Of a DNA stretch of 64,000 nucleotides, positions 1 to 64,000 are shown one piece after another. The position numbers and the translations under genes were made by a program. Position 1 is the first letter of the stretch, and every line of letters starts with the position of its first letter. The stretch comes from Kiritimatiellia bacterium (lineage in GTDB: Bacteria; Verrucomicrobiota; Kiritimatiellia; CAIVKH01): contig JAMLJG010000002.1 in NCBI GenBank assembly GCA_023953695.1, positions 1 to 64,000 on the forward strand, written 5' to 3'. Below the pieces are notes generated by a model. That model saw only the letters and a list, made by a program, of their open reading frames with translations, ran no database searches and was not told the origin of the DNA.

Positions 1-538
1 CTTCGTCAATGAAGCCGCGATATTTCAGCTCATCGCGCGTGATCTGCACGCTGTCGAGCAGCATCACGTGATAGCCCCCCACATCGAGAGAGCGATAAAT
101 GCGATCAATCCCCAACTCCTCGCGAAATGTCGCTCGCGGATCCGCCTCCGGCTCGCTCCCATCCTCCGGCATCGCGCCGACCAGATCGTGATTCCCCATC
201 GCTGTCACCGCAGCCGGTTCGAGAAGGTCGTGCAGATTCTCGCGATAGGCCTTCCAGCGGTGCGCCACCGCCGCGCGGCTCGACTGAAATCCATCCGTGA
301 TGCAATCGCCCCCGCACAACACCAGATCCGCGCGCTGCTCGTTGATTCTTCGCGCCGCGAGGCGAAGCGCCTCCGGCGTCTCCCACTCCACGCGCGTGTG
401 AATATCCGTGAAAAATACGAGGCGCACCGAATCGCGCGGCGCATCCGGCGCCGCCGCCCACGCGGCCTTCTTCGGCCAGCCCAACGACCAGCCCGCCGCG
501 CCCGCCGCCGCCATCTGAATAAATTGCCGTCGGTCCAT
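1..538 (-). CDS. Tat-exported calcineurin-like metallophosphoesterase (C-terminus cut by window edge)
   Basis: Only the first 179 residues are visible because the gene runs off base 1. The N-terminus has a twin-arginine start (RRQFIQM, residues 3-9) followed by an alanine-rich hydrophobic stretch, so export by the Tat system is likely. The metal-binding motifs of calcineurin-like phosphoesterases follow in order: DIH at 45-47, GD at 77-78 and GNHD at 115-118. The enzyme probably hydrolyses a phosphate ester outside the cytoplasm; the substrate cannot be read from the sequence. The ATG (536-538) shares its A with the TGA of the upstream VanZ-module gene (TGATG), so the two are probably translationally coupled. 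Confidence 0.85.
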   Translation of the reverse strand, partial: MDRRQFIQMAAAGAAGWSLGWPKKAAWAAAPDAPRDSVRLVFFTDIHTRVEWETPEALRLAARRINEQRADLVLCGGDCITDGFQSSRAAVAHRWKAYRENLHDLLEPAAVTAMGNHDLVGAMPEDGSEPEADPRATFREELGIDRIYRSLDVGGYHVMLLDSVQITRDELKYRGFIDE

Positions 539-3045
539 CATGGCACCCCCTTCCGTTCCCGCCGCTTTCGACGCGCCACATCATACCGCCCTACCGCCAC
601 CACCACAAGAATCAGCGCGCCCAACACCCCCTGCGCCTCCCGGCGCGTGAAATGCGTGATCAGCTCGCGACTCACCGGACTGTCATAAACACCCGGCGCC
701 GCCGCAGCCGCCATTTGGGCGCGCACCTCGGGCGTCACATCGCGCTCCGCCGCGCGCAAACTGTTGCCAAACCAGTTCTCCAGCAATCGCTGTTCACCAA
801 ACGCAATTGTTGCATAGTTGCGGAAGAGCGCCGGGTCCGCTCGATTCGCCCGAGCATCTCGCCAGTTCCGATCTCGCCGAAAGAGCCGCACGCGAAACTC
901 CATCGCAAATGGATCGCTCGCCGCAGTGTAGCGCTGCAGAAACGCCTCATAATTCCCATCGCTCCCGCGCCGCTGCATGATGGACGCAATCTCGCCCGCG
1001 CGCCGGTCATCGTTGAAGCGCAACTGCTCCCGCGTCATCCGCGATTTGAACGACCCAACATCCGGATCGAGATGCCGATGACCATACTCGACCATCGTCT
1101 TCTTGAAGACGAACACATCCGGCCGATACGAATAGAGCGGACGCCAAAACTCCGGCGTGTTGGACAGGCACGCAAACAACAACAGCAGAATCAGCCGAAT
1201 CTGACGCCACGCCGTGCGCGCCGATCGAACCTGAAAAGGCCGACTCCACAACTGCGGGGCCAACCCGGCCGCCAACCCCACCTGAATCGCCAACACCGCC
1301 AACACATTGATCGCCACGTCGCGAAAATCGAAAAAGCGCGCCGGCGTCACCCACTGAATCACCTCATCCACAATCCCCAGCAACGCGCCGAGCAAGAAGG
1401 AAACCAGATACGCCCCGCGATCCCGATAGCGGCGACTAAACGCCCGATAGAGCAGCAGCGACAACACCCCATACTCAACCAGATGCAGCGCCTCCTCCGG
1501 ATTCGCGCGCAAGTGCCATGCCCCCCACGCGAACGCTCCCACCAGCGCACCCAGCGCCCCCCACTGCCGGAGACCCAGCGCGCGCGACCGCGCGCGATAG
1601 GCCAGCACCGTCGCAACGCTCCCCACCGCAATCGCCAAATAAACCGCCCACTCAAATGCATCCCGCGAGGCATACTCCGTCACGAAATACTGAATCCGCC
1701 GCGCCAGCGGAATCGCGCAATAGATCAGCGCCAACCAGAGCAACACCGGCACCCAATCGCGCGGCGCATCCATCGGCAACTCGCCTTCGCGCGGCGGCCC
1801 TGCGCGGCCCTCCGCGCCCCACTGCAAATAGAACAACAAATCGAAAAACAGCGCCGCCAAGACAATGAGCCAGATGCCCCGCATCCAAATGCGATGAAAG
1901 AGATGCCGACTCACCTCGCTCGTGAACCGGCGATCCAGAAATGCCTGCGGCGCCAACGCCTCCTTCAGCTCCGGAGTCCACGCCTGCTGCGCGTGCGCGA
2001 GGCTATTGGAAAAGTAGCGGTCTAGAATCTGATTTTCGCGAACGGCCACATTCGCGTGAAACCGATAGGCATTCGTCTCAAAGCGATATTTCGGCAGTAC
2101 AGCGAAGTAGTGATTTCGTTGAGAGAGGTGAATCATCGCCTCGTGCGTGAACGGGTCGCGGACCGGCGTGTAGTAGCGCAGGAACGAACGCAGCGAGGGC
2201 TCCTGCGCGTAAGTGGCCAGAATCGCGCCCACTTCCGCGCCGCGTGTTCGATCCAAACGCGCCAAATCGGCGCGACTGAAGCGCGAATAGAACCGGAGCT
2301 GATCCGGATCCTCGTGCCGCCAGCCATACTCAATCATCGCATTGTCGTTATTGAGCAGAAAGCAAAGCGACGGAAACCGCATCGCCGCGCGCAAACTCGC
2401 CGAGGGCGTATTCGTTGCGCAAAGCCCCAACAATACCGCCTGCACGGCAATCAAGATGGCCGCGCACCGGGCGCTCCCTCTCCGGATTCGGCTCTGAATG
2501 AATGGCGGCGCGAAACCCACGGCCAGCCCCAACTGCACCAAGCCGACCGCCAACGCATTGTGCTGCAAATCGCGAATGTCCCAATAGCGACCCGGCGTGA
2601 GCCACTGCAGAATCTCATCACTCGTGCTCACCAACGCGCCGATCAAAACGACGTTCAGAAAAATGAGTGGGTCGCGCTGGCGATGCGCCAGCGCGCGAAA
2701 GAGAAGAAGCCCGAGAATGCCATACTCGATGAAGTGCACCGCCTCCGAGGGCGTCTCCATCAGCTCCAACGAAAAGTAGATGAACGTCGCCGCGATTCCC
2801 AAGATCACCGCAATCCGATAGCGCGAGAGGCTCTTCAACTCGCGGAGAAGTCGAGCAATGACAAACAGTGTGGTCGCCCCAATGATGCCGATCGAAATCC
2901 AGCGGAGCGACCCTGCCCCCCAATGCCCCGCAAACCAGCCCTGAACGGCGCGCGCAAAAGGGATCGTGCAGAAAATCAGCACCACCCAAAGCGCGGCAAA
3001 CAGCCAGCTAATCCATTCCTTCTCTCGCGGCGGCGCCTGAAACAA
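538..3045 (-). CDS. Membrane protein with two tandem VanZ-like modules
   Basis: The 835 residues split into two similar halves of about 420 residues. Each half starts with a VanZ-like set of membrane helices holding the family signature: in the first half H104, E107-Y108, D143-E144, Q147 and N163; the second half repeats it (HLVEYG, then DEVIQW, then DVAINV). Each VanZ part is followed by an extra membrane helix, a phrase like NTP, an EYG-x-RH-x-DPD segment and a soluble domain. VanZ proteins are envelope proteins linked to teicoplanin resistance, with unknown mechanism. The start is TTG (3043-3045), chosen because GGAAAGGA sits a proper distance upstream; a nearby ATG is out of frame. The role of this double form is unknown. 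Confidence 0.8.
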   Translation of the reverse strand: MFQAPPREKEWISWLFAALWVVLIFCTIPFARAVQGWFAGHWGAGSLRWISIGIIGATTLFVIARLLRELKSLSRYRIAVILGIAATFIYFSLELMETPSEAVHFIEYGILGLLLFRALAHRQRDPLIFLNVVLIGALVSTSDEILQWLTPGRYWDIRDLQHNALAVGLVQLGLAVGFAPPFIQSRIRRGSARCAAILIAVQAVLLGLCATNTPSASLRAAMRFPSLCFLLNNDNAMIEYGWRHEDPDQLRFYSRFSRADLARLDRTRGAEVGAILATYAQEPSLRSFLRYYTPVRDPFTHEAMIHLSQRNHYFAVLPKYRFETNAYRFHANVAVRENQILDRYFSNSLAHAQQAWTPELKEALAPQAFLDRRFTSEVSRHLFHRIWMRGIWLIVLAALFFDLLFYLQWGAEGRAGPPREGELPMDAPRDWVPVLLWLALIYCAIPLARRIQYFVTEYASRDAFEWAVYLAIAVGSVATVLAYRARSRALGLRQWGALGALVGAFAWGAWHLRANPEEALHLVEYGVLSLLLYRAFSRRYRDRGAYLVSFLLGALLGIVDEVIQWVTPARFFDFRDVAINVLAVLAIQVGLAAGLAPQLWSRPFQVRSARTAWRQIRLILLLLFACLSNTPEFWRPLYSYRPDVFVFKKTMVEYGHRHLDPDVGSFKSRMTREQLRFNDDRRAGEIASIMQRRGSDGNYEAFLQRYTAASDPFAMEFRVRLFRRDRNWRDARANRADPALFRNYATIAFGEQRLLENWFGNSLRAAERDVTPEVRAQMAAAAAPGVYDSPVSRELITHFTRREAQGVLGALILVVVAVGRYDVARRKRRERKGVP

Positions 3046-3122
3046 AGCGACATCCTTTCCAAGTCGAAAAATCCGACCGGCGAATCATACACCCGCGCGC
3101 ACAAATTGCCCCCTATTTTCGA

Positions 3123-3154
3123 GTGCGAATGCCATTGCAGAACGGCATTCGCAC
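3123..3154. other. Perfect 11-bp inverted repeat in the leader of the VanZ-module gene
   Basis: GTGCGAATGCC (3123-3133) pairs with GGCATTCGCAC (3144-3154) around a 10-base loop. It lies about 80 bases upstream of the TTG start at 3045 and about 140 bases downstream of malQ. No T-tract follows on either strand, so it is not a classic terminator. It could be an operator or a leader RNA hairpin. Confidence 0.45.
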
Positions 3155-3239
3155 GCGCAGCGGCCAACAGAACAAAGGCGTGCACCCTCCCAGAACACGA
3201 CAAATGGCGCTCTCACCTCTTTGCGCGCTCGCTCGGGAC

Positions 3240-3288
3240 GCCGCTAAAAACGGGGAGAATCGGCCCTGACCACGGGAGGCAGGGCCGA
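3240..3288 (-). terminator. Probable terminator after malQ
   Basis: A 9-bp stem, TCGGCCCTG (3260-3268) with CAGGGCCGA (3280-3288), starts seven bases after the malQ stop. Read on the minus strand it is followed after nine bases by TTTTT. The distance to the T-run is a little long for an ideal intrinsic terminator. Confidence 0.5.
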
Positions 3289-3294
3289 TGATGC

Positions 3295-4827
3295 TCAAGC
3301 GTGAATGCGGTTAGTGGATTCCGAGAGTTGACGCAAGCGCTGCTTGATTTCAGGCGTCAGCAATGCGGGCTGAAAACGCCAGCGCCAGTTATTGCTCTTG
3401 GTGCCAGGAATGTTCATGCGCGCTTCCGTACCCAGCCCGAGAAGGTCCTGCATAGGGAACACCGCGGTATTCGCGTTTGAACGCAGCGCAAGCGCGATGA
3501 GATCCCAGTGAATCTCGTGCCCGTCGCTTCCGAGATACCGAAGAATCGCTTGCCGCTCGGCATCCACCTCTTCGCGACTCCGAGTGCTGGCTTCGCCGGG
3601 CTCGCTGCGGAACCACCCCACGGTGGTGTCGTTGTCGTGCGTGCCCGTATAGACGACGCAGTTGGGCGGATAGCTCTCGGGGCGATACTCCGATGCCTTG
3701 GCATCATTGCCGAAGGCAAACTGCAGCACGCGCATGCCGGGGAAATTGAATTGGTCGCGAAGCGCGTCCACGTCGGGCGTGATCACGCCTAGGTCTTCAG
3801 CAATAATCGGCGCTTCGCCGAGATGCCGCTTGAGCGCATGGAAAAGATCCGCACCGGGCCCGGGAACCCAACGTCCATTGATCGCCGTTTCCGCATCGCC
3901 TGGAATCTCCCAATAGCCGGCAAAGCCGCGGAAGTGGTCAATGCGAACGATGTCCACCATCTCGAAAATCTTGCGCAGCCGCGCCGCCCACCACGCATAA
4001 TCCTGCGCTTTGTGCACATCCCAGCGATAGAGCGGATTGCCCCAGAGCTGACCCGTGGCGCTGAAATAGTCCGGCGGGACACCTGCGACGATGGTGCACT
4101 TGCCGTGCTCATCAATATAGAACAGCTCAGGATTCGCCCACGCATCCGCGCTGTCGTGCGCGACGAAAATCGGGATATCGCCAATGATCTTGATGCCGCG
4201 ATCGTGGCAATAGACTCGGAGGCGACGCCACTGATCGTCAAAAATCCACTGCTGAATCTTGGCGTTTCGAATCGCCGTGCGGTATTGGCGGCGCGCGGCG
4301 GCCAGCGCATTCGGATCGCGGCGAACCAGCTCAGGCTCCCACGTGTGCCACGGCTCCAGGTTGTGCGCTTCTTTGAGCGCCATGAAGAGCGAGAAGTCTT
4401 CGAGCCATGACTTGTTCAGCTCGCAAAACTCCGAAAACGCCTGTTTCTGCGCAGGAGAACTGTTTCGCTCAAAGCGGCGACAGACGGTCCGGAGGAGGGC
4501 TGTCCGCGCTTCAATCACAGGGCCGTAATCTACGAAGTCATCCGGGAACTGCGGAAACGAATCGAGGTGAGACTGCTTGAGCAGACCGTCTTCGACCAAC
4601 AGTTCCGGGCTGATGAAGAGCGGGTTTCCCGCAAAAGTCGAAAAGGATTGGTAGGGCGAGTCGCCATAGCCCGTGAGCCCGTGCGGCAGGATTTGCCAAA
4701 GGTGCTGCCCCATATCCACCAGCGTGTCAACGAACTGGCGAGCGCTCGGGCCGAGATCGCCCATTCCATATCGTCCAGGCAAGGAGGTGATATGCAGAAG
4801 GATTCCACTTTCGCGAGGAAAATTCAT
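3295..4827 (-). CDS. malQ: 4-alpha-glucanotransferase (amylomaltase, GH77)
   Basis: The 510-residue protein has the normal length for bacterial amylomaltase. It transfers 1,4-alpha-glucan segments in maltodextrin and glycogen metabolism in the cytoplasm. Family signatures are intact: the N-terminal SGILLHITSLPG, DIPIFVAHDSADAW, RIDHFRGF containing the nucleophile Asp, IAEDLGV containing the acid/base Glu, and YTGTHDNDTT with the third catalytic Asp. The ATG at 4827 is preceded by AGGGAG at a good distance. It stands alone between a hairpin terminator and the end of the TPR gene; the 139-base gap upstream holds a large imperfect inverted repeat (CGTTGGGT and ACCCAACG) but no clear promoter. 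Confidence 0.95.
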   Translation of the reverse strand: MNFPRESGILLHITSLPGRYGMGDLGPSARQFVDTLVDMGQHLWQILPHGLTGYGDSPYQSFSTFAGNPLFISPELLVEDGLLKQSHLDSFPQFPDDFVDYGPVIEARTALLRTVCRRFERNSSPAQKQAFSEFCELNKSWLEDFSLFMALKEAHNLEPWHTWEPELVRRDPNALAAARRQYRTAIRNAKIQQWIFDDQWRRLRVYCHDRGIKIIGDIPIFVAHDSADAWANPELFYIDEHGKCTIVAGVPPDYFSATGQLWGNPLYRWDVHKAQDYAWWAARLRKIFEMVDIVRIDHFRGFAGYWEIPGDAETAINGRWVPGPGADLFHALKRHLGEAPIIAEDLGVITPDVDALRDQFNFPGMRVLQFAFGNDAKASEYRPESYPPNCVVYTGTHDNDTTVGWFRSEPGEASTRSREEVDAERQAILRYLGSDGHEIHWDLIALALRSNANTAVFPMQDLLGLGTEARMNIPGTKSNNWRWRFQPALLTPEIKQRLRQLSESTNRIHA

Positions 4828-4966
4828 TGGTCGTACTCCCTAGACGTTCGATGTAAAGACGGTGACTGATAGCGATGGGACCCGCTCTTGTCACGCTTTT
4901 TGCGTTGGGTCCACCCATTTTGCACGTGCGGGACACCTCCCGTTCCACCCAACGGGATCAACGGGG

Positions 4967-7801
4967 TCACGGCGCGACTTTTCGCAACGCCTCGTCCTGA
5001 TCCGGAGTCAGACTCTTGGCAGTGCGCAACACTTCGCCAGCCAGTTCGCGCGCGGCAGCGGTATCCTTGTTTGCCAGATGCCATTCCATGAGCGAAAGCG
5101 CGACACTGACCGATGCGGGGGCCAGTTCGTAGGCTTTCTTGAGATCCTCGCCAGCTTCCGGCAACCGCCCCATATCCATCAAAACCAGGCCGCGAACTTC
5201 GTGGGTCCGCGCAAACTTCGGAAACGCGGCCACTGCGTGCATGGCCGTTTCCAGCGCTTCATCATATTTCTTTTGCAATCGCAGCACATCGGCCAGTTCC
5301 GCCAACGCGCGCGAAACCGGCGTGGCGAGGAGCTGCCGTCGCAGGATGCTTTCTGAGAGGTCCAGCCGATCCCGCGCCTTCAACAGAGTGGCCAACGCAA
5401 AGTTGGCATCATCATTGTTGGGCCACACAATGAGAATTTGGTTGAGCAGTTGCTCGACGTTAAACCAGTCCTGAACCGCGACTTCCAAGTCGAGCAGGCG
5501 CAGCATGAGGTTCAAGTCGGCAGGCGACGCGGCCAACGCGCGGGTGTAGTATTCGCGCGCGCCCGCCATGTCGCCCTCCTGCTGGCGGCTCCGCCCCATC
5601 AGGTCGAGCACGTAGGGCCATTCCTGATTGAGGTTCTTCATCTGCCGAAGACTGCGCTCAATCAACTCGGGCTGACCCTCGCGAAAGCCAATGGCGGCCA
5701 ACAACAGCCACGCGTTCACCTGGTCGGACCGCACAGCGAGATGGCGCTCGAGTCGGCGGCGCGCCTCTGCAAGATTTCCCTCCTGAAAGAGTCGGTGAAT
5801 CTCTTGCAGTTCGGCGTCAGCAGGTGCGGTCGGCACCACGCTCGGCGCAACGGCAATCAGTTCTGCAGCGGCAGCGCTGCGCAGATGACCATAGCGAAAC
5901 GCAATCCGGCGTGGCGAGCGGGGAACCTGTTTTTCCAACTCGCGGTCGCGCAACGCGGCAGCCTGCGCCGTATCCGGCGTGGGCTCCACCTCCCCCGCAA
6001 TCACCAACAGATTTAGCGCCGCGCTCAGGTTCTCAGGGTTGTAGGAAAGGCTCTTGGCATATGCCTGTGCCGCTTCATTCCCGTGCTGGGTGTATTCCAA
6101 GAACACCCCGAGATCGTTTGCGACATGCGAAAGACCTGCGCGCAGCGCCGCAACGAAGAGCTGTTGCGATGGCTGGTTTGTCGGCAGGCGATCGAGGAGC
6201 GGATCCACTGTCTCCCAGAAATCGCGATTTCGCCGCCACGTCTCAACGGGGTCCAACGCCGCGCGGTCGGCGGCGCCCAGATAGACGAGGCCCATCGGCA
6301 CGGGTTCCAAGCCGCCACTCAACCAAATATCAGGCCGAAGCGTGACAGCCAAACGATCCACAACGCCCTCATCCTGCTCGAGCCACGAGGAGAGCAACGG
6401 GCCAAGACCAGCCATGGCCAGGCTCTGCAGGCGGTCCTGGGTGAAGAGGGACGAGAGATAACGGCGATAGGTGAAGCCGCCCGCCTGGGCCGCATTCACA
6501 TAGTTAAAGGGTTGCTTGCGAGCGTAGGCCTCCAGCGATAGCTCCGCCTCCAACATTCCATCGCTCACCCAAAGGGATCGGCCATTGCCCAGGTCCAAGA
6601 CGGCGGTAGTCAGCGCGTGCATGTCTTTCGCGGGGCGCGTGGCGACGGAGGGCGCGTTGCGGATCGCCGCAAAAATCAGAGGAACAGCCACGAGCGTGGC
6701 GAGGAGCGGAGTGACAAGCCGCGGCTGTCGCTTGCGCCGCAAAATGGGCGCAGCGAGCAGAACCCCTGCCCGCGCGATGAGCAGCCCGAAGGTCGAGGCC
6801 GCGAACACATAGGGCGTCACCAAGAGCGGTTGGACTCCGAGAACGCGCCACGGCGCAATCGGCGTGTTGAACAGAATCGCCAGCGCGATGCCAAACAACA
6901 ACACACAGAAGAGCAGCAGCTTGGTATTCACTTCCCAGCGGCGGCCCTTGCGCTGCGCAGCCCAGATCATGATCCACGGCACCAGAGTGCTGACCCCCAG
7001 CAGCAACCAGCCGTGTCGAGGCAAACTGCGCATAATGATCAGCCGGCGATCCACGAGGAAATACTTTAGAACGTCCCAATAGCTTTGAGCCTGGCGCCAC
7101 TTTGCCGCAGGCAACTCGTAATATTGCCACGCGGAGAACAGAATGAATGACGCCCCACACAACCCCAGTGCGATGGACAAGAGAAGCGGTCCGACACCCA
7201 AGTGCCTCTTCTTCCACAACAGATAGAGCACATGGATCCCGAGAAACGGCAAAATGACCAGAAACGTCCCCAATTCTGCCAATCCCAATCCGAACACAAA
7301 AGAAAAGGCGAAGAGCCAACCCTTCTGACTCGAGTCGTTGTAGAGCTGGAGCAAACGGAGGCTTCCCAACAGAAGAACGAGATCAAACGCTGCCGGATGC
7401 GCGCGATTGGAAACCATCCAAATCGGAATACTCAGCATCAAAAAGAGCGCCGCCGCCAATCCCGACACCATCGGCAGCGCGGGCATCGTGGATCGGATTT
7501 CGGAACTGCGCAGGCTCGACTCCGTCAGGCGATACATCAATCCGACTGCGATGGCGCCGCAAATCGCGCTGAAAACATTCAGCGTTCGCGCAAAATCCGC
7601 CGTGTCAGCGCCAGCCAGAAGACGGGCGATCCACGACCACAGTGGATATTCCATACTCGGGAACGGCGCAATGCGCAGCGCGGACAGCAACCACGGCGCG
7701 CTCAGCGATGTCTCCACATACGCCGTTCCGGTCAGAAGATAGACCGCGAACCCTACCAGCGCGACCGATCCCGCTACAATGGCGTGCGCGCGCGGCGACA
7801 T
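4967..7801 (-). CDS. Polytopic membrane protein (DUF2723-like) with C-terminal TPR repeats
   Basis: This 944-residue protein has about ten hydrophobic helices in its first 370 residues, in the style of DUF2723/GT-C membrane glycosyltransferases (PLWSWIARLLAG, NVFSAICGA and following helices). The last 370 residues are helical tetratricopeptide-type repeats. It may move a sugar from a lipid carrier onto protein or glycan at the outer face of the membrane, but no catalytic residues were identified. I chose the ATG at 7801 over the one at 7840: AAAGGG sits seven bases before 7801 and only four bases separate it from the gtrA stop, while 7840 has no ribosome binding site and would overlap gtrA by 35 bases. 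Confidence 0.7.
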   Translation of the reverse strand: MSPRAHAIVAGSVALVGFAVYLLTGTAYVETSLSAPWLLSALRIAPFPSMEYPLWSWIARLLAGADTADFARTLNVFSAICGAIAVGLMYRLTESSLRSSEIRSTMPALPMVSGLAAALFLMLSIPIWMVSNRAHPAAFDLVLLLGSLRLLQLYNDSSQKGWLFAFSFVFGLGLAELGTFLVILPFLGIHVLYLLWKKRHLGVGPLLLSIALGLCGASFILFSAWQYYELPAAKWRQAQSYWDVLKYFLVDRRLIIMRSLPRHGWLLLGVSTLVPWIMIWAAQRKGRRWEVNTKLLLFCVLLFGIALAILFNTPIAPWRVLGVQPLLVTPYVFAASTFGLLIARAGVLLAAPILRRKRQPRLVTPLLATLVAVPLIFAAIRNAPSVATRPAKDMHALTTAVLDLGNGRSLWVSDGMLEAELSLEAYARKQPFNYVNAAQAGGFTYRRYLSSLFTQDRLQSLAMAGLGPLLSSWLEQDEGVVDRLAVTLRPDIWLSGGLEPVPMGLVYLGAADRAALDPVETWRRNRDFWETVDPLLDRLPTNQPSQQLFVAALRAGLSHVANDLGVFLEYTQHGNEAAQAYAKSLSYNPENLSAALNLLVIAGEVEPTPDTAQAAALRDRELEKQVPRSPRRIAFRYGHLRSAAAAELIAVAPSVVPTAPADAELQEIHRLFQEGNLAEARRRLERHLAVRSDQVNAWLLLAAIGFREGQPELIERSLRQMKNLNQEWPYVLDLMGRSRQQEGDMAGAREYYTRALAASPADLNLMLRLLDLEVAVQDWFNVEQLLNQILIVWPNNDDANFALATLLKARDRLDLSESILRRQLLATPVSRALAELADVLRLQKKYDEALETAMHAVAAFPKFARTHEVRGLVLMDMGRLPEAGEDLKKAYELAPASVSVALSLMEWHLANKDTAAARELAGEVLRTAKSLTPDQDEALRKVAP

Positions 7802-7805
7802 CTCG

Positions 7806-8300
7806 CTACCCTTTGAAGACGAAGTATTTTCGGCAGACATAATTAATCATCAGTGCAGCTAACATCTTACCCAGATACGAAAATGTTGTACTCAAGTGGA
7901 GATGGCGAATCATCGCCCACCCCAGAAACGTTCCGATACAAACGCTTATACCCGAAACCGCGTAAAATAACGCCAGTTCAATAGCCCAATGATAGCGGCC
8001 GGGTTCGAACACCCAGAATATATTGATTAAATAGGCTGTCAGGTTGGAAAAGATGAACGCAATCGCGGTGCAGATGATGAAGCGCCGGGACCGATCCGCC
8101 TCTTCAACGTGCTGCACCTTCAGGTGCAGGCGCGTCGCCAGCGGATCGTTCTCGCGAAGCGCGGGGAAAACCCGCCACGCCAAGGCAAAAAACACCAACA
8201 TGTCCACCGCCGTCGCGACGCCGCCCGCAAGTCCATACTTGATGAACTGAACCAGGGGTCCGGCATCGCGCTGCAAAAATTGCTGCAGAAACTCATGCAT
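7806..8300 (-). CDS. GtrA-family membrane protein
   Basis: This 164-residue protein has four hydrophobic segments and the GtrA family look: an N-terminal FIKYGLAGGVATAVDM segment, an internal NLTAYLINIFWVF helix and a C-terminal NYVCRKYFVFKG end. GtrA-like proteins are thought to flip polyprenyl-phosphate-linked sugars across the inner membrane. It lies just upstream of the DUF2723/TPR gene in one transcription unit with four bases between them, which fits a flippase/glycosyltransferase pair. The loop between helices 1 and 2 is longer than usual (charged segment around residues 55-75). Confidence 0.8.
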   Translation of the reverse strand: MHEFLQQFLQRDAGPLVQFIKYGLAGGVATAVDMLVFFALAWRVFPALRENDPLATRLHLKVQHVEEADRSRRFIICTAIAFIFSNLTAYLINIFWVFEPGRYHWAIELALFYAVSGISVCIGTFLGWAMIRHLHLSTTFSYLGKMLAALMINYVCRKYFVFKG

Positions 8301-8311
8301 GTGCAGCGTCT

Positions 8312-10480
8312 CTACTCTTGGCTGATATAGGCCAAAAGATCGGCCGGAAGCGCCGCCACTTGAGTTAGCGTCGCCTTTGCTTCGCCGTCTTCCGAGGGAA
8401 CCACAAGGGTCTCACCAGCCGCATGGCCAATCAACGCCTCTGCCATACGAGAAGTGGAAGAGATAATTCCGCGCGAGGGATCGCCGTCCCACGCACCGAG
8501 AATATGATATCGCTCTTGACGCCCATCTTCGTAGCTCAAGGTGACTGTCGTGGCCACCCCGGCTTTGTCCGCTGGAAAATCGCGGAAGTCACTCGGCGTC
8601 ACGCGCCGCAATTCCTGCATCAGCTCATCGCGACGGCGGAAGAGGATGGTCTGCGCCTCCTTGGCGGCCTTGTATTCATGGTTCTCACGCAAATCGCCAT
8701 AGCTGCGCGCCAACGCAATATCGCGAGCCACTTTCGGAATCTCCACCGACAAGATGTGGTCAAGTTGCTGCTGGCGCTCGCGGAAACTGCGCTTGGACGT
8801 CACCGGCCCACGCGTGCTGGCCGCCTGATCGGCGCGGCTGGCCAATAGCGGCGCAAGCTCAGGGGAAATCTTGATCATCTGCCCCATCACGGCGGCTCGA
8901 TCCAACGCGGGCCATCCCGTGGACTCTTTGACGCGCAAGAGCATTTGCTCCACTTCAATCGGCGTGAGTTGCGGCATGATCTTCTTCAGCCAGTCGGGCT
9001 TGAGGAAGCGTTCGCGCAACTGATTCTGCGCTTTCAAGCGCTCGCCGTTGGCATCCTGTTCGAGTGACTCAATCATGAAACGAACAACCAGCGATGGCAG
9101 CGCAACATCCCAATCACTGATTCTATCGGGATGACGACCCAGCCAACTCAACATTTCCAGAGACGGAGTCCGCGCGTCGAACGCCTGCTTGAAGCGCGCC
9201 GCGGCTTCCAACTCATGGCCGGTCTCTTGCAAGTAGGTCAGCGCCTCATTCAAAACACTGATTTCGACATGTGCCAAACGACTCAACAGCGATGCCTTGA
9301 GTTGCTCGGCGTCCTTCGTATGCAGATAGCGCAAAAATGCGCGCAGCGGACGCGCAGGCAATTGCTTCAAGACGTTGTCCAAAACGAGCCCTTGAAAAAA
9401 GTCGGGCAATCGCGAATCGCCGAGTTTATCTTCGATGCCAAACGCGGCCGCACACACCGCAACGCGCGCAGGCGTCGCCAAGTCAGCATTGGCCGCCCCC
9501 TTCAGTGCAAACTGGAGTCTGTCTAACAAAATTCCCTGCTGTGAAGGAGTGAAGGTCTTCGGACCTTTGGGGCCCGTTAGCTCTTCCAACGCAGCTATAA
9601 GCTTTGTGAGGTTTCGTTCGCGCGACAAGGCGTCGAACTGCTGGTCCTGTTGGGAGTGCGCGCCTTCCTGCAAGCGCAGCAGATCCGAGCGCCCGGCAGG
9701 AATCAAAACGGAACCGTCGATCTTCAACTTCTTGCGTGCCGAATCCCAAAAGCGCTTCCAATCCGCTTCTTGAACGATTCCCGAGGATGACAAAGTGGAT
9801 TGCAACTGAGTTGCCGTCAACGGCCCGAAACTGCGCAGCGCCATCCGCACTACTTCTGCCGCATCGTCCTTCACCCGCTTGCGCAACTCTTCGAGCCGCG
9901 TGCGCCGCCACATCAGCAGGTGATCCTCATCCACCAAGGCCAAGCTCTCCGCCGCGTAGCTGAACGACATGGAGTGTCCCGCGCGCCGCTCAAAATCAAT
10001 TTCCACCCGCTTATTGAACGCATCCACACGGCCCACGGTTCCGAGACCCCACGTGCGGTCATACACCAGCAGCCCCTCGCGCAGGGCCAACAACAAACGC
10101 AAACGGCCAATGGCATCGGCCGCAGCGCCGGGGCGAGTGAATCCGGACTCGTCAATGAGCGCCTTCATTTCCCATTCGCCACCGAGCACATCCAGAGCCT
10201 CTTCGCTCCAGTTGATATCTTTGCGCCCATCCGCAACCGCCCATCGCGCGCGCTGCTGCAATGCCTCAAGCGCCTCCGCCAACTTCCCACGCTCGGCCAG
10301 CGTGTCCTGCAGCAATTCAATCCGCTGTTCGGCCTGATCTTTCCTGTCGCTCTCCCGCAAATCGCGCAGGGCGGAGAGCAAATTGCCCACCACCAGATTC
10401 GGATTGGCCATCTGCGACAAAAACCATTCTTCGGTTTGAGCCTCGACGGGCGGATTATCAATGCGGTTCGCGTCAGACAT
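8312..10480 (-). CDS. greA: Long GreA-type transcription elongation factor
   Basis: This 722-residue protein carries a GreA/GreB core only in its last 160 residues. There the coiled coil holds the acidic tip GDLRENHEYKAAKE, followed by the FKBP-like C-terminal domain. In ordinary bacteria GreA is about 158 residues and rescues stalled RNA polymerase by stimulating transcript cleavage; chlamydiae have a long version of about 715 residues, and this one matches that length. The 560-residue N-terminal part is mostly helical and charged with a beta-rich segment near residues 140-190. An upstream in-frame extension to 10609 is rejected because it would overlap the divergent gene; the ATG at 10480 has a strong GGAGG. 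Confidence 0.85.
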   Translation of the reverse strand: MSDANRIDNPPVEAQTEEWFLSQMANPNLVVGNLLSALRDLRESDRKDQAEQRIELLQDTLAERGKLAEALEALQQRARWAVADGRKDINWSEEALDVLGGEWEMKALIDESGFTRPGAAADAIGRLRLLLALREGLLVYDRTWGLGTVGRVDAFNKRVEIDFERRAGHSMSFSYAAESLALVDEDHLLMWRRTRLEELRKRVKDDAAEVVRMALRSFGPLTATQLQSTLSSSGIVQEADWKRFWDSARKKLKIDGSVLIPAGRSDLLRLQEGAHSQQDQQFDALSRERNLTKLIAALEELTGPKGPKTFTPSQQGILLDRLQFALKGAANADLATPARVAVCAAAFGIEDKLGDSRLPDFFQGLVLDNVLKQLPARPLRAFLRYLHTKDAEQLKASLLSRLAHVEISVLNEALTYLQETGHELEAAARFKQAFDARTPSLEMLSWLGRHPDRISDWDVALPSLVVRFMIESLEQDANGERLKAQNQLRERFLKPDWLKKIMPQLTPIEVEQMLLRVKESTGWPALDRAAVMGQMIKISPELAPLLASRADQAASTRGPVTSKRSFRERQQQLDHILSVEIPKVARDIALARSYGDLRENHEYKAAKEAQTILFRRRDELMQELRRVTPSDFRDFPADKAGVATTVTLSYEDGRQERYHILGAWDGDPSRGIISSTSRMAEALIGHAAGETLVVPSEDGEAKATLTQVAALPADLLAYISQE

Positions 10481-10574
10481 GCGTTCACAACCTCCAAAAG
10501 CCGAATAGCATAAGACCTCCCCCGCGCGAAACAAGCCTTGATCCAATGGCTGGGCAAATCCGTTTTGACCCGAT

Positions 10575-11456
10575 ATGATCGCACCCATGCCCCCTACACG
10601 CCTGCTCATTGTACGCCAACCGGAACGAGGAACGACCCTTCAGGAATTCCTCACTCGTCACCTCGGCGTCTCGCGCAATCAAGCCAAACGCCTCCTCGAT
10701 GAGCGAGGCGTGTTCGTCAATCGCCGCCGCGTCTGGATGGCGCGACATGAATTGCGCACGGGCGACCAAGTGGAGGTCCCCCCACTCGTCGCTAAAACGC
10801 CCAAGGCTTCCGCGACACCCAAGCCGCTTCGCATTCTCTATGAAGACGATGCGTGCTTCGTCATTGATAAACCCGCGGGCCTGCTCAGCACGGGCGCTAA
10901 CAGCGCCGAAGAACTCCTGCGCGAGCTGCACCCGGAAATCCTCCCCGTTCACCGACTCGATCGCGACACAACGGGCTGCCTGCTGTTCGCCAGAACCCCT
11001 GAGATGCAGGCCGCGCTCGAAAAGGAATTCGAAGAGCGGCGCGTGGACAAAACCTATCTGGCCATTGCCATCGGTCTGTTCCCAACTCACCTCACGCGCA
11101 TCGAGCGCCCCATCGGCGGGCTCACCGCGCTAACCGAGTTCAAGGTGCTGCGGCGAAATGCCGCCGCATCCTACATTGAGGCCAAGCCGCGCACGGGCCG
11201 CACTCATCAAATTCGCGCACACCTGCAGTTCGCCGGATTTCCCCTCGCCGGCGATCGCGCATATCTCTCGCGTGCAGTGGAGGATGATTGGCTGCGACAC
11301 GCGCCGCGTCAAATGCTGCACGCATGGAGGCTCAACTGGCGACACCCCGTGTCAGCCGAGTTCAAAAAGGTTCAAGCCGCGCCACCGCCCGATTTTCGCG
11401 ATGCGTTGATCGCGCTGCGACTCGCGGCGCGCCCTAAACGCGGTGGCGGAACGTGA
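10575..11456 (+). CDS. RluA-family pseudouridine synthase
   Basis: This 293-residue enzyme has an N-terminal S4 RNA-binding domain (residues about 18-75, including [17 protein letters not shown]) and a catalytic domain with the family signature HRLDRDTTG, whose second Asp is the catalytic residue, and [12 protein letters not shown] near the end. It isomerises uridines in rRNA or tRNA; the exact sites cannot be told from sequence. ATGs at 10575 and 10587 are both possible starts, neither with a strong ribosome binding site. It is divergent from the greA-like gene (94-base shared upstream region) and its last 23 bases overlap the tail of infA on the other strand. Confidence 0.9.
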
Positions 11457-11661
11457 TGCGGCCCTTCGTCAGATCGTAAGGAGACATCTCCACCTTCACG
11501 CGGTCGCCGTTTGTGATCTTGATGAAGTGCTTCCGCATCTTGCCGGAAATATGCGCCAGAATCTCGTGGCCGCTGGCCAGTTTCACACGGTACATCGTGG
11601 CGGGCAGAACTTTCGTAACTGTACCGTCAACTTCAATAATATCTTCTTTTCCACCGGCCAT
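11434..11661 (-). CDS. infA: Translation initiation factor IF-1
   Basis: The 75-residue protein is a single OB-fold and closely follows the IF-1 family along its whole length ([43 protein letters not shown]). It binds the 30S A site during initiation. AAGGAAAA lies just before the ATG. It is not in a ribosomal-protein cluster here but follows a glycosyltransferase gene by 96 bases, and its 3-prime end overlaps the convergent pseudouridine synthase gene by 23 bases. Confidence 0.97.
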
Positions 11662-11757
11662 AGTTTTCCTTACGCGTAATAGAAGCGGGGACGTTAGTAG
11701 GGTGCGCTGGAAAATGCAAGCGTTCGCTATGCCCCCGCGCCTGCTCCCCAGGACCGC

Positions 11758-12894
11758 CTAGCGCATGGCCAGCAGCCGGTCATACGTCTCTTCCATCGTG
11801 CGGATGCAGCGGAGTCCGTCGAAATCCTTGATCCGTTCGCGCACGGCCGCACCCAGGCGTCTCCGCAAGCCCGCATCCTCCAACATGCGCGCCAGGTGTC
11901 GCGCCAAAGCCACCGAGTCGCCCGGCTCATACAACAGCGCCGTCTTCTCGTGCTCCAGGATTTCGCCCTGCCCATCGGCGGTGCTCGCGACGACGGGCAG
12001 CCCTGCCAACATCGCCTCATAAAGCGTGTTCGGAGTTCCCTCCTGATGGCTCGGGAACACCTGCACATCGAAGCACTGGATCACCTGCCGCACATCGCGA
12101 CGGAACCCAAGGAATTGCACGGCATGCCCCAACTGATGCTCCTGCACGAACTGCTTCACAACCGCCTCATACGCGCCATCGCCCACAATCCACAGCCGAA
12201 CGGACGGATGGGTTTCCAGCACAATCTTCAGCGCGCGCAACGCATCGAGATGGCCCTTGTGACTTTCAATGCGGCCCACAATGCCCAACAAGAGCGCATC
12301 CTGCGCCACACCTTTTTCCGCGCGCAGCGCGGCTTTCCATTCGGCCGATGCAGCAGGCATATCGCTCATCAATATCCCGTTGTAGAGCGTCTGAACCAAC
12401 TCGGGTTTCAGATAGCGCTTCTCAATGCAAAAGCGCCTCGTGGATTCCGACACGGCAAACGCATGCGCGGTGAAAGGTGCCAGAAGCCACTCCACGGGCC
12501 GCTGATAGAGCGGCACGGTGGAATAGTTGCACCGCTCATGCACAATCACAGGCAAGCGCAACAACAGCCCGGCAATGCGACCCCATGTGCACGCGCCATA
12601 ACCGTGCGCGTGAATCAAATCCACGCGCTCTTTCCGAATCAAACGAATCAACGCAAACAAATTGCGCGGGTCCATCTTGCCATAGCCCAGCGTGAACGGC
12701 GTCGTGCCGGCAGCCTTCATTTGTTCCGCCGCTTTGTCCCACCCTTTTCGACTGCACAGGAGGACGCGAAACCGCATCGCGTCATAATTCGGAATCCACC
12801 ATTGGAATGCGCGCGCGACGCCGTGCAGCGTGGCCTCAGCGCCGCCGAAATGTTCGCACACATGCAGAATCGTCAGCCGTCCCTGCGCGTCCAT
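11758..12894 (-). CDS. Family 4 glycosyltransferase (GT-B fold)
   Basis: This 378-residue protein has the two Rossmann halves of GT-B enzymes. The N-terminal half starts with TILHVCEHFGGAE and contains LIHAHGYGA; the C-terminal half has LGIVGRIESHKGHL, the sugar-nucleotide binding region VFPSHQEGTPNTLYEAML and the conserved GEILEHEKTALLYEPGD. It should transfer a sugar from a nucleotide donor to a glycan or lipid acceptor in the cytoplasm. Its ATG overlaps the TGA of the acetyltransferase gene (TGATG), so the two are probably co-translated and act in the same glycan pathway. Confidence 0.88.
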   Translation of the reverse strand: MDAQGRLTILHVCEHFGGAEATLHGVARAFQWWIPNYDAMRFRVLLCSRKGWDKAAEQMKAAGTTPFTLGYGKMDPRNLFALIRLIRKERVDLIHAHGYGACTWGRIAGLLLRLPVIVHERCNYSTVPLYQRPVEWLLAPFTAHAFAVSESTRRFCIEKRYLKPELVQTLYNGILMSDMPAASAEWKAALRAEKGVAQDALLLGIVGRIESHKGHLDALRALKIVLETHPSVRLWIVGDGAYEAVVKQFVQEHQLGHAVQFLGFRRDVRQVIQCFDVQVFPSHQEGTPNTLYEAMLAGLPVVASTADGQGEILEHEKTALLYEPGDSVALARHLARMLEDAGLRRRLGAAVRERIKDFDGLRCIRTMEETYDRLLAMR

Positions 12895-13625
12895 CAGGTG
12901 CGGCTCCGCAATACTTGCGCCGGGATCCCCGCCGCAACCGAGTTTTCAGGAATGGCTTTCGTCACGACCGCGCCCGCTCCCACGATGGAGTTCGCACCGA
13001 CCGAGGTGCCATCCAACACTTTCACCCCGGCGCCCAGCCAAGCCCCCTCGCCCACCGTCACGCCCACAGCGGTTCGCGCTTGCTCCAGTGGCGACACATC
13101 CATCCGGTCATACGCATGTCCGCCGCCGATCACGTAGGTATAGGCCGCCAGCATCACGCGCGCGCCAATCTCAACGCGCGCGCCGGAAAACACTTCGCAG
13201 TTGAAACCGATGTTCGCCCCGTCTCCCAACACAATGTCGCCATTCTTGCAGCTCAAGATGCTGTTCCGGCCAATGAACACCCCGCTCCCAATCGAGATCC
13301 CTTCGTTCGATTGCCCTTTTGCGTCCAACACGCAGTGGTCGTCCACCACCACATCGTTGCCAATCCGAATCTTGTGCGGATGCCGCAGCACCACGCCCGT
13401 TCCAAACACCACGCCGCGCCCACACGCGCCCAGCAATCGAGGATACAGCTTGCTCCGAACAAAGAGGCCAAACGCGCCGGGACAGTAACTGAAGGCGGTG
13501 ATCAGCTCATATCTCAGCAACGCGAGAAGGCCGGGCCGCCCGACAACCAGATCGCGGTATTTGGCCAGCGCTGATTTTTTCGGCGCGAAAAGCTCCTTCT
13601 GAATTTCAACCGATTCCCGACTCAT
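12894..13625 (-). CDS. Hexapeptide-repeat acyltransferase
   Basis: The 243-residue protein has a helical N-terminus and then about seven left-handed beta-helix turns (IGNDVVVDDHCVLD, IGSGVFIGRNSILS, LGDGANIGFNCEVF, VGANSIVGAGAVVTKAIPENSVAAGIPAQVL), the pattern of serine- or sugar-O-acetyltransferases. GGGHAYDRMDVSP holds the likely catalytic His. The start is taken at 13625, where GTGAGGAT precedes the ATG; an in-frame start nine codons upstream has no such signal. It is coupled to the following glycosyltransferase by a TGATG overlap and probably acetylates a surface sugar. Confidence 0.85.
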   Translation of the reverse strand: MSRESVEIQKELFAPKKSALAKYRDLVVGRPGLLALLRYELITAFSYCPGAFGLFVRSKLYPRLLGACGRGVVFGTGVVLRHPHKIRIGNDVVVDDHCVLDAKGQSNEGISIGSGVFIGRNSILSCKNGDIVLGDGANIGFNCEVFSGARVEIGARVMLAAYTYVIGGGHAYDRMDVSPLEQARTAVGVTVGEGAWLGAGVKVLDGTSVGANSIVGAGAVVTKAIPENSVAAGIPAQVLRSRT

Positions 13626-13694
13626 AAAATCCTCACGCGCAACTCTACACAAACCCGCGGCGAAAATCGCGCAACAACTTCGCCGGCCTTCGGA

Positions 13695-14699
13695 TCACTT
13701 TCGCGACCGAAGCCACCCCTTCGCCGCATAGCCCTTCGCCGTCTCCACAATCCCCGTTTCATTCGTATAGCGCGGGGTGAAGCCCAGCCTCTCCCGCAGC
13801 TTCGCCGTATTGAACGCGCGATCTTTTGTAAAGAATGCGACGCGCCTCCGATGCAGTGGCGGCTCTTTCCCCAGGGGCCTGCAAAGAGCCTCGCACGCGC
13901 CCGCCGCGAGAAAAAATGGCCACGCCGGAATCCGGATGGGCACGAACGGATAGCCCAGCGTCTTCGCGATCAATCGCCCCATGTCCACCAACCGCACCGG
14001 CTCCGTATTCCCCACAATGAACGCCTCCCCCTGCGCCGCCGGATGCACGGCCGCAACCAACATCGCATCCGTCAAATCGTCCACATGAATCAAGTGGTAG
14101 AGGCATTTTCCAAAACCCAACATCGGGAACACCGGCTTCGTCGCCATCCTGAACACCTTCAACAGTCGCGTATCGTCCGGCCCCATGATGGCGGCGGGGC
14201 GGATCACGGTGTAGGAAACGCCGAAGCGCGCCGCATTGGCGTGCAGCCATCGCTCCGCTTCGGCCTTGGTGTTCTGATACAAGTCGCCGGGCGCAAACCG
14301 ATAGGTCTCGTCGGCGGGCGGCTGATCAATGTGTCCATGCACACCCACCGTGGAAACGTGGACAAAGCGCTGAAAGCCCGACTGCTTCGACACCGCTTCC
14401 ATCAGCAGCTTCGTGCTCGTCACGTGCACCAACTCATAGACCTCGTCCTTCACGCCCGCCGCGCGATAGGCTGCGGCCACGTGGAAAACAAACTGCACCC
14501 CAGCCGCCGCCGCGCGAATCACATCCGGGTCATACACCTGCCCGCGAAACCACGTCACCGGCAACGATCGCAGCGACTCCGGTGGCTCACTCCGCGCAAT
14601 CGCGCGCACCGTTGCGCCTCGCTCCACCAGCTTGCGCGTCAAGACCGCCCCAGTGAAGCCCGTCGCCCCCGTCACCAATACAACCGTTCCAGGACCCAT
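13695..14699 (-). CDS. NAD-dependent epimerase/dehydratase (extended SDR)
   Basis: This 334-residue protein has an N-terminal dinucleotide fold (VTGATGFTG), the catalytic YQNTK (Y-x3-K) with an upstream VSTVGVHG serine/threonine segment, and the RPAAIMGP motif seen in sugar epimerases and 3-beta-hydroxysteroid-type dehydrogenases. The substrate is uncertain: a nucleotide sugar fits the neighbouring glycosyltransferase and acetyltransferase. The ATG at 14699 has a ribosome binding site that is too distant; a TTG at 14705, two codons upstream and eight bases after GAGGAGG, may be the real start. Confidence 0.8.
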   Translation of the reverse strand: MGPGTVVLVTGATGFTGAVLTRKLVERGATVRAIARSEPPESLRSLPVTWFRGQVYDPDVIRAAAAGVQFVFHVAAAYRAAGVKDEVYELVHVTSTKLLMEAVSKQSGFQRFVHVSTVGVHGHIDQPPADETYRFAPGDLYQNTKAEAERWLHANAARFGVSYTVIRPAAIMGPDDTRLLKVFRMATKPVFPMLGFGKCLYHLIHVDDLTDAMLVAAVHPAAQGEAFIVGNTEPVRLVDMGRLIAKTLGYPFVPIRIPAWPFFLAAGACEALCRPLGKEPPLHRRRVAFFTKDRAFNTAKLRERLGFTPRYTNETGIVETAKGYAAKGWLRSRK

Positions 14700-14857
14700 T
14701 TCCAAAGCCAATGCCTCCTCGAAGAAAGGGAACAAACTACAAGCCTCCCCCCTCACCATCCAGACAAATTAGAGGCGCACGCGCACAAACGACGCATCGC
14801 TGAAGGAAGACCCTCGAAGCGAGCGCATCGCCGAAGGCTCGAACAAACGGACTGGCT

Positions 14858-15349
14858 CTACGACCGCTGCGGCTTGGGTTTATCCGCCAGCGCGGCCTTC
14901 ACTTCGTCGGTGATGTATTTCGAGTCCGACCACGGCTTGGGAACCGGCGGCGCATCGGCGAGCAGGCGGCTCGCATTCAGCACATCGCGACGGCTGATCT
15001 GCCCCACCACGCGCCCGTTCTCCACCACCGGCAATCGGCGAAAACTATTCTTGAGAAACATATCCGCCGCGCGAAAAATATCCGCCTCCGGTTCAATGGT
15101 CGTGAGCGTCCGCGACATATAATCGGAAACGTGATCGGGATCGGTGTTGTGAAAGGCATCGTTCGCGATAACGTTCAAACAATCCTTCTCCGAAAGCATC
15201 CCGATCAATGCGCCTTTGTCATCCAACACCGCAGCACCTGAAATGCGGTTCTTCAAGAGGATGTCAATGGCGTCGCGAATCGGTTGTTCCGGCCGCAAGG
15301 TCACAAGTTTGGTGACCATGATGTCTCGTACAGTTGGCACTCTGTTCAT
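14858..15349 (-). CDS. Tandem CBS-domain protein
   Basis: The 163 residues form two CBS domains (VRDIMVTKLVTLRP with SGAAVLDDKGALIGMLSEKD; then VSDYMSRTLTTIEP with RRLPVVENGRVVGQISRRD) and a short charged tail. CBS pairs sense adenine nucleotides and regulate partners. An excellent AGGAGG directly before the ATG begins in the stop codon of the upstream ATPase gene, so it is the last gene of the peptide-transporter operon. A role in gating that transporter by energy state is possible, but this is inference from position only. Confidence 0.88.
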   Translation of the reverse strand: MNRVPTVRDIMVTKLVTLRPEQPIRDAIDILLKNRISGAAVLDDKGALIGMLSEKDCLNVIANDAFHNTDPDHVSDYMSRTLTTIEPEADIFRAADMFLKNSFRRLPVVENGRVVGQISRRDVLNASRLLADAPPVPKPWSDSKYITDEVKAALADKPKPQRS

Positions 15350-15361
15350 GACCGTTCCTCC

Positions 15362-16333
15362 TTACTGTGAGGATAGATCGCGCGAATAGAGATGGCAACT
15401 CACTTTCTGCGCCCCCTTCGAAATCGTCGGCGGGGCAGCGGTCTTGCAGATTTCCATCGCGCTCGGGCAGCGTGGATGAAACGGGCACCCTGCTGGCGGC
15501 CGCGAGGGCGAAGGCAACTCGCCACCCAACGGGCGGCGCGCAGAAGCTTCCCGCCCCACTGCGGGCACGGCGCTAATCAACGCCTGGGTATAGGGATGGG
15601 CGGGGCTTCCGATCACGTCTTCCGTCGGCCCTTCCTCCACAATGCGCCCGAGATACATCACCGCCACGCGATCGGCAATGAATCGCACGACGTTGATGTC
15701 GTGCGAGATGAAGAGATAGGAAAGCCGATACTTCTCCTTCAAATCCATCAACAGGTTCAACACCTGCGCCTGCACGGAAACATCCAGCGCGCTCACCGCC
15801 TCATCACAGATGATCAGCGAGGGCCGCAGCGCCAGCGCGCGCGCCACGCTGATCCGCTGTCGCTGGCCACCGGAAAATTCAAATGGATAGCGGTGCAGCG
15901 CGGCGCCATCCAACCCCACATCGCGCAACAACTGCAGCGCGGTCGCCTCGCGTGACTCGGTCAGCAGCCCGTGGTAGGCCAGCGCCTCTGTCAGCAAATC
16001 CAGCACGGTCAAACGCGGATTCAAGGCAGCCGCCGGATCCTGAAAAATCATCTGCACTTGCCGCTGCAAGGCCGCAGGCCGAATCCCTGCGGGAAGCACC
16101 GCTCCGCGCAGCAACATCGCTCCCGCCATGGGTCGCTCCAGCCCGACCAGTGTCCGACCCAAGGTCGTTTTCCCACAACCCGACTCGCCCACGATGCCCA
16201 GCGTCTCGCCTTCCTGAATCGCGAGGCTCACGTCCGTCAGCGCCTGAACATGTCTCACCGTGCGCGACCACACACCGCGCCGAATCGGATACCACGTCGT
16301 CAGCCCTTTCACCTCAAGAAGCGGCGCGCTCAC
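15362..16333 (-). CDS. oppF: Peptide ABC transporter ATPase, second subunit (OppF/DppF-type)
   Basis: The 323-residue ATPase has Walker A GESGCGKTT, signature FSGGQRQRI, Walker B LIICDEAVSALD and the H-loop ISHD, plus the C-terminal oligopeptide-transporter extension with the CPFHPRCP cysteine motif that can bind an iron-sulfur cluster in this family. The GTG at 16333 overlaps the oppD stop as GTGA and has GGGAGGAAG upstream; the longer in-frame extension is unlikely. Together with oppD it should power the YejB/YejE permeases. In E. coli these two ATPase halves are one protein, YejF; here they are separate genes. Confidence 0.92.
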   Translation of the reverse strand: MSAPLLEVKGLTTWYPIRRGVWSRTVRHVQALTDVSLAIQEGETLGIVGESGCGKTTLGRTLVGLERPMAGAMLLRGAVLPAGIRPAALQRQVQMIFQDPAAALNPRLTVLDLLTEALAYHGLLTESREATALQLLRDVGLDGAALHRYPFEFSGGQRQRISVARALALRPSLIICDEAVSALDVSVQAQVLNLLMDLKEKYRLSYLFISHDINVVRFIADRVAVMYLGRIVEEGPTEDVIGSPAHPYTQALISAVPAVGREASARRPLGGELPSPSRPPAGCPFHPRCPSAMEICKTAAPPTISKGAQKVSCHLYSRDLSSQ

Positions 16334-17316
16334 GGCTTCCTCCCTTCCGGCACGAGGTGGCACGCCGCGCGGTGTTCTTCATCCACCGCAAACAACTCCG
16401 GCTCGTGCTCACGGCAGAGGGACCAGACGTGTGGGCACCGATCCGCAAATCGGCATCCTTTCGGATAATCGCGCGGCGACGGCACCTGACCGGGAATAGT
16501 CTCCAGCCGACGCCCCGTCCTCGGCCCGCGCGGCATGGAGCGGAGCAGTCCCGCCGTGTAGGGATGCCGCGGGTTCTGGAAAAGCTCGCGCACAGGCGCC
16601 GATTCGACAATTTGCCCCGCATACATCACGAGCGCGCGGTCGCACATTTCCCAAATCGCGCTCATATCATGCGTGATCAACATCGCGGCTGTTTTGGCAT
16701 CCTTCAACACGCGCATCAGCTCAAATATCTGAGCTTGAATGGTCACATCCAGCGCGGTGGTCGGCTCGTCCGCAATCACCACATCCGGCTTCAACATCAG
16801 CGCCATCGCGATCATCACGCGCTGCCGCATTCCACCCGACAGTTCGTGCGGCCACGCGTTCATCCGCTCTGCGGGATCGGGTATGCCAACCTTCGCCAGC
16901 CATTCCGTGCCCACCTCCCACGCGCGGCGCGTGGGAATCTCCCCGTGCAATTGCTGTGCTTCAACCAACTGGTCGCCGATTCGATGAAGCGGAGAAAGCG
17001 CCGACATCGGGTCCTGAAAAATCATGCTGATCCGTTTGCCGCGTATCGCTCGCAGCTCCGCAATCGGAATCCGCAGCAAGTCGCGCCCCTCAAAGGTCAC
17101 CGACCCTCCCACCACGTGGCCCGGCGGCGATGGCAACAAGCGAACCAAGCTCAACGCCGTCACGCTCTTGCCGCACCCCGACTCCCCCACCACGCCCAGC
17201 ACCTCGCCTGCGCGCAGGTCAAAGCTCACGCGATCCACCGCTCGAATCCGCCCGCCCTCAACGTCGAACTCCACAGAAAGATCGCGCACAGTCAATATGG
17301 ATTCGCTCTCGCTCAA
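16330..17316 (-). CDS. oppD: Peptide ABC transporter ATPase, first subunit (OppD/DppD-type)
   Basis: The 328-residue ATPase has Walker A GESGCGKSV, signature ELSGGMRQRV, Walker B VVIADEPTTALD, H-loop ITHD and the C-terminal CRFADRCPHVWSLC cysteine motif of peptide importers. The likely start is TTG at 17316, six bases after GAAGGAAG; this leaves a 52-base gap to the yejE-like stop, whereas longer forms would overlap that gene. The stop overlaps the next start (GTGA). It is the fourth gene of the yejA-yejB-yejE-oppD-oppF unit. Confidence 0.92.
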   Translation of the reverse strand: MSESESILTVRDLSVEFDVEGGRIRAVDRVSFDLRAGEVLGVVGESGCGKSVTALSLVRLLPSPPGHVVGGSVTFEGRDLLRIPIAELRAIRGKRISMIFQDPMSALSPLHRIGDQLVEAQQLHGEIPTRRAWEVGTEWLAKVGIPDPAERMNAWPHELSGGMRQRVMIAMALMLKPDVVIADEPTTALDVTIQAQIFELMRVLKDAKTAAMLITHDMSAIWEMCDRALVMYAGQIVESAPVRELFQNPRHPYTAGLLRSMPRGPRTGRRLETIPGQVPSPRDYPKGCRFADRCPHVWSLCREHEPELFAVDEEHRAACHLVPEGRKP

Positions 17317-17368
17317 TGTTGGCTTCCTTCTTTCCACATCGCGGGCCTCGCCTCTCGTCTGCGCGTGC

Positions 17369-18964
17369 TCATTCCATCCTCGAAATCGGTTTCGGATCGA
17401 ACGCCTGCCGCACGCCCTCGCCAATGAACACCCCGAACAGCATCACCACAAACAGCGCCAACGCGGGATACAGCGTGAGCCACCACGCCCACGGATATTC
17501 CTGCGCCTGCGCGAGCAATTCACCCCAACTCGGCGTCGGCGGCGGCAGGCCAAAGCCGAGAAAATCCAGCGCCGCCAGCACGCCAATCGCACTGACGAGC
17601 GAGAACGGAAAGAACGTCACGAGCGGCACCAATGCATTCGGCAAAATGTGGCGAAACATAATCAGCCGAGCGGGCAATCCCTGCGCGCGCGCGGCTTCAA
17701 CAAAGGTCCACCCGCGCAATCGCAGAAACTCCGCGCGCATGTAATACGAAATGCCGATCCAGTTGAAGAGCGCGTAGCAAACCAGGAGCAACCCGAAGCC
17801 GCGCCCATAAACAGATCCCACCAGGATCAGGATGTAGAGAAACGGCAGCGCGTCCCACACCTCAATCACGCGCTGCCCCAGCAAATCGAATCGCCCGCCG
17901 TAATACCCCTGCGCAGCCCCCACCAGAGTCCCGACAAGAAGAGACGCCACAACGAGGAGAACTCCAAACGACATCGAGGTGCGAAAACCATAGATCAGTC
18001 GCGCCAACACATCGCGCCCTGCGCTATCAATTCCCAGCGGGTGCCCCGCGACGGGCCGAAAAGGAAATCGCACATCCTCCCGCTCCACTCGCACGCGATA
18101 GGGCCGATCGCCCACCCGCACGCTCACCGGATCCACCATGCGGTCAAATCGCTGCGCCGCCGCCGCCAACACACGTTCGCGACTGGCTTCATCGAGACGC
18201 TCCCACAGTGCGGGCCACTCACCCGACGCTGGCGCCAATTCCCGCGTCAGCGAAAAGCGCGTCTCGGCCTTGCGCGGCGTCCCTTCCCCAAAAGTCAGCC
18301 GAACAGTTTTGGGCTCAGACCTGCGCGGAGAAAATGGCGATAGCGAAACTTCCGCTTCCGCCCCATCGCGCCGATGCGCGAGGCCGGAGACCGCATCGCT
18401 GGCCTCGTTCCGAAATCGCCGCTCAATCCCCGCCCGCACTGTATCCGGCAGTGTCCATACGGTCGGCAGAAGAACACCCTCTTCCTCCCCATCGGCGCCC
18501 GCAAAGAAGAAGCCAGCGGAAACACCCCGCGTCACCATCAGCTCCCGAGTCACATTCACACTCGCCACGCGCGGATCCGGCGCAATCCGAACAACCACTT
18601 CATCCGGCAGCTCCACGCGCTCCGCGCGCACGATCTCCAAAGGGCCAAACGGAACCACAGGCCACAGCGCCCAGTTGTCCGAATTCGCGGAGAACCGTTC
18701 GCTTCGAACAAGCGCCTTGTAATCCATCCGCGTGTCGGGCCCCGACCCGAGCAACAGTCGCTCGGAATAGAAACGAAAGACCGGGAAATAGGAGCGCCCC
18801 TCGAAACGCAGATAGAGCGGATCCGAATTGCAGAACAGCTCCGCGCCCAAACTGAGGACGAACGCGACGGTGAGAATCGCAAACGACCACGCCGCCCGCC
18901 GAATCGCGAAAAATCGGCGGAGCCGCCGACGCGTAATAGGGTGAAACCAGTCGAGCGCCTTCAT
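17369..18964 (-). CDS. yejE: YejE-type peptide/microcin C permease with large periplasmic insertion
   Basis: The N-terminus (SLGAELFCNSDPLYLRFEG, then SYFPVFRFYSE) and the transport domain from LGIDSAGRDVLARLIYG onward match the YejE type, with the inner-membrane permease EAA-like region in VEAARAQGLPARLIMFRHILPN. The protein is 531 residues, against about 341 for E. coli YejE. The extra 190 residues (about 112-303) lie between the first helix and the transport domain, in the periplasm, and are beta-rich and polar. The ATG overlaps the yejB-like stop (ATGA). It forms the channel with YejB and is powered by OppD/OppF. Confidence 0.9.
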   Translation of the reverse strand: MKALDWFHPITRRRLRRFFAIRRAAWSFAILTVAFVLSLGAELFCNSDPLYLRFEGRSYFPVFRFYSERLLLGSGPDTRMDYKALVRSERFSANSDNWALWPVVPFGPLEIVRAERVELPDEVVVRIAPDPRVASVNVTRELMVTRGVSAGFFFAGADGEEEGVLLPTVWTLPDTVRAGIERRFRNEASDAVSGLAHRRDGAEAEVSLSPFSPRRSEPKTVRLTFGEGTPRKAETRFSLTRELAPASGEWPALWERLDEASRERVLAAAAQRFDRMVDPVSVRVGDRPYRVRVEREDVRFPFRPVAGHPLGIDSAGRDVLARLIYGFRTSMSFGVLLVVASLLVGTLVGAAQGYYGGRFDLLGQRVIEVWDALPFLYILILVGSVYGRGFGLLLVCYALFNWIGISYYMRAEFLRLRGWTFVEAARAQGLPARLIMFRHILPNALVPLVTFFPFSLVSAIGVLAALDFLGFGLPPPTPSWGELLAQAQEYPWAWWLTLYPALALFVVMLFGVFIGEGVRQAFDPKPISRME

Positions 18965-19995
18965 GACCGGAAATGGATCCGTGGATCAATCAACACATAG
19001 CAGAAATCGGAAAGAATCCGCCCCAACAATCCAAGGATCGAAGTGAGCCCCAAAATCCCCATGAACAACATGTAGTCGCGACTGACAATCGCCTCCAAAC
19101 TCAGGCGCCCCATCCCGGGAATCTCAAACACCTTCTCAATCAACACCGCGCCCGCAAACATCACCGTCAACACGCCGCCAATCCCCGTCGCAATCGGCAC
19201 CAACGCATTCCGAAGCGCATGCCGCCAAATCGCGCGGCGCAAGCTCCCACCCTTCGCCAAGACCGTCCGGACGTAGTCCTGGCTCACCTGCTCCATCATC
19301 GAGTTCTTCATCAGCAACGTCAGCACGGCAAAGTTGCCAATGGTGTAGCAAAGCACCGGAAGAAACATGTGGCGCGCGATGTCCTTCGTCTTCCCCCAAA
19401 ACGAGAGGCCATCGAAATGAATGGAGTGGAAACCCGCGGCAGGAAACCAGTCGAGCGCGAAGTCCGTCGTGCCGGAAAACAAACTCTTCAGCAGCATGCC
19501 AAAGGCAAAAGCCGGAATCGCATATCCCGTGAAGACCACCAGACTCGACACCAAATCAAACGCACTCCCGTGCCGCAGCGCCTTCGCAATGCCCAGCGGA
19601 ATACAGATCAGATAGGTCAGAAAGAGCCCGCTCAAACCAAAGATCAGCGACACGGGAAAGCGCTCGACGATGAGCTGCCACACTTTCTTGTTCGGATAGA
19701 GATACGAATCCACCGCGAGGCCCATGCGATCCGTCCACAGCCACTTCCAGTAGCGCTGCGGGATCGGTTTATCGAACCCGAAATGCGCCTCAATCGCCTT
19801 CCGCTGCTCCGGTCCAATCGCCGCGCGATCTGAGGCTCCCCGCCCCGTATCGCCCATCCCGCGCATTCGGATCAGCGTCTGCTCCACGGGTCCGCCAGGC
19901 ACAAATTGACAAATTGCAAAGCAAACGAAGGTGATTCCGATAAAGGTCGGAATGATCAGCAAAATGCGGCGGATGAAATAACTCAAACGGTCCAT
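18961..19995 (-). CDS. yejB: YejB-type peptide/microcin C permease
   Basis: The 344-residue permease follows E. coli YejB along its length: N-terminal RRILLIIPTFIGITFVCF, FGFDKPIPQRYWKWLW, GYAIPAFAFGMLL, TLLMKNSMMEQ and the cytoplasmic coupling segment ending RNALVPIATG, with the C-terminal SDFCYVLIDPRIHF. About six membrane helices are present. It sits 47 bases after yejA and overlaps yejE by four bases (ATGA), so the subunits should be made in step. Confidence 0.93.
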   Translation of the reverse strand: MDRLSYFIRRILLIIPTFIGITFVCFAICQFVPGGPVEQTLIRMRGMGDTGRGASDRAAIGPEQRKAIEAHFGFDKPIPQRYWKWLWTDRMGLAVDSYLYPNKKVWQLIVERFPVSLIFGLSGLFLTYLICIPLGIAKALRHGSAFDLVSSLVVFTGYAIPAFAFGMLLKSLFSGTTDFALDWFPAAGFHSIHFDGLSFWGKTKDIARHMFLPVLCYTIGNFAVLTLLMKNSMMEQVSQDYVRTVLAKGGSLRRAIWRHALRNALVPIATGIGGVLTVMFAGAVLIEKVFEIPGMGRLSLEAIVSRDYMLFMGILGLTSILGLLGRILSDFCYVLIDPRIHFRS

Positions 19996-20042
19996 AAGCC
20001 TGAAATGCGCAAGACCGTCAGCTTGGCGATTATTTACCGCTG

Positions 20043-21800
20043 CTACAAGCGGAACGCTTCATCAAAGTCAACCGTGGCGGGACGGCGCGGCAACGAGCGC
20101 CCCTCGGACATCGCGCCACTCAGGTCATCGGCCGAGTCGGCGTCATACCACCAAAGGCCATACGCGGCGCGCTCATCACCATACTTGCCGAGAACCGTCG
20201 CGGGCATCCCAAACTTGTTCCAATAGAGCAGTCGCGTGTAGTTGATATTCCAAAGCAGGATGTACGGAAATTCCTTCACCAGTATTCCGTCAATCTCGCG
20301 CAGAATCTCATTGCGCCGCTCCAGGTTGAACTCCGTGCGCTGCTGCGTGATCAACTCATCCACGCGCTCATTCTTGAACCCCGTGATGTTCTGCCCCGCG
20401 ACCTGATCCGCTTGCCGACTCGACCATTGATATTCCGGGTCGCGCCAAATACTGCCGCCCCACGCCGCCCAGGTCATGTCGAAGTTGAACTCGTCCATGT
20501 CCTTCATCCAGGCAGACCAATCCTTCTGCACGAGGTCTATCTCAATTCCGACATCCTTCAGATCTTCCTTGTAAATCACGAGGAACCGATCCGTCGTCGC
20601 ATCGCGCGTCAGGAAGGTGAAACGCAGCGGCTTGCCGTCCTTCTCCAACAGCCCCGTCGCCGGGTTCGCCTTCCAGCCCGCATCGGCGAGAAGCGCGCGC
20701 GCAGCCTCTTTGTCAAAGGGTACCGTCGGATTCGGACACGGATGCTCCGGCGAATACAAATCCTCGAAATAGGAGCGATGCAGGAAGTACTGATCGTACA
20801 TCAGCGTGTGGTTCATCTTTTCGCGGTTCAACAGGAGGGCCAGCGCCTTCCGCACGCGCACGTCGTCAAACGGCGCGCGCCTCATATTCATGGCAAATCC
20901 CTGAAATCCAACCGGGTTATAGTTTTGCACCTTCTGCTTCACGACCCAGTTTCGATCAAAGCGATCGCCGCTCGTCTGCGTCGCCCACTGGTGCGCCGTA
21001 TAAACCGCGAAGAAATCAACCGTCCCCTTCTTAAACGCATCGAACGCATTGTCGCGCTCCTGAAAGTACATAAAGCGAATCGAGTCGAAATTGTTCAACC
21101 CCTCATTGCGCGGATAGCCCCGCTGCCACCAATCCGAGCGACGCTCCAAGCGCGAAAAGCGACCCTCCTTCAACTCCGCCAAGCGATACGGCCCCGACAC
21201 CACGGGAAATTCAAAGTTGATCTTGTTGAAATCCAGGGACGCCATCGCGTGCTTCGGCAGGATATTCAGCCCCGCCACCGTCAGCAGGTTCTTCCAGTGG
21301 GCTTCCTTTGCGACAAAGCGAATCTGTCGCTCCCCCAACACCTCCGGCACCTCAAACCGTTCGAGGTCCACCTTGTGCGGGCCCGTCAGATTCTTCGGGT
21401 CCAGAATCGTTTGCCACGTCCACAGCACATCGTCCGCCACAATCGGCCTGCCATCGCTCCACGTCGCTTTCGGATCGAGCCACACCGTGATGACGCGCTT
21501 ATCATCCGAAACACTCCACCGCTCCGCGATCCCAGGCTCAAACTCAAACGTCAGCGGATTCATCCCCAGCAGCGTGTCAAACAAACTGCCGAACACATCT
21601 GCCGACGACACCGACGAATCGAGCAAATAGTTCAAACTTCGCGGATAAGGCCCCCCATTCACCACCAACTCGCCACCCGCCTCGGCATCCTCCGAAGCAA
21701 ATGGGCTGGGCTTCTCCTGCCACCCATCGCGCGGGAAACGATCCTCCGCCACAACCACCGATGCAGCGAGCATGCACAATAAAAACAATCGGTTCTTCAT
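20043..21800 (-). CDS. yejA: YejA-type extracellular solute-binding protein (SBP family 5)
   Basis: The 585-residue protein has a cleavable signal peptide (MKNRLFLLCMLAASVVVA, cleavage near residue 18) and no lipobox. The family 5 peptide-binding fold follows (LNYLLDSSVSSADVFGSLFD, GPYRLAELKEGRFSRLERR, RKALALLLNREKMN). Relatives deliver peptides or microcin C to YejBEF. The ATG at 21800 is six bases after GGAGG; the longer in-frame extension is not supported. It is the first gene of the transporter operon. Confidence 0.92.
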   Translation of the reverse strand: MKNRLFLLCMLAASVVVAEDRFPRDGWQEKPSPFASEDAEAGGELVVNGGPYPRSLNYLLDSSVSSADVFGSLFDTLLGMNPLTFEFEPGIAERWSVSDDKRVITVWLDPKATWSDGRPIVADDVLWTWQTILDPKNLTGPHKVDLERFEVPEVLGERQIRFVAKEAHWKNLLTVAGLNILPKHAMASLDFNKINFEFPVVSGPYRLAELKEGRFSRLERRSDWWQRGYPRNEGLNNFDSIRFMYFQERDNAFDAFKKGTVDFFAVYTAHQWATQTSGDRFDRNWVVKQKVQNYNPVGFQGFAMNMRRAPFDDVRVRKALALLLNREKMNHTLMYDQYFLHRSYFEDLYSPEHPCPNPTVPFDKEAARALLADAGWKANPATGLLEKDGKPLRFTFLTRDATTDRFLVIYKEDLKDVGIEIDLVQKDWSAWMKDMDEFNFDMTWAAWGGSIWRDPEYQWSSRQADQVAGQNITGFKNERVDELITQQRTEFNLERRNEILREIDGILVKEFPYILLWNINYTRLLYWNKFGMPATVLGKYGDERAAYGLWWYDADSADDLSGAMSEGRSLPRRPATVDFDEAFRL

Positions 21801-21870
21801 GGATCCTCCGAGACCCTCTCCTATGGAGAACATTTAAAGCAATGGCAAGCCCACTCCGCCTTGAGCGCAC

Positions 21871-21905
21871 AAAAAAGCGGGCGCGCGATTGCTCGCCCAC
21901 CCGCA
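21871..21905 (-). terminator. Intrinsic terminator after the small secreted protein gene
   Basis: On the minus strand a GC-rich hairpin (stem about seven pairs, GCGGGTG with TGCCCGC-like partner, arms near 21899-21905 and 21877-21883) is followed at once by TTTTTT (21871-21876). It lies about 20 bases after the stop at 21924 and separates that gene from the yejA operon downstream. Confidence 0.7.
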
Positions 21906-21923
21906 CTTTTCGACCCTGATTCG

Positions 21924-22295
21924 TTACGGACTAACCAGAATCTTCCAATCCTTGCCAGCGCTGCTCTTCTCATTTCCGGCCGTCTCCGAACGGTGCGGCG
22001 ACTTCTGTTCGGCGCTATTCGAAAAGGGGTTGCTCCGCGTGAACGTCCAATACGAATTGCCCAGCGCATCGCCGACCCACTTCACCCGATACATCGTTCC
22101 GCCCAAGTCATTTCCCCAAAGCCCCGCCTCCGCCTTGATCGCGGAATACTCCTTCGCAGAGAGAACTGTGAAACGCCCGATCTGATTCCAGCCATCACGC
22201 CCGTTCCTGCTTCCGATTGCGGTTGGCGACGTCGGAATCGCCATCGCAGACTGCGCCACAAGTGCAACCGCCACTGCCATCAGAAAATTCTTCAC
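21924..22295 (-). CDS. Small secreted protein of unknown function
   Basis: The 123-residue protein starts with a clear signal peptide (MKNFLMAVAVALVAQSAMA, cleavage near residue 19). The mature part of about 104 residues is polar with several aromatic residues and a charged C-terminal tail; I recognise no family. It is a single-gene unit: an intrinsic terminator follows it and the palindrome-bearing spacer precedes it. The start has a GGAGTTG-like signal upstream. Confidence 0.6.
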   Translation of the reverse strand: MKNFLMAVAVALVAQSAMAIPTSPTAIGSRNGRDGWNQIGRFTVLSAKEYSAIKAEAGLWGNDLGGTMYRVKWVGDALGNSYWTFTRSNPFSNSAEQKSPHRSETAGNEKSSAGKDWKILVSP

Positions 22296-22661
22296 CGCTC
22301 AACTCCTTGAAATTGCTTCGGATCGAATGAGTGACCCGTCATAAGTCAAGCGTTTTACCCGCTCGCCGATAAATGTCGAGTTAATCGTTTAACCTTGCGC
22401 AACATTTCCAACGATTGGAAGTCGGCCTTATTTGTATTTCCAACGCTTGGAATATGTTGCGACAGAATCAATTCAACGGCAGAAAATTGCAAAGACTGAT
22501 CTCACGCCGAGATTGTGGCCAGCGGATTGCCTCTATCCCCTCCCGCCACTGCGGCTCGGAGAGGCAGCCGGTTGAGAAAAACTAGAGGGCTCTCACCTCG
22601 CACATGCTCTTGACCGCCAGCGTGGAGCTACGCAGACTTCCCCTCTGTAGGGGGAAGTAAT
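22296..22661. other. 366-base divergent spacer with a structured repeat
   Basis: This spacer separates the minus-strand secreted protein gene from the plus-strand glycine-rich protein gene. It is more AT-rich than its surroundings at 22310-22500 and holds the paired TTCCAA/TTGGAA palindromes listed separately. I found no convincing small ORF, tRNA or classic riboswitch. Promoters for both genes are expected here but no strong -35/-10 pair stands out. Confidence 0.6.
22398..22461. repeat. Paired TTCCAA-N3-TTGGAA palindromes inside a larger inverted repeat (pair A)
   Basis: Two 15-bp palindromes, TTCCAACGATTGGAA (22406-22420) and TTCCAACGCTTGGAA (22438-22452), start exactly 32 bp apart. They are flanked by CGCAACAT (22398-22405) and its complement ATGTTGCG (22454-22461), so the whole 64-bp block is itself an imperfect inverted repeat. 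The pattern fits a tandem binding site for a dimeric regulator (three helical turns apart) or a structured RNA. A second pair occurs at 28976-29022. Confidence 0.8.
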
Positions 22662-22943
22662 ATGGACGCGAATCTCATTATTAACCTGATCAGCGGCGCC
22701 GTGGGCGGAAATGTTGCGGGCGCCCTCATGAAAAACAAGAGCCTGGGCACGCTCGGCAACTCGATTGCCGGTCTTCTCGGGGGCGGCATTGGTGGCGCGA
22801 TTCTGAAAGCGCTCGGCGTCAGCATCGGCAGCGGTGGCACTGATCTCAACTCCATCCTGGGCAGCATCGGCAGTGGCGGTGTAGGCGGCGCAATCCTTCT
22901 CATCCTCGTCGCCCTGATCAAAGGCGTAGTCGGTAAAAAATAG
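22662..22943 (+). CDS. Small glycine-rich membrane protein
   Basis: The 93 residues contain many small residues and GG motifs (LISGAVGGNVAGALM, LLGGGIGGAILKAL, GGVGGAILLILVALIKG). The pattern gives two or three glycine-zipper-like membrane helices and a short lysine tail. Similar small proteins occur in other bacteria without known function, as far as I recall. GGGGGAAG precedes the ATG. It is followed after 21 bases by the M48 protease gene, so the two are probably one unit. Confidence 0.65.
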   Translation: MDANLIINLISGAVGGNVAGALMKNKSLGTLGNSIAGLLGGGIGGAILKALGVSIGSGGTDLNSILGSIGSGGVGGAILLILVALIKGVVGKK

Positions 22944-22964
22944 GCGGCGACACTTCCATCCAAT

Positions 22965-23825
22965 ATGGGTTTCTCCGCACAGCAGTCGAGACGGCGCGGC
23001 CTTCGGCTGTTGCCAATCGTGGCCGTTGGGTTAATCCTGCTTTTTCGGTATTTTACAACCGAAACCTTTGTTAACTCAGAGACCGGCGAAGCGCACAAAG
23101 TGGCCCTATCCGTCGAACAGGAAGCCGCGCTGGGTCTCTCCAGCTACCAAGAGGTGCTTTCTCAATCGCGCGTCATCGAGTCCGGCCCCGAAGTGGACAT
23201 GGTGAAGCGCGTGGCGCATCGCCTCACGCAAGTCGTGCCCGATTCGGCCAGGAACTTCGACTGGCGCGTGTCTGTCGTGGATAGTCCGCAAGTCAACGCA
23301 TTCTGCCTGCCGGGCGGAAAGATCGTCGTGTACACAGGCATTCTGCCCGTCGCGCAGAACGAGGCAGGACTGGCCACTGTGCTGGGCCACGAGATCGCGC
23401 ACGCGACCGCGCGACACGGCGCGCAACGCGTGTTCCAACAACAGAGCCTCCAAATCGCGCTATCCGGCGCGCGGGGTGCCCTTGGCGACATGTCCATCGA
23501 ACAACAACGCGCAATCATGGGTCTGCTCGGCGCCGGCGCCCAGTATGGATTGGCCTTGCCTTTCAGTCGCGACCACGAACTCGAGGCAGATCGCCTCGGT
23601 CTCCACTATATGGCCCGCGCGGGCTACGACCCGCGCGAATCGGTCGCCTTCTGGAAGCGGATGATGGAGAACGCAGGCGACAAACCGCCAGAAATCATGT
23701 CCACCCACCCTGCCGACAGCACGCGCATCTCGCAACTCGAAGAATTGCTGCCCGAAGCCGAGGCGGAATATCAACAGCAGTCGCACCGCGCATCTGCTTA
23801 TGACACACCCACACGCACTCCGTAG
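22965..23825 (+). CDS. Membrane-anchored M48 zinc metalloprotease
   Basis: The 286-residue protein has an N-terminal membrane anchor (residues 12-30) and an M48 peptidase domain with HEIAH at 142-146 and the downstream glutamate ligand in HELEADRLGL. Relatives such as LoiP/BepA-type proteases degrade or help fold envelope proteins. The C-terminus HPADSTRISQLEELLPEAE is typical of this subgroup. It probably acts on the periplasmic face and may be co-expressed with the glycine-rich membrane protein just upstream. Confidence 0.9.
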   Translation: MGFSAQQSRRRGLRLLPIVAVGLILLFRYFTTETFVNSETGEAHKVALSVEQEAALGLSSYQEVLSQSRVIESGPEVDMVKRVAHRLTQVVPDSARNFDWRVSVVDSPQVNAFCLPGGKIVVYTGILPVAQNEAGLATVLGHEIAHATARHGAQRVFQQQSLQIALSGARGALGDMSIEQQRAIMGLLGAGAQYGLALPFSRDHELEADRLGLHYMARAGYDPRESVAFWKRMMENAGDKPPEIMSTHPADSTRISQLEELLPEAEAEYQQQSHRASAYDTPTRTP

Positions 23826-23838
23826 CCCCGCCGCGTCA

Positions 23839-24816
23839 TCAGCGGCCGAGGCGAGTGAGCAGCATATTGAAGGAAATTGAAGCCACTTCCGGCGCGCAGG
23901 CCCACAAACTGGACCGCTGAAGCAAGGGGGGCAGAAAGCGACGCGCTGCGGAGAGCTTCCGGTGCCGAAGAAATACTGTTGCCAGGAAACGCCGCCTTTC
24001 CGGCGAAAGGATGGCGGAGAGGCGCTTCGTCCACTCCTCCGGATCGAGGTCGTTCTGTTCCATCAAGTCGAGGACAAGCTGGGTGACTTTCCAATTCTCC
24101 GCGCGATGCTGCTTGCCTCTGATATCGTGGCTGATGTTGCTTCCGTGCACGCGAAACCATGCCGTGATTTGCGGCACAAAAACCAAGCCGTTCTTCGCGC
24201 TTAGCTGCGCCCAGCGCCAACAGTCGTGCGGCGAGCGACAAAGGCTCGGCACGAGCTGCGTATTCTTGAGCACGGCGCTATTGATCGCTGTGGCGGATGC
24301 GCACAGCGGCGTGCCGAAAATGGAAGTGGCAAGCGCAAGTCCCGGCTCGATAAAGATGGGCGTGGTGTCGAGGACCGGATGCGGCCAACAGGGCGCAAAG
24401 ATGTTGCGACTAATGGCGCCGCAGTCGTCGCTGAAAACAAATGCGGCACTACTGTACACGCCGGCGTTGGGATGCAGTCGGATGGCCTCTTCCATGGCGG
24501 CCAAGTGGTCGGGGCCAAACAAATTGTCATCCTCAAGCAAACAAACGTAGTCGGCCTCGGTTTCGCGCAGCACGCGAGTGAACGCTTCTTCGACGGGGAA
24601 GCGCGTCGCCTCATGACGGTAACGAATCGGCGCGCCAACAAATTCACTGAGGAGATCGGTGTCCGGCTTCGATGAATTGTCCAGAATATAGATGACATCC
24701 GCTGGGCGACGCTGGGCGAGAGCGGAGCGCAACGCCATCCGCAACATATCGGGGCGATTCATCGTCGGGATCGCAATGCCCAAGCGAATGGAAGATGTTG
24801 AAGTGTCTGAAATCAT
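23839..24816 (-). CDS. Family 2 glycosyltransferase (GT-A fold)
   Basis: The 325-residue protein opens with RLGIAIPTMNRPDMLRMAL and carries the nucleotide/metal site LLEDDNLF (DxD-like) near residue 95, as in family 2 glycosyltransferases. The C-terminal 80 residues are basic and helical. It should transfer a sugar to a surface glycan; donor and acceptor are unknown. The ATG at 24816 is chosen because the domain begins right after it; the longer upstream reading frame has no recognisable protein and runs into the transporter gene. It is convergent with the protease gene, with 13 bases between stops. Confidence 0.85.
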   Translation of the reverse strand: MISDTSTSSIRLGIAIPTMNRPDMLRMALRSALAQRRPADVIYILDNSSKPDTDLLSEFVGAPIRYRHEATRFPVEEAFTRVLRETEADYVCLLEDDNLFGPDHLAAMEEAIRLHPNAGVYSSAAFVFSDDCGAISRNIFAPCWPHPVLDTTPIFIEPGLALATSIFGTPLCASATAINSAVLKNTQLVPSLCRSPHDCWRWAQLSAKNGLVFVPQITAWFRVHGSNISHDIRGKQHRAENWKVTQLVLDLMEQNDLDPEEWTKRLSAILSPERRRFLATVFLRHRKLSAARRFLPPLLQRSSLWACAPEVASISFNMLLTRLGR

Positions 24817-24954
24817 GATTGCGGTGCCTTTGCAGCGATGCTCTCGCGGAGCCCGCCCGCTTTGACCACCGTGTCGGGTACGACGGCAGATGTGGTACTC
24901 ACTTTGCTGGCGATTTTCAACGCCGATCTCAAGATGGCGGGCAACTTGCGAGCA

Positions 24955-24972
24955 TCGAAACGAACGTTTCGA
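24955..24972. other. Perfect 8-bp inverted repeat in the spacer after the permease gene
   Basis: TCGAAACG and CGTTTCGA flank a two-base centre. It lies 26 bases after the permease stop (24999) and 138 bases before the glycosyltransferase start (24816), both on the minus strand. There is no T-run after it, so it may be an operator for the glycosyltransferase gene or a weak terminator. Confidence 0.4.
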
Positions 24973-24998
24973 CCGAAGAGCCACGGGTGGTGTGAGTA

Positions 24999-25874
24999 TT
25001 ATGCGAGAGAGCGATCCGATGAGTCCTGGCTGCGCGGATCGAGCGCATCGCGCAGCTGGTCGCCGAGGATGTTGAATGCGAGAACGAGAAGGAAGACAGC
25101 GAGGGTGACGAAGGTCATCTCCCACCAGACGCCCTGCCACAAACGGCCCCGCGCGCTGTTCAGCATCAACCCCCACGAGGGCTCTCCCTGCACGCCAATG
25201 CCGAGGAAGCTCATAAAGACCTCGGTGCCCACGGCGGCGGGAAACCGCAGGGTGAAGGTGACGATGACGATGTGGAAGACATTGGGCAGGATGTGGCGAA
25301 ATAGAATGCGTGGCGCGCTGTATCCCAATACGCGCGCGGCCTGAACGTACGCGCGATCACGGTGCTTCATCGTCTCGGCTCGGATGAGGCGGCAAATCCC
25401 GACCCACGTGGTCAACCCGATGCCGAGAAAGACGCCCGTGAGACCTTTGCCCGCCACCATCGCAATGGCGAGAATGAACAGGAGCCCCGGAATCGCGGCA
25501 AAGGTGGAATAGAGCCAGACGACGGCATCGTCTATGCGGCCGCCAAAATAGCCCGCGATCAGCCCCAGCAAAACACCAATGGGAATCGCGATGCACGACG
25601 TGATCACGCCAACGTGAAAGGCGATTCGCGTGCCCTGCACCACGCGCAAAAAGACGTCCCGCCCCAATCCGTCCGTCCCCATCCAGTGTCGCGCCGATGG
25701 AGGTTCGTATTGCTGCTCGATATCCTGGTTTTGATAGGCCGGTGTCGTATCCGTCCACTGGTGCCAACGATAGACCGACTCTCCATACAGAGCGATGAGC
25801 GCGTAGAGCAAGACGATGGCGAACGAAATGAGCGCCAGCGGCCGCCTGCGAAAGAGTTGCATGCCCCGATTCAT
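24999..25874 (-). CDS. Peptide-type ABC permease (OppC/DppC family)
   Basis: The 291-residue permease has an N-terminal membrane helix, the family start of the transport domain (HWMGTDGLGRDVFLRVVQGTR) and the coupling region VQAARVLGYSAPRILFRHILPN, with about six helices. The ATG overlaps the upstream permease stop as ATGA, so the two subunits are coupled. It forms a channel with the next permease and receives substrate from the lipoprotein encoded first in the unit. No ATPase gene follows. Confidence 0.9.
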   Translation of the reverse strand: MNRGMQLFRRRPLALISFAIVLLYALIALYGESVYRWHQWTDTTPAYQNQDIEQQYEPPSARHWMGTDGLGRDVFLRVVQGTRIAFHVGVITSCIAIPIGVLLGLIAGYFGGRIDDAVVWLYSTFAAIPGLLFILAIAMVAGKGLTGVFLGIGLTTWVGICRLIRAETMKHRDRAYVQAARVLGYSAPRILFRHILPNVFHIVIVTFTLRFPAAVGTEVFMSFLGIGVQGEPSWGLMLNSARGRLWQGVWWEMTFVTLAVFLLVLAFNILGDQLRDALDPRSQDSSDRSLA

Positions 25875-27130
25875 GTCAGTCGCACCCTCGGATCGGCCCA
25901 CGCGTAGCACAGATCAGCCAGAAGGTTCGTCAACAGATAGAGCGCGGATCCCAACACCACGACGGCGCGAACCACGTCCACATCGCTCTCATTGATCGCA
26001 TTGACGCTCAAGTAGCCGAGGCCGGGAATGCCGAAAAAACTTTCGAGCAACAAGCTGCCGGTGTAGAGAAACGGGATCGAGAGAATGACCTGCGTGATGA
26101 TCGGCACAAGCGCATTTCGCAGGACGTGCACAAACAACACTCGCCCGCGCCCCAATCCTTTCGCATACGCGGTGCGCACGTATTCGCGATACATCTCATC
26201 CAGCAAAATCGTGCGATAGAAGCGAACGCTCGAGCCGAGACCACTGAACGCGCCGATCAAAACGGGGAGCGCGAGATAGGTCCAGGAGGTGAACCCCCAA
26301 ACGGGAAACCAACCGAGCCGAAAGGCGAGGACATATTGCCCGACAATGATCCAGACCAGATAATTTACACTCATCAGCGCAACGGAGCCGATGACAAGCA
26401 AGCGATCCGGCCAGCGATTGCTAAACGCCGCGCACCACAGTCCGAGCGATACGCTGAGGATCGTCTCCAGCAGAATGATCGGAAAGGCCAGCGCCAGCGT
26501 CGGCCCAATGCCCGCCTTCAAGAGATCGAGCACGGGTTCGTTTGCGCTGCTGGAAACCCCAAAGTCGAGGCGCGCCAGTTGCTTCAGATAGAACAGAAAC
26601 TGCGAATCCCACGGATTCGCAAGGCGGCGACGCAGCGTGAGGGAGGACAGCTCCACGGAACGGCCCGCCGCCCATTCACGCAAGGCAAGCGATGCGTCAG
26701 CGCCGGGCTCCATCACGATACGCGAGGTCTGCCAGGCGCGAGATTCGGCGGTGCGCCAGCGAAGATGCCATTCATACGAAGCATCGCGGCGCAGCGGAAA
26801 TGCGAAGGGCGCGTCCCACTCGCTGTCTCCCGCCATCACTAGCGCCCCCTCTCGCCATTGTGCGCCTTTCACCTGCGACCAAGCTCCCGCGCTCTTGGAA
26901 AAGTCCGCGTCTATCAGCGCGCGCGTGGCGACGGATCGGCCCCAGAAGAGCGGCTTGTTGTAACCGCGCTGCTCGTCGAATTCCTCGAGCGCGCGCGGCG
27001 ATGCCTTGTCGCCCAGTTTCATTCGGGCCGGGCTCCCACCCACCAGATTGAACAGCACAAACGTGACCACAATCACGCCGAACAAGGTCGGAATCATCTG
27101 CAGCAGGCGTCTGGATACAAAACGGAGCAT
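25871..27130 (-). CDS. Peptide-type ABC permease (OppB/DppB family) with periplasmic insertion
   Basis: The N-terminal helix (RRLLQMIPTLFGVIVVTFVLF) and the C-terminal transport domain, with EYVRTAYAKGLGRGRVLFVHVLRNA, are OppB-like. At 419 residues it is about 100 longer than usual. The extra residues (about 63-173) interrupt the first periplasmic loop and contain a DADFSKSAGAWSQVKG phrase and alternating strands, reminiscent of carbohydrate-binding beta-sandwich domains; that resemblance is an inference. The ATG lies three bases after the stop of the binding-protein gene. Confidence 0.88.
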   Translation of the reverse strand: MLRFVSRRLLQMIPTLFGVIVVTFVLFNLVGGSPARMKLGDKASPRALEEFDEQRGYNKPLFWGRSVATRALIDADFSKSAGAWSQVKGAQWREGALVMAGDSEWDAPFAFPLRRDASYEWHLRWRTAESRAWQTSRIVMEPGADASLALREWAAGRSVELSSLTLRRRLANPWDSQFLFYLKQLARLDFGVSSSANEPVLDLLKAGIGPTLALAFPIILLETILSVSLGLWCAAFSNRWPDRLLVIGSVALMSVNYLVWIIVGQYVLAFRLGWFPVWGFTSWTYLALPVLIGAFSGLGSSVRFYRTILLDEMYREYVRTAYAKGLGRGRVLFVHVLRNALVPIITQVILSIPFLYTGSLLLESFFGIPGLGYLSVNAINESDVDVVRAVVVLGSALYLLTNLLADLCYAWADPRVRLT

Positions 27131-27133
27131 GCG

Positions 27134-28891
27134 CTATTCCAGGCGGTAATACTTTTCCATCCCGTAAGGGAAGAGGTGCGGTTTGCGGTTGTGGAGCCTC
27201 TGATTATACAGCGTATAGACCAGCGGTTCGGAAAGAAAGACCCACGGGCAATCATCAATGAGAAGGCGCGCCATGCGGGCATAGAGCGCCGTGCGTTCAG
27301 GCGAGTCGTCCATCACGCGAATGGTGTCGTAGAGACGGTCATACTCGGCATTGTGATAGTTGGCGCGGTTCGGCCCGGGCGACGCATTGGGGCCATAAAA
27401 ACACTGCAAAAAGTTTTCCGCATCCGGGTAATCGCCCAGCCAACCGAGCATGAACATTTGCGCCTGCCGCCGCTCCAACTTCTCGAAATAGGCCGGCGTG
27501 TTGTTGAAGCTCAACTTCAATGCGATACCGAGGCGATCAAAAAATGCGGCCACCATCTCCGCGGCCTGGCGCGCTTCTATATCGCCCGCGCTACCTAATT
27601 CCAGCGTCAACTCCAAGCGGCGATCGGTTGCCGGATCGCGCCCATCCGGATAGCCCGCCTCGCTCAGCAATTGCTTCGCGCGAGCGAGGTCGAAAGGAAA
27701 CGGAACATAGTCGGGATCGAACCCGGGCAACGCGCTCGGAATGGGACCCAGCGCGCGGCGAATACGCCCATTGAAAAGTTGAATCCACTCCTCCGTGTTG
27801 AATGCGCAGGTGATCGCGCGGCGCAGCAACAAATTGGTACCCAGAATGGGATCGTCCATGTTGAAGCCGAGATAGTTGATCCGCAGTTGAGGCGCGACGG
27901 CCATCTCGATTCCCCGCTCGCGTAGTGCGGGCAGCAGTTGACGATGCTTGTCCATGACGACATCCCAGTTGTCGCGCGAGATCCCCGATTCGTCCAATTG
28001 CCCGTTCAAGAACATCATCCACTGCGTCGCCGCATCCGCGACGACGTAGGCCACGATGCGATCCATGAACGGCAACGGCTTCCCCGCATCTGCCAACAGG
28101 CCGCGCTCTGCATCTCCCGCTTCCCCCGTCGTCGGATAAGAATCCGTCCGCCCCGTCTCGCGCCACGTTGGATTCCGCTCGAAGATCATCCGATAATTGC
28201 GACGCCAGTGCGCCAACCGATAGGGTCCCGTTCCGACGGGATGACTCCCAAAGCGCTCGCCATAGCGCTCTACAGCCTCGCGCGGCAATGCGCTGCCATA
28301 GTGCATGGCCAGGACCCAAAGGAATTGGGGATAGGGGTGTGTCAGTTCGATCACGAGCGTGTAGCGATCGGTCGCGCGCAGCCCCTCAACAGGGCGGTCA
28401 TAGTCCGTCGGCTCCTCGCCAGCGCTTGCATCGCGAAAGTCGTTGAGCCCGCGGATTCGACCCTCAAACGCCCACCACCCCGTCGAGCCCACCTTCCGGT
28501 CTGCCAACCGCTTGATGGAATAGACAAAATCTTCCGCCACCAATTCGCGCCCCTTCCCTCCCGGAAAACAATTGTCGTCAGAAAAATAGATTCCGGGCCG
28601 GATATGAAAGGTGTAGCGCAACCCATCGTCCGACTTCTCCGGCATCGCGGTGGCCAAGAGCGGCTCCAGACAATACGGCCGATCCAGATACGAAATCTGC
28701 AGAAGCCCCTCATAGACGCGCGCGATCGCCAGCGCCGAGGGAACATCCGCCGCTTTAGCCGGATCGAAACCGCGAATACGCGACGTCGTGATGTAAAGCG
28801 TGTTTGCGCGTTGAGCGGGCGATTCTTCGAGGCGACCGCACCCGACCACACACAGCGCCAATAGAAACAACAATGAAAGTCCGCGAAGCAT
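27134..28891 (-). CDS. Peptide-binding lipoprotein of an ABC importer (SBP family 5)
   Basis: The 585-residue protein has a lipoprotein signal ending VVGC, with the lipidated Cys at 18. The family 5 fold follows: DPAKAADVPSALAIARVYEGLL, GTGPYRLAHWRRNYRMIFERNP and RRAITCAFNTEEWIQLF. It captures peptides or similar compounds and passes them to the two permeases encoded directly downstream. The gene follows secG by 133 bases that carry the second palindrome pair. Its low similarity to the YejA-type protein nearby suggests a different substrate. Confidence 0.9.
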   Translation of the reverse strand: MLRGLSLLFLLALCVVGCGRLEESPAQRANTLYITTSRIRGFDPAKAADVPSALAIARVYEGLLQISYLDRPYCLEPLLATAMPEKSDDGLRYTFHIRPGIYFSDDNCFPGGKGRELVAEDFVYSIKRLADRKVGSTGWWAFEGRIRGLNDFRDASAGEEPTDYDRPVEGLRATDRYTLVIELTHPYPQFLWVLAMHYGSALPREAVERYGERFGSHPVGTGPYRLAHWRRNYRMIFERNPTWRETGRTDSYPTTGEAGDAERGLLADAGKPLPFMDRIVAYVVADAATQWMMFLNGQLDESGISRDNWDVVMDKHRQLLPALRERGIEMAVAPQLRINYLGFNMDDPILGTNLLLRRAITCAFNTEEWIQLFNGRIRRALGPIPSALPGFDPDYVPFPFDLARAKQLLSEAGYPDGRDPATDRRLELTLELGSAGDIEARQAAEMVAAFFDRLGIALKLSFNNTPAYFEKLERRQAQMFMLGWLGDYPDAENFLQCFYGPNASPGPNRANYHNAEYDRLYDTIRVMDDSPERTALYARMARLLIDDCPWVFLSEPLVYTLYNQRLHNRKPHLFPYGMEKYYRLE

Positions 28892-28975
28892 TGTTCACCA
28901 AGGCCTGTAAGGTACAGACCTCGGACGAGACACGGAACAACTTTTCCGAGGGTGGGAAGTTTGGCGCGCCATTAA

Positions 28976-29022
28976 TTCCAACGCTTGGAAGTTTCGCGAA
29001 TCGAGCCTTCCAAGGCTTGGAA
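28976..29022. repeat. Paired TTCCAA-N3-TTGGAA palindromes (pair B)
   Basis: TTCCAACGCTTGGAA (28976-28990) and TTCCAAGGCTTGGAA (29008-29022) start exactly 32 bp apart, the same spacing as pair A at 22406/22438. The first copy is identical to the second copy of pair A. The block begins two bases after the secG stop codon and ends 85 bases before the start of the peptide-binding lipoprotein gene, so it could control that transporter or end the glycolytic operon. Confidence 0.8.
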
Positions 29023-29024
29023 AA

Positions 29025-29483
29025 CTAGGGCGCAGCGGGTTCGGCCACGGGCGCTTCCGGCGCGGCTTCAGACGCCGCCGGCGCTTCAGTCGGAGCCGCC
29101 ACAGGCGCGGAGTCAGAAAGCAACGCAGCACCTGGCGCAGTAGCCGGCGTCGGGGTTCCGGCAGCTTGTGCCGCCGCGGGCGCTGCGACCGGCGCGGTGG
29201 GCACAGGGCCCGCACTGCGATCCATCAGGGAGCTGCCGCCGCTGCCCTGGTGAGCAAAAAGAATGCCGAGCACCGCCGTATTAGCCAAGAAGATCAGCGC
29301 CAATGTAACCGTGATTTTTGTGAGGACATTGCCCGCGCGAGAACCGAAGAGGGATTCGCTCATGCCGCCCCCAAAGGCTGTGCCGAGTCCTTCGCCCTTG
29401 GATTTCTGAAGCAGGATGACACCTGCCAAAAGCAAACACGTGACCACTTCAACGAGAATCAACAAAATGCGTACGATACCCAT
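29025..29483 (-). CDS. secG: Protein translocase subunit SecG with long Ala/Pro-rich tail
   Basis: The first 85 residues are a typical SecG: two membrane helices joined by the conserved ILLQKSKGEGLGTAFGGG loop and SESLFGSRAGNVLTKIT. SecG helps SecYE and SecA move proteins through the inner membrane. The remaining 65 residues are a low-complexity tail of Ala, Pro, Thr and Glu, longer than in most bacteria. AAGGGAA precedes the ATG. It is the last gene of gap-pgk-tpiA-secG, 17 bases after tpiA. Confidence 0.93.
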   Translation of the reverse strand: MGIVRILLILVEVVTCLLLAGVILLQKSKGEGLGTAFGGGMSESLFGSRAGNVLTKITVTLALIFLANTAVLGILFAHQGSGGSSLMDRSAGPVPTAPVAAPAAAQAAGTPTPATAPGAALLSDSAPVAAPTEAPAASEAAPEAPVAEPAAP

Positions 29484-29500
29484 GAACGTTCCCTTTTCCC

Positions 29501-30262
29501 TTAGATTGCGCCGCGCACGATTTCGATAAATGAGCGCGCTTCCAATGCCGCGCCACCAATCAGCCCGCCATCAATATCGGGCTGCCCGAACAGCTCGCGC
29601 GCATTGGCGGGCTTTACGCTGCCGCCATATTGAATCCGAACGGACTGAGCAACGGCATCATCCGCCAACTCGCGCAGCAAGCTGCGGATGAGCGCGTGGA
29701 CTTCCTGTGCCTGTTCCGGCGATGCTGTCCTACCCGTGCCGATGGCCCAAACGGGCTCATAGGCAATGATGCTGCTGACCAATTCGCGCGGCGAAAGGTC
29801 GGCCAAACTGCCGCGCACTTGTGTTGTGATCACTTCCGTCATGCGGCCGCTCTCGCGTTCGGCGAGTGTTTCGCCTATGCAGACGATCGGTTGGAGATTT
29901 GCGGCCAGCGCGGCTTTCGTCTTCTTATTGACGATTTCATCGGTCTCGCCAAAGTACGCGCGGCGCTCGCTGTGCCCGAGAATGACGTAGTGGCAATAGA
30001 GCTCGCGAAGCATCTCGGCGGAGACTTCACCGGTGTAGGCGCCGCTCTTCTCCCAGTGCATATTCTGCGCACCGAGATCAACGTGCGTATCCGTGATGGC
30101 TTCACTGACCGCTTTGAGGGCGGTGAAGGGAGGACAGAGCACTATGTCCACATCCTTGCAGTCGCCGAGTTCGCGCTTGATGGCGGTGGCCAAATCAATG
30201 GCCTCGGCCACCGTCTTGTTCATTTTCCAGTTGCCGGCGACGATGGGTTTGCGTTGGCGCAT
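29501..30262 (-). CDS. tpiA: Triosephosphate isomerase
   Basis: The 253-residue enzyme interconverts dihydroxyacetone phosphate and glyceraldehyde 3-phosphate. Active-site residues are intact: Lys13 in GNWKMN, the catalytic His in VILGHSERR (about residue 96) and the catalytic Glu in AYEPVWAIGTG (about residue 169), and the C-terminal phosphate loop IQYGGSVKPAN and GGLIGGAAL. It follows pgk by 24 bases in the glycolytic operon. Confidence 0.97.
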   Translation of the reverse strand: MRQRKPIVAGNWKMNKTVAEAIDLATAIKRELGDCKDVDIVLCPPFTALKAVSEAITDTHVDLGAQNMHWEKSGAYTGEVSAEMLRELYCHYVILGHSERRAYFGETDEIVNKKTKAALAANLQPIVCIGETLAERESGRMTEVITTQVRGSLADLSPRELVSSIIAYEPVWAIGTGRTASPEQAQEVHALIRSLLRELADDAVAQSVRIQYGGSVKPANARELFGQPDIDGGLIGGAALEARSFIEIVRGAI

Positions 30263-30286
30263 GAGAATTGTTCCAGGTTGGGTGAG

Positions 30287-31546
30287 TTAGTTTTTATCGG
30301 TCAGGGCGACAACACCGGGAAGCGCTTTGCCTTCGAGAAATTCGAGGCTGGCGCCACCACCCGTGCTGATGTGGCTCATCTTGTCTGCGAGTCCACTCTT
30401 GTTCACGGCTGCAACGCTGTCGCCGCCGCCGATGATACTCAGGCAGGAAGTTGCCGCAACAGCTTTGGCAACAGACAGGGTGCCTTCTGCAAAGGGGGCC
30501 ATCTCGAAACAACCCATGGGGCCGTTCCAAACAACCGTCTTTGCGCGGCTGATTTCGCTCGCATAAAGCGCGGCCGTTTTCGGGCCGATATCGAGCGCCA
30601 TCCAACCCTCTTCAATGCCGCCTTCGTCCACCACTTTGTGATTCGCAGCGGCGTCGAACTTGTCGGCAATGACGTGATCAACGGGGAGAAGCAGCTTCAC
30701 CCCTTTGGCCTGCGCAAACTTGAGGAGATCGGCGGCGAGCGCCACCTTGTCCTCTTCCACCAGCGATTTTCCGGTGGGAATGCCTTTGGCGCGATAGAAG
30801 GTGTAGGCCATGGCTCCCCCAATGAGCAAGGCGTCCACCTTGCCGAGGAGGTTGTGAATCACGTTGACCTTGTCGCTGACCTTGGCGCCGCCGAGGATAG
30901 CAACGAAGGGGCGTTCCGGACTGGCGAGCGCCTGGCCCATATATTTCACCTCGCGCTCCATCAGGAACCCCGCGAGGTTGGTCTTGAAAAACTTGCAAAT
31001 GATGGCGGTCGAGGCATGCGCGCGGTGCGCGGTTCCGAACGCATCGTTGACGTAGATATCGCCGAGCTCGGACAACTGGCGAGCAAACTCTTCCTGCCGC
31101 TTCTTCATCTCTGTTTTGGCGGCCTTTTTTTCCTCGTCCGTCGCGGTCTCGGGCAGCTTGACCTTCCCCTCCTCTTCTTTGTGGAAGCGCAGGTTTTCGA
31201 GGAGGAGAATGTGCTGTTCGCGGCGGAGCGACTCCGCCATGGCCTTGACTTCAGGCCCAACGCAATCCGGCGCGAAGAGAACCGGTCGGCGCAGGAGTTC
31301 GGAGAGGCGATCCGCAGCGGGTTTCAGACTGAACTCGGGCTCGGCTTTTCCACCTTTGGGGCGACCGAGGTGACTCATCAATACGACAGAAGCGCCGTGA
31401 TCAAGCACGTACTTGATTGTCGGCAGTGCAGCGCGAATACGGGTGTCGTCGGAGACGTGTCCGTTCTCAACCGGGACGTTGAAGTCCACACGAATGAGGA
31501 CACGCTTCCCTTTGATATCAATGTCGGCAATCGTTAGTTTGTTCAC
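30287..31546 (-). CDS. pgk: Phosphoglycerate kinase
   Basis: The 419-residue enzyme transfers the acyl phosphate of 1,3-bisphosphoglycerate to ADP. Conserved blocks include RVDFNVPVENG, SHLGRPKGG, LLLENLRFHKEE, YVNDAFGTAHRAHAS, ILGGAKVSDK and GGGDSVAAV. A short lysine/glutamate-rich insertion after ENLRFH is longer than in E. coli. The start codon is GTG, eight bases after GGGAG. A strong hairpin separates it from the upstream gap gene. Confidence 0.97.
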   Translation of the reverse strand: MNKLTIADIDIKGKRVLIRVDFNVPVENGHVSDDTRIRAALPTIKYVLDHGASVVLMSHLGRPKGGKAEPEFSLKPAADRLSELLRRPVLFAPDCVGPEVKAMAESLRREQHILLLENLRFHKEEEGKVKLPETATDEEKKAAKTEMKKRQEEFARQLSELGDIYVNDAFGTAHRAHASTAIICKFFKTNLAGFLMEREVKYMGQALASPERPFVAILGGAKVSDKVNVIHNLLGKVDALLIGGAMAYTFYRAKGIPTGKSLVEEDKVALAADLLKFAQAKGVKLLLPVDHVIADKFDAAANHKVVDEGGIEEGWMALDIGPKTAALYASEISRAKTVVWNGPMGCFEMAPFAEGTLSVAKAVAATSCLSIIGGGDSVAAVNKSGLADKMSHISTGGGASLEFLEGKALPGVVALTDKN

Positions 31547-31563
31547 GGTTTTCGCTCCCGGCG

Positions 31564-31587
31564 GCGGCGGGGTTACCCCCCCGCCGC
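31564..31587 (-). other. Stable intercistronic hairpin between gap and pgk
   Basis: A 9-bp pure G/C stem (31564-31572 with 31579-31587, six-base loop) lies in the 63-base gap between the gap stop and the pgk start. No T-run follows it on the minus strand. Such hairpins can protect or set the end of the upstream mRNA, giving more GapDH than PGK; here this is inference. Confidence 0.55.
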
Positions 31588-31609
31588 GCTGGATATTGAT
31601 TCGTTTGGA

Positions 31610-32692
<1,083 letters not shown>

Positions 32693-32751
32693 TTATAGCT
32701 TTCGCTTTGGATTGCGAGACGGTCGCATTGCCGCCCGCAAATAAAGTTCGA

Positions 32752-32780
32752 TGAATAGCGGATGCATCGGACAGCGTCAA
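32752..32780 (-). promoter_or_regulatory. Putative sigma70-type promoter of the gap operon
   Basis: On the minus strand TTGACG (32775-32780) and TATTCA (32752-32757) are separated by exactly 17 bases. The -35 box matches consensus at five of six positions, the -10 at three. The predicted transcript would begin near 32745 and carry a leader of about 65 bases before the gap ATG. Confidence 0.4.
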
Positions 32781-32867
32781 CAGCATCCTCCGAATTTCAG
32801 GGAATTCCCGATGGCGACGCTCGGGCTTGTATCCGCTTCCATTCATAGGTAGCGTGCGCACTGATGT

Positions 32868-33956
32868 ATGAAATTGATTGACCGATACCTGCTGCGTACC
32901 TTCTTTGTGCCGTTCGCGTATATCCTGCTGGCCTTCTGCATGTTATACGTGATTTTCGACCTTTTCGACAATCTGGGCGACTTCATCGAGGGCAACACGC
33001 CTTTCGCCCTGATTTTCCGCTACTATGTGGTACTCCTGCCGTCGGTCTGGGTGCAAATCGTCCCCGTTTCCATGTTCTTGGCGGTCTTGTATAGCCTTTC
33101 AACGCTGACAAAGAGCAACGAGTTGACCGCAATGCGCGCCAGCGGCATCAGCATCACCCGCTTGATGGCGCCCTACATGGCAGTCGGCCTCCTTGCGACG
33201 ATTTTTGTCTCGAGTATCCACGAAACGATCGGGCCGCCAGCGGCCTATTGGTGCCACAACTTCGTCCGCGAGCAAAAGCGATCGGATCCGAATTTGGTCT
33301 ATATCAAGAAGCAAATTGCCGTCAAATATCAGCGCGGTCGCCGCACGTGGCTGATCAACGAATTGGATATCCGCACACTCGAAATGCGAGGCGTTGAGAT
33401 CACACAACAGCGCGAGGATTCATCCGACGAGTGGCGGATTCGAGCGAAAGAGGCGCGCTGGCTCGATGGGCGCTGGTGGCTGCGCGACACGGTCGAGCAG
33501 GCCTACGACAAGGAGAGCAATCCCATGGGTCCGCCACACCTTTTCCTGACGCGCGAGATGCCTGACCTCAAGGAATCGCCCGACTTCTTTCTCAATGAGA
33601 CGAAAGACCCCGAATACCTCACATCGAGCGAGCTCTTCGAATATCTGAAGATGAACAAGCGGCGCGATCCGGCCGCGCTCGCGCGAATCCGCGCGGACCT
33701 CCACTTCAAAATCGCAGAACCCTGGGCCTGTATGATCGTGATGCTCCTCGGCATTCCGTTCGGCGCTCAAACCGGACGCAAGGGGGCCATGCTGGGCGTG
33801 ACGCTCTCGCTGGGCCTCTTCTTCTCCTACTATGTCCTCTCCCGCGTCGGCCTCTCAATGGCGAAGAACATGATTATCCCCGCCTGGCTCGGCCCCTGGC
33901 TCGTCAATGGTCTCTATCTGATCATCGGCGGATACATGATTCGCCGAATGCGGTGA
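32868..33956 (+). CDS. lptG: LPS export permease of the LptF/LptG family
   Basis: The 362-residue protein has the LptF/G plan: N-terminal IDRYLLRTFFVPFAYILLAF, the coupling region SNELTAMRASGIS, a periplasmic beta-jellyroll in the middle third and three C-terminal helices (WACMIVMLLGIPFGAQTGRKGAML). It moves lipopolysaccharide out of the inner membrane, which indicates a Gram-negative outer membrane. LptF and LptG are hard to tell apart by eye; LptG is the better guess. No partner gene is adjacent. It is divergent from the gap operon. Confidence 0.88.
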   Translation: MKLIDRYLLRTFFVPFAYILLAFCMLYVIFDLFDNLGDFIEGNTPFALIFRYYVVLLPSVWVQIVPVSMFLAVLYSLSTLTKSNELTAMRASGISITRLMAPYMAVGLLATIFVSSIHETIGPPAAYWCHNFVREQKRSDPNLVYIKKQIAVKYQRGRRTWLINELDIRTLEMRGVEITQQREDSSDEWRIRAKEARWLDGRWWLRDTVEQAYDKESNPMGPPHLFLTREMPDLKESPDFFLNETKDPEYLTSSELFEYLKMNKRRDPAALARIRADLHFKIAEPWACMIVMLLGIPFGAQTGRKGAMLGVTLSLGLFFSYYVLSRVGLSMAKNMIIPAWLGPWLVNGLYLIIGGYMIRRMR

Positions 33957-34014
33957 CGAATAGCGTTTGACAACCGATTTTTGTGAAGTAATTTTCCGGC
34001 ATGGAGACACTCGG

Positions 34015-34383
34015 GTGAGCGAATCAGCTACAGAAAAAGGCGACAAACCGGAAAAGCAGCCGGTGGTTGTCGCATCAGATTTTTCCGCAGCGCTTGAACA
34101 GCCAGACACCTTTCAACTTTGCCCGCTCGGACTGCAACTCTACTCGGAGAAGGCTGTCGCCCCATTCAGCGTCATGAGCGTAGACATTGAAGTTCCCGAC
34201 AACGCGGGCCACCTCAAAACCATCGCTTGCACAGGCGCGGTCGTGCGATGCCAGCCCGAGAAGGATTCCGACCGGTTCCGCGTGTGGATTCAGTTCCTCG
34301 ACCTGCCGGAAGACACGCGCGAGAATCTCAAGTGCACGGCGCGAGCGGGCAATTTTCTCTGCTCTTACTGCCTCAATTACTGA
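34015..34383 (+). CDS. Small PilZ-like protein
   Basis: The 122-residue protein has a beta-rich core typical of PilZ-like domains (VMSVDIEVPD, TIACTGAVVRCQPE, FRVWIQFLDLPEDTRENLKC). I do not see the RxxxR cyclic di-GMP motif, so it may not bind the nucleotide. A GTG at 34015 is preferred as start because GGAG lies eight bases upstream; an ATG at 33967 would add 16 residues. It follows lptG by 58 bases. The final seven bases overlap the convergent radical SAM gene. Confidence 0.5.
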   Translation: MSESATEKGDKPEKQPVVVASDFSAALEQPDTFQLCPLGLQLYSEKAVAPFSVMSVDIEVPDNAGHLKTIACTGAVVRCQPEKDSDRFRVWIQFLDLPEDTRENLKCTARAGNFLCSYCLNY

Positions 34384-35477
34384 CGCCCCAGCCGCACCGC
34401 CATCCGCCGCCCACCCCAGCGCCCCGGCTCTCCCTCAAACACGCCCGGAATCGGACGCCTGCACGAGACGCAGCGAGAATCATCCGTCAACGCCCAATCC
34501 GTAATCGTATAGCCATCGCGCCCAATCACACGCGCCCCGCAGCCGGGGCAATAGGTGCTGCCGCCCACCTCGTCGCGCACGTTGCCGGTGTAGACAAAAC
34601 GCAAACCATTCCCCATCGCGATCTCTCTCGCGCGCGCAAGTGTTTCGGGCGGAGTGGCGGGAACATCCAGCATCTTGTAGTCGGGATGAAACGCCGTGAA
34701 ATGGTGTGGCACATCGGGGCCCAATTCCCGATAAACCCATTTGGTCATCGCGTCCAACTCGTCGTCGCTATCGTTCTCATCGGGAATCAGCAGGGTGGTC
34801 AGTTCAAGCCAAACGCGCGTTTCGCGCTTCAGATAGATCAGCGTCTCCAACACGGGAGCGAGCTGCGCTCCACAGAGTTTCTGATAAAACGACTCCGTGA
34901 AGCCCTTGAGATCCACATTCGCGGCATCCATGTGCGCAAAAAATTCGCGGCGCGGCTCCTCGCAAATGTACCCCGCAGTCACAGCAACAGTGCGTATCCC
35001 GCGCGCGCGGCATGTGCGCGCAATGTCTATCGCGTATTCCATGAAGATGACGGGATCGTTGTAAGTGAACGCGACGCTCGGACAACCCAATCGGACCGCG
35101 GCGTCGGCCAGGGCATCCGGAGACGCCGAATCAGCCAGCGTATCCATTTCCCGCGACCGGCTGATATCCCAGTTTTGACAGAACCGGCAGGCCAGATTGC
35201 AGCCCGCTGTGCCAAAGGACAGCACCGACGTTCCGGGTAGAAAGTGGTTCAACGGCTTCTTCTCAATCGGGTCCACACAAAAACCGCTAGATCGGCCGTA
35301 TGTCGTCAGCGCCACCCGCCCACCGCGATTCATTCGGACAAAACACGCCCCTCGCTGCCCCTCGGTCATCCGACAGTGGTTGGGGCACAAATTGCACTGC
35401 ACGCGCCCATTCGGTAGCGCCTCCCAATACTGCGTCTCGACGTGGTCCAATGGCAAAGCCTTCACCTCCAATTGCAC
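34377..35477 (-). CDS. amrS: AmmeMemoRadiSam system radical SAM enzyme
   Basis: The 366-residue protein has the radical SAM cluster motif CNLACRFC (CxxxCxxC) in GTAGCNLACRFCQNWDIS, a preceding cysteine-rich segment (CNLCPNHCRMTEGQRGAC) and a C-terminal zinc-ribbon-like region (CPGCGARVIG and CVSCRRPI). This is the radical SAM member of the AMMECR1/MEMO/radical SAM trio, whose biochemical role is, to my knowledge, not settled. The MEMO and AMMECR1 genes lie directly divergent from it across 124 bases, so the full trio is present. Confidence 0.93.
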   Translation of the reverse strand: MQLEVKALPLDHVETQYWEALPNGRVQCNLCPNHCRMTEGQRGACFVRMNRGGRVALTTYGRSSGFCVDPIEKKPLNHFLPGTSVLSFGTAGCNLACRFCQNWDISRSREMDTLADSASPDALADAAVRLGCPSVAFTYNDPVIFMEYAIDIARTCRARGIRTVAVTAGYICEEPRREFFAHMDAANVDLKGFTESFYQKLCGAQLAPVLETLIYLKRETRVWLELTTLLIPDENDSDDELDAMTKWVYRELGPDVPHHFTAFHPDYKMLDVPATPPETLARAREIAMGNGLRFVYTGNVRDEVGGSTYCPGCGARVIGRDGYTITDWALTDDSRCVSCRRPIPGVFEGEPGRWGGRRMAVRLGRQ

Positions 35478-35514
35478 TTCCCTTAAAATACCCCACGCAA
35501 GGCGAAACGGTCAC

Positions 35515-35534
35515 TCCGGAGCCGCTCCTCCGGA
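35515..35534. other. Inverted repeat in the amrS/amrB divergent region
   Basis: TCCGGAG (35515-35521) and CTCCGGA (35528-35534) flank a six-base centre. It lies midway between the amrS start (35477) and the amrB start (35602), where an operator controlling both directions would be expected. Confidence 0.4.
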
Positions 35535-35559
35535 CGGATCGGAGGGCAATTGGCAGCCA

Positions 35560-35588
35560 TTGACAGGCATCTCGTTAAGGGGCATTTT
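35560..35588 (+). promoter_or_regulatory. Putative promoter of amrB-amrA
   Basis: A perfect TTGACA (35560-35565) is followed after 17 bases by CATTTT (35583-35588), a poor -10. Transcription would start about seven bases before the amrB ATG, leaving almost no leader; this fits the absence of a good ribosome binding site there. Confidence 0.35.
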
Positions 35589-35601
35589 AAGCCGGGCCGT
35601 C

Positions 35602-36393
35602 ATGAAAACTTCATCGATTCTCAAAGCGGGGGCAGCCGGGGTCTTCTACCCGAACGATGGAGCGAAGCTGCACGAGTGGGTGCGCCAGTTCCTGCAAGAG
35701 GGCCATGCCGCAGAAACGCGGCCGAAGGCCGTAATCGCGCCGCACGCGGGATTCCTCTATTCCGGACCCATCGCGGGTTCCGCATTCGCCGCATGGGCGA
35801 CTGCGCACGACTCCATCAAGCGCGTGGTTGTTGCCGGGCCCTCGCACCGCCAGCGCTTTAATGGAATCGCCATTCCCAGCTCGGACTATTTCGCAACACC
35901 GCTGGGCCTCGTGCCGGTGGATACGGATGCCGTGCAACAGCTCCGCGCGTTTCCACAGATCGTGGAAATGGATAGCGCGTTTCGACACGAACATTGCATC
36001 GAGACGCACCTGCCTTTTCTTCAAGAGGCGCTCGGCGAGTTCAGCCTCGTCCCTCTTGTCGTCGGCAATGCCTCCCCGCGCGATATGGCGCAGGCGCTCA
36101 ACCTCTTCTGGGACGATCCCGCCACGGTTTTTTCGATCAGCTCCGACCTCAGTCACTACCTCTCTTATGACGAAGCGGTCAAACTCGACGCGCTCACCAC
36201 GCGCGCGATAGAAAACGATCTGCCGCACGACATCGCGCCCGATCAGGCGTGTGGCCGCATTCCGATTCTGGGCCTTCTCCACCTCACCGGACGCCATAAA
36301 CTCACCGCGCATACGCTCGATGTGCGCAATTCGGGCGACACCTCGGGCGATCGCTCCCGCGTCGTAGGCTATGGGGCCTATGCGTTTAGCTGA
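35602..36393 (+). CDS. amrB: MEMO-family protein (AmmeMemoRadiSam system protein B)
   Basis: The 263-residue protein has the MEMO fold signatures: AGVFYPND at the start, APHAGFLYSGPIAGSAF, GPSHRQRFNG, EHCIETHLPFLQ and SSDLSHYLSYDEAV. These hold the conserved His residues of the metal site related to class III extradiol dioxygenases. The longer frame upstream is rejected because the fold begins at 35602. It overlaps amrA by 23 bases, so the two are coupled, and it is divergent from amrS. Confidence 0.92.
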   Translation: MKTSSILKAGAAGVFYPNDGAKLHEWVRQFLQEGHAAETRPKAVIAPHAGFLYSGPIAGSAFAAWATAHDSIKRVVVAGPSHRQRFNGIAIPSSDYFATPLGLVPVDTDAVQQLRAFPQIVEMDSAFRHEHCIETHLPFLQEALGEFSLVPLVVGNASPRDMAQALNLFWDDPATVFSISSDLSHYLSYDEAVKLDALTTRAIENDLPHDIAPDQACGRIPILGLLHLTGRHKLTAHTLDVRNSGDTSGDRSRVVGYGAYAFS

Positions 36394-36934
36394 ATCCAGT
36401 CGGGCGGAACTTCACATCATCGCGCGCAACGCGATCCGCTTCGGCCTCACTCACAATTCTCCACCCGCCCTCAACCTCGACACGTTTCCGCCCGACATCA
36501 GGGAACTCGGCGCGACATTCGCCACACTGCGAATCGCAGGCGCACTGCGCGGCTGCATCGGCTCAATCGAGGCTGTTCGCCCGCTCGCTGAAGATGTCAA
36601 CAAGAACGCGCACGCGGCGGCATTTCGCGACTCGCGCTTTGCCCCACTCTCGGCGGACGATGAGCCTCGCGTAGACATCCACCTTTCACTCCTCGCCCCC
36701 GCAGTCGAACTGCCATGCAGCAGCGAGGCGGACTTGCTCAACAAGCTGCGCCCGGGCGTGGATGGGCTCCTGCTGGAGGACGGCCACTATCGCGCGATAT
36801 TTCTCCCCGCGGTTTGGGACGACTTGCCGAATCCGCGCGATTTCTTGCGAAATCTGAAGAGAAAAGCCGGACTTCCCGCCTCGTATTGGAGCGACACCCT
36901 TCGTTTCAAACACTGCGAAGTGGAAGCGATATAA
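36371..36934 (+). CDS. amrA: AMMECR1-domain protein (AmmeMemoRadiSam system protein A)
   Basis: The 187-residue protein matches AMMECR1 domains: ATLRIAGALRGCIGSIEAVRPLAEDV with the invariant LRGCIG, then FRDSRFAPLS, VDIHLSLLAP, and the C-terminal FLPAVWDDLPNPRDFLRNLKRKAG. The function of the domain is unknown. Two in-frame ATGs (36371 and 36380) lie within the end of amrB; I report the first. It completes the trio with amrB and amrS. Confidence 0.92.
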   Translation: MGPMRLAESSRAELHIIARNAIRFGLTHNSPPALNLDTFPPDIRELGATFATLRIAGALRGCIGSIEAVRPLAEDVNKNAHAAAFRDSRFAPLSADDEPRVDIHLSLLAPAVELPCSSEADLLNKLRPGVDGLLLEDGHYRAIFLPAVWDDLPNPRDFLRNLKRKAGLPASYWSDTLRFKHCEVEAI

Positions 36935-37006
36935 ACTTCCTTTTCGGCGCCCCATTCTGTATCGTAAATCGTCGTGTGAGCTTCCATTCATCGCAAAGGG
37001 ATTGTC

Positions 37007-38443
37007 ATGAAAAAGCTGCTCTGCCTGATTGCATTCGCCCCGTTCCTTGTCCATGCGGAAGATCCGCAGGTAACCATCTACAACGACGGCTTCGCCACTG
37101 TGAAGGAGCAACGAACGCTACACCTTCAAGAAGGCGTTTCCGAGATCCGCGTCACCGATATGTCCCGCCAGCTCGAGCCCGATTCGGTCATGCTGCGCGA
37201 GCTGTCCGATCAACCCTTCGGCGTGCGCATCCTCGAACAGAGCTTCGTCAATGACCCCCTCACCGAAGGCTTGCTGCTCTATCAAATGGAAGGCAAAGAG
37301 GTTCGCTTTGAAGAACATCGCGAAGACGGCACGGTCAAAGAGCACATCGGCAAAGTCATTCGCAGCGGCTACATCCCCGGCGGTGGGTCCGAGCAGCCCA
37401 TCATTGAAGAAGGAGGCGACATCCGCTTCTCCCTGCCCGGCCAACCGGTATTCGAGGGATTGGATCCCAACGCATTTCTCAAGCCCTCCCTCATCTGGCA
37501 ACTCGCATCCGACAAAGCGGGCGATTGCCCGATCGAAGTCGCATACGTCACCGCAGGAATGAGCTGGGAGGCCACCTACAACCTCGTGATGCCGGCCGAG
37601 GGCGGCGATCTGTTCGATGTCTCCGGCTGGATTTCCCTGCGGAACAATACGGGCAAAGATTTCGACAACACATCCGTGAAACTGATCGCAGGCGATGTTC
37701 AGAAGAATCGCAACAAAGCCTTCGAATCGCGCGTCGCTGCCGCGCCCATGCGCGCTAAATTCGACATGGACGAGATGCCGGAAGAGCGCGCTTTCGACGA
37801 GTTTCATCTCTACACGCTCCCCCGCCCCGTTCGCGTCCGCAACAACGAGCTCAAGCAAGTCGAATTCCTCCGCGCAAGTGGTGTGAAGGGCAACCGATAC
37901 TACGTCTATAATCCCGCCGTGGGATATCGCGCCTATGGACGCGGCGCAAATGTGGATCCCGATTATGGCATGACCGATAGCAAGAAGGTCGGCGTGCGCG
38001 TCGAACTTTCCAACTCCCAAACGAACAACCTCGGCGTTCCGCTGCCCAAAGGCACCATGCGCGTCTATCGCACCGACAGCGTGGATGGACGGCGCGAGTT
38101 CACAGGCGAAAACGAAATTGACCACCTGCCCAAGAATGAACTGCTCAAACTCGATATGGGGAGCGCTTTTGACCTCGTCGGCGAACGGAAGCGCACCCAT
38201 TTCCACGTGGACTCCACCGCCAAGCGAATGAACGAATCGTTCGAGATCAAGCTGCGCAATCGGAAAGAGAAGGACGCGGTCGAAATTCGCGTGGTCGAGC
38301 CGCTCTTTCGCGCGGTCAACTGGAAGATTCGCACCAGCAACCTGCCTTTCACCCAAATTGACTCCCACACGGTCGAGTTTCGCGTGCCCGTTGCCGCAGA
38401 CAGCGAAGCGACACTCGCGTACACCGTGGACTATTCGTGGTGA
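37007..38443 (+). CDS. Secreted DUF4139-domain protein
   Basis: The 478-residue protein has a signal peptide (MKKLLCLIAFAPFLVHA, cleavage near 17) and then the DUF4139 layout: VTIYNDGFATVKEQRTLHL at the start, GMSWEATYNLVMP in the middle (a conserved W-x-A-x-Y region) and a beta-rich C-terminal half ending LAYTVDYSW. The family is of unknown function and is usually extracytoplasmic. AAAGGG precedes the ATG. It is convergent with the transporter ATPase gene; a hairpin lies between. Confidence 0.85.
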   Translation: MKKLLCLIAFAPFLVHAEDPQVTIYNDGFATVKEQRTLHLQEGVSEIRVTDMSRQLEPDSVMLRELSDQPFGVRILEQSFVNDPLTEGLLLYQMEGKEVRFEEHREDGTVKEHIGKVIRSGYIPGGGSEQPIIEEGGDIRFSLPGQPVFEGLDPNAFLKPSLIWQLASDKAGDCPIEVAYVTAGMSWEATYNLVMPAEGGDLFDVSGWISLRNNTGKDFDNTSVKLIAGDVQKNRNKAFESRVAAAPMRAKFDMDEMPEERAFDEFHLYTLPRPVRVRNNELKQVEFLRASGVKGNRYYVYNPAVGYRAYGRGANVDPDYGMTDSKKVGVRVELSNSQTNNLGVPLPKGTMRVYRTDSVDGRREFTGENEIDHLPKNELLKLDMGSAFDLVGERKRTHFHVDSTAKRMNESFEIKLRNRKEKDAVEIRVVEPLFRAVNWKIRTSNLPFTQIDSHTVEFRVPVAADSEATLAYTVDYSW

Positions 38444-38462
38444 TTCGTCGAATGGGCTGACC

Positions 38463-38481
38463 GAGCGGCGCCTGGCCGCTC
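38463..38481. other. Hairpin between convergent genes
   Basis: GAGCGGC (38463-38469) and GCCGCTC (38475-38481) flank a five-base loop in the 36-base gap between the DUF4139 gene and the ECF ATPase gene, and overlap the ATPase stop. No T-run is present on either side. It may act as a weak two-way terminator. Confidence 0.4.
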
Positions 38482-39229
38482 AATCGCGATGCGGATGGTG
38501 ATGCTGCAGAATGTGCGGCCGTTCCAGTCCGTGCGCCAGCATGAGCGGCTCATCATTCAAGACCGACCGCGTCGGTCCGTCGGCAACAATGCGACCTTCC
38601 GACAAGACCAACACGCGCGAACAGACTTCCACAACAAGCTCCAAGTCGTGCGTGGCAATCAAACGGGTCTGCGCGAGCGCGCCAAGCAGTTCAATCAACC
38701 GGCGGCGCGCGCGCGGATCCAGATGGGTTGAGGGTTCATCCATCACCAGCACCGAAGGCGACAGCGCCAAGACACTGGCGAGCGCGGCCGCGCGCTTTTC
38801 ACCCGCCGACAAACGATAAGGAGGGCGCGTTCGGCAATGCAGAAGTCCCACCTCTTGGAGCGCGCCCACAACGCGCCGCTCCACCTCCTCCATCGGAAGT
38901 CCCGCTTGGAGGGGGCCAAAGGCGACGTCCTCTTCAACACTCGGCATGAACAACTGATCGTCCGGATCCTGAAAAACAAGTCCGACTCGGCGACGCACGC
39001 TCTTGAGCGAGGCGGAGTCGAGCTGTTCCCCGGCGATGTGGATGCTTCCTCGCTGCGGCGCCAGGCATCCGTTCAAATGCAAAAGCAGCGTGGACTTGCC
39101 CGCGCCATTCGCGCCGACAATACCCACCGCCTCCCCCGGCGAAACGCGAAACGAAACCTCTCGCAGCGCCAGCGTCCCGTCCGGATAGGCAAACCGCAAA
39201 TCACTGACCTCCAGCGCAGACGCATTCAT
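38480..39229 (-). CDS. cbiO: ECF transporter ATPase for nickel/cobalt (CbiO/NikO type)
   Basis: The 249-residue ATPase has Walker A GANGAGKST, the Q-loop VFQDPDDQLF typical of ECF ATPases, signature RLSAGEKRAAAL, Walker B VLVMDEPSTHLD and the H-loop ATHD. The C-terminus is His-rich (LQHHHPHRD), which would suit a metal transporter. The ATG overlaps the cbiQ stop (ATGA); a longer in-frame extension is rejected. It powers uptake through CbiM and CbiQ. Confidence 0.92.
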   Translation of the reverse strand: MNASALEVSDLRFAYPDGTLALREVSFRVSPGEAVGIVGANGAGKSTLLLHLNGCLAPQRGSIHIAGEQLDSASLKSVRRRVGLVFQDPDDQLFMPSVEEDVAFGPLQAGLPMEEVERRVVGALQEVGLLHCRTRPPYRLSAGEKRAAALASVLALSPSVLVMDEPSTHLDPRARRRLIELLGALAQTRLIATHDLELVVEVCSRVLVLSEGRIVADGPTRSVLNDEPLMLAHGLERPHILQHHHPHRD

Positions 39230-40032
39230 CCGCCAGCCCTCATCGCGGCGCTTCCGAGCAGCGTCGCAAGATTCCAGACCCGCGCGACCGCGAAAAACGA
39301 GAGCCACCCCAAAACAAAGGCCGCCTCTCGCCAGCCGAAAGAATGGGCATCCAATCGGCGCAGCGAACCCTCAAATCCGCGCGCGAGCATCGCCTGATGC
39401 ACACGTTCGGCCCGATCGAGCGAACGCAGCAATAGCATTCCGACCAGTGTGCCATAAACGCGAAGCGAAAGCGCCGATGCCCCCGCGCGCAACTGTGCGG
39501 CTCGAACCATGCGCGAGCCCTCACCCGAAACGACAAAGAGATAGCGGTAGAGAAAGAGCATCTGCGCAACCAACACGCGCGGCACAGCCAGGCGCTCCAT
39601 TCCCGCGCACAGCCGGTGCATCCCCGTCGTCGCGATCAATACGAGCGCTGCGCTCACGGTCAAAATGAAACGAATCCCGATATTCGCAAAGGAAATCCAT
39701 CCACCCGAAATCGTCCACCCGCCCAGGTGCAGCATCGGCTCGCGATCGAACAGAGGATTGAAGGCGCCCACCAGCAGCGCAAAGGGCGCGGCCCACACCA
39801 ATTTACGCGCGAGCGGCAACAGCGGAACGCGCGAGAGGGCAATGAGAACAAGCGGATAGAAAAGAAGCGGAGTCAGCGCCGAAAGGGTGTAGCGGCTGAA
39901 CGACATCACGACGACAAGAAACGCAAGGGTGACCAAGATTTTGGCGCGCGGATCCAATCGGTGAACGGCCGAATCCATTCGCGCCGCATCATCCATCTGC
40001 CCCAGCTCAAGCCATCGCGATTCCGCCCGCAT
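39226..40032 (-). CDS. cbiQ: ECF transporter transmembrane subunit CbiQ
   Basis: The 268-residue protein has the CbiQ pattern: N-terminal HRLDPRAKILVTLAFLVVVMSF, several membrane helices and the cytoplasmic coupling helices with the conserved Ala-Arg-Gly motif in QAMLARGFEGSLRR. It couples ATP hydrolysis by the CbiO-type ATPase to the substrate subunit CbiM. It overlaps the ATPase gene by four bases and follows cbiM by four bases. Confidence 0.92.
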   Translation of the reverse strand: MRAESRWLELGQMDDAARMDSAVHRLDPRAKILVTLAFLVVVMSFSRYTLSALTPLLFYPLVLIALSRVPLLPLARKLVWAAPFALLVGAFNPLFDREPMLHLGGWTISGGWISFANIGIRFILTVSAALVLIATTGMHRLCAGMERLAVPRVLVAQMLFLYRYLFVVSGEGSRMVRAAQLRAGASALSLRVYGTLVGMLLLRSLDRAERVHQAMLARGFEGSLRRLDAHSFGWREAAFVLGWLSFFAVARVWNLATLLGSAAMRAGG

Positions 40033-40036
40033 GATT

Positions 40037-41074
40037 CTATCCCGCCGCCCTCCGCGATGAACCTTGCCACCTCAAGATGAATCCGATGGCGCACGCCAGA
40101 CACAGCGTCAACGCGCCCCCGACCATGCCGGAGACAGTGGTGCCGGCGCTCACGGCGGGCCACGCCTGCGCTTCATCGGCCTCAGCCTCGGCCTCCGCCG
40201 ACTGGAAACTGTAATCGGGCAACACCGCGCTGCGCTCCTGCAGAGAGGCAAGCTGCTGATGAAGGGAATCATCCGGCAACGCGAGTTCTTCTCCTCCGGT
40301 CAGCTTGAAAATTGACCACTCCAATCCGTCCGGATGCGAAGATGCAAACCAACTCAGCACTCCGCCCACCAGCAACGTCGCAGCCAGCAGGCCGCCAAAG
40401 AGCAGGCGGTTCGAGCCGCGCGACACGGGCCAAGGAACCACGAGAAGCACCTCCGGACGCGCGCGGCGCACGAACGCTATTACGGCGGCGGTGGCCAGTC
40501 CTTCTATGACTCCTACGGCCAAATGGATCGGCTGCATCAGCAGGGCGAACGTGGAAAAGCGCAACTCCGTGATGCCGGACGCCACCGTTTCAATCACCAC
40601 GCCCAACGCCCCGAGCTGCAAAGCAACAATGGAGGCCAGCAGCGCCGCGAGCGAGCAGCGCTTCGCACTCGCTCCATCGCCCGCCACGGGGCGATAGACA
40701 AGAGGATAGGCGACGAAAGCGCCAAAAAAGCCGAGATTGAAAATATTGCACCCCAGCGCAAGCAAACCGCCATCGGCAAAAAAGAGCGCTTGCACGGCCA
40801 AAATGGACGCCATCACGAGGAACGCAGCCTGTGGCCCGAGCAAAATGGCCAGCATCAGACCGCCGCCCAAATGCCCGCTCGATCCGGTTCCGGGAATCGC
40901 CACATTGATCATCTGCGCGGCAAAAACAAACGCGCCCATCACACCCATCAGCGGAATCAACGCCTCGCGCGCCTGACGGCGAACCGCGCGGGCCGAATAG
41001 AACGTCAACGCTGCCGAAGCAGCCCACAATGTGCCTCCCACTGCGGGCGATACCAACGCATCTGCCATGTGCAT
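40037..41074 (-). CDS. cbiM: Nickel/cobalt ECF substrate subunit CbiM with C-terminal PDGLE domain
   Basis: The 345-residue protein starts MHMADALVSPAVGG; the N-terminal Met-His is the metal-binding start of CbiM/NikM proteins, so the ATG must be at 41074. Six or seven helices follow. From about residue 220 a CbiN/NikN-like tail is fused: one helix, a periplasmic segment with HPDGLEW, and a last helix near the C-terminus. In many bacteria that part is a separate gene. Whether nickel or cobalt is carried cannot be told from sequence. GGAAGGAG precedes the start; I see no cobalamin riboswitch in the 177 bases upstream. Confidence 0.9.
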   Translation of the reverse strand: MHMADALVSPAVGGTLWAASAALTFYSARAVRRQAREALIPLMGVMGAFVFAAQMINVAIPGTGSSGHLGGGLMLAILLGPQAAFLVMASILAVQALFFADGGLLALGCNIFNLGFFGAFVAYPLVYRPVAGDGASAKRCSLAALLASIVALQLGALGVVIETVASGITELRFSTFALLMQPIHLAVGVIEGLATAAVIAFVRRARPEVLLVVPWPVSRGSNRLLFGGLLAATLLVGGVLSWFASSHPDGLEWSIFKLTGGEELALPDDSLHQQLASLQERSAVLPDYSFQSAEAEAEADEAQAWPAVSAGTTVSGMVGGALTLCLACAIGFILRWQGSSRRAAG

Positions 41075-41251
41075 CTCTCAAACTCCTTCCGTTGAAATAG
41101 AGCGATCTCGTCACGCCAACTCGCGCCACGGGACGGTACAGGTCCTGCTTTTATATTAACGCGGCATTGAAGACAACTACTCATCAGATTGGCCATGAAC
41201 CTCACCAAGAGCCTCCAACAGGCGCAGGAGGATCGCAATCGCGTCGTCCAC

Positions 41252-42859
41252 CTAGCGATTCAAGGCAGAGCGCAAGGCGGCGCCGAGCGTTTCGACACTG
41301 TAGGGTTTAGCGATAACCTGGCGAATACCGATCTTGCGCCCCTCGCTAATCCGAAACATGTCGGCAAACCCACTGGCCAGCACAGCGGGCTGGCCGGGAT
41401 TCAGCTCTGCCATTCGCTTGAACACATCCACGCCATCGAAATCGTCGCCGAGAATCAAATCAATAAGCGCCAAATCAATTTGCTGATCGGGCTGACGCAG
41501 AACCGCCTCAAACAAGCGCACCGCTTCACGCCCATTGGCCGCTGTTAGGACGCGATACCCGAGATCGCGCAGCATCTCGCTCGCCGCCTCGCGTTGCGCA
41601 TCGGAGTCATCCACCAGCAACACGCATTCGCGGCCCGAATAGTCTGGACTCGATACCACAGAATCCTCGGCGCTGCGCTCGGCCGGAAGGAATACCTGAT
41701 AGAGGTTGCCTCCCTCCGCGGGAGCGTTCAAATCAATCAAACCTCCGTGATCGGTGACAACGCGATGAACCAACGTCATCCCCAGGCCACTGCTCAACTG
41801 ACGCCCCATGACGGTGCGGTTATAGAAGGGCTCAAACAGGCGCTCGAGATCCTCTTCCGACAGCGCGGGTGCATGGTCGGCAATCGTGAGTGCAACATAG
41901 TTGCCTGGCGCCGCCACCCCGTAGCGCCCCACCGCGCGCTCAAGTCGCTGCGCGTGTGTTTCGATTTTGAGGGTTCCCCCTCCCTTCATGGACTCGCAAA
42001 TGAACGTCAGTAGATGCCCGACACTGCGACTCAGCGCGTGAGTGGACCCCGTGACCGCGGGTAGCGAGTCTCCGAACCGCGTTTCGAAGCGAATGCCGGG
42101 AAACGCGGCCTTCAGGCGCGCACACTCGTCCGATTTGAGATACTCCTCCACAAGCGCATTCAGATTCACGCCCTCCTTGGCGTATTCAATGCTGGTTCCA
42201 ATGGCCTTCAGGTCCTCCAGGACCGCCGCCGCGCGCCGGCTGGCTTCCGCAATGGATTCGGCAATGCCCTGCCCCGGGTGCTCAGCGCCCAACATCGCCT
42301 GCAGTGCGCTCGCGTGCTCGACAATCGGCAGGAGGATGTTGCTCAAGTCGTCAGCGGTGCCGCCCGCCAGAATGCCCAGCGAGCTCATTCGCTCCGCGCG
42401 GCCAAGCGCATCGCGAGTCTCCCGCTGGCGCGCATCGGCCGAGGCGCGTTCGGCATCCAAGGCGCGCCGCAAATGCTCCGTATCCAAGACCGTGCGCACG
42501 CGGTGCGCCACTTCATCGGGGTCGGCAGGCTTGGCGATATAGTCGCTCGCCCCGCCGCGCAGCGCGTCGAGCGCATTGCGAATCGTCGCGTGGCCGGTGA
42601 TCATCACAACAGCCACCATCGGCCACTGCTGCTTGATTCGGTGCAGAACCTCGATTCCATCCAAATCGCCCAAGAGCAGATCGCAAATCACGAGATCGAA
42701 CGTCTCGCGGCCCAATATGGCCAACCCGTTTTCGCCGTTCTCCGCAGTCGAGACCTTGAAGCCGTCCCCCTCGAGGTTCGCAGCCAGGCCGGACCGAACC
42801 AACTCGTCATCGTCTATAATCAAAATTCGCTGACTCATCTCTCCGCTACCCCACCTCAT
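41252..42859 (-). CDS. Receiver - degenerate histidine kinase - receiver protein
   Basis: The 535-residue protein has an intact N-terminal receiver (IIDDDE, Asp60 in VICDLL, MITGH, AKP), then a kinase-like core, then a second intact receiver (VDDSD, Asp467 in ALIDLIL, VLASG, IAKPY). The core looks like a hybrid kinase of the AHDFNN type but the phospho-accepting His is Asp170 (GGTADDLSN), the N-box Asn is lost (GHLLTFICESM) and the G1 box reads ADHAPAL instead of D-x-G-x-G. It is probably a scaffold or phosphate sink, not a kinase. The ATG overlaps the upstream kinase stop (ATGA); an internal ATG at 42838 is also possible. Confidence 0.88.
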   Translation of the reverse strand: MRWGSGEMSQRILIIDDDELVRSGLAANLEGDGFKVSTAENGENGLAILGRETFDLVICDLLLGDLDGIEVLHRIKQQWPMVAVVMITGHATIRNALDALRGGASDYIAKPADPDEVAHRVRTVLDTEHLRRALDAERASADARQRETRDALGRAERMSSLGILAGGTADDLSNILLPIVEHASALQAMLGAEHPGQGIAESIAEASRRAAAVLEDLKAIGTSIEYAKEGVNLNALVEEYLKSDECARLKAAFPGIRFETRFGDSLPAVTGSTHALSRSVGHLLTFICESMKGGGTLKIETHAQRLERAVGRYGVAAPGNYVALTIADHAPALSEEDLERLFEPFYNRTVMGRQLSSGLGMTLVHRVVTDHGGLIDLNAPAEGGNLYQVFLPAERSAEDSVVSSPDYSGRECVLLVDDSDAQREAASEMLRDLGYRVLTAANGREAVRLFEAVLRQPDQQIDLALIDLILGDDFDGVDVFKRMAELNPGQPAVLASGFADMFRISEGRKIGIRQVIAKPYSVETLGAALRSALNR

Positions 42860-45516
42860 GCCAGAGGAATACGCAATGTAAATATCGCACCGCGCCCCGG
42901 CGGACTTTCAACCGCAATGGTTCCGTGATTTCCGCGCACGAGCGACTCGACCACGCTCAGCCCCAACCCAGTGCCCTTCACGCCCTTCGTTGTGAAAAAT
43001 GGTGTAAAGATGCGGGACACAATCTCGGGGGGAATCCCCGTCCCCGTGTCTTCAATCCGAATGATCCCGAAACCCGCCTCGCGACTCAGGTGCACGCGAA
43101 TGGCGCCGCCATCCGGCATCGCATCGCGCGCATTGATGGAGAGATTCAGGATCACTTGGATCAACTCACTGCGCGGGATCGCCAAGATCAAGCGTTGCGT
43201 CGGATAGGCCGTCTCGACTTTGACCTGCACATTCCGAAGAGGCGCGCCCAGCAACTGCATCACCAGCTCCACGCAATCGCTCGCATCCGCCTTGTCCGTG
43301 CCCTTCTCAGCCGTTCCCAACACCAGAAGTTTTCTCACCAATCCTGCGATGGTTTCGATCCCACGCGCGACCATGGCCAAACTGTTTTGCGCGGGCGCCT
43401 TTTCCGGCAGGCTGCGCTCCACCGCGCGCACATGGCTCATCATCCCCTGCAGAGGATTATTGATTTCGTGCGCCATACCTGCGGCGAGCAGGCCCAACGA
43501 ATTGAGGCGATCCGTCCGCTCCATCATTTCACGCTGCTGCGCGACAGCCGCTTGCTGCTCCTGCGCAATGCGCATGCGCGCGACCATCGTTCCGAGGAGC
43601 GAACAAAATACGGCGACGACCTCCTGTTTTACAAAATCCGGCGGCGTGCGCGTTATCGCGCAATCATTGCAGAAGAGGCCAATCGGCTCGCGCGTTGTGG
43701 ATTGAATCTGCGTCAACGCCACCCAGCCGGTCCCGCGATCCACAAAGGCTCCGTTCTGCCACACGCGATAGGGCTCTTCGACCAATTGCCAGCGGCTCTC
43801 CTCCGGCAAGCGGACGCGAAGGCGTTCGCGCCAGCGCTCATTGAGCGGAAACTCATGCGTATGCTCATCGGTCGTCTCGCCATGCAGCCCCGTGCCGTAG
43901 GTGCCGCGCACGCAATCGCGATCGCGGATCAATATGCCGCAGCGCTCCAGTCCCAATCGCGCGCGCCCCAATTCAACGGCGCGGCGAAAAAGCGCGTCTT
44001 CATCCGGACACACGAGCATTTCATCGGCCAGTTGCAAAACAGAGCGCAACCCGTTGGAGAGAACCTGCTGCGCCGCCTCCGCATGTTTGCGCTCGGTGAT
44101 ATCGAACACAACGCCCTGGAAGTGCGTGACATTCCCGCGATCGTCGCGCCGCACCCACGTCCGATCCTCGATCCATCGAACTTTCTTATCCTTTTGGACG
44201 ATGCGGTATTCCTGGACGAAGCTGTTAATCTCGCCATTTCGGAAGTGTTCAACCTCCTCCGCCACACGCGGCAGATCTTCCGGATAGACAACGTCGCTAT
44301 ACGGCACGCGCCCGCTGGTGAGGTCCTCGGCGGAATAGCCCCACTGCTCAATGTTGCCCGAGACATATTCGACGGGCCAGTTCGCCTCCGCGCGCCAGAG
44401 GAAAACGATCGCGGGGCTGATGGTAATGATGCGCTCCAGCTCGCGGCGGTGCTGCTGCTCCACCTGTATCGCCGCAGCGATCTCCTTCTCGCGCGAGATA
44501 TCTTCCGCGATGCTCACCAAATGCGTGACATCGCCATCGCTATTGCGGATGGGCGAGATCGTGAACCGGGCCCAAAACACCTCGCCATTCTTCCGGCGCG
44601 TCTGCAGCTCACCACGCCACTCCGCGCCGGTTTGCACACAGCGCTCCAGGCGCTGCACGAGGCGAGGCGCTTCGCCCTCGCCATCGGCATGCAGAAAATC
44701 CGGTTGGCGACGGCACACCTCATCCTCGAGATAGCCCGTGCTCTCGCAAAAGCGGAAATTGATGTATTCAATGTGTCCCGCAGCGCTCGTGATCATCACC
44801 ATGTGCGGACTCTGCTCCACGGTCTGCGAGAGCTGGCGCACTTGCTGTTCTTGCGCGCGAATCGCGGTGATGTCGCGCGCGATGCCGATAATGCCAATCA
44901 CCTGTCCATGCCGATCATGGAGAGGCGCCATACTGATCGAGGCCCACGTCTCCCGCCCGTCGCGCCATCGCTCCCCATACGAACGCCCCACCAAGGGCTG
45001 CGAAGTGCGCACCACGCCCTGCTCATCGGCCCGCAGCGCGCGCGCATAGGATTCCTCATAGAAATCGAAATCGCTCCGCCCCACGATATCGCCCGCGTGC
45101 GACAAACCAAACGCGGCGGCCGCAGAGGCGCTCGCCCGCAGATACCGGCCGTCCAAATCCTTGAAATAGATTCGGTCCGCCGAATTCTCCATCAGCGAGT
45201 TGACCAAATTTCGCTCTTCGAGCAGCTTCTCGCTCAACCGCAAGCGCTCGCGCAGCTCGTCAATCGTGTCCTGCGCCATCTGGCGATAGAGCCGCAGCGC
45301 CACATACGCCATCGCGCCCGTCAGCACGCAGCTCATCGCCGCGCCCGCCAACCGCGACTGCCAGAGCGTGATCTGCGGGATCCAATACACTTCCGCAGCG
45401 ACATACAGCGCGACCAGCACCGCCGTCGCCAGCACAGCAATTAGAATCGGACGCATGTAGTCCGTGCGCCGCGTGTCGCGAATCCAAGCCGAAAGTCTGT
45501 AAAAAAGGAAGCGCAT
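42856..45516 (-). CDS. Membrane PAS/GAF sensor histidine kinase
   Basis: The 886-residue protein has two N-terminal membrane helices (about 22-45 and 55-78), three PAS domains (about 100-225, 230-355 and 365-495, each ending in a PAC-like motif such as GIARDIT, SIAEDIS and VVFDITE), a GAF-like domain (about 500-650) and an active kinase core. The core has MAHEINNPLQG with His683, N-box INARDAM, G1 box DTGTGI and G2 box GTGLGLSV. It probably phosphorylates the neighbouring receivers. The signal is unknown; some PAS domains may bind cofactors. It is coupled to the following receiver gene by ATGA. Confidence 0.93.
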   Translation of the reverse strand: MRFLFYRLSAWIRDTRRTDYMRPILIAVLATAVLVALYVAAEVYWIPQITLWQSRLAGAAMSCVLTGAMAYVALRLYRQMAQDTIDELRERLRLSEKLLEERNLVNSLMENSADRIYFKDLDGRYLRASASAAAAFGLSHAGDIVGRSDFDFYEESYARALRADEQGVVRTSQPLVGRSYGERWRDGRETWASISMAPLHDRHGQVIGIIGIARDITAIRAQEQQVRQLSQTVEQSPHMVMITSAAGHIEYINFRFCESTGYLEDEVCRRQPDFLHADGEGEAPRLVQRLERCVQTGAEWRGELQTRRKNGEVFWARFTISPIRNSDGDVTHLVSIAEDISREKEIAAAIQVEQQHRRELERIITISPAIVFLWRAEANWPVEYVSGNIEQWGYSAEDLTSGRVPYSDVVYPEDLPRVAEEVEHFRNGEINSFVQEYRIVQKDKKVRWIEDRTWVRRDDRGNVTHFQGVVFDITERKHAEAAQQVLSNGLRSVLQLADEMLVCPDEDALFRRAVELGRARLGLERCGILIRDRDCVRGTYGTGLHGETTDEHTHEFPLNERWRERLRVRLPEESRWQLVEEPYRVWQNGAFVDRGTGWVALTQIQSTTREPIGLFCNDCAITRTPPDFVKQEVVAVFCSLLGTMVARMRIAQEQQAAVAQQREMMERTDRLNSLGLLAAGMAHEINNPLQGMMSHVRAVERSLPEKAPAQNSLAMVARGIETIAGLVRKLLVLGTAEKGTDKADASDCVELVMQLLGAPLRNVQVKVETAYPTQRLILAIPRSELIQVILNLSINARDAMPDGGAIRVHLSREAGFGIIRIEDTGTGIPPEIVSRIFTPFFTTKGVKGTGLGLSVVESLVRGNHGTIAVESPPGRGAIFTLRIPLA

Positions 45517-45588
45517 AGCGTGCCGAGCAAAGGCGCTATCGTAAGCGCGGATGGAGCGAGACGCAATAGCGAGGCCAACTCGCGGTTG

Positions 45589-46062
45589 CTACGAGCGCGC
45601 CACCCAATAGGTCAGAACTATTCCGAGCAAAAACCACACCGGCAGCGACCCGATCAGCAGCCAGGTCAACATGCGGTTACGGCGGAACCGATCCTGCAGA
45701 TCGCGCGCTTCCAATACGCGAAGCACGCGGAGGCGGATTTCTTCAATCCGAAAGGGTTTGGACATGTAGTCCGCGGCGCCCATTTTGATCGCCTCCACGG
45801 CATCCTCCACGGAGGGATAGCCTGTCAAAATGATGATCGTCGCCCGAGGGTCTTTTTCCCTCAGCGCTCGCGTAAACTCCAGGCCGTCCAACCCCGGCAT
45901 CCGAATATCCGTCATCACAATATCGGTGCAGCCCGCTTTATAGGCCGCCAACGCCTCGCGCGCCTGGTTGAAGACGCGCGCCTCGTGTCCCAACTCGTGC
46001 AACATCGCCGCCAGCACGTCCGACGTCGCGGGCTCGTCGTCTATCACCCAAACCGTTGCCAT
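45589..46062 (-). CDS. Receiver-domain protein with C-terminal membrane anchor
   Basis: The 157-residue protein is one receiver domain (WVIDDEPATSD, Asp52 in MTDIRMPG, ILTGYPS, SKPF) followed by a short basic linker and one hydrophobic helix at about residues 131-154. No DNA-binding or output domain is present, so it looks like a tail-anchored receiver facing the cytoplasm. GGAGG lies eight bases before the ATG at 46062. It is the first gene of a three-gene phosphorelay unit and lies 72 bases before the kinase gene. Confidence 0.85.
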   Translation of the reverse strand: MATVWVIDDEPATSDVLAAMLHELGHEARVFNQAREALAAYKAGCTDIVMTDIRMPGLDGLEFTRALREKDPRATIIILTGYPSVEDAVEAIKMGAADYMSKPFRIEEIRLRVLRVLEARDLQDRFRRNRMLTWLLIGSLPVWFLLGIVLTYWVARS

Positions 46063-46224
46063 TCGATGAACCTCCAGAAACAATCGCCACGTCTAGCTTG
46101 GCAACCCCCCTCCTCAAAAAAAAGCACGGAATGAGGAGAAAAGAGGAATTCCACCAGATTTTCTGGCATGCGACGATTCCCTAGAATAGAGTTGCCCCGC
46201 TTGCGTCTCATTGAGGACACAACC

Positions 46225-46584
46225 ATGAAACAGCTACTACCTCTTCTTGCCCTTGGCGCCGTCGCCCTCTCGCTTGTGGCGTGTGATTGGGACGACGATA
46301 AATATCGCCACAAACCCGCGGAGGGAATGGGCGCCCTCGTCGTGGACAACCGGACGGGCGGCGATCTCCGCGTATATGTGGATCAAATCGAAGTCGGAAA
46401 GGTCAGCGCTTACAAAGATCGCTCCTTCGACCTCACCGGTGGCGTCTATCGCGTGGTGCTCGAAGAGCGCCACGGCTGGGCGAACTGGCGCGACGATGTG
46501 GATATCATGCAGAGCCGCCTCACCGTCCTCGATGTTGCCCGCGGCACCTCCACGCGACTCGATGTGAGCGTATTTTTCGACTGA
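46225..46584 (+). CDS. Small lipoprotein of unknown function
   Basis: The 119-residue protein has a lipoprotein signal with lipobox LVAC (Cys20) followed by Asp at +2, which in enteric bacteria would keep it in the inner membrane. The mature part has an acidic start (DWDDDKY) and a beta-rich region with pattern GALVVDNRTGGDLRVYVDQ. I recognise no family. The ATG at 46225 follows GAGGAC. It lies 55 bases upstream of the DUF4405 gene and may be co-transcribed with it. Confidence 0.65.
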   Translation: MKQLLPLLALGAVALSLVACDWDDDKYRHKPAEGMGALVVDNRTGGDLRVYVDQIEVGKVSAYKDRSFDLTGGVYRVVLEERHGWANWRDDVDIMQSRLTVLDVARGTSTRLDVSVFFD

Positions 46585-46611
46585 GTCCAGTTAGAATAAA
46601 ACGCCCGAGTC

Positions 46612-46638
46612 ATTCGTTCTCCTGTAAAGGGAACGAAT
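46612..46638 (+). promoter_or_regulatory. Hairpin holding the ribosome binding site of the DUF4405 gene
   Basis: ATTCGTTC (46612-46619) and GAACGAAT (46631-46638) form a perfect 8-bp stem around an 11-base loop that ends in the Shine-Dalgarno AAAGG; the stem ends one base before the ATG at 46640. Folding would place the ribosome binding site in the loop and the stem against the start codon, so translation could be regulated by it. Confidence 0.5.
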
Positions 46639-46639
46639 C

Positions 46640-46978
46640 ATGAAACTTTGGCTCAACCGCATCGTGGACTTCTTCCTCTGGATCGCCTTTTGCGGCATGC
46701 TCGCGACAGGCTTCATCGTGCGCTATCGCCTACCGCCTGGCAGGCAGGGCGGACATGGCCTCAGCATCTGGGGCTGGTCGCGCCACGACTGGGGCGATCT
46801 CCACGCATGGCTCGGCTACGCCATCTGCGCCGCCGTTGTGGCCCACCTCCTTCTTCACTGGCGCTGGCTGCGAACCGCTGCCTGGCCGCGCCTCAAGTGG
46901 CCCGTCTTCGTCGGTCTGCTGCTCGGCCTTTTGCTCGTCGCGAGCGTCTGGCTGCTGCCAGTCGTGCGCGCGCGATGA
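46640..46978 (+). CDS. DUF4405-like small membrane protein
   Basis: The 112-residue protein has three hydrophobic helices (about 8-28, 57-77 and 88-107) and several His residues placed in or near them (SRHDWGDLHAWLGY, VVAHLLLHWRWL), resembling the DUF4405/cytochrome b-like family that may bind haem. Its ribosome binding site is inside a hairpin. It is followed after 63 bases by the molybdenum cofactor operon, so a redox role tied to a molybdoenzyme is possible but unproven. Confidence 0.7.
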   Translation: MKLWLNRIVDFFLWIAFCGMLATGFIVRYRLPPGRQGGHGLSIWGWSRHDWGDLHAWLGYAICAAVVAHLLLHWRWLRTAAWPRLKWPVFVGLLLGLLLVASVWLLPVVRAR

Positions 46979-47041
46979 TTTTTCTCAAACGCGCACCCAT
47001 ATTTTCGCGGCGCGCAGAGAAAATGTGGTATAGTGGCCCCG

Positions 47042-48022
47042 ATGATTCAGGACCAATATGGGCGCAGCATCCACTATCTGCGCATCTCCCTGACAGACCA
47101 ATGCAATCTCCGCTGTGTCTATTGCATGCCGGAGGATATGTCGTTTCGCCCCTCTTCTGCGCTGCTGCAAGACAGAGAATTGATACGGCTCGCGCGCATC
47201 TTTGCCGAACTCGGGTTCGATAAGTTTCGCCTCACCGGCGGCGAACCCACCATTCGCCACAATGTCACCGAGCTGGTGCAGCAACTCGCCGCCCTGCCCG
47301 GCGTCCGCGAGATCGCGATGACAACCAACGGCATCCTGCTCAAACACCTCGCGCAACCGCTGGCCGATGCGGGCCTCCATCGCTTGAACATCAGCATTGA
47401 TTCGCTCAATCCCAAGACCTTTCGCCGCCTCACGCGCTGGGGCAACGTGGATGACGTGTTGGCCGGTATCAACGCCGCAGAAGCCGCCGGATTCCCGATC
47501 AAACTGAACACCGTCGTCGTCCGCGACGTGAACGATAAGGAGGACATCGTGCAACTCGCGCGATTGACCCTCGACCACCCGTGGCAGGTGCGCTTCATCG
47601 AAATGATGCCGCTCGGCCGCATTTCTGATTTCCAGTTGAGCCACATCGTCACCGAAGATGAGCTTCGCGCAAACATCGAAGCCGCGCTCGGACCGCTCAC
47701 CCTGCAAAACGAGGGGCAGCTCGACGGCGAAGCGCGCATCTTCAAACTAAAGGGAGCAAAGGGGGCACTCGGCTTCATCTCTTCAGTCACCAAGCCGTTC
47801 TGCGCCGCCTGCAATCGCGCGCGCCTCACCGCCGATGGCAAGCTGCGCCTCTGCCTCCTGCGCGATAAGGAAATGGACCTCATGAGCCTCTTGCGCGGTG
47901 GCGCAACCGATGAGGAGCTAAAAGCGCACATCGAGAAAAGCATCTGGTATAAACCCTGGGGCCATGGCCTCGCGGAGCGCGCCTACCCCACGCACCGCGT
48001 CATGTCGGAAATTGGAGGCTGA
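47042..48022 (+). CDS. moaA: GTP 3',8-cyclase MoaA
   Basis: The 326-residue radical SAM enzyme starts cofactor synthesis by converting GTP to 3',8-cyclo-7,8-dihydro-GTP. The first iron-sulfur motif is CNLRCVYC; the second is in FCAACNRARLTADGKLRLCL; the C-terminal GG needed for activity is present (SEIGG). I start at the ATG at 47042, matching the usual N-terminus; a GTG at 47033 is also in frame. No clear ribosome binding site is seen. It is the first gene of moaA-moeA-moaC-mobA/moaD-moaE. Confidence 0.95.
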   Translation: MIQDQYGRSIHYLRISLTDQCNLRCVYCMPEDMSFRPSSALLQDRELIRLARIFAELGFDKFRLTGGEPTIRHNVTELVQQLAALPGVREIAMTTNGILLKHLAQPLADAGLHRLNISIDSLNPKTFRRLTRWGNVDDVLAGINAAEAAGFPIKLNTVVVRDVNDKEDIVQLARLTLDHPWQVRFIEMMPLGRISDFQLSHIVTEDELRANIEAALGPLTLQNEGQLDGEARIFKLKGAKGALGFISSVTKPFCAACNRARLTADGKLRLCLLRDKEMDLMSLLRGGATDEELKAHIEKSIWYKPWGHGLAERAYPTHRVMSEIGG

Positions 48023-48049
48023 CCCGCCGAACGCGGCACGAATCAAGTT

Positions 48050-49243
48050 ATGCTCACGGTTGAAGAAGCATTCGAGCGAATCATGGCGCAGGTTCACGTG
48101 TCGCCCATTGAGCGCATTCCAACCGAGCGGGCGACGGGCCGGATTCTGCGAGAACCCATCTCCACAGATCGCGATCTGCCGCCGTTCGATCGCTCGACGA
48201 TGGATGGCATCGCCATCGCCCACGCCGCATTCGCGGCGGGCTGCCGCACCTTCAACCTCGTCGGCACGCAAGCGGCGGGCCAACCCGCCGCGACACTCGC
48301 ACATCCCGCCGATAGCGCCATCGAGATCATGACCGGCGCCATGCGCCCGATCGGAACCGACACGGTCATTCCTTACGAACAGGTAGAAATCAGCGACCAA
48401 CAAGCTCGGATCTCCGATGGAACCGTCGTTGAGCGAGGTCAGTTCCTAAACGCTCAGGGCGCCGATCGGAAAGCGGGCGACGTTCTGCTTCCGGCAGGCA
48501 CGCTCCTGCGCTCGCCCCAAATTGCTATCGCCATTTCAACCGGCGCAACGCATCTCGCAGTCGCAAAGCCTCCATCCTTCGCCATCGTTTCGGTGGGCGA
48601 TGAATTGATTGAACCGGATCGCCCCGTTGCCCAATTTCAGATTCGCCCCTCCAACGCATGGGGCCTCCGCGCGGCGCTGCACGGCCTTGGCTGCCCGGCC
48701 AGCGAACTCGTCACCCTGCCGGACAACCCAGCCGCGATTGAAGAGACGCTCTCCGATCTGCTGGCTCGCCACGATGGCCTGATGCTCAGCGGCGGCGTCT
48801 CGCGCGGCAAATTCGATTTCATCCCCGCTGCATTGGAAAAACTCGGTGTCGCGCTCGACTTCCACCGCGTCAGCCAGAAGCCCGGCAAGCCCATGTGGTT
48901 CGGCATCTCTCCGCGCCACACGCCCGTCTTTGCGCTGCCTGGCAATCCGGTTTCCACCATGATCTGCTTCCACCGCTTTGTGAAACCCTACATTCGGCGC
49001 ACCCTCGGCGCGACCGATGTTCAACCCGAAACCATCGCGCTCCAAAGCGCCATTGAGCCGAACCGATCGCTTACCCTCTTTTTGCCCATTCGGCGCACAC
49101 CCGCAGGCTCTGCGCTTCAGGAATACCACGGCTCGGGCGACTACGCGGCGCTCGGCGAAAGCGATGGGTTCCTCGAGATTCCGCCCGGAGTAGATATTGT
49201 TCCCGCTGGCGCGGCAATTCGCTATCATGCGTGGGACGTTTGA
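48050..49243 (+). CDS. moeA: Molybdopterin molybdenumtransferase MoeA
   Basis: The 397-residue enzyme inserts molybdate into adenylated molybdopterin. It has the MoeA blocks PPFDRSTMDGIAI, IMTGAMRPIGTDTVIPYE, IVSVGDELIEPD, GLMLSGGVSRGKFDFI and ALPGNPVSTMICF. It follows moaA by 27 bases. No separate MogA/MoaB adenylyltransferase gene is present in the window. Confidence 0.95.
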   Translation: MLTVEEAFERIMAQVHVSPIERIPTERATGRILREPISTDRDLPPFDRSTMDGIAIAHAAFAAGCRTFNLVGTQAAGQPAATLAHPADSAIEIMTGAMRPIGTDTVIPYEQVEISDQQARISDGTVVERGQFLNAQGADRKAGDVLLPAGTLLRSPQIAIAISTGATHLAVAKPPSFAIVSVGDELIEPDRPVAQFQIRPSNAWGLRAALHGLGCPASELVTLPDNPAAIEETLSDLLARHDGLMLSGGVSRGKFDFIPAALEKLGVALDFHRVSQKPGKPMWFGISPRHTPVFALPGNPVSTMICFHRFVKPYIRRTLGATDVQPETIALQSAIEPNRSLTLFLPIRRTPAGSALQEYHGSGDYAALGESDGFLEIPPGVDIVPAGAAIRYHAWDV

Positions 49244-49256
49244 CTTTGAGCGCGCC

Positions 49257-49745
49257 GTGAAAAAATCCTTGAGCCACATAAACAAGAAGAATCAACCCGG
49301 AATGGTTGATATCGCCGAAAAGCCGATCACGCACCGAACCGCAACGGCCTCCGCAACGCTTCTCCTCCCTCCCGAAGTGCGCGCGGCCCTGCGCGGAGAC
49401 GAGATACACGCGCCCAAAGGCCCCGTCTTCCAAACGGCAATCATCGCAGGCACGCAGGCCGTAAAACGCACGGCAGACCTCATTCCCCTCTGCCACCCGC
49501 TCCCCATCGAAAAGTGCCGAATCGAAATTGCGCTCGATTTGCGCGGCCGCGCCGTCGTGACGTGCGAAGTTTCGGTTCATCACAAAACCGGAGTGGAAAT
49601 GGAGGCGCTCACCGGCGCATCCGTCGCCGCTTTGACGGTGTATGATATGTGCAAAGCACTCTCTCACAAAATGGTCATTCGCGACCTCAAGCTAATCAGC
49701 AAAACCGGAGGTCGCCGCAATGTCGGGCGCAGCCGCACAACCTAA
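49257..49745 (+). CDS. moaC: Cyclic pyranopterin monophosphate synthase MoaC
   Basis: The 162-residue enzyme completes formation of cyclic pyranopterin monophosphate. Motifs are intact: MVDIAEKPITHRTATAS, GPVFQTAIIAGTQAVKRTADLIPLCHPLP, TGVEMEALTGAS and DMCKALS. The GTG at 49257 gives the usual MoaC length; longer frames would overlap moeA. The end overlaps the next gene by 26 bases. Confidence 0.94.
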   Translation: MKKSLSHINKKNQPGMVDIAEKPITHRTATASATLLLPPEVRAALRGDEIHAPKGPVFQTAIIAGTQAVKRTADLIPLCHPLPIEKCRIEIALDLRGRAVVTCEVSVHHKTGVEMEALTGASVAALTVYDMCKALSHKMVIRDLKLISKTGGRRNVGRSRTT

Positions 49746-50619
49746 ATCCAGCGCTCCGCCACCGCTTTATGGCCTCGTGCTCGCGGGTGGTCGCAGCAAG
49801 CGGATGGGGCGCGACAAGTCAGCGATTCGCTACGGCGACCGCCCGCAGGTTGAGGCTGCCTTCCAACTCCTTAGCCCGCTTTGCGTGCAAACTTTCATCT
49901 CCAATCGCAGCGACCAATCCTGCGCGCCGGGCCACGAAGGCAAACCGCAGTTGCACGACCGCTACACAGACCTCGGCCCGCTGGGGGGCCTCCTCACCGC
50001 GTTCGACACGCACCCTTCCTGTGCGTGGCTCGTCATCGCGTGCGACCTGCCCTTCCTGAAGCGAGAAACACTCGACCACCTCATTGCCAACCGCAACCCC
50101 AAATGCGATGCAACTGCATTTCGCAGCCATCACTTCGAAGGGCTGCCCGAACCGCTTTGCGCGATTTATGAACCCCCCATGCGAGCCCGCCTCCAGCAAT
50201 TCGCGGCAGACGGCATCACCTGTCCGCGCAAAGCGCTGATTCGCTCCAACACCCACTTGATTGACCTCCCGGACCCGCACGCGCTGGAAAACGCCAATCT
50301 CCCGGAAGAGTTCGAAGCCGCTCGCTCGGCGCTGGCGGCCGGCAGCGCCGTAGATCTGAACACGGCGTCGAAGAAGGAGCGGCAAATCCGCGTCTGCCTC
50401 TACGCGCTGCTCCGCGAAAAGGCGAATCGTTCCGAGCTGGCGCTCACCACAACGGCGCGCACCGCGCTCGATGTGTATGGCGAGCTGCAACAACAATTCG
50501 CCCTGCCCTGGGAGGCGGATCGCTTTCGCGTCGCCATCAACGACACCTTCTGCAGTTGGGACGCAGCAGTGCGAGACGGAGACTGCCTCCACGTCATCCC
50601 CCCCGTCGCAGGTGGATAA
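49720..50619 (+). CDS. mobA-moaD: Fusion of MobA (guanylyltransferase) and MoaD (sulfur carrier)
   Basis: The 299-residue protein has an N-terminal MobA domain (LAGGRSKRMGRDKSA, DLGPLGGLLTAF, ACDLPFL; residues about 15-205) that adds GMP to the cofactor. From residue about 221 it continues without a stop into a MoaD-like beta-grasp domain (RQIRVCLYALLREKAN) ending exactly VIPPVAGG. The terminal Gly-Gly must be free to become a thiocarboxylate, so the fusion keeps MoaD functional in principle. GGAGG is present before the ATG. moaE follows after six bases. Confidence 0.93.
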   Translation: MSGAAAQPKSSAPPPLYGLVLAGGRSKRMGRDKSAIRYGDRPQVEAAFQLLSPLCVQTFISNRSDQSCAPGHEGKPQLHDRYTDLGPLGGLLTAFDTHPSCAWLVIACDLPFLKRETLDHLIANRNPKCDATAFRSHHFEGLPEPLCAIYEPPMRARLQQFAADGITCPRKALIRSNTHLIDLPDPHALENANLPEEFEAARSALAAGSAVDLNTASKKERQIRVCLYALLREKANRSELALTTTARTALDVYGELQQQFALPWEADRFRVAINDTFCSWDAAVRDGDCLHVIPPVAGG

Positions 50620-50625
50620 AATCCC

Positions 50626-51036
50626 ATGTTCTCCCTCTCTCCCCACCCGATTGATCCCGAACACCTGCGAAAGGCGATTCTTTCTCCCGAGGGCGGCGCC
50701 TTGGTGGAGTTCTCTGGTACAGTGCGAATTCACAATTGCGACCGCGACGTCAGCACTCTGGAATATGAAGGCGCGGAAGCACTTGCAAAAAAAGAGTTCG
50801 ATAAAATCGAAGCCGAAGCGCACGAGACCTTCAAAGTCCTCCGCATACACTGCACGCATCGAGTCGGCCGCCTAACTCCCGGCGAAACATCGGTCTGGAT
50901 CGGTGTCACCGCCATCCATCGCGATGCCGCCTTTGCCGCCTGCCAATTCGCCATCAATCAACTCAAACGGCGACTCCCCATCTGGAAGAAGGAACACTAT
51001 GCCAACGGCGATTCCGGGTGGATCAACGCCCCATGA
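50626..51036 (+). CDS. moaE: Molybdopterin synthase catalytic subunit MoaE
   Basis: The 136-residue protein has the MoaE motifs: VEFSGTVRIHN, LEYEGAEALAKKEF, HRVGRLTPGE and HRDAAFAACQFAINQLKRRLPIWKKE, with the active-site lysines. With the MoaD domain it forms molybdopterin synthase and inserts sulfur into the pterin. It is the last gene of the operon; the AT-rich 100 bases after it probably hold the next promoter. Confidence 0.95.
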   Translation: MFSLSPHPIDPEHLRKAILSPEGGALVEFSGTVRIHNCDRDVSTLEYEGAEALAKKEFDKIEAEAHETFKVLRIHCTHRVGRLTPGETSVWIGVTAIHRDAAFAACQFAINQLKRRLPIWKKEHYANGDSGWINAP

Positions 51037-51136
51037 CCACACATTTCAACAAGTTTAACTTATTATCCATCAAGATATTGCACTATTTTACAGCATTTTA
51101 TTAACAGTGGGGCTCCGGATATGGTATGAGTAGGAC

Positions 51137-51823
51137 ATGGCTGAAAGCCCCGAACAACTCTCCCTCCCCCTTGTTGAGCTGATAGATGCCCCCGAGCGTC
51201 CGTCAGTGGAGGTCGCCGGTGCCGCCATCTCGCGAGATGAACTGAACGCGCTTCCCATTCGCTCGTATCAAGGACCTGTCGTTCTCGTCACCAACGATGA
51301 GGAGATGGAACACGCCGTCGAGGCACTCCGCAAAGAAGAGCTGCTGGGATTTGATACCGAGACCAAGCCCGTCTTCCGCGCCGGGATCTCACACCCCCCC
51401 TCCCTCCTGCAACTCGCGGGCGAAGCTCAAGCGTGGATATTCCAACTCCGTCACCTGCGTCGCCTCAACCTGCTCTTCTCGATTTTGGCCGACAAGACGA
51501 TTGCCAAGGCCGGAGTTGCCCTCGCAGACGACCTCAAGAAACTCCGCGAAGTTCAGGACTTCAAACCCGCCCGATTCACAGAGCTGGGCGACTTGGCGAA
51601 AAAACTCGGCTATCGCCAAACCGGGCTCCGCACCCTCGCGGGATTGGTCCTCGGATTTCGCATCTCCAAGCGCGAACAGCGTTCCAACTGGGCGCGACAG
51701 CAACTCACGCCCTCTCAAATCATGTATGCGGCCACAGATGCGTGGGTCAGCCGCGAGCTGCACCTTGCCCTCACGCACCGACTCAACGGTCGTGCGCACG
51801 ATCATTTCAACCAACCGGCTTAA
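51137..51823 (+). CDS. RNase D-like 3'-5' exonuclease
   Basis: The 228-residue protein is a DEDD-type exonuclease: exo I is GFDTETKP with Asp73 and Glu75, exo II lies in KAGVALADDLKKL, and exo III is YAATDAWVSRELHL. It lacks the HRDC domains of full-length RNase D, so it is the short form. It probably trims RNA or DNA ends. A preceding AT-rich region likely carries its promoter. Its last 17 bases overlap the convergent tsaC gene. Confidence 0.88.
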   Translation: MAESPEQLSLPLVELIDAPERPSVEVAGAAISRDELNALPIRSYQGPVVLVTNDEEMEHAVEALRKEELLGFDTETKPVFRAGISHPPSLLQLAGEAQAWIFQLRHLRRLNLLFSILADKTIAKAGVALADDLKKLREVQDFKPARFTELGDLAKKLGYRQTGLRTLAGLVLGFRISKREQRSNWARQQLTPSQIMYAATDAWVSRELHLALTHRLNGRAHDHFNQPA

Positions 51824-52769
51824 CGCTACCCGCAGCCGCGCGCCTTAACCGATCCATCAATGCCGCGCCGATCCCGCGCGTCGAGACGGTTTGACAATAG
51901 ATTTGCCGGATGCCCACACCCTCGCAGCGGCGAAAGAAATGGAAGAGCGCTCGCGCATACGCTCGCACGTCTCGGCACGATTCTGAAAGCGCAACGCCGC
52001 GCGGTGCCTTACCGACTCCAATCCACGCAGACCGCGCGGGAAATCGCGCGGGCGTCTCGCCTCCCACAAAAACCCGTGCCCGGGGCGCATAGTGGCGATG
52101 CCTCAACCCCGGGCTGCGCCCCTGCTCCACATCCGCGCGCGATGCGCTCCGAGTGCCGCGCACCACTTCGCGCAACTCCTCCAAAGACACCGCACCGGCC
52201 CGCAAAACCACAGGCACCCGCCCGGAGCAATCCACCACGGTGGACTCCAACCCCACTCGGCTGCGCGGCCCCTTGAGAATTGCCGCAATCCGTCCATCCA
52301 AATCCTGCTGGACGGCCTGCCATGAAGTCGGGCTGGGCCGTCCCGAGCGATTCGCAGAAGGCGCAGCGACCGGAACTCCCACCACTCGCAGAAATGCCAG
52401 CGCGACAGGATGCGACGGGAGGCGAATCCCGACGGTATCAAGCCCCGCGGTCACAGCATCCGAAACCCGATTCGACCTCGGCAAGACAATCGTCAGAGGC
52501 CCGGGCCAAAACGCATCCATCAAGCGCTCAGCCGATTTCGGCAGCTTCCGCACCAGCTCCTTCACCTGCTCGCGCGCGCCGATATGCACAATCAACGGGT
52601 TGTCCGCCGGCCGCCCTTTCGCGTCAAAAATCATCCGAACCGATCGCTCGTCCAATGCGAGTGCGCCAAGTCCATAAACCGTCTCCGTCGGGAACGCAAC
52701 GACGCGACCTTCGCGAATGAGCCGCGCGGCGACCGCGGGGCTCGCCGTGATTCGAGTCCTCACTCGCAT
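51807..52769 (-). CDS. tsaC: L-threonylcarbamoyladenylate synthase (Sua5/TsaC) with C-terminal domain
   Basis: The 320-residue enzyme makes threonylcarbamoyl-AMP for tRNA t6A37. The N-terminal YrdC domain is clear (FPTETVYGLGALA, KGRPADNPLIVHI, FWPGPLTIVLPR, AAPSANRSGRPSPT), and the Sua5-type C-terminal domain follows after PGLRHRHYAP. The start is uncertain: ATG at 52769 gives the compact N-terminus before ITASPAVAARLI; ATGs at 52790 and 52841 are in frame but have no ribosome binding site. Confidence 0.92.
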   Translation of the reverse strand: MRVRTRITASPAVAARLIREGRVVAFPTETVYGLGALALDERSVRMIFDAKGRPADNPLIVHIGAREQVKELVRKLPKSAERLMDAFWPGPLTIVLPRSNRVSDAVTAGLDTVGIRLPSHPVALAFLRVVGVPVAAPSANRSGRPSPTSWQAVQQDLDGRIAAILKGPRSRVGLESTVVDCSGRVPVVLRAGAVSLEELREVVRGTRSASRADVEQGRSPGLRHRHYAPRARVFVGGETPARFPARSAWIGVGKAPRGVALSESCRDVRAYARALFHFFRRCEGVGIRQIYCQTVSTRGIGAALMDRLRRAAAGSVKPVG

Positions 52770-52918
52770 CTGCTTCTTTACGCTGTGCATCGGGTCAGCA
52801 TGCCAAACACGCCCCAAAAATCGAGCGCTTTGCGAGTCCATCGCGCGCCGTCACACAACATCGCGTCGCCCGCGCTTTCCCAATCGGCAGCGCTGAGGTA
52901 GGCTACCGCCACATCTAT

Positions 52919-53683
52919 ATGAGCCGATATCCCATCTCGCGCATAGAGCCATCAGCGCTGTCGCCACTGGTCGCCTGCCCGCTGCGGAACTGGGGCGATA
53001 TCCCGCCCCCGCTCAAGCCGCAAGAGGCCCAAGTCTGGCTGATGACAGCGCGCTCCCTCGAACCGTATCGAAGCGAATTGGAGCGCTCGCTTTCAGACGA
53101 AGAACGAGCGCGATGCGAGCGTTTCGTGCGGCGCGAAGACCGCGAGCGCGCGCGGCTGTTTCGCGGCGCACTGCGCCGCATCCTCGCTGCCCATCTGGAA
53201 ACGGATCCCATCGAACTTCAGTTTGCAACGAGTGAAAATGGCAAGCCCGCACTGGCAAACGACGCGCTCGCGTTCAATCTCTCACACAGCGGAAACTGGC
53301 TGGCCGTCGCCTGTGCGCATGAAGGAGATATGGGCGTGGATATCGAGGTGCGCGGGCGCGATTTGAATCCGCTCGATGTGGCGAACCACTCATTCTGCAA
53401 GTCGGAGGCCGCTCGCCTCGCTGAGCTTCCGCTCCCCGACCAATTGCCGCTCTTCATGAAATGGTGGACAGCAAAGGAAGCCACGCTGAAGGCTTGGGGC
53501 GAAACGCTGTTCAGCGGTGTGGGAGCGTTGGATTTCAGCAGGTGGATCGCCGAACCTTCCATCGCGTTCGAAACGGCGGACAAGACCCGTTGGCATGCAT
53601 GGCGATTCGAACGTCGCGATGTATGGGGGACGATTGTGACGGATCACGCGATTCAGCGCGTCACGTTGCGATACGCGGAGTAG
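52919..53683 (+). CDS. 4'-phosphopantetheinyl transferase (Sfp type)
   Basis: The 254-residue enzyme transfers phosphopantetheine from coenzyme A to carrier proteins. The Sfp signatures are present: FNLSHSGNWLAVA, MGVDIEVRGRD with the Mg-binding Asp/Glu, and KWWTAKEATLKAWGE. Sfp-type enzymes usually serve peptide and polyketide synthases, which fits the synthetase 8 kb away whose carrier domain needs this modification. Its last 23 bases overlap the convergent PilZ/WecA/FlaA1-like gene. Confidence 0.92.
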   Translation: MSRYPISRIEPSALSPLVACPLRNWGDIPPPLKPQEAQVWLMTARSLEPYRSELERSLSDEERARCERFVRREDRERARLFRGALRRILAAHLETDPIELQFATSENGKPALANDALAFNLSHSGNWLAVACAHEGDMGVDIEVRGRDLNPLDVANHSFCKSEAARLAELPLPDQLPLFMKWWTAKEATLKAWGETLFSGVGALDFSRWIAEPSIAFETADKTRWHAWRFERRDVWGTIVTDHAIQRVTLRYAE

Positions 53684-56048
53684 CGGGCGCTACGGCCTCG
53701 GCGTTCACCACCCGCTCTTCGAAGTGCCACTCCGAGAGCAGCAGATTGTTCGCCGCGCAGAAAGTCACCAGTTGTGCAAACGCCTCATCGCGCAACTGCG
53801 CGGTGATCACAATTTCATCCACGCGATATTTCTTTACCAACTCCGGAATCTCCTCGCCCGTCCCCACCACCGCACAGCCTCCCACGCGACGAAAACGTAG
53901 ATTCGTGTCGTCATCCACAATCCCCACAACCATTCGATGCGAAGGCGCACCATACGAACTGGCCGCACGGTCGCGCAAATAGAGGAGGCAGCGCGCGCCA
54001 GAACCGTACAGCAATATCCGCTTCACTACGCCGCCACGGCGATAGAACTGGCGCTCACTCCACGTTATCAGCCCTTCGAGCAAACCTCGATAGAAAATGC
54101 GAATGCCGAGCACAAACACATTGGCCACGCCGACATACAAGACGAGAAGCACCAGCGAGTGGCGCCAATCAGCGGGGCGGACCAGTGTGCTAATTCCCAG
54201 GCTGATCACAGCGCTGAGCAGCAAGCTGAGAGTGAGATGCAAATAGTCGGCCGCGCGCGCCAGCGACCACACTCGGCTATACATTCGCGCAAAACAAAAC
54301 GTCAAAAAGGTCGGGGCGACCCAGATCGGAATGGAAGAAATCCACAGCTCCCACGTCTTTCCTGTCGGATGCACGAATTGCAACAGGACCTGCGCAATGC
54401 CCAGCGACGCAACCAGCACCACAACATCGCTAATGGGATAGAACAGGAAGGCTGCCACCCGTTGCTTTGGTCGAGAAAGGCCGCGGATAATGGCCCGCCC
54501 CGTATCCCACAATTCCACCTCGGCCAGATGTCGCGTCAAAATGTAGGCGCCCACCACAAACGCGAGCAAAAAGACGCCGAGCGCCTGATCGCGGAAGACG
54601 AGACTCACGAGGCCGGTCAACACCAGCAGCCCGTTCACCACGTAGAGGATCACGGCGACCTGATACTGACTCAAGCCGCGCCTCTTGAGGCGGTGATGCA
54701 GATGCTCCGCATCCGGTTGCATCAGCCCCTTCGATCGCGACACACCGGATTCCTCATTCGCAGACAGAGCGCGAACCGAACGCCGCCAGATCGCGAGAAT
54801 GGTGTCGAACACAGGAATGCCAACCGCGAGCAGCGGAACGCCGAGCGAGGCGAGAAAAGTGCCCTTGGACCCCGTTGCCACAGAGATGGAGGCCAGGGTG
54901 AAACCCAGAAACATGCTTCCGGTGTCGCCGAGAAAAATACTCGCCGGGTGAAAATTATAGCGCAAGAAGGCCAAACATGCCCCCGCGAGACCCACCATGA
55001 TCAAGGCGTCGGATGGCGCCCGCCGGATAAAAAAGGCCCCCATCAATCCCACCCCTGCGATCAACGCCAATCCCGTGGCCAATCCATCAAGCCCGTCAAT
55101 CAAGTTGAACGCATTGGTCAGGGCGATGAACCAAATGAGCGTGACAATGAAATCCATCGCCATGGGCAACTCAAATCCGAGGAGCCGCCCCATCCCGTGC
55201 CCCGAGGCAAACATCAAGCTCGCGGCCACCATCTGGCCAAACAGCTTGAGGAGTGGCTTCAACCCGCGTATGTCGTCAATCAGCCCGACGACAACAAGCA
55301 CTCCCGAAGCGATCATGAAGTGAAAATGCCACGTGTCGTTCAGCGCTCCCGCACTCCACTCCCACGGCACGTGGAACGCCACAAATAACGCGGCATAAAA
55401 TCCCAGGACAAGCGCCAGTCCCCCGCCTCGCGGGGTCGGCGTCTGGTGAGTTCGCCGCTCATCCGGAACATCCACCGCACCCACCTTCCTCGCGAGCGCG
55501 CGAACCAGCGGTGTCAGCAAAATGGTCACCAGATAGGCCGCCGCCCAAACGGCGAGATATTTAGTCAACGCGGGATAGAACCACGCGAATGGAAGCATCA
55601 GCAAAAGGGGCAACAGAGTGATGAGGAAAAGAAGCGGACCGGGCCGAAAATGCGTGGGAGAAGCCGAGCGGAGCGGCTCCGCAAAGGCCAGGCTCAGCAT
55701 CTTTTTTTGTGGATCTCGGAAGCGCACCGCGGCGACCGCCTGAATCGTTGGCGAAATGTGTTCCAGCCGAACAACCTCTTCGGGCGCCTCGAAGTTCACG
55801 CGCAAGCGAATCACGCTGTCAGGCACGTCGGGCGAGTGAATCAACATCCCACCCAACGAAAGGTCATGAGCGGTTGCGGTCACAACGCGCTCTTCTGCGC
55901 CCTCAACAAAACGAACGATCACCGGAATCGAACACGCGTGGCGCACATGTTGGCGACGCTCGGAATCGCCCGGCATCTCAAAGAAACCGAGCCGCGCAAG
56001 AACGTTCCGCCAGACAGAACTCGATTTGGACGTGCTAGTTACAGGCAT
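53661..56048 (-). CDS. Triple fusion: PilZ domain - WecA-like transferase - FlaA1-like region
   Basis: Three parts in one 795-residue protein. Residues about 28-130: a PilZ domain with an intact cyclic di-GMP motif (RRQHVR and DLSLGGM). Residues about 150-500: a polyprenyl-phosphate sugar-1-phosphate transferase of the WecA/TagO/MraY superfamily with RRTHQTPTPRGGG, LIDDIRGL, NAFNLIDGLDGLATG, GDTGSMFLGF and the HLHHRL histidines. Residues about 520-780: four membrane helices and the FlaA1/CapD-type nucleotide-binding fold (KRILLYGSGARCLLYL, GIVDDD), but without the catalytic dehydratase domain. It should start a lipid-linked glycan on undecaprenyl phosphate, perhaps gated by cyclic di-GMP. Confidence 0.88.
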   Translation of the reverse strand: MPVTSTSKSSSVWRNVLARLGFFEMPGDSERRQHVRHACSIPVIVRFVEGAEERVVTATAHDLSLGGMLIHSPDVPDSVIRLRVNFEAPEEVVRLEHISPTIQAVAAVRFRDPQKKMLSLAFAEPLRSASPTHFRPGPLLFLITLLPLLLMLPFAWFYPALTKYLAVWAAAYLVTILLTPLVRALARKVGAVDVPDERRTHQTPTPRGGGLALVLGFYAALFVAFHVPWEWSAGALNDTWHFHFMIASGVLVVVGLIDDIRGLKPLLKLFGQMVAASLMFASGHGMGRLLGFELPMAMDFIVTLIWFIALTNAFNLIDGLDGLATGLALIAGVGLMGAFFIRRAPSDALIMVGLAGACLAFLRYNFHPASIFLGDTGSMFLGFTLASISVATGSKGTFLASLGVPLLAVGIPVFDTILAIWRRSVRALSANEESGVSRSKGLMQPDAEHLHHRLKRRGLSQYQVAVILYVVNGLLVLTGLVSLVFRDQALGVFLLAFVVGAYILTRHLAEVELWDTGRAIIRGLSRPKQRVAAFLFYPISDVVVLVASLGIAQVLLQFVHPTGKTWELWISSIPIWVAPTFLTFCFARMYSRVWSLARAADYLHLTLSLLLSAVISLGISTLVRPADWRHSLVLLVLYVGVANVFVLGIRIFYRGLLEGLITWSERQFYRRGGVVKRILLYGSGARCLLYLRDRAASSYGAPSHRMVVGIVDDDTNLRFRRVGGCAVVGTGEEIPELVKKYRVDEIVITAQLRDEAFAQLVTFCAANNLLLSEWHFEERVVNAEAVAPATPRIAT

Positions 56049-56104
56049 AAATGGGCGTGCGCGTCATCATACGACCGAAACACGGTTGTGGCAACGGCGA
56101 TACG

Positions 56105-57334
56105 TCAATCTGCGGAACAACGCAATTCAAGCCACTCGCACAAACGGTTCAGATTCAGCTCCCGACTGAACGCTTTCTCGGCAAACGCTCGGGCCGCCGC
56201 ACCGCGGCGCCGACGTTCTTCGGGATCGCGCGATGCCTCAATCGCTCGCAACAGTGCAGGAAGATCGTTCTCGGGCACCACCCACCCGCCGCCAGAATCT
56301 GCAATCCATTGCGCGATGCTATTCTCGGAACCTCCGACGAAAATAATGGGCTTCCCAACCGCGAATATCCCCTGCACTTTGCTCGGCACCATGCACCCCT
56401 GCCACTTAGCGTCAAGGCTGACGAGATGCACATCCGCGCTGCACAGGTGTTCGCGAAGCCGACCGGCTGGCGCATAGGGCAAGAGCAACACGTTCAAACG
56501 GGAGTCGCGCGCGAGAGCATCTTCGATCTCCCCGCGCCGCTTCCCACCGCCGGCAAACACCCAGCGCAGCGACGCATCGCCGTTCAACGCCTCCGCCGCA
56601 GCAAGAAACTCGCCAAATCGGTGCCCTCGCCCCATATTCCCCGAATACATCAGAACCACATCGCGCTCACCCCAACGCTGCTCGATCCGAAAAGGCGGAG
56701 GGGTTGCTTCCGTCCACGGGCGCAATTCGGGCTCACTCCACAGCGGCAGCGATTCGACGGCCCGACACACCTCCGGAAGATCGGCCACACGTCGGCGAAT
56801 GCGGCCCACCATATCCTCTCCCAGCGTGACGATCAGAGGGCTGCCACGCAACTCCCTCCGAGTCAACTTCGCCAACTGTCGAAATGGAAAACTCGATTCC
56901 GAAACCTTCCCATGCGCGGCGAGGACGTCCGGGTAGATGTCCATGATCCAATGCGCATGTGCAACGCCCCGCCGATGCGCGCCCCACCGCGCCAACAGCC
57001 CAACGTGTGGCGGAGTGGTCAGCGCGAGGACGATGTCGAATTGCAACGAGCGATTGAACAACTTCAGCGCCAGCGCACCATAAAATGACGCGTAGTCAAA
57101 AATCTTCCCCAGTCCGGACTTTCTCCCGAACCCGGTCGCTCGCACCCGCTGAACGCGAACGCCTTCAATCGTCTCTTCGGCCGAATAGACCGCGTCACCG
57201 TTGTACGCTCGACGCGAACACAACACGCAAACTTCATGCCCACGCAGCAGCAGTGCCTTTGCCAGATCGTGCAGATAGCGGCCCGTGGGCGCGGTATCCG
57301 GCAGATAGTACTGATTTATCAATAGAAACTTCAT
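56105..57334 (-). CDS. Family 4 glycosyltransferase (WbuB-like)
   Basis: The 409-residue GT-B enzyme begins MKFLLINQYYLPDTAPTGRYLHDLA, with the ASTGR-like loop, and has the second-half motifs VLMYSGNMGRGHRFGEFL, VHLVSLDAKWQGCMVPSKVQGI and a C-terminal nucleotide-sugar pocket. WbuB-type enzymes add the second sugar to lipid-linked O-antigen or capsule precursors, which fits its position next to the WecA-like initiator. The ATG at 57334 is chosen because the fold starts there; an extended frame to 57472 is not supported. Confidence 0.87.
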   Translation of the reverse strand: MKFLLINQYYLPDTAPTGRYLHDLAKALLLRGHEVCVLCSRRAYNGDAVYSAEETIEGVRVQRVRATGFGRKSGLGKIFDYASFYGALALKLFNRSLQFDIVLALTTPPHVGLLARWGAHRRGVAHAHWIMDIYPDVLAAHGKVSESSFPFRQLAKLTRRELRGSPLIVTLGEDMVGRIRRRVADLPEVCRAVESLPLWSEPELRPWTEATPPPFRIEQRWGERDVVLMYSGNMGRGHRFGEFLAAAEALNGDASLRWVFAGGGKRRGEIEDALARDSRLNVLLLPYAPAGRLREHLCSADVHLVSLDAKWQGCMVPSKVQGIFAVGKPIIFVGGSENSIAQWIADSGGGWVVPENDLPALLRAIEASRDPEERRRRGAAARAFAEKAFSRELNLNRLCEWLELRCSAD

Positions 57335-57564
57335 TCGTCCCAGTTCGCTGCGCCAGATTAACAGGGCCACACAACTCGACAAGCCTGTAAAACGCATGCG
57401 CACCTTCTCGCCCGCACAAACGCAATTTCTCAAATGTGAGATCAGACCCTGGCGCCAACCGCCTTTCGCCAAAGCAAACGATCAATCTATTGGCATTTCC
57501 GATGATTGTGCCGATGCGACGGAAACTGGCCTGCCTCCTGCTAACTCCATAAAGAGGAACAGCG

Positions 57565-60500
57565 TTGGATGTCATGGACCGGGCGCACACAACGACGAGC
57601 CAATTTCTACGATCAGCCGCCGCGGCGGCGCTGCTCGCGGCAGCGGCGATGGAGCCTGCGCATGGAGCCATGCTGGAACGCTCCGCGTGGACCGCACACG
57701 ATGCATCTGGCTCCACACTTCCCACCCTCACAGACAATGATCGCGCAACCGGCGCTCTCCTCCAGAGCACGCAATCCACGCTTCGCTGCATCGCAGACCT
57801 CGGCAGCCTGACAACCGTCCACCGCCTATTCTTCACCAGCGCAGCAGCCGATCTCGATCCCAACTCATCCACAGCGCCGATTGAGATGCCGCGCAGCGTT
57901 ACGGCTCGCATCTACATCACAGACGACCTCGCCCACCCCGGCCCGATTCACGCATCGCTGGATATTGGACAGGTTACGGGCCGCGAGCTTCGCGTCACGG
58001 CCAACCTGCGCTTTCCCCCAAAAGCGGGGCGCTTCGCGATCGTCGAACTCTCGCGCGGCGAGTTGCCAAACGCCTGGAATCTCGGTGAAATAGAAATCTA
58101 CGGCTGGCCCGGCAACGCGCTTCAAGACAAACGTGATGCTGTGGTTCTCCCCGCAAACGCGCCCCAACCCCTGCAGTTGGCCGCGCAGGAACTTTCCTAT
58201 TATCTCGGCGAGATCGCGGGCCACCCCATTCCGATCCTCCCGTCTGAGCATGCGGCGGCTTACACGGGCACGCTGTTCCGCATTGCGGACTTGAAGCCAC
58301 TCGCCCAAAACTACGGTCAGATGACGAACAATCTCGCGCTGGGCGCGTTGCCAACCACGCCCGTGAATGTCGAGCGCGTGGGGCGTGAAATTGTGTTTCG
58401 CGCGTGGCCCTATAAGCATGTGTTGTGGAGCGTCTGGGAGTTCCTCGATCGCCAGGGTGTGAAATGGCTCTATCCCGATGCGCATGGCGATTTCGTCCCA
58501 ACGGGGCGAGGCATTGATCTCTCCATCGCGCCATTTCAATACACGCCTTCATCCGATTTCATCTATGCCAACTTCGGCGTCGAATATCTGCGCAACGATC
58601 CCGATGCGTTCCTCCACTTCTGGCGCAACCGATGGACCGACACGTGGGGCGGTCACCAGCGCGACGCGCTCGGCGGCGAGGAGGTCCCGAAACGCCCCTA
58701 CCCTCATCTCCCCATTGACCCGGCTTATGCGGAAGGGTTCGCCGGCTATCCGCACAATTTCAACAACGCAATGCCGGAGCGCATTCTTCAAGAACATCCA
58801 GAGTGGTGCGGAATCCTGACCAATGCGCGCTGGGCATCCTGGGTCGGCGAACAGAACCTCAACCGCCGCGCACTGCCGAGCCAGAATCAATCCACGTTCG
58901 ATCTCTCCAACTCCGATGCGCGTCAATTCATCATCAACAAGGCGATCGGCTATTGGAACGAACACGCAAAATACCAAGGCAACATTCTTTGGATGCTCCC
59001 CGAGGATTCGACCCTCTTCAGTGAAGACGAAGCGTCCGTCGCCCTCCGCCAGCCGCTCGCGGAAGATCTGGAGCCGTACGCGATGCCGTACCTTTACAAT
59101 GTATCGGGCGACTACTTCGACTTCATCCGCGCTATCGCGAATGGCATTGAAACTGCGCTGCCGGAGGCGAAGGTCGGAGCGATGGCCTATTCCAACACGC
59201 ATCGCCCGCCGACCCATGCCACCCCGCTCCCGCAGAATGTGCTCCTCGATATCTGCATGTATGGCGCGCGAAACCTTCCCATCAGCTCGCCCAAGAATGC
59301 CGAAATGGAGCGCCGCATGCGCACCTGGCAAACCCTCGCCACCGAGCGGCGGAACTATGATTACGACTTGATCCATAGCGAATACGGACCGCTCCGCATG
59401 CCCGTCCCACTCGTCGGCGCCATGGAGAGCCGCGCGCGCTTCTATCACGAGCTCGACATGCTGCGCGGCGGCACGCAGGCCGACCTCGACACGCTCCCCT
59501 ACAACCCGTGGAACTATTACGCCTATCCGCGCTTTCGCTGGAACATCGAGATCACAGAAGCGCAGGTGCTCGCCGATTTCTTTCCCGGCTACTTCCGCGA
59601 AGCCGCATCGCAAATGAGAAACTACTACGACACACTTGAGCGCTACCTCATCGCCAACGACGTCTCACTGCAGGCGCGCGGCTACGACTATGGCATGCGA
59701 GTGGGCGCCTATCCGCTCGGCTTGCTCAAACGCCTGCACACACTGCTTTCCGATGCGGAGCGCCATGCGCAGTATTGGGTCACGCGCGAACGACTGCAGC
59801 ACATCCGAGAAGGACTGGATTGGATCCTGTTCCAACGCGGCTTGACCTATGCCGACCTGAACCAGCCCGCCGCCTTCATGCGCGCGGGCCCCGATCAAAG
59901 CGCCGCGATTGATCCGCGCTTCGCGGCAATCCAGACCGCGGGGCAGGATGTCGGCGACGCATGGCTTCTTTTCAGTTGGGCCCAGGTCGGAGATTATGTC
60001 TTCGTCGAGCAGCCAGGTCGCTATCGCGTCACCATTCGCGCGGGCATCGGCTATCCAGACGCCGAACCCGGCTACCGACAAATGTTGGTTCATATCGGAG
60101 GGATTCAATACGGCCCCTTCGAGATTGATCACGAAAGCATGGATAGCTACACGCTTCTTGTCGAAATCCCCTCCGGCATAACCGAGATCGCCGTGGAAGA
60201 CCTCTACAACCGGGGGCCGTTCAAGGTCAGCTCCATCGCGATTGCACCCGACACACCGGGGCCACAAATCGCATCGCGAACCAGCGGGGACATTCGCCTC
60301 TTTGACTTCGCTTCGCAGGGCTTCGCCGTGGATAGCGATTGGGACGGCATGTCGGACCTCGTGGAGAGCATTGCGGGAACGGATGAATTCGATCCGGATT
60401 CCCTCTTCATCGCCCATCAGATTCGACCCACACCCGCAGGCCCGCAGATTCTCTGGTCGAGCGTCGAAGGCCGCCGCTACTCGCTCTATCGGACCCATTC

Positions 60501-60618
60501 GCTGAAAGAAAACTTCTCGCTAATCGCCGCCAATCTTTCGGCGACGCCACCGGTGAACAGCTATACCGACCTCGCCTCAGCGGGGGCATCCGCATTCTAC
60601 CAGATCTCGGTGCAGTAG
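57565..60618 (+). CDS. Large secreted DUF4838-domain protein with C-terminal sorting-like domain
   Basis: The 1017-residue protein has a signal peptide (hydrophobic alanine stretch at about 17-35), an N-terminal beta-sandwich (residues about 40-190), then a DUF4838-type region (LQLAAQELSYYLGEIAGHPIPIL, WEFLDRQGVKWLYP, PEDSTLFSEDEAS) that is glycosidase-like but uncharacterised. Residues about 925-945 form a TSP3-like calcium motif (DSDWDGMSDLVES) and the last 60 residues a beta-rich tail ending FYQISVQ, of a style I associate with exported PVC proteins. The TTG at 57565 has AAGAGGAA upstream; the ATG at 57574 is possible too. Confidence 0.8.
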   Translation: MDVMDRAHTTTSQFLRSAAAAALLAAAAMEPAHGAMLERSAWTAHDASGSTLPTLTDNDRATGALLQSTQSTLRCIADLGSLTTVHRLFFTSAAADLDPNSSTAPIEMPRSVTARIYITDDLAHPGPIHASLDIGQVTGRELRVTANLRFPPKAGRFAIVELSRGELPNAWNLGEIEIYGWPGNALQDKRDAVVLPANAPQPLQLAAQELSYYLGEIAGHPIPILPSEHAAAYTGTLFRIADLKPLAQNYGQMTNNLALGALPTTPVNVERVGREIVFRAWPYKHVLWSVWEFLDRQGVKWLYPDAHGDFVPTGRGIDLSIAPFQYTPSSDFIYANFGVEYLRNDPDAFLHFWRNRWTDTWGGHQRDALGGEEVPKRPYPHLPIDPAYAEGFAGYPHNFNNAMPERILQEHPEWCGILTNARWASWVGEQNLNRRALPSQNQSTFDLSNSDARQFIINKAIGYWNEHAKYQGNILWMLPEDSTLFSEDEASVALRQPLAEDLEPYAMPYLYNVSGDYFDFIRAIANGIETALPEAKVGAMAYSNTHRPPTHATPLPQNVLLDICMYGARNLPISSPKNAEMERRMRTWQTLATERRNYDYDLIHSEYGPLRMPVPLVGAMESRARFYHELDMLRGGTQADLDTLPYNPWNYYAYPRFRWNIEITEAQVLADFFPGYFREAASQMRNYYDTLERYLIANDVSLQARGYDYGMRVGAYPLGLLKRLHTLLSDAERHAQYWVTRERLQHIREGLDWILFQRGLTYADLNQPAAFMRAGPDQSAAIDPRFAAIQTAGQDVGDAWLLFSWAQVGDYVFVEQPGRYRVTIRAGIGYPDAEPGYRQMLVHIGGIQYGPFEIDHESMDSYTLLVEIPSGITEIAVEDLYNRGPFKVSSIAIAPDTPGPQIASRTSGDIRLFDFASQGFAVDSDWDGMSDLVESIAGTDEFDPDSLFIAHQIRPTPAGPQILWSSVEGRRYSLYRTHSLKENFSLIAANLSATPPVNSYTDLASAGASAFYQISVQ

Positions 60619-60622
60619 CGGT

Positions 60623-61177
60623 TCACTCGCTCTTCGCGCGAGTACGGAGAACGCGCGCAGGCGTTCCACCAACCACCGTCCAAGGCGCGACGTCCCGAAA
60701 AACGCTTGATCGCGCGCCGACCACCGCGCCCTCGCCGACCGTCACACCGGGCCCGACAAATACATCAGCCGCAATCCACGCGCGCGCGCCGATACGAATG
60801 GGCTTGGCAATCAGGGGAAAGGTCTTCTGATCGGGATCGTGCGTCGCGGCGCACAAAAACGAATACTGACTGACAATCGCATGCGCGCCGATCTCGATTG
60901 GCGCAACGTCGTAACAATCCACGCCGTCGCCAATCACACTGTAGTCGCCCATCGTCAGATTCCAAGGCGCCCATATTTTCGCGGAGGCATAGACGCGCAC
61001 CCCGCGCCCCAGCCGGGCACCGAAAAGCCGCAGCCAGAGACCGCGCCAGGCGTGGAAAGGGCGCGGGGTCGGTCGAAAGAGAAGAACCCAGACGATGCCC
61101 CACAGCGCGCGAGCGGCGCGATTGGCGATACTCAACTCGCTCTTGAAAGTGGACAAATCAACGCCTTGCGAACTCAC
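60623..61177 (-). CDS. WcaF-like sugar O-acetyltransferase
   Basis: The 184-residue protein has the WcaF/colanic acid acetyltransferase layout: N-terminal SIANRAARALWGIVWVLLF, PFHAWRGLWLRLFGARLG, then beta-helix turns (IWAPWNLTMGDYSVIGDGVDCY, THDPDQKTF with the catalytic His, AWIAADVFVGPGVTVGEGAVVGARS). The GTG start at 61177 overlaps the stop of the peptide synthetase gene (GTGA) and follows GGGGAGGGGAG, so the two genes are coupled. It may acetylate the peptide product or a glycan. Confidence 0.87.
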   Translation of the reverse strand: MSSQGVDLSTFKSELSIANRAARALWGIVWVLLFRPTPRPFHAWRGLWLRLFGARLGRGVRVYASAKIWAPWNLTMGDYSVIGDGVDCYDVAPIEIGAHAIVSQYSFLCAATHDPDQKTFPLIAKPIRIGARAWIAADVFVGPGVTVGEGAVVGARSSVFRDVAPWTVVGGTPARVLRTRAKSE

Positions 61178-64000
61178 GACACTCCCCTCCCCACCGCCCT
61201 GCGAACAAGCGCATTCAATCGCTCCGCCAACACAAGCACGTGTGGGTCTTGCATCATATTCAAATGCGAACCGGGCACCTTATGCAAGAAGACCCGATCG
61301 GCAAGATTCAACCACCCGCACGACGGATCGCCATACAACTCGAAACGGCTCTCCTCCGGATAGAAGAAGACAATCGGACCTGCGTAATCCGAGCTGTGAT
61401 AGGACTGCAGCACGCGCGTCTCCAACACCCAGCGATTCAGGTCTCGTTTCTCCAATTTGTCGGGACTCTTGCGCGCCAAGGCGTCAATCAAACGAGCCTC
61501 ATTCCTCATCGCCAACTTCGCGGCGATGTGCCGCTTCCAATCGCGCGGCTTCGCTCGCAGCGCGCCGTGCAGTCGCATCCGCAAGTATTCCGAGGATTCT
61601 GTTTTCGGGCTAAACGGGCGAGCGTCAATCAGGCCCAACAGCCCGATGGATTCCCCTGCAGCGGTAAGCTGACGCGCCATCTCCATCGCCAGCAATCCGC
61701 CGAAACAATATCCGGCGAGATAGTACGGCCCGTGCGGCTGCACCGCGCGCAAATCGCGAACAAACCAAGCGGCCAGGTCCTCCATCGAACGCAATCCGCG
61801 ATCATTCTCATACATCGTCAGGCACTGCAGACCCACGACGGGAATCCTGTCATCGAGGTGCGTCAGCAGATTCGCGTAGATCAGTAAATCGCCAAAATCG
61901 GATGGCAACAGACACAACAGCGGATGGCCCGCCTGCCCGTCGCGCAGCCGAACCAACGCATCTCCCTGGCTCGCGATTACCGGCGCAGCCACCTCGACGT
62001 TGCGCGGTTTCAGCGCAGCCGCCAAGCGCTCCACTGTAGAGTTGCGGAACAATTCAGCCACCTCGAGGTCAAAGCCCGCATCGCTCAACCGGTTGATCAG
62101 CTTCAGCGCGGCGAGCGAATGGCCACCGAGCGCAAAGAAATCATCCGTTCGTCCCACACGGGATACACCGAGAATCTGCTTCCAGATATCCGCGATCAGC
62201 GCCTCGCGAGCGGACGTCGAGTTTCCCGACAACGCGGGTGAAACCCTCGGCGTCTCAGGCTGCTCCAGCGGCAATGCGGCCAGAGCGCGCCGATCCACCT
62301 TGCCGCTCGCGTTGAGCGGGAGATTCTGCTGCACCACGAATTGCGACGGAATCATGAACTCGGGCATGTGCAGGCGCAAATGGGCGCGCACCGCTTCACT
62401 ATCGGGACGCTGCCCTTGCGCCGCGGGCGCAAGATAGGCAACAAGTTGCTTCTCTTCATTGGGCGCTGTCCGCACTATGACGGCGCTGTTTTGCAAACCC
62501 GGATATCCAGCGAGAACGGCTTCGATCTCGCCCGGCTCAATCCGAAATCCGCGAATCTTGACCTGGTCGTCGCGGCGTCCCAGAAACTCCAAGCGGCCAT
62601 CGGCACGCCATCGGGCGAGGTCTCCCGTTCGATATAGCCGATCGCCGGGCGTTCCACTCAAGGGATTCGGAATAAACGCCTCTTGGGTCAACTCGGGGCG
62701 ATTCAAATATCCGCGCGCCAAGCCATCGCCTCCGATGAACAGCTCTCCGGCTACACCGATGGGCTGCGGTTGCAATCGTGTATCGAGGACGTACACCTGC
62801 GTGTTTGCAATCGGATGGCCGAGCGGCGGCGGATCCGAAATCGTCGAAGCGCTCGTCATTGCTTCCGTCGTCGCAAAAGTCGTGCTCTCCGTCGGCCCAT
62901 ATCCATTGATCACCGTCAGATCCGGCCGCTGCGCCAGCAGCCGCGCGATCCGGCGGCCGGACGGCGCCTCACCACCGGTCAGCAACTGCTTCACGGGCGC
63001 GAGGCACATTGGGTTCTCGTCCACCACCACATGGAAAAGTCCAGCGGTGAGCCACAACACAGAAATATTCTCGCTGGCAAGCGTGCGAGCCAACAGCTCA
63101 ATGGAAAACGGGCCCGGCGCCAAAATGGCGAGTCGCGCTCCATTGAGCAACGGCGCCCATAATTCGAACGTCGAAGCGTCAAACGCGAGGGGCGAAAGAT
63201 GCAGGAATCGCTCCTCCGCTCCCAGCGAGGCATACGTCACACCTCGCACCAATCGAACAACGCTCTTGTGCTCAATCAACACACCCTTCGGACGACCCGT
63301 GGACCCGGAGGTGAACAAAATATAGGCAAGTTGATTGGGCGAATGAGCAACGCTGATTTCGGCAGCGGTCAACGCACTGTCCGGCAGCGCTTGCCAACTC
63401 GCCGCAGGATCATCCAACACAACGACCTGCACGCCCGCGCCCGCGAAAAGGTGGGCGTGCGGTTGCGCGACCACGACAACACGGGTCTCGGCATCGCCTA
63501 TTTGCAGCATCAACCGCTCCGTCGGGTGCGTCGGGTCGAGCGGCATATAGGCGCCGCCCGCCTTCAGAATGGCTAGCAGCGCCACCACCATCTCGATGGA
63601 TCGGTCGGCGCACAGTCCAACCGCCTGATTCGGACCCACGCCATGCCGCAAGAGCGCTCGCGCAAGGCGGTTCGCTCTCGCGTTCAACTCGCCATACGTC
63701 AACGTTTCGCCAGCAAAGGAAAGCGCGATGCGGTCGGGCGCGACTTCAACCTGCTCCTCAAACAACTCGTGAATGCACGTTGAGGGATACGAAGTCCGCG
63801 TGTTATTCCAATCGAACAACACGGTGCGTCGTTCGTCGTCGGTCAGCAGTGGAATGGCGCCAAGCGGCGTGTGCGGCTCATCCGTCGCAGTGCGCACGAT
63901 TTGCCGGAAGTGGCCCATCCAGCGAGCGATGGTGGCGGAGTCGAACAAATCGGTGTTGTAGTTGCACTCGATCCGCAGGCGATCGGGGTGCGCAACCACG
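61174..64000 (-). CDS. Nonribosomal peptide synthetase, terminal module (N-terminus cut by window edge)
   Basis: The 941 visible residues hold the end of a condensation domain (to about 55), an adenylation domain (about 75-560: YILFTSGSTGRPKG, FDASTFELW, NGYGPTESTTF, YRTGDLARW), a carrier domain (FFALGGHSLAALKL, Ser for phosphopantetheine) and a thioesterase (about 690-941). Aligned to GrsA by eye, the specificity residues read D-A-F-W-L-G-G-T-F plus Lys, close to the classic valine code. The thioesterase nucleophile motif is GYCFGG, so the active residue is Cys (codon 61705-61707) and not Ser. This is the product-releasing end of an assembly line that continues beyond the window. Confidence 0.95.
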   Translation of the reverse strand, partial: VVAHPDRLRIECNYNTDLFDSATIARWMGHFRQIVRTATDEPHTPLGAIPLLTDDERRTVLFDWNNTRTSYPSTCIHELFEEQVEVAPDRIALSFAGETLTYGELNARANRLARALLRHGVGPNQAVGLCADRSIEMVVALLAILKAGGAYMPLDPTHPTERLMLQIGDAETRVVVVAQPHAHLFAGAGVQVVVLDDPAASWQALPDSALTAAEISVAHSPNQLAYILFTSGSTGRPKGVLIEHKSVVRLVRGVTYASLGAEERFLHLSPLAFDASTFELWAPLLNGARLAILAPGPFSIELLARTLASENISVLWLTAGLFHVVVDENPMCLAPVKQLLTGGEAPSGRRIARLLAQRPDLTVINGYGPTESTTFATTEAMTSASTISDPPPLGHPIANTQVYVLDTRLQPQPIGVAGELFIGGDGLARGYLNRPELTQEAFIPNPLSGTPGDRLYRTGDLARWRADGRLEFLGRRDDQVKIRGFRIEPGEIEAVLAGYPGLQNSAVIVRTAPNEEKQLVAYLAPAAQGQRPDSEAVRAHLRLHMPEFMIPSQFVVQQNLPLNASGKVDRRALAALPLEQPETPRVSPALSGNSTSAREALIADIWKQILGVSRVGRTDDFFALGGHSLAALKLINRLSDAGFDLEVAELFRNSTVERLAAALKPRNVEVAAPVIASQGDALVRLRDGQAGHPLLCLLPSDFGDLLIYANLLTHLDDRIPVVGLQCLTMYENDRGLRSMEDLAAWFVRDLRAVQPHGPYYLAGYCFGGLLAMEMARQLTAAGESIGLLGLIDARPFSPKTESSEYLRMRLHGALRAKPRDWKRHIAAKLAMRNEARLIDALARKSPDKLEKRDLNRWVLETRVLQSYHSSDYAGPIVFFYPEESRFELYGDPSCGWLNLADRVFLHKVPGSHLNMMQDPHVLVLAERLNALVRRAVGRGVS

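Follow-up and report, generated by a model that had tools for sequence, protein, structure and literature searches.

A PilZ domain joined to a WecA-like polytopic phosphoglycosyl transferase with a monotopic-type accessory module in a genus of Kiritimatiellia

Background

Control by cyclic di-GMP (c-di-GMP) is well known for synthase-dependent polysaccharide pathways, where it is described as stimulation; the post-translational switching of Wzx/Wzy pathways is incompletely understood (PMC12802240). Among the closest described systems, BcsA and the Alg44 complex have a PilZ domain attached to a membrane machine that makes a glycan, and in BcsA this domain is activating (PMC12220298). NfrB of E. 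coli likewise combines a receptor domain for c-di-GMP with a membrane glycosyltransferase in one protein, in this case an MshEN-like domain on a BcsA-like enzyme that is independent of WecA (PMC8669472). A signal input on the initiating phosphoglycosyl transferase (PGT) of a Wzx/Wzy pathway is known from Myxococcus, where a separate response regulator, EpsW, acts post-translationally on the monotopic PGT EpsZ; c-di-GMP is not involved, and the pair illustrates that a signalling protein can switch an initiating PGT via its dimer state (PMC12802240).

Large monotopic PGTs (WbaP, WcaJ, EpsZ; TIGR03025) have an N-terminal accessory module, made up of a bundle of four transmembrane helices (4TM) and a DUF (PF13727), which is followed by the PF02397 catalytic domain. 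In WbaP the DUF dimerises and responds to UMP, UDP and UTP, and the full-length enzyme has an IC50 for UMP of 4.1 uM (PMC10942596). The same paper describes the N-terminal modules of the large PGTs and of FlaA1/CapD as resembling each other, and its 2024 summary table enters the polytopic PGTs as "PGT only".

Here we analyse a gene from a stretch of 64,000 nucleotides (the window) of the metagenome-assembled genome of an uncultured Kiritimatiellia bacterium. Its product is a fusion of known modules in an order for which we found no description in open-licence papers, nor did we find in this literature any described fusion of a PilZ domain to a polytopic PGT. In BcsA and Alg44 the PilZ domain serves synthase-dependent polymerases, whereas the window protein is probably the initiating PGT of a lipid-carrier pathway.

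Domain architecture

The open reading frame has an ATG start and encodes 795 residues. An earlier note on the same DNA, with the same coordinates, had proposed that PilZ, WecA-like and FlaA1-like parts are fused in it. The features are as follows.

53661..56048, minus strand: whole reading frame, in the order PilZ, extra helix TM0, polytopic PGT core, 4TM bundle and PF13727 DUF (Pfam, NCBIfam, AlphaFold2)
55665..55961, minus strand: PilZ domain, residues 30-128 (PF07238; beta barrel with pLDDT >90 in most blocks; Foldseek match to the Alg44 PilZ domain with c-di-GMP)
55941..55955, minus strand: first half of the c-di-GMP motif, RxxxR, with R32 and R36 (without variation among 11 related PilZ domains and the three fusion members)
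55848..55865, minus strand: second half of the c-di-GMP motif, DxSxxG, with D62, S64 and G67 (kept in all three fusion members)
55578..55637, minus strand: extra transmembrane helix TM0 between PilZ and core, residues 138-157 (AlphaFold2 helix, hydrophobic peak)
54597..55574, minus strand: polytopic PGT core of the WecA/MraY type, residues 159-484 (PF00953, TIGR02380, alignment with E. coli WecA, MraY structures)
54039..54464, minus strand: four-helix membrane bundle as in large monotopic PGTs, residues 529-670 (AlphaFold2 helices, TIGR03025 match)
53706..54032, minus strand: Rossmann-like DUF PF13727 (CoA_binding_3), residues 673-781 (Pfam; Foldseek match 3nkl; motifs conserved in homologues)

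The domain search confirmed the fusion. Three Pfam families matched, each over its curated cut-off: PF07238 (PilZ) at residues 30-128 (E = 1.2e-6; 29.2 bits, where the cut-off is 22.5), PF00953 (Glycos_transf_4) at residues 244-391 (E = 9e-37) and PF13727 (CoA_binding_3) at residues 597-756 (E = 5.8e-10). The PilZ domain does keep both halves of its c-di-GMP motif, as had been claimed, since R32xxxR36 and D62xS64xxG67 are complete.

It had also been claimed that the transferase keeps all signatures of its superfamily, and the alignment with E. coli WecA bears this out. At 30% identity, the residues D258 and D259, D318, D321, D375 and H449/H451/H452 are aligned, that is, the DD pair, both aspartates of NAFNxxDGxDGL, the aspartate of GDxGS and the HxHH motif are retained. 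The two proteins share the catalytic core, but WecA is without the PilZ domain, TM0, the 4TM bundle and the DUF, all four of which are found in the window protein. Against the WecA equivalog model TIGR02380 it scores 110.3 bits, where the cut-off is 326, and it is WecA-like rather than filed as WecA.

The C-terminal end had been read as FlaA1/CapD-like, with the nucleotide-binding fold kept and the dehydratase domain lacking. The Rossmann-like fold and the missing dehydratase both stand: neither PF02719 (Polysacc_synt_2 dehydratase) nor PF02397 (monotopic transferase) was found by Pfam in the 795 residues. On the other hand, we rejected the label of a FlaA1/CapD remnant specifically. The FlaA1/CapD/PglF dehydratases have only the PF13727 module in common with the window protein, whereas residues 540-767 match positions 2-214 of the NCBIfam model TIGR03025 (EPS_sugtrans subfamily), the stretch before the catalytic domain of that family (E = 3.3e-15 with the C-terminal part alone). 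This part is thus better described as the 4TM bundle and DUF of the large monotopic PGTs. The protein is nevertheless not itself a large monotopic PGT: it has the 4TM bundle and PF13727 and lacks PF02397, and its module stands behind an unrelated polytopic core. When the DUF half was compared by BLASTP with the large PGT of the window genome itself, no significant match resulted, so the link to the accessory module rests on profiles and structure. Within the DUF, the motifs YGxG and VGxxDDD are conserved in homologues, and G682 and G709 are found in at least 90% of the aligned rows.

Predicted structure and topology

An AlphaFold2 model was built on an alignment of 49 sequences. It is confident (mean pLDDT 84.7, pTM 0.75) and consists of a beta barrel (37-122), a helix (138-157), the polytopic core (159-484) with a further helix (489-522), a weak linker (515-527), a four-helix bundle (529-559, 565-586, 599-623 and 625-670) and a Rossmann-like domain (675-774). 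In Foldseek searches of the PDB the core matched MraY chains with a TM-score of about 0.7 on the target, the barrel matched c-di-GMP-bound PilZ domains (Alg44, 4rt0, and 4xrn) and the C-terminal domain matched the PF13727-like domain 3nkl.

These matches bear on the question of whether the PilZ domain is a sensor at all. Some PilZ domains do not bind c-di-GMP, and the one described here could be a docking or stability domain that has lost its sensing function; its low overall conservation in the genus (39-57% identity) would agree with such a loss. Yet the RxxxR and DxSxxG motifs are retained in all members and the closest folds are PilZ structures with c-di-GMP bound, and we regard a non-sensing domain as quite unlikely.

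The MraY/WecA core has its N-terminus outside and its active site facing the cytoplasm. With one helix added ahead of such a core, the PilZ domain would be placed in the cytoplasm, and by the same helix parity, counting 11 core helices and four bundle helices, the DUF would also be cytoplasmic. TM0 has a hydrophobic peak of 2.4-2.6 in all three fusion members (Kyte-Doolittle scale, 19 residues), while nearly all of the PilZ-less homologues with polytopic PGT and DUF that were examined begin at TM1 of the core. The positive-inside count (25 K/R among the 139 residues inside and 7 among the 46 outside) does not discriminate, and the topology rests on helix parity.

Gene neighbourhood and genome context

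Two neighbours of the gene are conserved in contig L003 of a relative from the same genus.

56105..57397, minus strand: WcaI-family GT4 glycosyltransferase, directly upstream of the PGT gene with a gap of 56 bp; same neighbour in L003
57574..60618, plus strand: divergently oriented gene for a DUF4838 protein; also a neighbour in L003

The GT4 enzyme likely adds a following sugar. On the other side, the PGT gene shares its last 23 bp, tail-to-tail, with the gene for a phosphopantetheinyl transferase (52919-53683). The PGT-GT4 pair is separated from an exopolysaccharide (EPS) cluster by a hexapeptide transferase gene and a gene for a nonribosomal peptide synthetase (NRPS) of 3,984 aa (window 60623-63999, L064:4624-17129). 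Past the NRPS, the cluster contains GT2 and GT4 enzymes, a Wzc-type kinase, two Wzy_C (polymerase/ligase) proteins, an OPX/EpsE-like export protein and an EpsL-like outer-membrane protein. Neither Pfam nor NCBIfam recognised a Wzx flippase, and its position is taken by a protein of 527 aa (L065:7124-8707).

Because of the adjoining NRPS and hexapeptide acyltransferase genes, the enzyme might start another glycan, either O-antigen-like or tied to the NRPS locus, instead of a secreted EPS. In the related genome G069 (L072/L003), however, the order is Wzc, Wzx-position protein, GT2, DUF4838, GT4, PilZ-PGT, phosphopantetheinyl transferase and Sua5, so that the block of PGT, GT4 and DUF4838 abuts the EPS genes directly. 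The hexapeptide transferase gene is missing at this place in G069; the NRPS is likewise absent there and is therefore a later neighbour. A role in another glycan thus seems unlikely to us.

In the window genome no PF00953 protein was detected besides the PilZ-PGT; two other PGTs are of the large monotopic type. MurG and MurC were found (L088 and L092, G000:C1 at about 259-262 kb), and neither MraY nor further Mur ligases were detected in this 94%-complete genome, which may reflect either missing contigs or a reduced peptidoglycan synthesis.

There are three GGDEF matches in the window genome, and GGDEF proteins were also found in all seven other genomes of the family that were tested. The main GGDEF protein has a domain of the GGDEM type (not GGDEF) joined to HD-GYP. 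Another, in L041 (G000:C36), has 409 aa and two GGDEF domains with degenerate signatures (the second reads GEDQF); tandem kin of it occur in several family members. Since the main protein is GGDEM and the second is degenerate, synthesis of c-di-GMP in this genome is likely but not certain. The genome has two further PilZ matches. In the window, a small reading frame (33967-34383, plus strand), which follows an LptF/G-like permease, gave a weak PilZ match (profile residues 34-97, 23 bits) in which the RxxxR half of the motif is not visible.

Proposed mechanism

Taken together, the intact domains, motifs and catalytic residues, the EPS context, the GGDEF proteins and the topology favour an initiating PGT that is switched by c-di-GMP. 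From the sequence, control of the first membrane step by c-di-GMP would be the most economical reading, as it fits the EPS cluster, the GGDEF proteins and the topology. We consider it probable that the protein serves a Wzx/Wzy-type EPS pathway as its initiating PGT, with c-di-GMP activation through PilZ and possibly restraint by UMP at the C-terminus.

In this model, the WecA-like core would move a sugar-1-phosphate from a UDP-sugar to undecaprenyl phosphate with release of UMP (by family, Und-P + UDP-sugar -> Und-PP-sugar + UMP), the sugar probably being GlcNAc- or another HexNAc-1-phosphate. The N-terminal PilZ domain would bind c-di-GMP and, through TM0 packed against TM1 of the core, most likely shift the core to its active state, by analogy to BcsA. 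At the C-terminus, the 4TM bundle together with the DUF would probably keep the protein dimeric and act as a sensor of uridine nucleotides, and a build-up of UMP may restrain the enzyme, as has been proposed for WbaP. The pathway would then start only at high c-di-GMP and low UMP. The more specific proposal, that a polytopic PGT integrates two inputs on one chain (c-di-GMP by PilZ via the added helix, UMP by a module borrowed from monotopic PGTs), we put forward tentatively, at somewhat less than an even chance.

The sign of the regulation cannot be read from sequence, and PilZ might bind c-di-GMP and inhibit the transferase. High c-di-GMP would then save undecaprenyl phosphate or divert it to another glycan, for which the genome's two monotopic PGTs might be competitors of the window protein. 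Against this, the control of synthase-dependent pathways is described as a stimulation (PMC12802240) and the PilZ domain of BcsA activates (PMC12220298); inhibition is in our view decidedly unlikely.

With a c-di-GMP receptor and an initiating PGT on one chain, gating of the first step is testable with a single purified protein. If the two-input proposal is true, c-di-GMP would here gate the committing step of a glycan pathway on a lipid carrier directly, for the first time as far as the open-licence literature goes.

Distribution and origin of the PilZ addition

The domain order was surveyed in 240 genomes of the Kiritimatiellae class and in a phylum scan of 388 genomes (Verrucomicrobiota). 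In the class, 152 of the 240 genomes gave a match with an E-value no higher than 1e-10. The PilZ part was aligned in both scans only in G000, G050 and G069, all from the window genus, and a scan of the genome contigs found the same three-part order only in the two genus relatives (L002, about 61% identity; L003, about 65%). By contrast, the fusion of polytopic PGT, 4TM bundle and DUF is common in the phylum and also found in other classes of Verrucomicrobiota; the proteins in L006, L007 and L021, for example, agree with the window protein in core and C-terminal module (identity of about 38-44% across the part in common), but have no PilZ domain, and nearly all proteins of this type are without TM0. 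The PilZ addition is rare, in three genomes of one genus, but two of the three parts are ordinary in this order. In our sample of Verrucomicrobiota, the PilZ-PGT order is restricted to one genus, and its parts look functional.

An assembly chimera or a frameshift artefact that joined three genes could be suspected, as the L003 copy (L003:9998-12386, G069) is itself frameshifted near residue 566, which is either an assembly error or a pseudogene; the frame is intact in the other two genomes. This explanation is effectively refuted, and ruled out as an assembly artefact, by the order common to three separate assemblies; moreover, conserved residues run through the junction of PilZ and core, and the fusion of core and DUF recurs across the phylum.

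In a tree of the core, the two PilZ members whose frames are intact group together in a single clade (100/100) with sisters that lack PilZ; the third, frameshifted member fell below the length filter and is omitted. The most likely course is therefore a single addition of PilZ to a two-part enzyme that was already there. Long upstream open frames of the homologues contained no PilZ domain in a Pfam check, and a tblastn search of plasmids gave, among the matches listed, the transferase only, starting after residue 156. In the most distant pair of the genus, the PilZ domain has 39% identity, against 73% for the core. The dN of the PilZ region is 0.32-0.56 against a dS of at least 1.6, and the domain would seem to be under purifying selection in the genus, with dS saturated.

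Related PilZ domains stand alone in other Kiritimatiellae (L080, L084). In L075, L076, L078 and L079, and by alignment also in L077, a PilZ domain lies ahead of a family-2 glycosyltransferase (559-685 aa in L075-L079), which is the other PilZ-glycosyltransferase design of the Kiritimatiellae.

In the 240 class genomes, about 110 of the matches listed cover the transferase together with the C-terminal module. While polytopic PGTs have been entered as "PGT only", these carry the accessory module of the unrelated monotopic PGTs, which suggests that this module is a regulator that can be transferred among PGTs generally.

A further member of the window's family, G079, has a polytopic PGT-DUF protein (L043:4766-7018, minus strand) with a C-terminal HisKA domain (Pfam, E = 1.1e-11) instead of PilZ. 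The H-box is intact and there is no ATPase domain; the gene lies within an EPS cluster and is followed downstream by a gene for a hybrid kinase. This independent signalling fusion on the same core supports the idea that the inputs are swappable.
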